DNA of 35,058 nt from Acidithiobacillus sp. (lineage in GTDB: Bacteria > Pseudomonadota > Gammaproteobacteria > Acidithiobacillales > Acidithiobacillaceae): NCBI GenBank assembly GCA_027365525.1, contig DAHXMJ010000057.1:73730-108787 (forward strand), written 5' to 3'. This document shows, in pieces, positions 1 through 35,058 of the stretch; position 1 is the stretch's first letter; each line of letters begins with the position of its first letter. Below the pieces are notes generated by a model. That model was given only the letters and a program-made list of their open reading frames with translations. It was not told the DNA's origin and did not search any database. The position numbers and the translations under genes were made by a program.

Positions 1-1141
1 AACGCGAAGGCATCAGAAAGGCATCTATACCAGCTTCAATTTGGTGGGAAAGACCTTCATCAAAGGCAATCCTGACCGCCATCTGTCCGGGATATCCCGC
101 AGCCAGCTCCTGGGCCCACTGCTCGAGATGGCTGTCACCTGTGCCCAGGATGACTAGCTGTATACGCCTTTGCATCAGTTCATGTACCAGCTGCAGGACC
201 AGATCACAGCCTTTCTGCTCCACAAGGCGACTGATCATGCCCAGCAGGAACATTCCAGAGTCAGGATCCAGGCCCAGGATGGACTGCAGGCGGGTCTTGC
301 AGGCGGATTTTCCGGTGATACTGCTGGAATCGTAGTGGGAAGGGAGGTTGGGGTCTGCTCCGGGATTCCAGATGCTTGTGTCTATTCCGTTCAGAATGCC
401 GGTAAGATCTCCAGACCTGAGGCGCAAAAGACCATCCAGCCCCATTCCTGATTCTGAAGTCTGTATTTCTTGGGCATAGCGGGGACTGACAGTTGTTAGG
501 CGGTCGGCGTATACTAGCCCGGCTTTCAGGAAGGAAAAGCTCCCGTACAATTCTGTGCCGCCGGGATGAAAATCTTCTTCGGGCAAATGGAGAGGCTGCA
601 AGATTTTCGGATCACACCGGCCCTGGTAGGCAAGGTTGTGGATGGTGAAGACAGTTGCCGGACGGTTTGCTCCGACTCTTTCTTCCAGAGAAAGAAGGTA
701 GGGAACAAGCCCTGTCTGCCAGTCATGGAGATGAACAATCTCCGGGCGCCATCCATCCAGTTCTGTCACCCGTCCCTGGGCAATTTCTACCGCCACCCGG
801 TTCAGAAAGCCAAAACGCTCGGCATTGTCACGCCAGTCCTGGCCGTGGGGGTCCTGGTAAGGTCCGCCGGGCCGCTGGTAGTACTCGGGCTGGTGTAGAA
901 ACCAGTTTTGGGGCTGATCACGAAGAGACCAGATTTCCCCGGTTTTTTCGCTGAATGGAACATGGACCGTACAGATCTTCTGGAGCCCATCCATCCAGGG
1001 ACGGGTTTGATAGAGCGGCACCAGAACACGAATATCTGCTCCAAGGGCATGCAGGATCCTTGGGAGGGCAGCCGTTACGTCACCTAGACCACCAGTTTTG
1101 GAAAAAGGTGCCATTTCCGAGGCTACAAAGAATACGCGCAA
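1..1141 (-). CDS. glgA: Glycogen synthase (ADP-glucose type), 5' part
   Basis: GlgA transfers glucose from ADP-glucose to a growing alpha-1,4-glucan in the cytoplasm. The N-terminus reads MRVFFVASEMAPFSKTGG and continues LGD, which is the GT5 ADP-glucose-binding loop (K15-D21). Further family blocks follow: VHLHDWQTGL, TIHNLAYQG, the segment SGMGLDGLLR and GILNGIDTSIWNP, then ISRLVEQKG of the second Rossmann domain. About 380 of the usual ~480 residues are visible; the C-terminus lies beyond the left edge. I chose the TTG at 1141-1139 because the family N-terminus begins exactly there and a GGGAGAG ribosome binding site lies a few bases upstream. No ATG precedes it in frame. Transcription runs leftwards. 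Identity is secure; the TTG start is an inference. Confidence 0.95.
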   Translation of the reverse strand, partial: MRVFFVASEMAPFSKTGGLGDVTAALPRILHALGADIRVLVPLYQTRPWMDGLQKICTVHVPFSEKTGEIWSLRDQPQNWFLHQPEYYQRPGGPYQDPHGQDWRDNAERFGFLNRVAVEIAQGRVTELDGWRPEIVHLHDWQTGLVPYLLSLEERVGANRPATVFTIHNLAYQGRCDPKILQPLHLPEEDFHPGGTELYGSFSFLKAGLVYADRLTTVSPRYAQEIQTSESGMGLDGLLRLRSGDLTGILNGIDTSIWNPGADPNLPSHYDSSSITGKSACKTRLQSILGLDPDSGMFLLGMISRLVEQKGCDLVLQLVHELMQRRIQLVILGTGDSHLEQWAQELAAGYPGQMAVRIAFDEGLSHQIEAGIDAFLMPSR

Positions 1142-1377
1142 CGGCTCTCCCCTGCCCTGCAAGTGTTATTTTAACATAGCACAGGGCAGAAAAAGAAACA
1201 TTACCGGTGCTTAAAGCCCTATGGGGCCTGCGCATGTGGCGTGCAGGATAGTGCCAGGCCTGTCAGCGCTCTTTTTCGGATAGGAACGGGTAATGATTCG
1301 CCAGGAGTTTTTTGAAACATCCTGGACCATATTGGTATTCTTGAAAGAGAAGTGCATCAGAAAGGGGATCATCTAGC
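1142..1377. promoter_or_regulatory. Divergent spacer with a nested dyad in front of glgA
   Basis: This 236-bp spacer separates glgA (minus) from the Kdo-transferase-like gene (plus), so both promoters should lie here. Just upstream of the glgA ribosome binding site is an inverted repeat with arms CTGCCCTG (1152-1159) and CAGGGCAG (1182-1189). Inside it sits a second dyad, TGTTATTTTAACA (1164-1176). In the glgA transcript this could fold next to the ribosome binding site, or on DNA it could be a repressor site. The plus gene has AAAGGGGA about 10 nt before its ATG. I could not assign a promoter with confidence. Confidence 0.4.
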
Positions 1378-1959
1378 ATGGAGGTTTGTGAGCGTTTCAG
1401 GGAATTTTCCGATCGAAAGCGCTGCATTGTCTGTTTCCCCAATACCCATGAGGGAGAAGAGCCCGAGGCCTATGCAATTTTTCTGGCCCTTATGCGTGTT
1501 CATATGGGTATCATGATTCTCGCTCCAGATTCGGAAGAACGGTTTGAGCCTGTTTACCGCGACGCTCTCAAGTACCATCTGCAGACGATTCGGCACAGTC
1601 GTCTTTTCACCAGCTATGTTCCTGTCAAAACCCGCGTCTATTTTGTAGAGATCCCTGAGGCCCAAGGCAGTTTTTATTCTTGTGCGGATTTCTGCATACC
1701 TGGCGGAACGCTGGTTGGGGGCCATGTGGATCTTGGGAGTCCCATCATTGCAGGCTGCCCCATGATTCTGGGCCCCAGGGTGCCCGATAATGCCCGGTGG
1801 AAGTCACTTCTTGAGTCTGGTGGTGCCGTCCATGGGAAAAGCCATACTGAAATTGTGGAGCTGGCCTATGAATGGCTGAAAAATCCTGAGGATGCGAAAG
1901 TCTGTGCCAGAAAAGCCCAAGAATGGTGGTATGGTGGTGGAAGGGAAATCTCCGGTTGA
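1378..1959 (+). CDS. Lone GT30 / Kdo transferase-like C-terminal domain protein
   Basis: This 193-aa protein resembles only the C-terminal (nucleotide-sugar-binding) half of 3-deoxy-D-manno-octulosonic acid transferase (WaaA/KdtA, GT-B fold). Visible parallels are NTHEGEEPEA (residues 22-31; WaaA has STHEGEE), IMILAPDSEERF (WaaA: LILVPRHPERF), FYSCADFCIPGGTLVGGHVD (WaaA: LLYGIADLAFVGGSLV..GGHNP) and GCPMILGPRVPDNA (WaaA: PVLMGPHTFNF). WaaA is normally ~420 aa with an N-terminal membrane-anchored acceptor domain; no N-terminal half is encoded in the 236 bp upstream. The reading frame is clean and preceded by AAAGGGGA at suitable spacing, so it looks like a gene and not decay. It could act with a separate acceptor-domain partner or have a new role. 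The function is inference. Confidence 0.6.
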   Translation: MEVCERFREFSDRKRCIVCFPNTHEGEEPEAYAIFLALMRVHMGIMILAPDSEERFEPVYRDALKYHLQTIRHSRLFTSYVPVKTRVYFVEIPEAQGSFYSCADFCIPGGTLVGGHVDLGSPIIAGCPMILGPRVPDNARWKSLLESGGAVHGKSHTEIVELAYEWLKNPEDAKVCARKAQEWWYGGGREISG

Positions 1960-2477
1960 TCCATGGATGTTACTGAGCCTTCACGGCCTGCGGTTCCAAT
2001 TTTGGGCTTTTCGGGTGCCAGAGTCCGTGTAAATGGCTGTGCAGGGTACGGGTTGATCCGGGCTGCCTGCTCTGGGGACGGTGCGGTGTAATGCTCCATG
2101 GTGGCTGGTGATGCTTTTTCTGGGTATAAAAAAGGAAGTACTGGGCAAGGGATCATCCTGCTCCAGGAACCGGCTGGTAGACTATGAGACAGGCTTTCCC
2201 ATGATTGGCACTATGCCATGGGCGTTTGACAACAACGAACAACGCGCTCGGGCTGCTTATGCAGCGTCGTTGCTGGTTCCCAGTTTTCAGGCAACCACTT
2301 GGACCGTTGCTCACACCGGTGGATAGCCCCCATATTCGGGTATGATTCATGGTCCTGTATGGAACAAAATTTTTGGTCAAGCCTTCAGCGGGGCTGCTGA
2401 TCTCCCATGGTGCTGCCCCAAGGCTGTTGCAGGGAGCTCTAGCTAGGTTTTCGTCATTCTGGTTACGGATGCCCCGG
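1960..2477. other. 518-bp spacer with no secure gene; one protein-like short ORF
   Basis: Between the Kdo-transferase-like gene and the end of the minus-strand membrane protein I find no recognisable gene or structured RNA. The only suggestive item is a plus-strand frame whose best part runs from the ATG at 2201 to the TAG at 2324-2326 (41 aa, starting MIGTMPWAFDNNEQRARAAY). It has natural-looking amino-acid composition, and the frame stays open back to about 2081, but there is no clear ribosome binding site and I know no family for it. It may be a remnant of a decayed gene or a chance frame. Confidence 0.35.
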
Positions 2478-3017
2478 TTATTTGGAGTCGGGAGAGGCAG
2501 TCCGAAGGAACGTCTGCGTGGCAGGTGGGTACAGGTATTCGTAAAAGTTGTCCATTGCCCGGCCTTGCGTGTCGTATCCGGTGACACTCAGCATGGCCCC
2601 GTTATGGTGCAGGAATACATGACAGGCTCTTGCAGGTGATGCAGGTGCAGGAGCCTGTGCAAAGGGTAGAGTCGCAGAACCGCAGCCTGCTTTGATACCG
2701 GTATTGTTCAATTCCTGAACCAGTGCGGCTTCCATCCGTTCTGCTGCCTCTGGACTGGCTAGCAGGAGGGATCGCCGGTTTTCCCATGCTCTGCGGATAG
2801 CGGCCTGTTCTGTTTTTTGTCCACTGGCGGCTGTAAGTGAGAGGGAATACTCTTGGTGAAGGGTATCCAGAGCCAGAAGAAGATTGGTACGTACAGTGGA
2901 CTCGGCATTGATGGTCTTCATGCTTAGGATCATGGCCCAGAGCCCATACAGGAAGAGGATGCCGATGAGAAGGGAGCCAAAATAGCGGGATGCCGGCTTT
3001 GCAGACACAGATTTCAT
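2478..3017 (-). CDS. Small membrane-anchored protein of unknown function
   Basis: I do not recognise this 179-aa protein. It starts with a short basic tail, then one hydrophobic segment (about residues 12-33, YFGSLLIGILFLYGLWAMIL) that is not followed by a clear cleavage site, so it probably stays as an N-terminal anchor. The rest is soluble: a helical region (about 40-105), a proline/alanine-rich linker (APAPASPA, about 121-130), then a compact C-terminal part. It holds two cysteines (in AGCGSA and ARACHV) that could pair outside the cytoplasm. Its ATG overlaps the stop of the DUF3579 gene by four bases (ATGA), so the two are translationally coupled and probably work together. A role as a periplasm-facing accessory protein is only an inference. 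Confidence 0.7.
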   Translation of the reverse strand: MKSVSAKPASRYFGSLLIGILFLYGLWAMILSMKTINAESTVRTNLLLALDTLHQEYSLSLTAASGQKTEQAAIRRAWENRRSLLLASPEAAERMEAALVQELNNTGIKAGCGSATLPFAQAPAPASPARACHVFLHHNGAMLSVTGYDTQGRAMDNFYEYLYPPATQTFLRTASPDSK

Positions 3018-3349
3018 GAAGATCGCCGGCTGTCCAAGCCGTGTACTTTCTGTGCCCTAAGGGCAGCACGGCGTTCAGCCAGGCTCCCCGGCTCCATGTG
3101 GATCATGAGATGGTTTTCCCGGGCAAAGTGCATGATTTCAGCAAAGGCTTCCGGGCGCAGCTTTTCGAGATCTTCATCCATGATAATGGCAGCATTGCCA
3201 TTAATCATGGCAGGCTCTATGAAAGGCAGGTAGTGGATTTTATGGTCCGTGCCAAAGTGAGCCAGGCCTACCCCTTCGATTAGCATCTCTGCCCAAGCCG
3301 AGGGGCGGAATTTCCCACCCTTGTCATTTATACCCTCGATGATGATCAT
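3014..3349 (-). CDS. DUF3579 family protein
   Basis: This 111-aa cytoplasmic protein matches the DUF3579 family, whose members start MIIxG and continue with GxKFRPSDWAERL. Here the N-terminus is MIIIEGINDKGGKFRPSAWA, followed by AEMLIEGVGLAHFG and a C-terminal helix (EAFAEIMHFARENHLMIHM). The function of the family is unknown. The reading frame stays open upstream to 3493, but the ATG at 3349 is preceded by GGAGAAGG at good spacing and lines up with the family start, so I use it. It is the first gene of a two-gene unit with the membrane protein that overlaps its stop. The 330 bp upstream, as far as the end of galU, should hold its promoter. Confidence 0.85.
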   Translation of the reverse strand: MIIIEGINDKGGKFRPSAWAEMLIEGVGLAHFGTDHKIHYLPFIEPAMINGNAAIIMDEDLEKLRPEAFAEIMHFARENHLMIHMEPGSLAERRAALRAQKVHGLDSRRSS

Positions 3350-3679
3350 CGTGCCTTCTCCTGAATCTCGGCCACTAGGATAACCCAAGAGCCCGTCAGG
3401 CGGAAAAGTGGGGGAATAGGCATTTGTTACCGGCAGCGGCGTGCCCTGCGCCGTCCAAGCACAACACCCCCCAAGCACCGGGAAATCGGGCATCCGTGCA
3501 CGGCAGGCTCCTGTTCTTTTATTTCAGGCTCGCTGCATATGGGAAATCTGAGTACTATCAGAATGATAGATGCGTGTCCGTCATTTTTGGCGTTTTACCG
3601 GGTAAAGGATGTACTGTTCCGGCTCCTTGGGGATTGAAACGAAAGTTAAAGGAAACCCACCCTTTCCTGCGCGGTCGTA
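3350..3679. other. Spacer between galU and the DUF3579 gene
   Basis: The 330 bp between these two minus-strand genes hold no recognisable gene. The galU-proximal end has a small stem-loop (GGAAA at 3651-3655 with TTTCC at 3663-3667) which, on the minus strand, is followed by a T-rich stretch and could be a weak galU terminator. The promoter of the DUF3579 gene must lie here if it is transcribed separately. The frame open through 3350-3493 in line with DUF3579 is low-complexity and not family-like. Confidence 0.4.
3651..3667 (-). terminator. Possible weak terminator of galU
   Basis: A 5-bp stem (GGAAA/TTTCC) with a 7-nt loop lies just past the galU stop and, in the minus direction, is followed by TTTAACTTTCG. 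The short stem makes it a weak candidate. Confidence 0.3.
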
Positions 3680-4567
3680 TCATCCCCCTAATTGCTGGTC
3701 CTGGCAGATCTGCTGCAGATATTCATTGAAAGCCGGACCGATTTCGGGATGCAGGCGGGCAAATGTCACCGTCGCCTGCAGGTAGCCCAGCTTGTCACCA
3801 CAGTCAAACCGTTGTCCGAAGAATCGGTAAGCTAGTACTTGGCGTTCGCCTAGTAGCGCGGCAATGGCGTCAGTGAGCTGGATTTCTCCGCCAGCTCCGC
3901 TCTGGGTTTTTTCCAGGAAATGGAAAATCCGTGCTGGCAGAATATATCTTCCTACAACACCAAGATTGGACGGAGCTTCCTCAGGACGGGGCTTTTCCAC
4001 GATCCGGCTTACCTGATAGATATTTTCATCCCAGTTTCTGGCTTCTACTACACCATAGCGGCTGCTATGTTCCAGGGGAATTTCTTCCACCCCAAGGATC
4101 CCTGCTTGATAGTGCTCGTACTGGTGGACCATCTGGGTCAGGACTGGCTCATCAGCCAGCATCAGGTCATCAGCCAGCAGTACGGCAAACGGTTCATTTC
4201 CAACGACCGGTTTTGCCATCAGTACTGCGTGACCCAGACCGAGAGGGTAGGGCTGGCGGAGAACAATAGTGCTGACATGGGAAGGGAGTACTGCGCGGAC
4301 CTGCTCCAGCAGGGCTTTTTTGCCTTTTTTTTCCAGTTCGATTTCCAACTCGTAGGAAACATCAAAATGGTCGGCAATAGCCCGTTTCCCCCGGCCGGTA
4401 ATGAAGATGAGCTGATCGCATCCTGCAGAAATGGCCTCTTCGACAGCGTACTGGATTAAGGGCTTGTCGACCACTGGCAGCATTTCTTTCGGGCTGGCCT
4501 TGGTGGCCGGCAAAAATCGGGTTCCAAGCCCTGCTACCGGGAAAACTGCTTTGCGCACTTTGTCCAC
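3680..4567 (-). CDS. galU: UTP-glucose-1-phosphate uridylyltransferase
   Basis: GalU makes UDP-glucose from UTP and glucose-1-phosphate, supplying lipopolysaccharide and exopolysaccharide synthesis. The 295-aa length is typical. The nucleotide-binding signature is complete: [20 protein letters not shown] near the N-terminus, followed by [16 protein letters not shown], then LADDLM, the segment [25 protein letters not shown], and the catalytic-region GEIQLTDAI. The start is a GTG at 4567-4565 with GGAG six bases upstream. It may be co-transcribed with the DUF502 gene, whose stop lies 87 bp upstream. With glgA at the window's edge it competes for glucose-1-phosphate, a general metabolic point. 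Confidence 0.97.
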
Positions 4568-4654
4568 AACGGTCTCCTGATCAGAAAGTTTGATGGTAAA
4601 TATCGCCCTAGGAAAGGGTGCTCAACAGGCGTACTGCAGTTGCAGCTCTTGATT

Positions 4655-5338
4655 TCAGGTCTGCGACTGGTCTGCAGAAAAATTTCCAGGGGTTGATGGA
4701 TGCGTCTTTTCGCGAAGATGCCGTGGACCGCTACCGACTCCTCCCGCCATGGCGAAACGTAGCGCCTGCTGGGGAGTCAGGTCTGGAAGGGCAATGACTT
4801 TATCCTTTGGAACGATGCAGGTGAAGCCCCCAATGCCGTAGCTCATCGGGATAAAAACAGCGATGCAGTTTTCTCCGATGCTGGGCATTTCAGCTAGATT
4901 GTCGCGGGTGACGAGCCCTATGATGTACCCCATATCTCCTCCTTGGCGCAGGAGGACAGCGCTGCTGAATCCCCGGTCCTTGCCCCCCAGAAGCAGTTCG
5001 ACGGTTTCCTGGATTGTGCTGTATAGGCTATGGAGTACCGGAATCCTTTCCAGAAGTGCATTAATGCGCTCAAAAATCCATGCGGTGAAAACATGAGAGG
5101 CGAGAAATCCGACACCGAGAATGCTCAGCAGCGTCAGAAGAATGCCCAGTCCCGGAATGTCAATTCCAAACAGCGCCTGGATTGGTGCGGCAAAAATGCT
5201 GTCTACCCAACTTCCTACTGTCAGTACAACATAGACGGTCAGGCTGATAGGGAGAGAAATCAGCAAGCCCTGTATAAACCAGCGGCGTGGATGCCATTTC
5301 CTCTGAATCATGCTTTTGGGATCGGGCACGGGAACCAT
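4655..5338 (-). CDS. DUF502 family integral membrane protein
   Basis: This 227-aa protein matches the DUF502 family of bacterial and plant-organelle membrane proteins with unknown biochemical role. It has an N-terminal hydrophobic segment (about 22-45, FIQGLLISLPISLTVYVVL) and a second one (about 61-85, GLGILLTLLSILGVGFLASH). The family block IPVLHSLYSTIQETVELLLG follows at about 99-118. The soluble part after it includes GYIIGLVT, then the family-typical IAVFIPMSYGIGGFTCIVPK. The C-terminus beyond ~205 is divergent and polar. I keep the ATG at 5338 with a weak AAGAGA upstream; the ATG at 5308 has no better site. Confidence 0.9.
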   Translation of the reverse strand: MVPVPDPKSMIQRKWHPRRWFIQGLLISLPISLTVYVVLTVGSWVDSIFAAPIQALFGIDIPGLGILLTLLSILGVGFLASHVFTAWIFERINALLERIPVLHSLYSTIQETVELLLGGKDRGFSSAVLLRQGGDMGYIIGLVTRDNLAEMPSIGENCIAVFIPMSYGIGGFTCIVPKDKVIALPDLTPQQALRFAMAGGVGSGPRHLREKTHPSTPGNFSADQSQT

Positions 5339-5437
5339 GGAATTCTCTTGGAAAAAAGTCCAGACAGCCAGCGCAGGGAGTATAGCCGGTTACCATCCTA
5401 AAGAGCAGCGGGAGAAGGGTCAATTTTTCCCCGGTGG

Positions 5438-6823
5438 CTATTCTCCGGTATCATCCAGCAGCTTGAAATCCTGTGGCGCAAGCTCGTGCTTGCGCATGAG
5501 CTTGTACAGGTCTGTTCGGTGGCGTCCGGCAATACGGGCTGCACGTGAAATGTTGCCATCGGTACTGCGGAGGAGATTCTCCAGGTAATGCCGCTCAAAA
5601 GCCGCTTTGGCGTCCTGGAGAGGAGGAAAGGCTCCCCGCCCACCGGAACGTCCGGGATCTGGAATGGAGCTGGCCTGCACCCATCCGGATTTGGTCAGGG
5701 TGACCGCAAGAATAACGGCGTTTTCCAGTTCCCGGACATTGCCTGGCCAGGGACGCCTAAGGAGTTTGTCCAGTGCCTCTGGACTGAAACCAGGGATGTC
5801 CCGCTGGAGTTTCCGGATTTCACGGTCAAGAAAATGCTGGCCAAGAAGCAGAATGTCTTCCGGACGTTCTGCCAGGCTGGGAACCCGGATGGGAATCACG
5901 TGTAGGCGGTAGTAGAGGTCCTCCCGGAATTTTTCCTCCCGGACAAGGGCATGGATATCTTGGTGGGTTGCACTGATCACACGGATGTCTACGGGATATT
6001 CTTCTCTTGCACCGACAGGGCGTACGTTCCCTTCCTGAAGCACCCGCAGCAGCTTGACCTGAAGGCTAATTGGGAGATCGGCGATCTCGTCCAGGAAAAG
6101 AGTACCCCCCTGGGCACTGCGGATCAGTCCCGCATTGTCACTGGTGGCACCCGTAAAGGCTCCTTTTACGTGGCCGAAAAGCTCACTTTCGGCCAGATCC
6201 CGGGGAATGGCACCACAGTTGACGGGTAAAAAGGGACCTGTTGCCCGAGAGCTGGCCAGATGGATGGTACGTGCTACTTTTTCCTTGCCAGATCCACTTT
6301 CTCCAGTCAGAAAAACGCTGGCCTCGGAGGGAGCGATCCGCCCCAGTTCATCTATCAGGGATTCCATGACCCGGCTGCGGTAGAGCAGGGTCTGGCCCGC
6401 CTGTCTGCGCAGGGCACCACGAAGGCAGCGGGTTTCGATGCTGGCCTGCCGTTGTTCCAGAGCTGCAGAGACCAGGTTGTGCAATTCCTCATGGCTGAAA
6501 GGCTTCCCCAGATAGCCAAATGCCTGGGCGCGCATTGCAGCGACAGCGTTGGGAATGGTGCCGTGTGCGGTAAGGATGATAACCGGAAGGTCAGGGTCCG
6601 TTTCCTGGAGCCGTTCCAGAATTTCCATCCCGTCCATTTCGGGCATTCTGAGGTCAGTAATCACGAGATCTGGAGGATCCATGGCCAGTGCCCTCACAGC
6701 CTGTACCGGATCTCCATATCCAGCCACCCTGTATCCCTCGCTTTCCAGCCAGAGACTGAGAAGGCGGAGGAAGTCCGGATCATCATCAATGAGGAAAATT
6801 GTTGTGCTTTCTTCGTCTGGCAT
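5438..6823 (-). CDS. glrR: Sigma-54-dependent response regulator, GlrR/QseF type
   Basis: This 461-aa NtrC-family activator carries a receiver domain (1-120), an AAA+ domain (about 145-370) and a Fis-type helix-turn-helix at the C-terminus. The receiver has the acidic pocket D13-D15, phospho-acceptor D57 in DLVITDLRMPEMDGM, T85 and K107. The AAA+ domain has Walker A GESGSGKE (174-181; Ser where Thr is usual), the sigma-54-contacting GAFTGA loop (221-226), Walker B TLFLDEIA and the WPGNVREL block. The helix-turn-helix is NISRAARIAGRHRTDLYKLM. The upstream genes encode a lipoprotein (9 bp away) and a histidine kinase, the same order as glrK-qseG-glrR in enterobacteria. In E. coli GlrR activates the sRNA gene glmY; the target here is unknown, but a sigma-54-type promoter lies at 17101. 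Confidence 0.93.
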   Translation of the reverse strand: MPDEESTTIFLIDDDPDFLRLLSLWLESEGYRVAGYGDPVQAVRALAMDPPDLVITDLRMPEMDGMEILERLQETDPDLPVIILTAHGTIPNAVAAMRAQAFGYLGKPFSHEELHNLVSAALEQRQASIETRCLRGALRRQAGQTLLYRSRVMESLIDELGRIAPSEASVFLTGESGSGKEKVARTIHLASSRATGPFLPVNCGAIPRDLAESELFGHVKGAFTGATSDNAGLIRSAQGGTLFLDEIADLPISLQVKLLRVLQEGNVRPVGAREEYPVDIRVISATHQDIHALVREEKFREDLYYRLHVIPIRVPSLAERPEDILLLGQHFLDREIRKLQRDIPGFSPEALDKLLRRPWPGNVRELENAVILAVTLTKSGWVQASSIPDPGRSGGRGAFPPLQDAKAAFERHYLENLLRSTDGNISRAARIAGRHRTDLYKLMRKHELAPQDFKLLDDTGE

Positions 6824-6832
6824 ATGGGGAGC

Positions 6833-7321
6833 TCAGTGCTGGCGGGTAACGGTCTTCTGCGCTTCCTGCTGTAGAAGCGATTCCAGACGGTGCAGTCGAC
6901 CAGAAATGCGCAGGTTCTGCTCTTGCAGGTTGGCGATGCGGGTAGCGGTTCTGGCTTGCCGATTCCTGCAGGTTTTCAGGGCTAGATCCTGCCTTTTCCA
7001 GGACCTGGTAAGTCTTCTCCATGGCCGGATTTGCACGGCCATGCCCGGATCCTGCGCAGCCATTGCCAGCTCCCTTGCCGCGTTGTCTATAGCTGTGCGG
7101 GTTAGTGGCTTGATGTCCAGATAGTGCCTGGCCAGGGAAAGATGGACTTGTGCGCAGCGTGGACCATCGGCCGGACCACAATTCCCCAAGGTTACCAGAA
7201 GTCTCTTCCCTTTGGCCTGAGATGAAGGGAAAGAAGCAATGGCCAGCCTGGAGCAGCCGGCCATTGCTATGATAGCTAGAATTGCAGCTGCCAGCAGAAA
7301 AAGAATCTTGGTTCTACCCAT
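6833..7321 (-). CDS. qseG: QseG-like outer-membrane lipoprotein of the two-component locus
   Basis: This 162-aa protein has a lipoprotein signal peptide: MGRTK, a hydrophobic stretch, and the box AMAGC with the lipidated Cys at 23. The mature part is helical; its C-terminal half (about 115-160) looks like a coiled coil (RIANLQEQNLRISGRLHRLE). A motif CGPADGPRCAQVHLSLA (about 48-64) holds two cysteines. In sequence it is poorly conserved, so the QseG name rests mainly on position: it lies between the kinase and the response regulator, overlapping the kinase stop by 8 bp and ending 9 bp before the regulator. In enterobacteria QseG interacts with the kinase periplasmic domain, and the same sensing role is inferred here. 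Confidence 0.72.
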   Translation of the reverse strand: MGRTKILFLLAAAILAIIAMAGCSRLAIASFPSSQAKGKRLLVTLGNCGPADGPRCAQVHLSLARHYLDIKPLTRTAIDNAARELAMAAQDPGMAVQIRPWRRLTRSWKRQDLALKTCRNRQARTATRIANLQEQNLRISGRLHRLESLLQQEAQKTVTRQH

Positions 7322-8810
7322 CAGGTTGTCCCCCTGTTCTCGGGCCGGGCAGCCAGAACTGGCCTAGAAGTCCTTTGGACAGGTTCTGCAGGCGTATCCA
7401 CCCGCCTTGGGCTCTCACCAATTCCCGGGCGATAGACAGCCCAAGACCTGTACCCTTGGGAATATCGCCTGCCCGGTGGACCTGGTAGAAATCTTCAAAT
7501 ACTTTTTCCTGCAGGGCTTCCGGAATTCCGGGACCTTCGTCCTGTACAGAAAACAGGGCACCATCTCTATCAGCGATAGCCGAAACCAGGATGCTGCTGG
7601 ATGGCGGAGCATATTTATAGCTGTTGCTCACCAGGTTTGCCAGAATCTGCAGTAGACGCTGGGGGTCTGCTAGGACCAGTATTTCCCCGCTACTGGATAT
7701 CACCAGCTGCTGTCCTTTCTTTCCCAGCAAGGGGATCATGCGGCGCTCCAGCTCTACAAGAACTGTATCCACCTCCAGAGCTGTCACATGGTATTCAAGC
7801 CGGCGGGCCTGCAGAGCATGCATGTCGAGCATTTCCTGGATTGCCAGAATCAATTCATGGACCTGCCGGCTGACAATTTCCAGAACCTCTCTCTGCTTTG
7901 GCCCAATTGGTCCAAGCCGCTCACTCAGCAGGAGTTCGCTGCCAGAATATGCCGATGCCAGTGGTGTTTTGAGTTCGTGGGATACCTGGCTCAGAAATAC
8001 GTGGCGCAGACGTTCATCTTCCTTTAGGCGCTGCTGCATCTGGGCAATGCCTGCTGCCAGTTCCCGCAGCTCCAGGGGACCGGTTTCTGCGACTTGGGTG
8101 CTGTGACCGGCGCCAATTCTTTCCAGAGCTGCACGGATATTCCTTAGGGGGCGGCTCAGCGTGACAGCTACGCGCCAGGGAATCAGTAGGGCCAGAAGCG
8201 CGGTCATCGTCACGAGGAGCCCAAGCAGCCAGATTGCGTGACGGCGGGCGGAATTGGCCTGTCTGGCTTGTGTCTGGAGCAGAGTTACCAGATCGCTGCG
8301 CAGACGGTGGAAATTTCTATCCACCTGTATCCTGAGCACTGCGCCGGCTTCGGGCGTAAAAGTACCAGCATACTTGTGCAGTATCTCCTGGAGATTTGCA
8401 AGATCGGTAGCAAGAGTGGGGTACTGGCCCAGATCCGGAAAAATGTTCCGCAGGTGCTGCTGTTCCTGGACCAGCAGAACATTCGCGGTGTTTTTGTATC
8501 CTTTCCCGGGCAGCAGGTTGCCCAGACTGCGGTAGAATTCCGCCTGGTTCTGGATCTCACGGATCCTGAGAATTTCCCGCTGCAGGGGAATTCCCACCTC
8601 AAGCAGGGTACTGCTGCTTTCTCCCAAGGTATAGATGGCCTGCCCAGCCATGGCCGCCATTAGCACAACCATGGCAAGTATCAGAGTGGCGACTGCACGT
8701 ACCCGCCGGGGAATCGATATGCCCTGGGTGGGGGAGGAAATGGTGGCATTACCTCTTTTCCACCAGGACAGGCCAAGAAATTCAGCCACGGACATAACAG
8801 ACCTCGCCAT
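7314..8810 (-). CDS. glrK: Sensor histidine kinase, GlrK/QseE type
   Basis: This 498-aa membrane kinase has two transmembrane segments (about 38-60 and 192-212) bracketing a ~130-residue helical periplasmic sensor domain. A HAMP domain (about 213-265) and a HisKA domain with phospho-acceptor His278 (LSQVSHELKTPLAS) follow. The ATPase domain shows the N box at 392-396 (NLVSN), G1 at 424-430 (DEGPGIP) and G2 at 453-458 (GTGLGL). The frame is open upstream to 9092, but that part would overlap recN and lacks family features. The ATG at 8810 has AGGAGG five bases before it and is clearly the better start. The gene leads a kinase-lipoprotein-regulator operon; the ~205-bp gap to recN could hold its promoter. 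Confidence 0.93.
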   Translation of the reverse strand: MARSVMSVAEFLGLSWWKRGNATISSPTQGISIPRRVRAVATLILAMVVLMAAMAGQAIYTLGESSSTLLEVGIPLQREILRIREIQNQAEFYRSLGNLLPGKGYKNTANVLLVQEQQHLRNIFPDLGQYPTLATDLANLQEILHKYAGTFTPEAGAVLRIQVDRNFHRLRSDLVTLLQTQARQANSARRHAIWLLGLLVTMTALLALLIPWRVAVTLSRPLRNIRAALERIGAGHSTQVAETGPLELRELAAGIAQMQQRLKEDERLRHVFLSQVSHELKTPLASAYSGSELLLSERLGPIGPKQREVLEIVSRQVHELILAIQEMLDMHALQARRLEYHVTALEVDTVLVELERRMIPLLGKKGQQLVISSSGEILVLADPQRLLQILANLVSNSYKYAPPSSSILVSAIADRDGALFSVQDEGPGIPEALQEKVFEDFYQVHRAGDIPKGTGLGLSIARELVRAQGGWIRLQNLSKGLLGQFWLPGPRTGGQPDG

Positions 8811-9015
8811 GGGCGCCTCCTGGTACCACGCACTCATATGAATTGTACGGGATCCGCAGCCATCTGCACACTGCGATATTCTGGCTACGATCCTGTTTTT
8901 GGGGACATTTCGTCCTGTGACATACAGAACCGGTCTTTCAGGTGCCTCAGGTGGCAGTGTACCGTTGCAGACCAGGGGGAAAATGAAAGGGGTGCGGCCA
9001 CATGCCAGCAGTGTT
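8811..9015. other. Spacer between recN and the sensor kinase
   Basis: This 205-bp gap on the minus-strand series holds no recognisable gene. Its kinase-proximal end contains the AGGAGG ribosome binding site used by the kinase. The kinase reading frame is open through it, but no good start lies inside. A promoter for the two-component operon is expected here, though I could not assign -35/-10 boxes. Confidence 0.4.
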
Positions 9016-10686
9016 TTACCTGGCTGAAAGCAGTTTTTCCGCAGCAGCCCGGATGGATGTGCTGATTTCGATTCCACCAAGCATGCGGGCAATTTCTTCC
9101 ACTTGGCCCATAGCGTCCAGGGGGAGAATCTGGCTTTCGGCCTGCCCGAGTTCCAGGTTTTTCTGCACTTTCAAGTGCTGGTGGCACTGGGCTGCCACTT
9201 GGGGTAAATGGGTAACACACAGAACTTGGTAATGCTGCCCCAGACTGCGCAGTAGACGGCCAATGCGCTCGGCTACGGCACCTCCCACTCCCACGTCTAC
9301 TTCATCAAAAATGAGGGTTTCTGCTCCTTCCGGTTCGGCCAGCAAAACCTGAAGGGCCAAGTTGATACGTGAAAGTTCGCCACCGGATGCGACTTCCGAG
9401 AGGGATTTGGGTGGGTGCCCAGGATTGGCGGAAATGCGAATTTCTACACGGTCCCAGCCTTTTCCTAACCAGGACTCCTCATTGTCCGGATTGCTTTCCA
9501 TGTGGATTTCTACAACAGCATGTGGCAAGCCCAGCCCATGAAGCTGGGATTCTATGGCTCTTGCCAAGGGGTCAAGGTGTGCCCGGCGTCCAGTGCCAAG
9601 CTCCTTGGCCAGATTCTGGTAGTCCTGTCTTGCTGCCCTGAGTGATTCTTCAGCCTTAAGGACTGGATCCCCTTCTGCGCTTTCCGCTGCAAGTTCCTCT
9701 TTCAGCTGACTGAACAGTTCCATTAGTCCGGTCATGTCCGTATGGTGTTTGCGCTGCAGGTCCTGCAGCTGCTGGATACGGCTGGAAACCTGGGCTAGGC
9801 GATCTGGGTCTGCTTCTAGGTCCTGCAGGTAATGCTGCAACGCATGCACGGCCTCTTCTGTTTGGATTCTGGCCCCTTCCAGCAGTTTCTCCGTTTCTCC
9901 CAGACTGGGGTCCCTTCCCAGAGCCTGATGTATACAGCGATAGGACTCAGTGAGCTTGCGGAGGGTGCTATCAGGTCTGCCATCAAGAATGGATAGTATG
10001 GTTGCAACGGTCTCCCGAAGCTGTGTCACCGCACCAAGACGCTGAAGCTCTGCCCCCAGGTCCTCCCATTCACCGTCATGCAGGTTGGCGTTTTCCAGTT
10101 CTTCCCACAGAAACTGCCGCCATTCCCGCTGGGCTGCATGCTGTTCGAGCCCGGCCCGAAGTGTCCTTTGGGCTTCCCGCAGTTCCCGCCATTTGCGGTA
10201 CCGGTCCCCCATCCGGTCGGTTTTTTCCCGGAGTCCGGCATATCGGTCTAGGAGATCCATTTGCTGGTCAGCCCGCACCATGCGCAGATGGGTGTTCTGG
10301 CCCAGGAGATCCACCAGAAGCTCGCCCAGCTCCCGGTTCTGGCTGGTGCTGATGGCATGACCGTTCAGGAAAATCCTGTTTCTCCCCTGTCTGGGTAGAA
10401 TGCGCCGGATGATGCAGGTGCCTTCCTCGCCGAACCCGCTGCTGGCCATCCACTCTGCAGCTGCACTTCCGTCCGCGATACCGAATGTGGCAGTGATTTC
10501 AGCCTGTTCGGTTCCGTGGCGGACGAGCTGCGGGTTTCCCCTGTCTCCCAGAACTAGAGAAATGGCATCCACAAAAATGGACTTTCCAGCTCCTGTTTCT
10601 CCGGTTAGAACGGTTAATCCCGGTGCCAGATCCAGATCGAGATCGCGAATCAGGGCAAGATTGCGTATCTGCAGGGAATGCAGCAT
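9016..10686 (-). CDS. recN: DNA repair protein RecN
   Basis: RecN is an SMC-like ATPase that acts early in double-strand break repair. The 556-aa protein has Walker A GETGAGKS (29-36) after the family N-terminus MLHSLQIRNLALIRDLDLDL. A long coiled-coil middle part (about 150-370) follows. The C-terminal ABC half carries the signature LSEVASGGELSRINLALQ, Walker B TLIFDEVDVGVGG, and the switch block QVLCVTHLPQVAAQ. It overlaps the nadK stop by one base (TGATG), so the two are co-transcribed. nadK and recN are neighbours in many proteobacteria. Confidence 0.97.
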   Translation of the reverse strand: MLHSLQIRNLALIRDLDLDLAPGLTVLTGETGAGKSIFVDAISLVLGDRGNPQLVRHGTEQAEITATFGIADGSAAAEWMASSGFGEEGTCIIRRILPRQGRNRIFLNGHAISTSQNRELGELLVDLLGQNTHLRMVRADQQMDLLDRYAGLREKTDRMGDRYRKWRELREAQRTLRAGLEQHAAQREWRQFLWEELENANLHDGEWEDLGAELQRLGAVTQLRETVATILSILDGRPDSTLRKLTESYRCIHQALGRDPSLGETEKLLEGARIQTEEAVHALQHYLQDLEADPDRLAQVSSRIQQLQDLQRKHHTDMTGLMELFSQLKEELAAESAEGDPVLKAEESLRAARQDYQNLAKELGTGRRAHLDPLARAIESQLHGLGLPHAVVEIHMESNPDNEESWLGKGWDRVEIRISANPGHPPKSLSEVASGGELSRINLALQVLLAEPEGAETLIFDEVDVGVGGAVAERIGRLLRSLGQHYQVLCVTHLPQVAAQCHQHLKVQKNLELGQAESQILPLDAMGQVEEIARMLGGIEISTSIRAAAEKLLSAR

Positions 10687-11573
10687 CAGTCAGACCCGGG
10701 AGGCTCAGCCCAGCGAAGTTTGCGCCGGAGGATCCCGAAAAAATCCTGCTCTTCGGGATGGATGAACAGCGCGTCATAAGGAGCACGCCGGACGTGGACC
10801 TCATCACCGGGGATCATGGAGTAGGAGCTGTGGCTGTCAAGGCTCATAGCAGCAGGATGGCGGGCAGCGCTCAGACTAAGCTGGAGAGCAAGAGTGTCGG
10901 CGATGACTATGGGGCGGGTACTGAGGGTGTGGGGGCAGATGGGCACCAGAAGCAGGGCGGGAAGCTCCGGGCTCATGATGGGGCCTCCCGCGGACAGGGC
11001 GTAGGCCGTGGATCCTGTGGGGGTAGAAATGATGAGTCCGTCGGCACGCTCAGTATAGAGATGGCGTCCTCCAAGACAGACGCGGAGTTCGATCATGCTT
11101 TCCCCGCACCCCTTGTTCACAAAAACCTCGTTCAGGGCTGTACCAGCAGCTACCTGTTTTCCGTCCCGCCAAAGCTCCGCGTGCAGCACGCTCCGGTGGT
11201 CCGTAACGTACTGTCCTGCCAGAATAAGTGGCAAGGTTCTGTCAATACCATCCAGCGGAATATCGGCAAGGAAGCCCAGCCGGCCCCGGTTGATGCCCAG
11301 TATGGGAACATTTTTCCCTGCAAGCTCCCGCGCAGCACCGAGTAGGGTCCCATCTCCCCCAAGGGAAATCACCAGGTCCCGGTCGGAGCAGGCACGGTGG
11401 AGACTGAGCCGGGGGAGAGAAATGGTGTTTTCCCCTGCTTCCATAAACCGGTCATCAAGATATACGGTCACTCCCTGCGAATGCAGGAATTTGGCGAGAT
11501 GCGCGAGTGCCGCTGGGGCATCTGGATCCCGATATTTGCCTACCAAGAGGACACGTTCGAACATGGGGTACAT
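10686..11573 (-). CDS. nadK: NAD kinase
   Basis: NadK phosphorylates NAD to NADP in the cytoplasm. The 295-aa protein shows GGDGT (72-76), the segment GINRGRLGFLADI, then ALNEVFVNKG, and the substrate-binding TPTGSTAYALSAGGPI. The C-terminal block usually reading ICPH is present (VPICPHTLSTRPIV). The start could be 11573 or the ATG at 11564 (MFERVLLVGKY), which matches the family N-terminus; neither has a clear ribosome binding site. Downstream it overlaps recN by one base. It is divergent from ptsH across 124 bp. Confidence 0.96.
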   Translation of the reverse strand: MYPMFERVLLVGKYRDPDAPAALAHLAKFLHSQGVTVYLDDRFMEAGENTISLPRLSLHRACSDRDLVISLGGDGTLLGAARELAGKNVPILGINRGRLGFLADIPLDGIDRTLPLILAGQYVTDHRSVLHAELWRDGKQVAAGTALNEVFVNKGCGESMIELRVCLGGRHLYTERADGLIISTPTGSTAYALSAGGPIMSPELPALLLVPICPHTLSTRPIVIADTLALQLSLSAARHPAAMSLDSHSSYSMIPGDEVHVRRAPYDALFIHPEEQDFFGILRRKLRWAEPPGSD

Positions 11574-11697
11574 GGTAGTCTAGCGTACATGGGAGCAGGA
11601 GATGCGCCAAGAGCCGGAGGAATTTTTCCTAGCCTTGGCCCATGCTGCTGCTGGCGCTATGCTGCGTGATACGGGATAACGTTAAAGGGGACTGAAA
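11574..11697. promoter_or_regulatory. Divergent promoter region nadK / ptsH
   Basis: The 124-bp region between the divergent genes must carry both promoters. The ptsH side is AT-richer near 11665-11690 (TGATACGGGATAAC), which could include a -10 element, and AAGGGG lies before the GTG start of ptsH. I could not fix -35/-10 pairs. Confidence 0.35.
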
Positions 11698-11970
11698 GTG
11701 ACGTTACGTGTGGATTTTCCCATCGTCAATAAGCTGGGTCTGCATGCGAGGGCCTCAGCAAAATTTGTCAGTATCGCAGCAAGGTTTCCTTGCCAGGTCT
11801 GGCTGGAGCGGGAGGGACAGCGGGTACATGGCAAAAGTATCATGGGACTTATGACGTTGGCTGCAACCCAGGGAACGGTATTGCAGCTGGAAACCAGCGG
11901 AGAACAAGAGCAGGACTGCATTGCAGCGCTTCTGGCCTTGGCTGCTGACTGTTTTGGAGAGTCGGAATGA
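11698..11970 (+). CDS. ptsH: Phosphocarrier protein HPr
   Basis: HPr relays phosphate from PEP via enzyme I. The 90-aa protein has the active-site His16 in NKLGLHARASAKF and the regulatory Ser47 region (GKSIMGLMTLAA), which is the site used by HPr kinase where that enzyme exists. The start is a GTG with AAAGGGG upstream. The stop overlaps the ptsI ATG by four bases (ATGA). No EII sugar permease lies nearby, so the pair probably forms a regulatory PTS, not a sugar uptake system; this is an inference from context. Confidence 0.96.
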   Translation: MTLRVDFPIVNKLGLHARASAKFVSIAARFPCQVWLEREGQRVHGKSIMGLMTLAATQGTVLQLETSGEQEQDCIAALLALAADCFGESE

Positions 11971-13691
11971 CTTTTGAACTCTCGGGAATCGGAGCTTCTC
12001 CGGGCATCGCGATTGGTACGGCGATGGTGCTGGAGTCTGCCAAAATTGAGATTCCTGACTATTTGGTTCCTGATGGCGAGATCCCGGCAGAAATTGAGCG
12101 TCTCCGTTCGGCCCTTGGCCTTGCACGCGACGAACTGCTGCGGGTACGGGACGCTATTCCCAAAGATGCACCACAAGATACCCGCCTTTTTATTGATGCC
12201 CATCTTTTGATGCTGGACGATCCTGCACTCCGGGAACGCCCGCTGCGGTTGATCTGTGAGGAACGCCGGAATGCTGCGTGGGCACTTCACCATGAGCGGG
12301 AACGGCTGCTGGAAATCTTTGAACGGATGGAGGACGCCTATCTGCGTGGAAAGAGGGAGGACATCCTGCAGGTAACCGACCGTGTGCTCCGCCATCTTGC
12401 CGGAGTGCAGCCCCCTGTACTTAGCGGTGGAGAGGAGAGGATTATCATCGCCAATGAGCTGAGTCCAGCAGACACGGTTCTGCTCAAGCAGGGCCGGGTT
12501 CTGGCCTGGGTAACAGATTTTGGGGCTGCCACCTCCCATTCGGCGATCCTCGCACGCAGTCTTGGGCTCCCTGCGGTTGTAGGTACCCATCTGGCAACGC
12601 GGTTGATGCGCAGTGGGGATACTATTGTTGTGGACGGGGATCATGGAACCGTTCTGGTAGACCCGGATCTTGCGCTGGTAGAGGAATATCGTGAGCTGCA
12701 GGAGCGGCGCCGCAGGCGCATGGAGCTTCTGGAACTGGAAAAAGATCTCTCCTCCATTACTGTGGATGGTGAGACCATCCGCCTGCTTGCCAACATTGAG
12801 CTGCCTGATGATGTGGAATCAGTCCGCCGCAGCGGAGCCGAGGGAGTGGGTCTTTTCCGCAGTGAATTCTTGTTCATGAACCGTACAGATGCCCCGGGTG
12901 AAGAAGAGCAGTATCAGGCTTTCTCCTCCGTCCTGCGCAGCCTTGGCGGGGCAACCGTGACCATCCGTTCAGTTGATATCGGTTCGGATAAGACCGTTAA
13001 GGACAGCAATCTCCAGCCGAGCCACGGCATCCTTAATCCCGCCCTTGGGCTCCGGGGACTCCGGCTATGTTTGAGACGGCCCGACTGGTTTCGCCCACAT
13101 CTGCGCGCGATTCTCCGTGCCTCGGCCCTAGGGGCGGCCCGTCTCATGCTACCCATGGTAAGCACAGTGGCAGAAATTGTTCAGACCCGCCAGCTGGTCG
13201 CGCAGCTCCAAAGAGAACTGAAAGCTGAGGGCAGGCCTTTCGCAGAAGCTCTGCCCATCGGGATTATGGTGGAGGTACCGGCAGTGGCAATGGCCGCCCA
13301 CTGTTTTACCGGGGTTTCCGATTTTTTCTCGATTGGCACGAATGACCTGATCCAGTACGCCCTCGCAGTAGACCGGGGAGATGACGATGTCAACGTTTTG
13401 TTTGATCCCCTGCACGTCGGAGTACTATCGATGATCGAGCATACCATTGCTGCAGGGAAATCTGGAGGGATTCCGGTGGGCATGTGCGGTGAAATGGCGG
13501 CCAACCCCCACTGGACTTCTCTGCTCATTGGTCTTGGCCTGCGCGAACTCAGCATGTTCCCGGGCGCCATTCCTGAAGTCAAGGAACAGATTCGGCGCAC
13601 CAGCATTGCCGAATCCCGGTTACTCGCCCTGCAGGCGCTGGCTGGTAACCAGGGTGTTTTTAATGCCAATGATCTTCAGGATGGATCCTAG
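11967..13691 (+). CDS. ptsI: PEP-protein phosphotransferase (enzyme I)
   Basis: Enzyme I autophosphorylates from PEP and phosphorylates HPr. The 574-aa length is typical. Features seen are the N-terminal SGIGASPGIAIG, the helical HPr-binding subdomain, the phospho-His191 in DFGAATSHSAILARSLGLPA, and the C-terminal PEP-binding barrel with GVGLFRSEFLFMNR. Also present are IGIMVEVPAVA, DFFSIGTNDLIQYALAVDR and the active-site Cys in GMCGEMAANP. The family block usually reading RTxDIGGDK is SVDIGSDK here, a mild change. Translation is coupled to ptsH by the ATGA overlap. Because only general PTS proteins are visible, control of carbon or nitrogen metabolism is the likely role. Confidence 0.96.
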   Translation: MTFELSGIGASPGIAIGTAMVLESAKIEIPDYLVPDGEIPAEIERLRSALGLARDELLRVRDAIPKDAPQDTRLFIDAHLLMLDDPALRERPLRLICEERRNAAWALHHERERLLEIFERMEDAYLRGKREDILQVTDRVLRHLAGVQPPVLSGGEERIIIANELSPADTVLLKQGRVLAWVTDFGAATSHSAILARSLGLPAVVGTHLATRLMRSGDTIVVDGDHGTVLVDPDLALVEEYRELQERRRRRMELLELEKDLSSITVDGETIRLLANIELPDDVESVRRSGAEGVGLFRSEFLFMNRTDAPGEEEQYQAFSSVLRSLGGATVTIRSVDIGSDKTVKDSNLQPSHGILNPALGLRGLRLCLRRPDWFRPHLRAILRASALGAARLMLPMVSTVAEIVQTRQLVAQLQRELKAEGRPFAEALPIGIMVEVPAVAMAAHCFTGVSDFFSIGTNDLIQYALAVDRGDDDVNVLFDPLHVGVLSMIEHTIAAGKSGGIPVGMCGEMAANPHWTSLLIGLGLRELSMFPGAIPEVKEQIRRTSIAESRLLALQALAGNQGVFNANDLQDGS

Positions 13692-13751
13692 AATTTTCCG
13701 TACCGGAAAATGGCCTGCATGGCAGGTACGGATCCGGCTCTAGGTCGAGCC

Positions 13752-14834
13752 ATGCCTGCAGACTCGGGCTCAATAGCTGTCCGGCTTTTTCCTTGGTATA
13801 CGCGGAATGGCCGTCATCACCTGCCGTGGCGGCATACGGATGACGACTATGCTCTCTGGCTTGCTGAGATCATGCTGCAACAGACCCGCGTTGAAACGGC
13901 CCTAGACTACTACCGGCGTTTCCTTGAAAAATTCCCGGCCTGGAAAAATCTTGCCAGTGCCAGTCTGGATGAGGTTCTAGCTCTCTGGAGCGGCCTTGGA
14001 TATTACGCCCGTGCCCGGAATGCCCACATGGCGTCAAAGCTGGTTATTACAGACTGGAATGGGCTCTTTCCTGATACACTGGAATCGGCAATGCTTCTGC
14101 CGGGCGTGGGGCGCAGTACTGCAGCGGCAGTGCTTGCCAGTGCCTATGGTCAGTCCCAGGCGATTCTGGATGCAAATGCAAGACGTGTCCTGTTCCGTGT
14201 ACATGGGCTACAGGGAAATCCACGTGCACCGGCTCAGGAAAAAACACTCTGGCGTCTGGCAGAGCAGGAAACGCCAAACCCCGCGCATGATTACAATCAG
14301 GCCATCCAGGATCTTGGGGCTCTGGTCTGCCTGTCGCGGAGGCCCAAGTGTACTGTCTGTCCCCTTATGGGGATATGCCGGGGAAGCCAGGGTACGGCTG
14401 GAAAAATTTTCCCACAAGTATCCAGTGGTCCAGAAAAACAGCGCAGACCGAAACGTTACGGGATTTTTTTGCTGGTCATGGATGGAAAGGGTAAAGTTTT
14501 TCTGGAAAGACGCCCTGAACAGGGGGTGTGGGGAGGGTTATGGTGCCTGCCCATGATATACGAGGAGGCTATCCTCCCCACACCTGAGGACCTGGCAGAG
14601 CGTGCAGATCTGATTGCACAGCGTTTCGGTGCGGTTCTGGGCGCAGGAGAAATCCTTTCTTTCCGGCAGCATGTCTTTAGCCATTTTATTCTGGAATTCG
14701 CCATCCTACCGGCTTTTCTCCCCGCCGAGCTGCAGGTTTCAGACCATCTGTCACATGGCCGGCTTTGGGCACTGGGCGAGGCCCGGGATCTCGGCCTGCC
14801 AAGTCCCATCAGACGTATCCTGGAAGGGCTTTGA
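13752..14834 (+). CDS. mutY: A/G-specific adenine DNA glycosylase
   Basis: MutY removes adenine mispaired with 8-oxoguanine or guanine. With this start it has 360 aa. The N-terminal domain has the catalytic Glu39 in LWLAEIMLQQTRV, the helix-hairpin-helix LPGVGRSTAAAVL (116-128) and Asp140 in ILDANARRV. The four cysteines of the [4Fe-4S] cluster are at 193, 200, 203 and 209 (C-x6-C-x2-C-x5-C). The C-terminal NUDIX-like domain contains FLERRPEQGVWGGLWCLP. The frame is open back to an ATG at 13710, but the ATG at 13752 gives the usual ~14 residues before the WY of the family and is therefore preferred. In E. coli mutY is followed directly by yggX; here an IS remnant separates them. Confidence 0.93.
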   Translation: MPADSGSIAVRLFPWYTRNGRHHLPWRHTDDDYALWLAEIMLQQTRVETALDYYRRFLEKFPAWKNLASASLDEVLALWSGLGYYARARNAHMASKLVITDWNGLFPDTLESAMLLPGVGRSTAAAVLASAYGQSQAILDANARRVLFRVHGLQGNPRAPAQEKTLWRLAEQETPNPAHDYNQAIQDLGALVCLSRRPKCTVCPLMGICRGSQGTAGKIFPQVSSGPEKQRRPKRYGIFLLVMDGKGKVFLERRPEQGVWGGLWCLPMIYEEAILPTPEDLAERADLIAQRFGAVLGAGEILSFRQHVFSHFILEFAILPAFLPAELQVSDHLSHGRLWALGEARDLGLPSPIRRILEGL

Positions 14835-15376
14835 CCTTCCCTTTCTATCCGCTGATGTGACGGCAATTGCCAGCAGTCACTTACTTGGTGCCCAAGTTGC
14901 AGCCCTATTTTTTGAGTTTTGGCTGTGTGAACGACAGGCTTGATGACCCAGCGCTCTTTCGACTTCCCTTGTAAGCCGTCAACACGGTGATACCGTATTC
15001 GGCGGGCCCTGTCTGGCAGCTTTTGGCAGAGCACCCTTTGGAATGATGATCAATTTGTCATGCCATGGGTTCCGGCATTTGATCTGGCAGTGTACCAATG
15101 CTGGTTTGCCCTAGATCCGCAGCGATCGGTGATAGATATCTCCACGCCTGCTAATTCCCGGCAACCTGCGGAACGGGAAAGTCCGATGCCCATCTGCTGC
15201 AGCTGCATGCCCCGCTTTGCCAAATCAAGTCTGTCAATCGTAGACTGCAAGGGGGCCATTTTTGACCATTTCGAGGATGAAATTTTACCTTGCGCCTTGA
15301 TGCCGTCCTGTCAGGAGGCACCAAATTACATCCGCAAGGCAGTACACGGGTTATTGCAGGAATTTTCTGTTCGTGA
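14835..15376. other. 542-bp non-coding stretch between mutY and the IS remnant
   Basis: No gene is recognisable here on either strand. Open frames exist (for example plus 15060-15428 and minus 15050-15259) but their translations show no family features and no supporting ribosome binding sites. The stretch abuts the truncated left side of the IS3-type element. It may be old, decayed mobile DNA or leftover host spacer. Confidence 0.45.
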
Positions 15377-15526
15377 GCCTGGCGCAGGAAGTACGGAGGT
15401 CTGGGGCCTTCGGAGCTGCGGCGGCTGAAGCAGCCTGAGGAAGAGAACGCCAAGCTCAGGCGTCTGGTGGCTGATTTATCTCTGGACAGGGTGATGCTCC
15501 AGGATGTGCTGTCAAAAAAGCTCTGA
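15377..15526 (+). pseudogene. IS3-type OrfA remnant with frameshift site
   Basis: After an in-frame TGA at 15374, the frame reads AWRRKYGGLGPSELRRLKQP and EEENAKLRRLVADLSLD, then RVMLQDVLSKKL and stop. This is the leucine-zipper end of IS3-family OrfA. Close to its end is the heptamer AAAAAAG (15514-15520), a classic -1 slippage signal; slipping there continues into KALKPSRLRVVADDLMTRF of OrfB. The N-terminal DNA-binding part is gone. Confidence 0.85.
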
Positions 15527-16410
15527 AGCCTTCCCGGTTGCGCGTAGTGGCGGATGATCTGATGACCCGTTTTGGCGTCAGTCAGCGCCAGGCCTGTGCC
15601 GTGCTCAAACTGTCACGATCGGTGTATGGCTACCGGTCGGTCGCACGGGACTCGAGTGTGCTGGTCAGGCAGGCGGATTCGGGAGATCACCGGGACCCGG
15701 ATTTATTACGGGTATCGCCAGGTTCATGTGCTGTTGCGCCGGGAAGGCTGGAAGGACAATCACAAGCGGGTGTACCGGCTGTATCGTGAGCAGGGCCTGT
15801 CATTACGGCATAAACGGCCACGGCGCAGCAGGGCGGCCCGGTTGCGTCAGCCGAAACAGACCGTCAGCCAGACCAATGAGATCTGGAGCATGGATTTTGT
15901 GGCAGATGCACTGTATGACGGGCGACGTTTACGCACCCTGACGATTGTTGATAACCATACCCGAGAGTGTCTGGCCATTGGCGTGGGTTCTGGCCTGAGG
16001 GGGAGCATGTGGTCCCCGCCCTGAGCCGGATTGCAGGGCAACGGCCGCTCCCACGATTTATCAGGGCCGACAATGGAAGCGAATTCATTCCAAGGTGATG
16101 GACAAATGGGCTTGCGAAAATGGTGTGGAAATAGATTTCTCAAGGCCCGGGAAACCGACTGACAATGCACAGTGTGAATCCTTTAATGGCCGGTTCCGTG
16201 AGGAGTGTCTGAACGAACACTGGTTTTTATCGCTGGAGGATGCAAAAGAGAAAATCGGGGTCTGGCGAGTGTACTATAACGAAGTGCGTCCCCATTCTGC
16301 ATTGGGCTGGATGACTCCGGCCGAATACGCCAGACAGCAAACAGCCGGAGCGATCCGGCAGAACCCCAAAAGCCGGATTTTTCCACTTAAGGCTGGATCT
16401 GTTTCGGGGT
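15514..16410 (+). pseudogene. IS3-type OrfB transposase, frame-broken
   Basis: OrfB is the catalytic DDE transposase. From 15538 it reads VADDLMTRFGVSQRQACAVL in one frame. It must shift near 15660-15685 to reach REITGTRIYYGYRQVHVLLR and the first Asp (EIWSMDFVADAL). It then shifts again at the G5 run (15999-16003) to read [20 protein letters not shown], with the second Asp in ADNGSEF. A third shift near 16088 leads into [33 protein letters not shown] (Glu) and [15 protein letters not shown]. All three catalytic acids are present, but three separate frame breaks make the gene dead unless they are sequencing errors. Confidence 0.88.
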
Positions 16411-16497
16411 CAACCTCAGCATTTTTGGGATTCTGCTTGGGGATGGCCCGACGGATGGGATACACTTTTCGAATCTTTAGGAAATCGGAGCAAAAGC

Positions 16498-16773
16498 ATG
16501 CCAAGAATGGTGCACTGTATCAGGCAGGGGTGTGAAGCAGAGGGATTGGACCGTCCTCCTTACCCTGGAGCGTTGGGTGAGCGGATCTACCGGGAGGTAT
16601 CCAAAGACGCCTGGCAGGAGTGGCTCCGGCACCAGACCATGCTCATCAATGAATACCGCCTGTCTCCTATTGATCCGAAGTCCCGCTCCTTTCTGGAAAA
16701 ACAGATGGAATCCTTTTTTTTCGGGGATGGGGTACAAACTCCGGAAGGGTACGTGCCACAGGAAAAGGCCTGA
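16498..16773 (+). CDS. yggX: Probable Fe(2+)-trafficking protein YggX
   Basis: YggX is a small cytoplasmic protein linked to iron handling and protection of Fe-S clusters from oxidation. The 91-aa length is typical. Family blocks are [31 protein letters not shown], then [40 protein letters not shown] and FFGDG. The usual N-terminal MSRTVxC is MPRMVHC, keeping the Cys. A ribosome binding site CGGAG lies about 8 nt upstream. In E. coli the order is mutY-yggX; here ~1.66 kb of decayed mobile and non-coding DNA lie between them, so yggX must use its own promoter or read-through. Confidence 0.96.
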
Positions 16774-16792
16774 AGACGGGTGTAGCCTTCAG
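16770..16792 (+). terminator. Possible weak terminator of yggX
   Basis: A 6-bp stem CTGAAG/CTTCAG with an 11-nt loop overlaps the yggX stop codon; TTTTATTATTAAAA follows about 15 nt later. It is a weak candidate because the T-tract is not adjacent. Confidence 0.3.
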
Positions 16793-16828
16793 ACGACATG
16801 GGTTCTGTTTTATTATTAAAAGGTTATC

Positions 16829-16846
16829 TTTTTTTGGGGGGGGGGG
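16829..16846 (+). repeat. T7-G11 homopolymer tract
   Basis: Seven T followed by eleven G (G at 16836-16846) lie in the spacer downstream of yggX. Such G-tracts change length by slipped-strand mispairing and are also error-prone in sequencing. It is ~340 bp upstream of the basic exported peptide gene and not in a coding frame I recognise. Confidence 0.9.
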
Positions 16847-16930
16847 CGTCGCTATAGGGTCACGGGGATAGTGTCGGATCTGCGGTCGGGCGTCTCCTAG
16901 AGGGCTGCCTCCTGAAACTTTTAACTATCA

Positions 16931-16951
16931 GGAAATTATAAGAAAATTTCC
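16931..16951. promoter_or_regulatory. Inverted repeat, candidate upstream activator site
   Basis: A perfect 7-bp inverted repeat, GGAAATT-N7-AATTTCC, lies about 160 bp upstream of the sigma-54-type promoter at 17101. That is a usual distance for an enhancer-binding activator site. The function is inferred from symmetry and position only. Confidence 0.4.
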
Positions 16952-17100
16952 CCTTTCCTGTTCCTAGCCCTGCGGGTATGGACAATTGTTTGGATCAGCA
17001 GATTCGCCCCCAAGGATTCTGGCGACGCTAAGCCGCTCTCCAATTCATTAATTCTCCCTATTTTTTCGTAACATTATGTATAACAAATCTATTTTATAGA

Positions 17101-17116
17101 TGGCACGGATAGTGCT
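17101..17116 (+). promoter_or_regulatory. Sigma-54-type promoter (-24/-12)
   Basis: The sequence TGGCACGGATAGTGCT matches the sigma-54 consensus TGGCACG-N4-TTGCW with a single mismatch and exact GG-GC spacing. It faces the 67-aa peptide gene, whose ATG is 72 nt downstream of the element, leaving a leader of about 60 nt. The region is AT-rich and non-coding. A sigma-54 activator gene lies in the same window (5438-6823), but a link is inference. Confidence 0.6.
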
Positions 17117-17187
17117 AATTACAGACTGCTGTACACGATGAGTCCCTGAAAATCAAATATATTATTACTTTCTGATGGAGTGATTTC

Positions 17188-17391
17188 ATGAAGAAGATCG
17201 TTGCCCTGACGGCTGTCCTCTCTTTTCTGACCGCTTCTGCTGCATTTGCTACCGAGGCTCCCAAGATTGAACATAAGACCCCTGTCCACAAAATGGTCGC
17301 CCATCACAAGGTGGTCCATCACAAGGTGATCCGGCACAAGATTGCCATGAAGAAAGAGGTCAGGAAGCCCGAGCACAGGGCAGCCCAGTAG
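17188..17391 (+). CDS. Exported His/Lys-rich basic peptide, Asr-like in composition
   Basis: This 67-aa precursor has a clear Sec signal peptide (MKKIVALTAVLSFLTASAAFA, 21 residues, AFA motif before the cut). The ~46-residue mature part is very basic and histidine-rich, with near-repeats MVAHHKVVHHKVIRHKIAMK built on an HHKV unit. Composition resembles the E. coli acid-shock protein Asr (signal peptide, then a Lys/His-rich disordered chain), but I see no alignable homology beyond that. A role in acid tolerance, metal binding or envelope buffering is inferred. The gene has GGAG seven bases before the ATG, a sigma-54-type promoter upstream and a strong terminator downstream, so it is a stand-alone unit. 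Confidence 0.82.
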   Translation: MKKIVALTAVLSFLTASAAFATEAPKIEHKTPVHKMVAHHKVVHHKVIRHKIAMKKEVRKPEHRAAQ

Positions 17392-17421
17392 GCTTTCCGT
17401 TTCTTTTCTTTGGTGGAAGGG

Positions 17422-17450
17422 AGTCCGGGCTCTGCCCGGACTTTTCTGTT
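17422..17450 (+). terminator. Rho-independent terminator of the basic peptide gene
   Basis: A 9-bp perfect stem, AGTCCGGGC (17422-17430) with GCCCGGACT (17434-17442), 3-nt loop, is followed by TTTCTGTT. It lies 30 bp past the stop codon. The group II intron starts directly after the T-rich tail. Confidence 0.9.
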
Positions 17451-18564
17451 GTGCGCCCAGCATGGGCGCACCCTTGCGGGTGCAAGTCCCGTCGTAAGCT
17501 GATCACGGCGAACGAAGCGAAGCGCAACTTGCGTGAGGGCGACCAAGCGTGGGGAGGAAGCGTGGAGCGTAAACTGCGAGCCGATGGACAAGAACCGGAT
17601 AGAAGGTACTGTTGAGCAGGGCGAGCGGGCAACAAACCGCGAAGCTCTCGTGATCAAGGCGAGGCGGTGTAAATCCGGCGGTTGCGCAGTGAAGGAGTGC
17701 GTTCTTGCCTGGGGAGGTCTCGCCCTGCGCCTGAAAGGGCGACGGTGAGGAACCGGAGCGAGAAGTCAGCAAAGGCCGTAGTAGCTGTCGACACGAAGCG
17801 AAGGGCCGAACGAGTAGGAGGGTCGAAGGCCGTGTCGCTCGGACGTGCAGTGCATCAGAAGCCCGTGCAGGCGGGGCGTATCGCGCGAAGGCGAGGTGAA
17901 GCCGAGTCCTGCAACGTTTACGTGCGCAGTCGGAAGGCGGGCGAACGGGTGCTGGCGAGCTTGCGCAGACTCTACGACCGACTCCACCTGAAGGTCAACG
18001 AAGCCAAGACGGCCGTGGCACCGGCCTTGAACCGTAAGTTTCTGGGCTATGCCTTCTGGTATGGCCAGGACGGACAGGTCAAGCGCAAGGTGGCCGGCAA
18101 GGCGATGGAGACCTTCAGGCAACGTATCCGTGAACTGACACGCCGCTCCGGCGGGCGCAGCCTGCCGGAGATCGCCGAACGGCTGCGGGCCTACGTGCCG
18201 GGGTGGAATGCGTACTTCCATCTCGCGCAGACACCCGGGGTGTTCCGCGGATTAGACGAGTGGATCAGGCACCGGCTGCGTGCAGTGCAGCTCAAGCATT
18301 GGCGCCGGGGAACAACGATGTACCGGGAGTTAAAAGCGATGGGGGCGTCGGAAAACGACGCCCGTGCAGTGGCCGCGAACAGTCGTCGCTGGTGGCGCAA
18401 CAGCCGCTTGCGACTGAACCGGGCGATTCCCATTGCCTATTTCGACCGGCTCGGCGTACCTCGGCTCTCATGACCTCAACTACTCGAACCGCCCGGTTCG
18501 GACCCGCATGCCGGGTGGTGTGGGAGGGGATCGGTCAGGATACCTGACCGCCCCCTATCCCGAT
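17451..18564 (+). mobile_element. Group II intron, internally deleted
   Basis: The 5' end is GTGCGCCC, matching the group II GUGYG start, and forms a perfect 8-bp stem with GGGCGCAC (17464-17471). A second hairpin CTTGC/GCAAG follows, typical of domain I. After the reverse transcriptase remnant come domain V (9-bp stem ACCGCCCGG at 18488-18496 with CCGGGTGGT at 18511-18519, one G-U pair) and domain VI (GGTCAGG-ATA-CCTGACC, 18533-18549). Domain VI has a candidate branch-point A at 18557, seven bases before the 3' end CCCGAT at 18564. At 1114 bp it is far shorter than a full intron (~1.9-2.5 kb), because the encoded protein has lost its N-terminal half. It sits 8 nt after a terminator stem, the habit of class C introns. 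Confidence 0.87.
17907..18473 (+). pseudogene. Group II intron reverse transcriptase/maturase, N-terminus deleted
   Basis: The protein joins an intron-leader translation (ending RRRGEAE) directly to SCNVYVRSRKAGERVLASLR. In intact intron proteins this stretch follows the catalytic YADD (usually YADDCNVYVRS). So RT blocks 0-4 and the YADD acids are gone, while the palm end, thumb and maturase remain: KVNEAKTAVAPALNRKFLGY, LRAYVPGWNAYFHLAQTPG, then RRWWRNSRLRLNRAIPIAYF and DRLGVPRLS. About 188 of ~420-470 residues survive. No HNH endonuclease domain follows. It cannot reverse transcribe; a residual maturase-like RNA binding role is conceivable but unproven. Confidence 0.88.
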
Positions 18565-18631
18565 TAGTAGGGGGCTCCGGTATTCTTCTGGTTTCCTTGC
18601 TTTCCCTGTTGGAAAAGCCGGACTTCCTCCC

Positions 18632-18645
18632 CCAGCCAAGGCTGG
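18632..18645. terminator. Small stem-loop after the repeat protein gene
   Basis: CCAGCC-AA-GGCTGG is a 6-bp palindrome 8 bp past the stop of the minus-strand gene. On the minus strand a short TTTT follows about 20 nt later, so it is at best a weak terminator. Confidence 0.3.
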
Positions 18646-18652
18646 AAGTGAA

Positions 18653-20350
18653 CTACCGTTTCAGTGCCTTCAGAAAAAGGCTGGAAAAACGGACTGCGTA
18701 GCGGAGAACGTACTGGGTATCTCTCGCGAAGAAAATCCGGATCAGCCCAAAAATGCCCCCTCCACCGCTGGAGGATTCATTTTTCATTTCCGCCCCGGTT
18801 TTCTGAAGGGCCTGCACGGCCTTGTCCAGTCCGCTGGCGAATTCGTCGTCGGAAGGCATGAGCGGCAGCAGGCGGTCAAGAACCAGGCTGGCCTTGTGTA
18901 GCATGCTCGACTGCTGCACTTTTCCTGCTAGAGCCAGCAATTCAGGAAGCATATCCATGAGCTTCGCTTCATCCAGTTCCCTGACCAGATCTTTCACGCG
19001 GGCAGTTATGCTGGGAGCGCTGCCTTGGAGTGCTTTTCCGCCCATCTGGGCAATTTCCACCCATGCCATGACTCCCTGGCCGATGCTGCTTCCGATTTTC
19101 AGGAAAGTGCCGTCCCGCCAGAGTTCCGCAATCAGATCCGCGCCTGTGCCCATGGCGATGCCGAGGTCACCTTTGGGAGAAAAAATTTCCCGAATGTCGA
19201 TTCCCTGTTTTTCCAGCGTGTTGGCGGCAGCACCCAAAGAATTTGCTACCATTTCGGCGCTATCCAGCAGGTCGCTGATTCGGTCGGCAAGATTTTCGGA
19301 TTTGCCCTGTGCCAGTTTTTTTGCGCGAAGAGCGATCTGGAGCCATTTTTCGGCCCCTTCGGCAAGCAGATCCAGTTTTTCCGGGAGATCCATGTCGGCT
19401 ACAAGATTTCGGGCCGCAGACAGGCCATCTTTCCCCGCCTGCAGGAAGAACTCAGCGTTCTTCACATAATCTGCCACTTTTTCAACCTGGTCGAGCAGCG
19501 CTTCCGCCCGGCCGGCCAGATTTTTCGAGTCGCCCTGAACAAGCGTTTTGAGGCGCAGCACTATATGTATCCAGCGGCGGCCAGCAGTGCTTACCGTACC
19601 CAGAGCGCCACTGATATCGGCATGTGCCAAGAGTTCAGGAGCTGTATCCTTCAGAGTACCCACAGCGACGCCAACTTGGCCACCAAGAGCTTCTGCCATC
19701 TCGAGAAGCTCTTCCAGACGTGCGTGTAGGGTGGGGGCATCTCCCTGGATCAGGCGCTGGACCCGTCCCGCCAGCTGCAGCCACCGGATAGCCATTTCCT
19801 GAATTTCATCCAGCTGCTCAGGCAGCTCCATCTGGCTCGCGACAGTGCCGGCGGCCCGGATTCCCTGACGTGCGCTCTCCAGATAATACTGCAGACTGGT
19901 GCTGGCACCCCGCAGCTTTGCCAGCAGCTCATCCGGGGATCCGCCAAGAAGGGGACGACAGGGGAGTTCCCCACTAAGAGCTGCCAGCGAGCTGAAAAAG
20001 CCCGCTTTCTGCAGGTTGTTCAGAATGGCCAAGAGTTCGCTGGTGGTTTTGTCAATTTGGGCATCACGCACATTGTCAAGGAATGACGTCAGACGTTCTG
20101 CTCCTCCTTCCATGGACAGTATGGACTGGAGGAGACCTGCGGTTTCACGTAAGGCATTAAGCTGGGGCTCGTATTTTGCGAGCAGCATGTCCGTGTCAAT
20201 GGCATATGGCAGCTCGCTGAGAATGTTCTGGAATATCTGCAAAAGATTCTGTACCTGTAGTGCAGCATCGCCGACCCTGCCCAGTCCCTCCCACTGCCTG
20301 GAGGTAAGGATAACAACGGTATCTGCAGACGATGTGTTTCCGTTGGCCAT
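18653..20350 (-). CDS. Large helical protein with four W-x11-QG repeats, unknown function
   Basis: I do not recognise a family for this 565-aa protein. It is almost wholly helical, with no signal peptide. Four copies of one motif are visible, W-x11-QG-x4-[LI]-x2-R-x3-L, with W at 190, 260, 336 and 430 and the QG exactly 12 residues later each time (IQG, VQG, AQG, LQG). Spacing between copies is 70, 76 and 94 residues. A fifth, degenerate start may be W20. A weak likeness to DUF1641-type helical proteins exists around 465-515. A Ser/Gly linker (526-532) leads to a basic amphipathic C-terminal helix (533-565) that could bind membrane. GGGAG lies 11 nt before the ATG. A structural or membrane-associated scaffold is a guess. 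Confidence 0.85.
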   Translation of the reverse strand: MANGNTSSADTVVILTSRQWEGLGRVGDAALQVQNLLQIFQNILSELPYAIDTDMLLAKYEPQLNALRETAGLLQSILSMEGGAERLTSFLDNVRDAQIDKTTSELLAILNNLQKAGFFSSLAALSGELPCRPLLGGSPDELLAKLRGASTSLQYYLESARQGIRAAGTVASQMELPEQLDEIQEMAIRWLQLAGRVQRLIQGDAPTLHARLEELLEMAEALGGQVGVAVGTLKDTAPELLAHADISGALGTVSTAGRRWIHIVLRLKTLVQGDSKNLAGRAEALLDQVEKVADYVKNAEFFLQAGKDGLSAARNLVADMDLPEKLDLLAEGAEKWLQIALRAKKLAQGKSENLADRISDLLDSAEMVANSLGAAANTLEKQGIDIREIFSPKGDLGIAMGTGADLIAELWRDGTFLKIGSSIGQGVMAWVEIAQMGGKALQGSAPSITARVKDLVRELDEAKLMDMLPELLALAGKVQQSSMLHKASLVLDRLLPLMPSDDEFASGLDKAVQALQKTGAEMKNESSSGGGGIFGLIRIFFARDTQYVLRYAVRFSSLFLKALKR

Positions 20351-20570
20351 GACGTGTCATCTCCCGCTAGCAATAATACCGTAACAAGACCATTCTGGTC
20401 TGGGAATCTTGGACGAGAAGCTTTTCCTAAACTAGCATAGAAACCGCCTGCTTCCTACTTCTCCGGGTCCTCCAGAGGCTCCGGGAGTGCGGAGGATAGG
20501 AGGAAGAAAGCCATTTTTTGTTGCCTCTTAGGTGGGGTCGTATGATCGGAAATTCTGGACAGAATGGGTA
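20351..20570. promoter_or_regulatory. Divergent region between the repeat protein and DUF1841 genes
   Basis: This 220-bp stretch must hold promoters for both directions. It contains a perfect dyad AGACCA-TTC-TGGTCT (20387-20401), about 40 bp upstream of the repeat protein gene, which could be an operator or a leader hairpin. CTCCGGG occurs twice (around 20459 and 20478). No -35/-10 pair could be fixed. Confidence 0.4.
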
Positions 20571-21047
20571 ATGAATATGCTTTATGGAACCAGGAGGGAA
20601 ACCTATCGCCAAATTTTTCTTGACTGCTGGCGACGCTATCGCGAAGGCCTGCTGCTGGAAGGACTGGAAGAAAGAATCGTCAGTGTTATTCTGGAGCATC
20701 CCGAGTACCAAGCCTTGCTGGAAAACGACGAAAAGGCGCTGACAGTAGAGTTTTTCCCCCAGGCAGGGGAGACCAACCCTTTCGCCCATATGAGCCTGCA
20801 TGTGGCGCTACTGGAACTCCTGGCGTCTGGAGACCCTCCCGGTATTTTGCAGGAATACCGGAAGCTTCAGGCTAGGCTGGATGCCCATGCCGCAGATCAT
20901 GTTTTTTTGGAGTGCCTTGGAGAAATGCTCTGGCAGGCGCAGCGAGAGGGCCGGGCACCACATATTCAGGAACTCCTGCCCTGCGTGAGACGCTTGGCGG
21001 GCGACAGACACGGAAAGAATTGGGAGGATGTGGGTGATGGAGCATGA
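20571..21047 (+). CDS. DUF1841 family protein
   Basis: This 158-aa soluble protein matches DUF1841, a proteobacterial family of unknown function. Family blocks are YRQIFLDCWRRYREGLLLEG, IVSVILEHPEYQALLE, then FFPQAGETNPFAHMSLHVAL, and DHVFLECLGEMLWQAQREGR. Frames are open upstream to a GTG at 20532, but the ATG at 20571 (MNMLYGTRRE) fits the family length better; ribosome binding sites are weak for both, so the start is uncertain by a few codons. It is the first gene of a plus-strand operon and overlaps pepF by 11 bp. Confidence 0.9.
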   Translation: MNMLYGTRRETYRQIFLDCWRRYREGLLLEGLEERIVSVILEHPEYQALLENDEKALTVEFFPQAGETNPFAHMSLHVALLELLASGDPPGILQEYRKLQARLDAHAADHVFLECLGEMLWQAQREGRAPHIQELLPCVRRLAGDRHGKNWEDVGDGA

Positions 21048-22851
21048 GCCATGGCAGTGTACTGGTGCTGAAGAGGTTCAGTGGCGTCTGGAAGACCTGT
21101 ACTGCGGAAAGGATGATCCCGCCCTGGATGTAGACATGCAGTGGGCAGCTGCCGCCGCAGAACAGTTTGCCGCAAAGTACCGGTCGGGTCTTGAGCATCT
21201 GGATGGCGGGGGAATGGCGGATGCCATGCTGGCCCTCCAGGAAATCCGCCAGCGCCTTGCGCGGGTGGGTAGTTACCGCTATCTGAGCTATGTCACCCAT
21301 TCGGACGAACCCCTCCATGGAGCAGCCATACAGCAGTATCAGGAACAGGCGACCGCCATTGAAAACCGGCTGGTTTTTTTTGATATAGCCTGGAACCAGC
21401 TGGAAGAAAGCCGTGTATCTGCGCTTCTGGAAGATCTGGAACTGGCTCCCTGGGCCCATCTTTTACGCCGCTGGCGCCTGTATGGGCAGCATCTTCTTTC
21501 AGAGGGCGAGGAGCAGATCCTGGCAGAAAAAAGGGTGACTGGGCGCAGCCTCTGGGAGCGTCTCTTTGATGAAACCCTGACGGATCTGCGGTTTTCCCTG
21601 CGAGGAAAAATGCTGACCGAACAGGAGGTGCTGACGCTGCTTTCCAGTCCGGACAGGGAAATGCGGCGAGACGCTGCGGCGTCCATGACTCAGGGGCTCG
21701 AATCCAGGCTTCACACCCTGACTTTCTGCTTCAATGCCGTTCTCGCTGACAAGGCCCTGGATGACCGGCTGCGCCGCTATCCCCACTGGCTCTCCAAGCG
21801 CAATCTGGCGAATGAAATTTCCGATAGCATGGTAGAGGCGCTTGAGGGAGCTGTGGTTTCCAGGTATGGCCTGGTAGCCCGTTACTACCGGCTCAAGGCC
21901 CGGCTGCTTGGAGTGTCTCCGTTGAATGACTACGACCGTTATGCCCCCCTTCCTGGTACTGCAAGGCAGTATTCCTGGGAGGAATGCACCCGGATTGTTT
22001 TGGGTGCGCTGGAGGATTTTTCTCCTGGACTTGCGGAGATTGGCAGGCGCTTTTTCCGTGAGGAATGGATTGATGCGGCCCTGTCGGCAGGCAAAAGGGG
22101 GGGAGCTTTTGCCCATCCTGTAACTCCGGATGCGCATCCCTATCTGCTGGTCAACTACACGGGTACGGTCCGGGATGTTATGACCGTTGCCCATGAGCTG
22201 GGTCACGGAATCCATCAGTATCTTGCTCGGGAACAGGGCTTTCTGAATGCCGATACACCCCTGACAACAGCAGAAACGGCGTCGGTGTTTGGGGAAATGC
22301 TTACTTTTGAGCGGCTGATGCGGGAGGAAGCGGATCCACGGGGCCGGCTTGCTCTGCTCTGTGGCAAGATTGAGGATACCTGCGCTACCGTTTTCCGGCA
22401 GATTGCCATGCACCGCTTTGAGTCAGCCATACATCAGGCCCGCCGTGAAGAAGGAGAGCTCAGCAGAGACCGGCTGGCAGAATTCTGGATGCGAACACAG
22501 GCGGAACAGTTTTCAGATTCTGTAGTTTTGACGGAAGGGTACCGCTGGTGGTGGAGCTATATCCCACATTTTATTGGCTCTCCAGGCTATGTCTATGCCT
22601 ATGCTTTTGGTGAATTGCTGACCTTTGCCCTGATCCGGAAATACCGTAGTGATGGCGCGGCGTTTGTGTCGCGATATCGTGAAATGCTGGGTCTTGGCGG
22701 AGCCAGATCCCCTGCTGAAGTGGTGGGCGTGGCCGGAATCCAGCTGGAAGATCCCCAGATCTGGAATGAAGCACTGGCATACCTGGAGGATCTCGTGGCC
22801 GAGGCTGAGGCGATGGTGGAGAAGGAGTCCGGGAATGCGCCAGGAACGTGA
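21037..22851 (+). CDS. pepF: M3-family metallopeptidase, oligoendopeptidase F type
   Basis: PepF cleaves short peptides in the cytoplasm. The 604-aa protein has the zinc motif HELGHGIH, with the third ligand in [18 protein letters not shown]. The M3B fold is shown by WRLEDLY near the N-terminus, [18 protein letters not shown], and the C-terminal [22 protein letters not shown]. The reading frame also has an ATG at 21028, but GGAGG (21023-21027) would then be too close; it serves the ATG at 21037. It overlaps the DUF1841 gene upstream by 11 bp and fumC downstream by 17 bp, so translation is likely coupled. Confidence 0.94.
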
Positions 22852-24226
22852 CAGCATGGGGGTTGTTGATGTAGAGGATGCCGCTCTTTGGGGGGCGCAG
22901 ACGCAGCGGTCCCTTCACTATTTTTCTATCGGTGAAGAGCATCTTCCTCTCTCCCTTATCCATGCGCTGGCAAGGATCAAGGGAGCAGCAGCCCGGGTAA
23001 ACGCCCATCTGGGGCTTCTGGATCGCGCGGTGGCGGAGAATATCGTCAGTGCTGCACGGGAAGTGGCAGCGGGAGAATGGGACGGGCATTTTCCCCTGCG
23101 GATCTGGCAGACAGGCAGTGGTACCCAGAGCAACATGAATGTCAATGAAGTGATTGCGAACCGGGCCAACGAGCTGATGGGGCATCCCCGCGGCAGCAAA
23201 AATCCGGTTCACCCCAATGACCATGTGAATCTGGGGCAGTCATCCAATGATGCTTTTCCGTCTGCGATGCATGTTGCTGCAGCCTGTGCCATTCGGGACG
23301 AGCTGTTTCCGGCCCTGGAAGGCCTGATGGCAGGACTGCGCCAGAAAGCTGCAGATTTCGCCGGAATTGTCAAGATTGGCCGTACTCACCTTATGGATGC
23401 AGTCCCCCTGACTCTCGGGCAGGAATTTTCCGGATACCATGACCAGCTCCGTCAGGGATGGGCGGCTGTCGAGAAATGCCGGGAAGGGCTTCATGCCCTT
23501 GCTCTGGGGGGTACAGCAGTAGGTACAGGGCTCAATACGCATCCCCGCTTTGCTGCCCTTGTCTGTGGGATACTTGGCGACGAGCTGGGTTTGCCCCTTC
23601 GCATGGCTGAAAATCTGTTTTCTGCACTTGCTGGGCATGAGGCCCTCTGCGGTCTGAGTGGGGTTTTGCGCAGTTTGGCAATGTCGCTCCTGAAAATTGC
23701 AAACGACATCCGATGGATGGGATCTGGACCCCGGGCTGGTCTGGGTGAGCTGCAGCTGCCGGAAAATGAGCCGGGATCGTCTATCATGCCAGGAAAGGTG
23801 AACCCCACACAATCGGAGGCTCTTTCCATGGTCTGTGTTCAGGTGTTCGGCAATGATGCAGCGGTAGCGTTTGCCGCTTCACAGGGCAATTTTGAGCTGA
23901 ATGTCTTCAAGCCGGTTATTGCCTACAATGTTCTCCAGAGCATACGGCTTCTCGCTGATGCCATGAGGTCATTCGAGAAAAATTGCATATCCGGGCTGCA
24001 GCCGCAGAAAAATCAGATGGAACATAATGTTGCCCGGTCCCTGATGCTTGTTACCGCGCTGGTGCCGTCCCTGGGCTATGAGCAGGCTGCAATGGTTTCA
24101 CAGTATGCCCACAGGCAGGGCTGTGACCTGAGGACGGCGGTTCTGGATCTGGGGCTGATGGAGGCCGCTGAACTGGATATCCATTTGCGGCCAGACAGCA
24201 TGCTTGGGCCTTCTGGGGAAGGATGA
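22835..24226 (+). CDS. fumC: Fumarate hydratase class II
   Basis: FumC interconverts fumarate and malate in the TCA cycle without an iron-sulfur cluster. With the ATG at 22835 it has 463 aa and starts [13 protein letters not shown] as the family does (RxExDSMG). AAGGAG lies seven bases upstream. Blocks seen are [12 protein letters not shown], the segment [20 protein letters not shown], then [38 protein letters not shown] (catalytic His) and the signature [16 protein letters not shown]. The frame is open further upstream within pepF, but that part is a shadow. It sits in an operon with pepF and the DAHP synthase-like gene. Confidence 0.97.
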
Positions 24227-24293
24227 TGTTCCTCCGCCTGTCTGGACGGGACGCAGACAATACGACATGCCATTTGCTAGAGGAGAAAGTCCA

Positions 24294-25418
24294 ATGATTC
24301 TGATTCTCGAAGGGGAGTTGCAGGAGACCTCGGCAGCCTACCAGGTGCTAGTACATTATCTGGAAAATCTGGAAGGTATCGAATACCGAGTCCACCGGGT
24401 GCAGGGAGCAGAGCAGACCCTGAGTGAAATTTACCTGATCGGGAATACCAAATCGCTGGACCTTGCAGTTATGGAATCCCTGCCTGGGGTCAAGAAGGCT
24501 ATCCGGGTTTCCCGGGAATACCGGGTGCTGGGCCGCCACCTTGATGATCAGCGCACGACAGGTTTCGACTATAACGGCGTACATTTTGGTCAGGACAATC
24601 TCAATGTGTTTGCCGGACTGTGTGCTGTGGATACTCCGGAACATGTAGAACAGATGATGCGGGCCCTTCAGGAAAATGGACAGGAATGCACCCGCATGGG
24701 GGCCTACAAGCCACGGACCAGCCCCTATGCCTTCCAGGGACACGGCAAGGAATGCCTTCCTTATGTTTTCGATCTTGCAGGAAAATATGGGATCCGGGTG
24801 ATCGCTATGGAAATCCTGCATGAAGCCCACATGGACGAAATACGGGAAGCCCTGCACAGGACTGGTAGCCCGACCGGTGTAATGCTCCAGATTGGTACCC
24901 GAAATACGCAGAATTTCGAGCTACTCAAGGCAGTAGGACGGCAGCAGGAGTTCCCGGTATTGCTCAAGCGCGGTTTTGGAATTACCTTGGAGGAATCCCT
25001 CAATGCTGCCGAGTACTTGGCTTCGGAAGGAAATTCACGGGTTGTTTTCGGACTGCGTGGAATGAAAACCAACCTGGGCGATCCCCACAGGAATTTTGTG
25101 GATTTTGCCCAGGTGCCCGCGGTCCGGCGCCTGACCCGCATGCCTGTCTGTATTGATCCTTCCCATTCAGTTGGGACACGGGATGCAGGTCCGGATGGAC
25201 TCATGGACATTTTTCAGGTGACAGCGCAGGGGGTGGTCGCAGGGGCCAATATGATTCTGGTAGATTTTCATCCCAATCCGTCTGCTGCGTTGGTGGATGG
25301 TCCCCAAGCACTGCGACTGGAAGAGTTGGCCTGGTTTCTGGAGGATGTGCGTATTGCCCGGGAAGCCTATGAGGAGCGCCGGCTGCTGGCAGAAGCCCAG
25401 CAGCGCGGGATTGGCTGA
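24294..25418 (+). CDS. DAHP synthase-like aldolase (class I-beta type), divergent active site
   Basis: The 374-aa protein looks like a class I-beta 3-deoxy-7-phosphoheptulonate synthase, the first enzyme of the shikimate pathway. A ~85-residue N-terminal ferredoxin-like domain precedes the TIM barrel. Conserved parts are MGAYKPRTSPYAFQGHGKE, LQIGTRNTQNFELLKAVG, PVLLKRG, DPSHS and DGPQAL. Differences from the usual motifs are clear: AGLCAVD for AGPCSVE, FGLRGMKT for xCERGIRT, HRNFVDF for TRNTLDL, and VDFHP for IEVHP, so a metal-ligand Glu has become Asp. The ATG at 24294 has AGAGGAG eight bases upstream; the frame upstream is spurious. It may be a working DAHP synthase with a variant site or a paralogue with another substrate. 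Confidence 0.85.
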   Translation: MILILEGELQETSAAYQVLVHYLENLEGIEYRVHRVQGAEQTLSEIYLIGNTKSLDLAVMESLPGVKKAIRVSREYRVLGRHLDDQRTTGFDYNGVHFGQDNLNVFAGLCAVDTPEHVEQMMRALQENGQECTRMGAYKPRTSPYAFQGHGKECLPYVFDLAGKYGIRVIAMEILHEAHMDEIREALHRTGSPTGVMLQIGTRNTQNFELLKAVGRQQEFPVLLKRGFGITLEESLNAAEYLASEGNSRVVFGLRGMKTNLGDPHRNFVDFAQVPAVRRLTRMPVCIDPSHSVGTRDAGPDGLMDIFQVTAQGVVAGANMILVDFHPNPSAALVDGPQALRLEELAWFLEDVRIAREAYEERRLLAEAQQRGIG

Positions 25419-25428
25419 AAAAAGCCAA
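25411..25428 (+). terminator. Small stem-loop over the stop codon of the DAHP synthase-like gene
   Basis: TTGGCT (25411-25416) and AGCCAA (25423-25428) form a 6-bp stem that includes part of the stop codon region. In the minus direction it ends next to a T6 run, so it may add to metG termination together with the larger stem at 25438. Confidence 0.4.
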
Positions 25429-25437
25429 GAATTCAGC

Positions 25438-25463
25438 GGATGGGGCTGCTGGCAGCCCCATCC
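25438..25463. terminator. Strong bidirectional stem-loop between convergent genes
   Basis: GGATGGGGCTGC (25438-25449) and GCAGCCCCATCC (25452-25463) form a perfect 12-bp stem with only two bases between. It lies between the stop of the DAHP synthase-like gene (25418) and the stop of metG (25481), so it probably ends both transcripts. No T-tract follows on the plus side. Confidence 0.75.
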
Positions 25464-25480
25464 TTAGCCTTGAGGCAGGG

Positions 25481-27496
25481 CTACCCGACTTTCATTCCCG
25501 GCTGGGCACCGCTGTCGGGAGCCAGAAGAAATGGGCCTCCTTCTGGCCCGCTGGCAGCCAGCACCATACCCTCAGAAATGCCAAACCGCAGCTTGCGGGG
25601 AGACAGATTGGCTACCATGACAGTGAGCCGTCCTGCCAGATCCTCAGGGATGTACGACTTTTTGATGCCCGCAAAGACAGTGCGCGGTCTGTTTTCGCCG
25701 ATGTCTAACTGGAGCCTCAGCAGTTTGTCGGCCCCCTCAACTGCTTCCGCCGACAAAATTCGTGCAATGCGCAAGTCTACCCGTGAGAATTCATCAATGC
25801 TGATACCGGGTTCCGCAGCAGGCTCTGGAATTCTTGTTTCACCCATGAGGTCTGTCTGGCTTACGGCTGGAATCTGGACCAGGGCTTCTACAGCGGTTTT
25901 TTCCATCCGTTGTAGAAGATGCTCGTAGACCTGAATGGTATGGCCAAGTAGGGGGGTTTCCAGAGCGTTCCAGTCTAGGGTAGATTGCAGAAAAGCCATG
26001 GACCGTTCTGCCAGTTGGGGTACAACCGGAGAAAGCAGGGTTACCAGAAGGCGGAAACAGTTGAGAGTGACGGTACAGACCTGGTGCAGGGCAGCCCGCT
26101 GGCCAGCATCCTTTGCAAGCAGCCAGGGCGCCTTGGCGTCTACATATGCATTGGCCTGATCCGCGATGCTGAGGATTTCGCGGATGGCACGTCCGTATTC
26201 ACGTGATTCGTACGCTGTAGCAATTTTCCCCCGCTGTTCTGACAGACTCCGATAAAGCGGGGCATCTTCGCCAAGACTCTGGGCGAGTTGGCCGGCGAAA
26301 TGCTTGTGGATAAAGCCGGCAGCCCTGGCAGCAAGGTTGACGATCTTTCCGACCAGGTCGCCATTTCCTTTCTGGAAAAAATCTTCCAGGCTGAGATCAA
26401 TGTCCTCCACCCGGCTGTTCAGTTTGCTTGCGAAATAGTAGCGGAGAAACTCTGGTTCCAGATGCTGGAGGTACTGCACAGCAGTGATGGACGTCCCCCG
26501 CGATTTGCTCATCTTGGAGCCATTAACTGTCATGAAACCGTGCGCAAAAATTCCCGTAGGCAGACGGAATCCTGCGCCCTGTAGCATGGCCGGCCAGAAA
26601 AGCGCGTGAAAATAGATGATGTCCTTGCCGATAAAGTGATAGACCTCCGCTCCCGCATCTGGTCCCCAGTAATCGTCAAAGCTGGCGTTATGGGTATCAC
26701 ACCAGTTTCTGGTAGCCGCCATGTAGCCGGGCAGGGCATCAAGCCAAACATAGAAATATTTCCCCGGCGCGTCCGGAACAGGTATCCCGAAATAGGGCGC
26801 GTCGCGGCTGATATCCCAGTCACTCAGACCTGTCTGGAACCATTCATCCAGCTTGTTTGCCATTTCCGGTTGGAGTGCTCCGCCATGGATCCATTCCTTC
26901 AGAAAATCACTGAAATCCGAGAGTCGGAAAAAATAGTGCTCCGCTGGACGTCGTTCCGGAACTGCACCGGAAACCGCCGATACCGGATTTAGCAGATCCG
27001 TGGGCGAATAGGTGGCCCCGCATGCCTCGCAATTGTCACCATACTGGTCAGAAGCCCCACAGGAAGGACAGGTTCCGCGGATGAACCGGTCAGGAAGGAA
27101 AATCCCGGCTACAGGATCATAGGCCTGTTCAATTTCCCGGACAACGATATGCTCCTGGTTGCGCAACCGCCGGTAAATTTCCTGTGAAAGGGCAAAATTT
27201 TCTGGAGAATGTGTGCTGTGGTAGGTATCAAAGCTGATGCCAAAAGCGGTGAAATCCTGTAGGTGTTCCCGGTGCATGCGGCTAACAAGTTTCTCGGGGG
27301 TAATTCCCTCCGACTGGGCCCTGAGCATGATGGGCGTGCCATGGGCGTCATCCGCGCAGACATAGATGCAGTCATTGCCCCGCAGCCGCTGGTAGCGGAC
27401 CCAGATATCTGTTTGGGTATATTCCACCATATGGCCAAGGTGCAGGGGGCCATTGGCATAGGGGAGGGCGCTTGTTACGAGAATTTTGCGTGTCAT
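25481..27496 (-). CDS. metG: Methionyl-tRNA synthetase
   Basis: MetG charges tRNA-Met. The 671-aa protein has HLGH (19-22), zinc cysteines at 143, 146, 156 and 159 (CPSC...CEAC), the block [14 protein letters not shown] and KMSKS (328-332). A C-terminal tRNA-binding OB-fold domain from about 565 includes [20 protein letters not shown] and [20 protein letters not shown]. The length is that of the E. coli-type dimeric enzyme. It is divergent from pepP across 118 bp and convergent with the DAHP synthase-like gene. Confidence 0.98.
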
Positions 27497-27586
27497 AGCG
27501 TGTTAAGTTACCTGCCTTGGGTGCTGCGGGCAATGGGCCGGGGTTTACGCTGCTCTGAGCGGACGTGCGGCCCCTGTTGTGGCATA

Positions 27587-27606
27587 CTCAGAAATATTGT
27601 TCTGAG
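27587..27606. promoter_or_regulatory. Dyad overlapping the pepP ribosome binding site
   Basis: CTCAGAA (27587-27593) and TTCTGAG (27600-27606) form a perfect 7-bp inverted repeat whose right arm includes the start of the GAGGA ribosome binding site of pepP. As RNA it could hide the site; as DNA it could be an operator in the metG/pepP divergent region. The role is inferred. Confidence 0.45.
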
Positions 27607-27614
27607 GACCCCAC

Positions 27615-28976
27615 ATGGAACCCAACCTGCTCCCACGGCCAGACTATGAGGGCCGACGCCGCCAGCTGATGGCAAAAATGTCGGATCGTGGTGTGCTGGT
27701 TCTGCCGACGGCCGGTCTTCAGACCCGCAGCCGCGATGTCTATTACCCGTTTCGGGCAGACAGTGATTTTTTCTATCTGACAGGCTTTGCCGAGCCGGAA
27801 GCGGTGTTGGTTCTGGCACCCGGATATGCCGGGGGAGAGCAGCTACTGTTCTGCCGGGCAAGAGATCCCGAACGGGAGGTCTGGGATGGCCGGAGGGCAG
27901 GGCTGGAGGGCGCGCTGGAAACATGCCAGGTAGACAGGTGCTACGACATCCGGGAAATTGATGCCATTCTCCCCAACATATTGGAAAACCGAGAAGTCCT
28001 ACTATATCCCATGGGGCAGGCTGTGGAGCTGGATGCCCGTGTACAGCAGTGGCGTAGCCACGCCAAATCAAGGGCGCGTCAGGGCGTGCGCTATCCCGTA
28101 GAACTGGTAGAAACTGGCTATCTGCTCCATGAAATGCGGCTTATCAAGGATCCGACCGAACAGGAAATCATGCGTGCTGCAATCGGAATGAGCGCTGCTG
28201 GTCATAGATACGGAATGCGGCAGTGCCGCCCCGGCATGCATGAGTACCAGCTCCAGGCAGAAATAGAACATGTTTTTCACCGGTTGGGGGCCTCGCATGT
28301 GGCATATCCGAGTATTGTTGGTGCAGGTGCCAATGCCTGCATTCTGCACTACACCGAAAACCGGGACCGGATGCAGCAGGGCGATCTGGTTCTTGTGGAC
28401 GCTGGGGCAGAGCTCCAAGGCTATGCAGGGGATATTACCCGGACCTATCCAGTAAATGGGACCTTCAGTCCCGCCCAGCTTGCAGTCTACGATCTGGTTC
28501 TGAAAAGCCAGCTGGCGGCCATTGAGAAACTGGAGATCGGGCGTTCTGTCGCAGACTACCACGAGGCCGCGGTAGAAATTCTGGTGGATGGTCTGCGGGA
28601 TCTGGGAATTCTGCGGGAAGGCCGGGAGGAAATTCTGGAGCGGCAGCTGTACCGCTCCTTTTACATGCACCGTACCGGCCACTGGCTGGGCATGGACGTC
28701 CACGATGTGGGCGCCTATCGCAGTCCCGATGGCCAGTGGCGCAATCTTGAGGCCGGAATGGTGCTGACTGCGGAACCTGGGCTGTATTTCCCACCCGACT
28801 GTGCGGATGTTCCCGAAATGTACCGGGGGATTGGAATCCGCATAGAAGATGATGTACTGGTCACGCGGGAAGGACCTGAGATTCTTTCTGCAGGCGTACC
28901 CAAGATGCCAGCCGATATTGAGGATCTTATGGCTCTCGGGGAGTCCGTTGCTGCCCAGTATTTCCGGTCATCATGA
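27615..28976 (+). CDS. pepP: Xaa-Pro aminopeptidase
   Basis: PepP removes the N-terminal residue from peptides with proline in second place. The 453-aa protein has an N-terminal aminopeptidase P domain (RDVYYPFRADSDFFYLTGFA) and a C-terminal pita-bread domain. The five metal ligands are visible in order: Asp in VLVDAGAE and in YAGDITRTYPVNG, His in HRTGHWLGMDVHDVG, Glu in LTAEPGLYF and Glu in GIGIRIEDDVLVT. GAGGA lies about 8 nt before the ATG. Its stop codon is directly adjacent to the convergent stop of the 3D-domain gene. Confidence 0.96.
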   Translation: MEPNLLPRPDYEGRRRQLMAKMSDRGVLVLPTAGLQTRSRDVYYPFRADSDFFYLTGFAEPEAVLVLAPGYAGGEQLLFCRARDPEREVWDGRRAGLEGALETCQVDRCYDIREIDAILPNILENREVLLYPMGQAVELDARVQQWRSHAKSRARQGVRYPVELVETGYLLHEMRLIKDPTEQEIMRAAIGMSAAGHRYGMRQCRPGMHEYQLQAEIEHVFHRLGASHVAYPSIVGAGANACILHYTENRDRMQQGDLVLVDAGAELQGYAGDITRTYPVNGTFSPAQLAVYDLVLKSQLAAIEKLEIGRSVADYHEAAVEILVDGLRDLGILREGREEILERQLYRSFYMHRTGHWLGMDVHDVGAYRSPDGQWRNLEAGMVLTAEPGLYFPPDCADVPEMYRGIGIRIEDDVLVTREGPEILSAGVPKMPADIEDLMALGESVAAQYFRSS

Positions 28977-29507
28977 ACTCAGGCTTTGTACCTGCCTGCG
29001 CCGACCGATTCTCAGTTCTGCCTGCTGGACACCAAAATTCTGGGCCTGCCGTACCGTGCCCATAAGAATGTCCGCGGCCATATGGTAGCGGGGATTCATG
29101 GTATCCCAGACTATCCCATGGATGACGGCGCCAGATGCCAGGACAATTTCGACGTGCTCGCCGCAGCGGTTGTTTCCATCTCTTCGGAAAAAAAGGTCCT
29201 GGGAAAGGGCGATCTGGTTGGGACGGGTTGGTCCACAGGCCGATACGCGTGGATCGCTGTCGGTCTGCCAGTGGACGGCATTGTAGGCCGTTACCCGGTG
29301 CAGGTAGAACATCCGGTGATTGAGGTACAGGGCTCCCACGGCAACGTGCATTGCCGCAGGTACACCGATCTCTCCACCGGCGGCGTTTTCCTGGTTCCCT
29401 GACGGAAAAACCCCGGCATTGTGCACATGTGCGCCCGGCAGGTTCTGCCGGGTTAGGGATAGTTCGCTGGGCAGAATCATGGCCATTATAGCCAGACCCA
29501 AGCCCAT
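28971..29507 (-). CDS. Exported 3D-domain (double-psi beta-barrel) protein
   Basis: The 178-aa protein has a short hydrophobic N-terminus (LGLAIMAMIL) suggesting export, then a 3D domain. The domain is recognisable from VTAYNAVHWQTDSDPRVSAC, GPTRPNQIALSQDLFFRR, CGEHVEIVL and the signature WDTMNPRYHMAADILMG, whose aspartates give the domain its name. Such domains occur in cell-wall-acting proteins related to RlpA and MltA. I use the ATG at 29507, which has GGAGAAAG upstream; the TTG at 29531 has its AAGGAG too close. Its TGA lies against the convergent pepP TGA, so the two coding regions share six bases. The substrate is inferred to be peptidoglycan. Confidence 0.82.
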   Translation of the reverse strand: MGLGLAIMAMILPSELSLTRQNLPGAHVHNAGVFPSGNQENAAGGEIGVPAAMHVAVGALYLNHRMFYLHRVTAYNAVHWQTDSDPRVSACGPTRPNQIALSQDLFFRRDGNNRCGEHVEIVLASGAVIHGIVWDTMNPRYHMAADILMGTVRQAQNFGVQQAELRIGRRRQVQSLSS

Positions 29508-29807
29508 GCTGACTTTCTCCAGCAACAGCAAGGCTCCTTTTGCCCTAGGGATCTTCTGCCGGATCCAGCCGCCTGATGGCGGTCTTTTCCTCTGACAATA
29601 GCATTTGGGATACAGATATTCCCAAAAAAAACCATAAAAATCAACATGATAAAAAATTGATGCAAAACAGTATGTTATGTCTGCATGTTAAGGCTGGTTC
29701 TGGGGAATGGAATTCGACAGGACATCCAGGAGAGCAGCATTGCAGCCGGCAAGTGTGGTGGTTAGGCAGAAACTGCATGGGACCCAGCCCAGCCAGCAGA
29801 CGGATTG
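29508..29807. other. 300-bp spacer between the coaX and 3D-protein genes
   Basis: This spacer is AT-rich around 29610-29680 (with an A7 run) and likely holds the promoter of the minus-strand 3D-protein gene. A small stem-loop CCGCC/GGCGG on the minus strand lies near 29567-29580. At 29694-29740 a stretch recalls a tmRNA 5' end but lacks the rest of such a gene. No coding region is recognisable. Confidence 0.4.
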
Positions 29808-30557
29808 TTATCTACTGGAGTGGCCCTGCAGGGTTACAAGAAGATAAAAGCCGCGCAGCAGGAGATTCTCGTCCTGTATGGCGTCAGGAACAGCAGGAGC
29901 AAGAACCTGCGTGTCTCCACCAGTGAGCAGGATGACCGCGTTTTCAGCTATAAGGCGGTAATCCGCAACTGCAGAGCGGATAGCTGCCAGCGCAGAGTGG
30001 TACACCCCTGTCTGGATAGCCAGACCGGTAGAGTTGCCCAGCATGTCCCGGGGTGGAGGAAACACGTCCTCCAGGCGGGGCAGAAGTGCGGTTTCCCTGG
30101 CAAGGCAGTGGATCTGCATCCGAAGGCCAGGCAAAATCCTGCCGCCCAGAAAGCGTCCGTTTTGGAGCAGGTCCATGGTAATTGCTGTACCAGCATCAAT
30201 CACAATAGAGTCCGGGTAGGTGTGACCATCAAGGGCAGCCAGAAGACAGCAGCGCCGGTCAAAGCCAAGGCTCTCGGGCGGTGTGTATGCATGAGGAACC
30301 AGGGCGTGAAAATGCTCGGGATCCCATGAGGGAAGGGAGGTACCAGACAGGGCAGTATTCCATGCAGAGATGGCGTGGGGTACAACCCCGCCTATGTAGA
30401 CGTTTTCCTGTTTTAGTGCCTGCGTCCATGTTGCCGGCAAATCGCTGAGAACCCTTGCTGCTGGCCACGCGGTTGGCCAGTTCCGGCATTGGAAATGGTG
30501 GCCATCTTTCGTGCGGGCGATCCTGGTGTTCGTATTCCCTACACTGATCAGGATCAT
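29808..30557 (-). CDS. coaX: Type III pantothenate kinase, with an altered first motif
   Basis: CoaX phosphorylates pantothenate, the first step of coenzyme A synthesis. The 249-aa protein has the type III blocks YIGGVVP, LGFDRRCCLLAA (family GxDR), VIDAGTAITMDLL, GGRILPGLRMQ, and NSTGLAIQTGVY. The N-terminal phosphate loop normally reads DxGNT; here it is ISVGNTNTRIA, so Ser5 stands where the Asp that coordinates the phosphate-metal is expected. This could lower activity, or a neighbouring residue may compensate. Its ATG overlaps the birA stop by four bases. A birA-coaX pair is common in beta- and gamma-proteobacteria. Confidence 0.88.
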   Translation of the reverse strand: MILISVGNTNTRIARTKDGHHFQCRNWPTAWPAARVLSDLPATWTQALKQENVYIGGVVPHAISAWNTALSGTSLPSWDPEHFHALVPHAYTPPESLGFDRRCCLLAALDGHTYPDSIVIDAGTAITMDLLQNGRFLGGRILPGLRMQIHCLARETALLPRLEDVFPPPRDMLGNSTGLAIQTGVYHSALAAIRSAVADYRLIAENAVILLTGGDTQVLAPAVPDAIQDENLLLRGFYLLVTLQGHSSR

Positions 30558-31492
30558 GGAAGTGGCCTGATGCGGATATCCCCAGCACTGACCAGCCGCT
30601 TGTGCTGCCCCTCTTGGATCAGCAGGCGGCCATCGCTGGTAACGCCCAGCGCAATAATCTGGCGTTCTTCTCCTTCCTGGCAGATGGTTGCCGGTTTGCC
30701 AGAAAGCCGGTCGGCAGCATTCCAGCGGTCCGTAAATTCGTCAAAACCCCCGCCTTCCAGCAGCGCGAAATCAGCCTGCCACTGCCTGAGTACCAGATCG
30801 GCAAGTTCCCGGCGTGTCCAGGAAACGCCCAGTCTCGCGAGACAGACTGCACTGTCGGGTAGGGCCACGTCTTCCAGCACATTGATTCCAAGTCCCAGAA
30901 CCCAGCGCTGCTGGGCTCCCTGCCGCCGCCCTTCCATCAGAACACCGCCCAGCTTTCTCTGTCCGACCCAAAGATCATTCGGCCATTTTACCCACAGATC
31001 CGGAATCCATTCCCTGAGAACCAGAAAGACCCCGAGAGCTGCAACCAGAGGGAGCGTACCAGGTGCAGAAACAGGGGGCGTCACAGCGACACTAAGATAG
31101 AGATGCCGCCCATAAGGAGAATGCCATGTCCGTCCACGGCGGCCACGCCCTGCCCACTGGGCTTCCGCAATGCCGAGATGCAGCTGGGGGTTCGATAGAA
31201 GCTGTAGATTGCTTGAATTGCAGAATGACCAAATCTGGGCCTTGCAGGCGGGGATGTCCCATGCGGACGCCAAGCGGTCCCTGTCCCAAGGCTGTTCAGG
31301 ATGGTGCAGGTGCCAGTATCCTTCATCCAGGTCCAGTGTAACAGGGAGTCCCCATCGTTCCGCTTCCAGGACCATCTGCCCGTCGTGCCTCCTGCCCAGG
31401 GGAACAGGCACTCCCCTGTCCAGATTTTCTAGCAATTCCAGGAGTCCGCGCGATGGTGCTTCAGACGCGGATATGGCCGTCTCCCAAAACAA
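30554..31492 (-). CDS. birA: Biotin-[acetyl-CoA-carboxylase] ligase
   Basis: BirA activates biotin and attaches it to the biotin carboxyl carrier protein. The 312-aa protein has the catalytic GRGRRGR (115-121) in [20 protein letters not shown], the segment [27 protein letters not shown] and the C-terminal SH3-like domain ([12 protein letters not shown]). The STN motif is NSSN (92-95). The N-terminal ~60 residues (LLELLENL ... [13 protein letters not shown]) look like the repressor helix-turn-helix but are weakly conserved, so DNA binding is uncertain. The start is a TTG at 31492 without a good ribosome binding site, overlapping proA by 32 bp, so the exact start is unsure. Confidence 0.9.
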
Positions 31493-32729
31493 TCCATTTC
31501 TGCAGGGTCAAACCCTCCAGACCCACGGGGCCGCGCACATGCAGACGGTTGGTAGAAATGCCGATTTCGGCACCCAGACCGTATTCGAAACCATCAGCAA
31601 AACGGGTTGAGGCGTTGACCATTACAGAGCTGGAATCCACCTCACGAAGAAAACGGCGGGCATGGGCATAGTTCTCGGTAATGATGCTTTCGGTATGCTG
31701 TGAACCATAGTGGTTGATGTGGTTGATGGCCTCATCAAGACTGTCTACAATTTTCAGCGAGACTGTCGGCCCTAGGTATTCCATGCCATAGTCTTCTTCG
31801 GTTGCTATCCTGGCGTCACGGATCCTCGGGAGGCTCTCGGAGCATGCCCGGATTTCAATCCCTTTTTCTTGCAAGGCATTGGTAATGGGAGACAGGAGGT
31901 CAGCAGCCCGGTCCCGATGGATGAGCAGGCTTTCCGCCGTGTTGCAGGTGCCCAGTCTCTGGGTTTTGGCGTTGACGACGATCTTCAGAGCCTTTCCGGA
32001 ATCCGCATCACTGTCCACATAGACATGGCAGTTGCCATCCAGATGCATGATAACCGGGACTTTTGCTTCCTCACGGATTCTGGCAAGAAGCCCCTTCCCT
32101 CCTCTTGGAATAACTACATCCACATGTCTGTCCATCTGGATCAGGATGCTCACGGCCTCGCGGTCGGCCGTGTGGACATACTGCACGAGGTCTAGGGGCA
32201 GCCCCGCCTTCCCCAGGGCGGCTCGCAGGCGTTCTGCAATGGCCATGTTGCTGTGCAGGGACTCTGAACCACCGCGCAAAATGACAGCGTTGCCCGATTT
32301 GACGCAGAGCCCTGCAGCATCAGCAGTAACATTTGGGCGGGATTCATAGATCATGGCAATTACCCCAAGGGGCATGCGCATTTTTCCTACCTGAATGCCA
32401 CTTGGCTGGTATGCCAGGCCAGTAATTTCCCCGACAGGATCGGGCAGCGCGGCGATTTGCTCTAGCCCTTCCGCCATTTTTTCGATACGCGGTTCATCAA
32501 GCCGCAGGCGGTCAACAAATGCTTCGTCCCGTCCAGATTCCTCGGCCATACGCAGGTCTTTCCGGTTAGCGCGCAGCAGGTCACCTGCATCCCGTCGCAG
32601 AAATTCCCCCATGCAGTGCAGGGCGTTATTTTTGCCTGAAGGCACAAGGCACATAAGCCGGCGTTGGGCACTCCTCGCCCTGGATCCAATGTGTTCCATT
32701 TCCATGCTGAGATCTTCAGACACGCACAC
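31461..32729 (-). CDS. proA: Gamma-glutamyl phosphate reductase
   Basis: ProA reduces gamma-glutamyl phosphate to the semialdehyde in proline synthesis. The 422-aa protein has the family blocks [40 protein letters not shown] and the catalytic Cys in [51 protein letters not shown] close the C-terminus. I use the GTG at 32729 with GGGAG four bases upstream; the ATG at 32705 is an alternative. It lies 41 bp after holA and overlaps birA, within the leuS-lptE-holA-proA-birA-coaX run. The partner proB is not in the window. Confidence 0.96.
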
Positions 32730-32770
32730 TACTCCCGCATTGGTGATATCACTGGAAATCTATTTTGCCG

Positions 32771-33769
32771 TCACCGGGGGCCGACGGCAATGCACAGGGC
32801 AAGATCCTCAAGGGATGACCAGACTGGGGTGGGTTTTTGACCCTTGATTCCGGCATCGATCTGTATGCAGTCCCCTATGCGCTCCCAGAGAAATTTGGGT
32901 GGGAGGCGCCGGGAAGCGTCAGACAGCCAGCTGCTGCGCGGCGGGAAGACGCGTTCCTGTCGCATCACATCTGCTGGATGGCCATCCTGGATCTTGAGCA
33001 GCAGGGTAAGATCCCTATGGAGTGCCCAGAGTACCAGAACAGGCTCCGTATTGCCCTGGCGTATCCGCTGCAGGATCCGCAGCACCCGGGCGGTTTCCCC
33101 GCGAAGGGTGGCATCGGTCAGATCAGAAATGCTGAACAAGCTGCTGTCGCCCAGAATTCCCCGAATTTCTTCCAGGCCAATGTGCTGTCCGGGATGGGAC
33201 TGGACGAGGCGCTGTATGGCCTGCTGGCAGACAAAAAGCTGGCCTGCACTGAGATCGGCCAGCATCTGGATGGCTTCCGGACCGGCGGCAAGCCCGGCAT
33301 CCTGAAGCCGCCGGGACACCCACCGGGGCCATTCTTGGGCATTGGGTGGATAGGCCAGGAAAACTCCCGTTCCTTTATGCCGGTCCAGTGCCTGAAACCA
33401 GGCATTTTTCTGTGCGCTGGCATCCGGGCGGGGGCCAAGTAGCAGCAGCCGGGTGTCCCGGGGAGGGCTGCCCAGCCAGTACTGTATGGCGGCACTGCCT
33501 TCCTTGACAATTTTCAGGCTGTCAATGCGCAGGACGACTACGCGTGACTCGGAAAACAGGGGAATAGAATCACGTTCCGTTACTAGCAGTTCCCATGGCT
33601 GGTCCTGCTGGTAGAGCCGCTGGTGGGTGGAAAATCCGGTTTTTCTCCAAGATTCGAGAAGGGCATGTTCCGCCTCGGCAAGCAGGAAGGCATCGTCGGA
33701 AAAAAGTGCGTAGACAAGGCCTTCAGGCCTGCGGAGATGCTCCTGCCATTCGGTTTCTTTGAGCCGCAT
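32771..33769 (-). CDS. holA: DNA polymerase III subunit delta
   Basis: HolA opens the sliding clamp in the clamp-loader complex. The 332-aa protein has the family N-terminus (LVYALFSDDAFLLAEAEHAL), the SESRVVVLRI block, SLFSISDLTDATLRGE and a helical collar domain (VLVLWALHRDLTLLLKIQ). It lacks nothing obvious and has the usual length. Its ATG overlaps the lptE stop (TGATG). The order lptE-holA is widely conserved. Confidence 0.94.
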   Translation of the reverse strand: MRLKETEWQEHLRRPEGLVYALFSDDAFLLAEAEHALLESWRKTGFSTHQRLYQQDQPWELLVTERDSIPLFSESRVVVLRIDSLKIVKEGSAAIQYWLGSPPRDTRLLLLGPRPDASAQKNAWFQALDRHKGTGVFLAYPPNAQEWPRWVSRRLQDAGLAAGPEAIQMLADLSAGQLFVCQQAIQRLVQSHPGQHIGLEEIRGILGDSSLFSISDLTDATLRGETARVLRILQRIRQGNTEPVLVLWALHRDLTLLLKIQDGHPADVMRQERVFPPRSSWLSDASRRLPPKFLWERIGDCIQIDAGIKGQKPTPVWSSLEDLALCIAVGPR

Positions 33770-34272
33770 CAGGAATGCTGCCGTACCTGCGGGACGGAAA
33801 AAATCCGGTTGAGAATGCTGTTCGCCCCGTCCTTCAGGATTTGCCGCTGGTTTTCCATCTGCTGTACGGTGGTCGCAAGGGGGTTGGCGCTGTTATACGT
33901 GAAGCTCTGCTCGACAAATAGGGGCTGGGGTGGCAGCATGAGGGTTCTGCCACGGGTGACACTGACTACGGCGCGGAGAGTGTTGAGAAACTCCAGGGCT
34001 GCACCGGAAGTGGGACTGATACTGATGATGCGCTGGCTGATGCCGGCGCTGTTGACATGGATGACTGGACCGGTAGAACTGGGGGTATTGCCATCCCGCT
34101 CCAGCTCCCGGCGCACGGCTTCAGCCAGGCTTGCTCCCTGCGGTCCGCTCCCTTCAACCGTTGCCCCCTGCAGTGGGGCAGGGACTGTCGCTCCGCCCTC
34201 AAGATGGAAACCGCAGCCCGAAAGCGACAGGCCCAGTAGGAAGATAGCGCAGTGACGGAATAGGCTGGACAT
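33769..34272 (-). CDS. lptE: LPS-assembly lipoprotein LptE
   Basis: LptE is the outer-membrane lipoprotein plug of LptD that places lipopolysaccharide in the outer leaflet. The 167-aa protein has a lipoprotein signal peptide with the box LSGC (lipidated Cys20), followed directly by GFHLEGG, the common LptE opening (GFxLRG). It overlaps leuS upstream and holA downstream by single bases, which is the conserved context leuS-lptE-holA. Confidence 0.93.
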   Translation of the reverse strand: MSSLFRHCAIFLLGLSLSGCGFHLEGGATVPAPLQGATVEGSGPQGASLAEAVRRELERDGNTPSSTGPVIHVNSAGISQRIISISPTSGAALEFLNTLRAVVSVTRGRTLMLPPQPLFVEQSFTYNSANPLATTVQQMENQRQILKDGANSILNRIFSVPQVRQHS

Positions 34273-34931
34273 CAGCTGCCAGCAACTACATTGACGAGGC
34301 GGCCAGGCACAACTATGACCCTGTGAATGGTCCTGCCCACCAGATGCTTTGCCATCTGCGGATGGTCCAGCACCATGCGTTCCAGGTCTTCCGGTTGTGA
34401 GTCTGCCGGGAAATCGAGGCGTTCGCGCAGTTTTCCGTTGACTTGGATCACCAAATTTACCGTATCGCTGTACAGGGCTGCAGGATCGGCTGCAGGCCAG
34501 GGCGTGAACGCCAGTGTTTCCCTCTCGCCCAGCCGCTCCCAGCAGGCTTCCGCCAAATGTGGAGCAAAGGGGGAAAGGAGTAGCACCAGAGCGCGCAGCC
34601 CCTCGCCCAGCACCGCATGGATATCTGCCGCAGTCTGGTCAGCAGTTCCGACCCGGGATAGGGTATTGCTCAGTTCCATGCAGCTTGCGATCGCCACGTT
34701 AAAGTGGTGCCGCTCTTCCATGTTCTGGTTTACCCGCTCAATTGACTGGTGGATTGAGCGCCAGAGTTCCCGTGCCTCCACCGACATTTCTGTAGTTAGG
34801 GGAGGAACGGGTCCTGGATATTCATGGACCATCTTCCAGACCCGCTGGAGAAAACGGTGGGCACCCTCCACGGCTTTTTCGGACCATTCCAGGGACTGTT
34901 CAGGAGGAGCGGCAAAGAGAATGAAGATGCG
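34272..34931 (-). CDS. leuS: Leucyl-tRNA synthetase, 3' part cut by an inverted repeat
   Basis: About 219 C-terminal residues of LeuS are visible: RIFILFAAPPEQSLEWSEKA, VEGAHRFLQRVW, the anticodon-binding helices, ALVLLLSPFAPHLAEACWER and the C-terminal VNLVIQVNGKLRERLDFPAD. The stop overlaps the lptE start (TGATG). Coding sense ends at 34931, where Arg of the family block (usually ADTxRxFxLFAAPP) is the last good codon. From 34932 on the sequence is an inverted copy of an inner leuS part, so the apparent reading frame continuing to 35051 is false. The true 5' part of the gene is not in the window. Confidence 0.95.
   Translation of the reverse strand, partial: RIFILFAAPPEQSLEWSEKAVEGAHRFLQRVWKMVHEYPGPVPPLTTEMSVEARELWRSIHQSIERVNQNMEERHHFNVAIASCMELSNTLSRVGTADQTAADIHAVLGEGLRALVLLLSPFAPHLAEACWERLGERETLAFTPWPAADPAALYSDTVNLVIQVNGKLRERLDFPADSQPEDLERMVLDHPQMAKHLVGRTIHRVIVVPGRLVNVVAGS
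34552..34678 (+). repeat. Inverted repeat arm A (inside leuS)
   Basis: This 127-bp segment of leuS is matched without mismatch by the reverse complement of 34932-35058. The arm is normal leuS coding sequence (minus strand, region GLRALVLLLSPFAPHLAE), so it is the original copy. Confidence 0.95.
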
Positions 34932-35058
34932 TGGAACTGAGCAATACCCTATCCCGGGTCGGAACTGCTGACCAGACTGCGGCAGATATCCATGCGGTGC
35001 TGGGCGAGGGGCTGCGCGCTCTGGTGCTACTCCTTTCCCCCTTTGCTCCACATTTGGC
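34932..35058 (-). repeat. Inverted repeat arm B (fold-back at the window end)
   Basis: The last 127 bases are the exact reverse complement of 34552-34678, separated from it by 253 bp. The copy reaches the final base of the window and replaces the expected leuS sequence, which points to a fold-back chimera at a contig end more than to a genomic rearrangement. Confidence 0.95.

Follow-up and report, generated by a model that had tools for sequence, protein, structure and literature searches.

The stretch of DNA analysed here (the window, 35,058 nt) belongs to a draft genome of 1.37 Mb that is 62%-complete and whose nearest relatives, judged by the peptide described below, are Acidithiobacillus and its sister genera. 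The window carries a short gene for a secreted peptide, preceded by a sigma-54-type promoter and followed by an intrinsic terminator, together with genes for a GlrR-type regulator, a sensor kinase and a predicted lipoprotein (Table 1). In what follows, g1 is the genus of the window, g2 and g3 are the sister genera in which the peptide gene stands beside glrR_2, and g4 is grouped with g1. The sister species of the window encodes a GlrR that is 92% identical to that of the window.

Table 1. Features of the window, with their evidence
Feature	Position	Strand	Evidence
GlrR-type sigma-54 response regulator	5438-6823	-	NF011695 GlrR, 470.6 bits, short of the curated threshold (763)
Predicted lipoprotein between kinase and regulator, in QseG's position	6833-7321	-	Inspection and position
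Sensor histidine kinase, GlrK/QseE-like	7314-9092	-	33% identity to E. coli GlrK over 285 aa
Best candidate GlrR/QseF-type activating site, TGTAGCCTTCAGACGACA, 9/10 to TGTCG-N8-CGACA	16781-16798	+	Sequence match, aligned in the sister species
AT-rich dyad GGAAATT-N7-AATTTCC, judged not functional	16931-16951		Not conserved, chance-level
GGCGACG, right half of the promoter-proximal GlrR-type site	17021-17027	+	Identical in the sister species
Sigma-54 (-24/-12) promoter, TGGCACGGATAGTGCT	17101-17116	+	Conserved in 29/29 homologous loci
Predicted 5' untranslated leader	17126-17187	+	Start predicted ~12 nt after the GC element
Gene for a secreted Lys/His-rich peptide, 67 aa	17188-17391	+	ORF reading, family-wide homologues
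Intrinsic terminator, AGTCCGGGC-TCT-GCCCGGACTTTTCT, ending the one-gene unit	17427-17450	+	Direct reading

The original prediction of an exported His/Lys-rich peptide is borne out by the reading frame, whose N-terminus (MKKIVALTAVLSFLTASAAFA/TEAPK...) is by inspection a typical Sec signal and is followed by a Lys/His-rich remainder. The mature product is predicted to be short, basic and His/Lys-rich and, going by its composition, is unlikely to fold. The terminator was missed by a simple scan, its T-run being below the length set by the rule; in the relatives that were read, a hairpin and T-run likewise lie 3' of the gene. Homologues of the peptide were found in 25 of the 40 genomes searched, essentially all of them Acidithiobacillaceae, and outside this family the same 40 genomes yielded no convincing homologue. 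The start codon and an intact signal peptide are kept in all homologues, the repeat part varying in length.

The peptide resembles Asr (NF033636 / PF06392) in being short and exported, with a signal peptide and Lys/His-rich repeats. Membership in that family was rejected: the best score, obtained in a relative, is 23.4 bits against a cut-off of 50, and the window's own peptide matches neither model. The resemblance seen in relatives may be one of composition only. The promoter type also differs, asr of E. coli being regulated by PhoB/RstA. None of five published Acidithiobacillus orphan families matches in both size and class, and no paper on the secreted peptide was found in the open-access literature.

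Several neighbouring elements deserve mention in their own right. A paralogous exported protein of ~120 aa, rich in Gln, Arg, Gly and Met (L147:2421-2780, also L026 and L022), has the same signal-peptide start, promoter, enhancer and leader as the peptide gene, and in two congeners its gene and that of the peptide are ~1 kb apart. Another short exported Lys/His-rich peptide, MSVKTSAIVVALASLFAVSSAFA..., is encoded in the complete congener G007 (L112 near 6707; G007 1306707), with a strong sigma-54 site and two weak GlrR-type sites in front. Between mutY and the peptide gene, the window carries a broken IS3-type transposase in two ORF fragments (15572-16535). A degenerate group II intron (17452-18567), with two Rfam domain matches and only the maturase domain left, the reverse-transcriptase part being lost, seems to start a few bases past the peptide gene terminator and is absent from that place in the sister species (L002). 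Class C group II introns, which target terminators, are placed in this way.

Conservation of the sigma-54 promoter

The window contains a single match to TGGCAYNNNNNNTGCW, where 0.57 would be expected by chance, so that the occurrence of TGGCACGGATAGTGCT is in itself at chance level; its significance comes from conservation at a fixed position. Phylogenetic footprinting was performed on 29 distinct homologous loci in Acidithiobacillaceae, oriented before comparison, three of which encode the different ~120-aa exported protein rather than the peptide. In all 29 loci the element lies 81-90 bp 5' of the start codon and the TGG...TGC spacing is maintained; GG, A and TGC are invariant, as are the GG and GC dinucleotides, among 22 distinct promoter sequences. 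The consensus is TGGCAY-N6-TGC, the exceptions being one GGGCAC and one TGGTAC, and the flanks give a background of 0.007 expected matches per 110 bp. The contig of the window also encodes RpoN (PF04552, 232.9 bits). The sigma-54 promoter originally proposed is thus strongly supported, and RpoN almost certainly switches on the peptide gene, with a predicted start site at approximately 17126-17127.

That the -24/-12 match arose by chance and a sigma-70 promoter is used instead appears highly improbable. Such a reading could draw on the chance expectation within the window, but it would have to account for the fixed position in every locus against so low a background. Furthermore, a scan of the window found, close to the start codon, no sigma-70-like site directed towards the gene, the only match on the + strand being at 16788, ~400 bp upstream of the start codon.

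Activator sites and GlrR-type regulators

All sigma-54 promoters need an ATP-driven activator. The original prediction had pointed to a perfect 7-bp dyad, AT-rich, at a usual place for an activator site. The dyad exists, but it is missing in the closest relative, the sister species, and with 70 perfect 7-bp dyads (gap 3-12) in the window, or 0.92 per 460 bp, it was rejected as an enhancer. Better enhancer candidates are provided by TGTCG-N8-CGACA-like sites, which are found 5' of nearly all homologues, as one or two and mostly two per gene. These match the published GlrR/QseF site of E. coli, Salmonella and Proteus, TGTC-N10-GACA (PMC4987338; PMC8745638), which is also given as TGT-N12-ACA (PMC6075780).

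In the species of the window, these sites are degraded relative to those of relatives. What is left is a distal 9/10 site and a proximal half-site, the latter standing at the same place relative to the promoter as the complete sites of relatives. Nothing else in the window matches TGTCG-N8-CGACA as closely as the distal site, with one mismatch or none (chance expectation, 0.68), and the counterpart of this site in the sister species, TGTTGCCTTCAGGCGACT, is an 8/10 match. The distal site is located ~320 bp from the promoter and overlaps with an inverted repeat that scores as a terminator on the - strand. Because the enhancer is weaker in this lineage and its distal copy sits on a hairpin, the assignment is less certain here than in the family as a whole.

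The original prediction had also noted a sigma-54 activator with its kinase and lipoprotein in the window. The GlrR-type activator and the kinase are present, and the kinase adjoins glrR throughout Acidithiobacillaceae. The lipoprotein is recognised by inspection only; its identification as a QseG homologue was rejected, as neither BLASTP nor Pfam gave any QseG similarity. The family holds two GlrR-type regulators, GlrR_2 being 57% and the window's GlrR 46% identical to E. coli GlrR, and both keep a recognition helix near-identical to that of the E. coli protein. In the window's genome, the gene for GlrR_2 is on contig C56.

Gene order adds to this picture. In g2 and g3 the genes run mutY - peptide - kinase - lipoprotein - glrR_2, and the peptide and kinase genes are 0.3 to 2.6 kb apart. 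The peptide gene there precedes qseE, a lipoprotein gene whose product is not recognisably QseG, and glrR_2. The order in E. coli is glmY - glrK - qseG - glrR (PMC6075780). In most g1 and g4 genomes, including that of the window, the peptide gene is divergent from glrKR and ~8-10 kb away; g1 thus lacks the arrangement seen in g2 and g3, and in the window a group II intron is found 3' of the gene.

Altogether, these sites, helices and gene orders suggest that a GlrR/QseF-type envelope sensor system probably activates the peptide gene. The proposal of GlrR control is supported for the type of activator and less so for the particular copy. GlrR_2, rather than the GlrR of the window, may be the cognate activator, since it is closer to E. 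coli GlrR and lies beside the peptide gene in the sister genera. A further hint comes from the sister genome G005, in which no GlrR_2 was found and in which the 400 bp next to the peptide gene contain no full site.

Genome-wide site pattern and predicted regulon

The relation between site and promoter was followed across the complete congener G007 (2.74 Mb). Sites of at least 9/10 with the exact 8-bp spacer lie upstream of sigma-54 sites at 68, 69, 71, 81, 81, 81 and 83 bp, whereas spacers of 6, 7, 9 and 10 give no site in the same interval, against seven for a spacer of 8. The positions form two clusters separated by about one helical turn, which suits an activator that must face the polymerase. 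The strict site-plus-promoter pattern occurs in 29/29 genomes of the family, a reversed-pattern control giving three matches in total, and a class-wide scan found it in 18 of 185 genomes outside Acidithiobacillaceae.

Among the loci read, the genes behind this pattern are mostly three: opgG/mdoG, the secreted peptide gene and the gene for a 72-aa basic protein (MDSTANLLAALRRVRSFPSY...). OpgG/MdoG was identified in G007 by PF04349 (548 bits), and the genome of the window likewise has the pattern in front of opgG (L209). The 72-aa protein, which has no Pfam or NCBIfam match, is encoded ~+31 to +45 after the promoter and stands behind a GlrR-type site and sigma-54 promoter in many Acidithiobacillaceae (for example L186, L188 and L191). 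In G007, the pattern is additionally found before genes for outer-membrane-protein-like and other exported proteins. As a separate observation, similar 224-aa exported outer-membrane-like proteins are encoded at G007 1755352 and 1815498 (L134, L137), each with a strong sigma-54 site; the former has a GlrR-type site 81 bp upstream.

It could be argued that the sigma-54 promoter is served by another enhancer-binding protein, such as NtrC, NtrX, PilR or TspR, and that the TGTC-N10-GACA sites are incidental. G007 encodes about a dozen proteins that resemble sigma-54 activators, and nine activator groups are described for the class in the main text of one study (PMC12194929), so that another family could contribute; the degraded sites of the window itself point the same way. 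Against this stand the exact spacer specificity and the 68-83 bp positioning in G007, the recurrence of the pattern throughout the family, its agreement with the published GlrR site and the physical linkage of the peptide gene to glrR_2 or glrR. Moreover, among the activators of G007, a recognition helix close to that of E. coli GlrR is found in the two GlrR-type proteins alone. A different activator is therefore considered unlikely, and activation by a GlrR/QseF-type regulator is retained.

According to the same study, RpoN occurs class-wide in Acidithiobacillia, as do the two systems GlrR/GlrK and GlrR_2/QseE. Its main text gives sigma-54 targets for HupR, NtrC, NtrX and TspR and none for GlrR, and mentions neither GlrR sites nor such a peptide.

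Peptide or RNA output, and the proposed response

The position of the gene in g2 and g3 raises the question of whether the transcript takes GlmY's place and works mainly as a regulatory RNA, the peptide being secondary or absent. In favour of an RNA are the shared genomic position, the same type of activator site, and the shortness of a transcript that has conserved twin hairpins at its 5' end and a terminator. In the mRNAs of relatives, the first hairpin opens no more than 2-3 nt from the predicted start; the pairs are GCUG..CAGC or GCCG..CGGC, followed by CCGC..GCGG, and a U-A to C-G swap in the first hairpin, read by eye, is compensatory. MAFFT alignment of the leaders displaces the stems between genera. 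The z-scores are weak relative to shuffled sequences (-1.9 to -0.1 in relatives, +1.5 in the window), and the leader of the window itself does not fold, the twin hairpins being lost in its species. Given these modest energies and the unfolded leader of the window, the hairpins are regarded as a side feature, perhaps one of mRNA protection; their beginning at predicted +2/+3 is consistent with the predicted start. Rfam gave no GlmY/GlmZ-like match in the window at the gathering threshold, nor in a sister-genus locus at a permissive one. In addition, the signal peptide and start codon are maintained in every homologue despite changes in repeat length, and the gene has good ribosome-binding sites. 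An RNA as the main product is thus very unlikely.

The reading that we favour, and hold with good confidence, is that of a one-gene sigma-54 unit, likely activated by GlrR/QseF, whose exported peptide takes part in an envelope-maintenance response. Under this model, which draws on comparisons between genomes, the gene would be read by sigma-54 RNA polymerase from the conserved promoter. A phosphorylated regulator of the GlrR/QseF family would be the most likely activator, as suggested by sites, phasing and synteny, and, bound at the upstream TGTC-N10-GACA-like sites, would reach the promoter via DNA looping. After export, the Lys/His-rich peptide, probably unstructured, would act in the periplasm, and OpgG/MdoG (periplasmic glucans) and the small basic protein would share in the response of the predicted regulon. 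In A. ferrooxidans, OpgG/MdoG increases upon exposure to copper, and E. coli expressing it became more copper-resistant (PMC6070983). Because OpgG/MdoG shares the site pattern, a protective role of the peptide in the envelope or periplasm can be proposed. The peptide may also serve in acid stress, as suggested in the original prediction. As to biochemistry, one can only guess, for example, at charge or proton buffering, or at binding of polyanions or metals.

The proposed system is like the GlrR/QseF regulon of Enterobacteriaceae (glmY, glmZ, rpoE) in its sigma-54 promoter, TGTC-N10-GACA sites and envelope theme, and, in the sister genera, in having a target before the kinase, lipoprotein and regulator genes. 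It differs in its output, which comprises a basic peptide, opgG and a 72-aa protein rather than an sRNA or rpoE, in its two GlrR paralogues and in a lipoprotein with no detectable QseG similarity. We give somewhat better than even chances to a model in which GlrR/QseF and sigma-54 in Acidithiobacillaceae drive opgG and a secreted peptide that takes the position of glmY in the sister genera, so that a protein-based envelope-protection regulon replaces an RNA-based one, the peptide perhaps feeding back on the periplasmic sensor. If so, these genes would be the first predicted targets of the orphan GlrR systems of biomining acidophiles and would tie these systems to envelope protection via OpgG/MdoG. 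It would also suggest that the output of a conserved sensor-activator can be a secreted peptide here and a regulatory RNA in enterobacteria, with an unchanged DNA-binding code and gene order.
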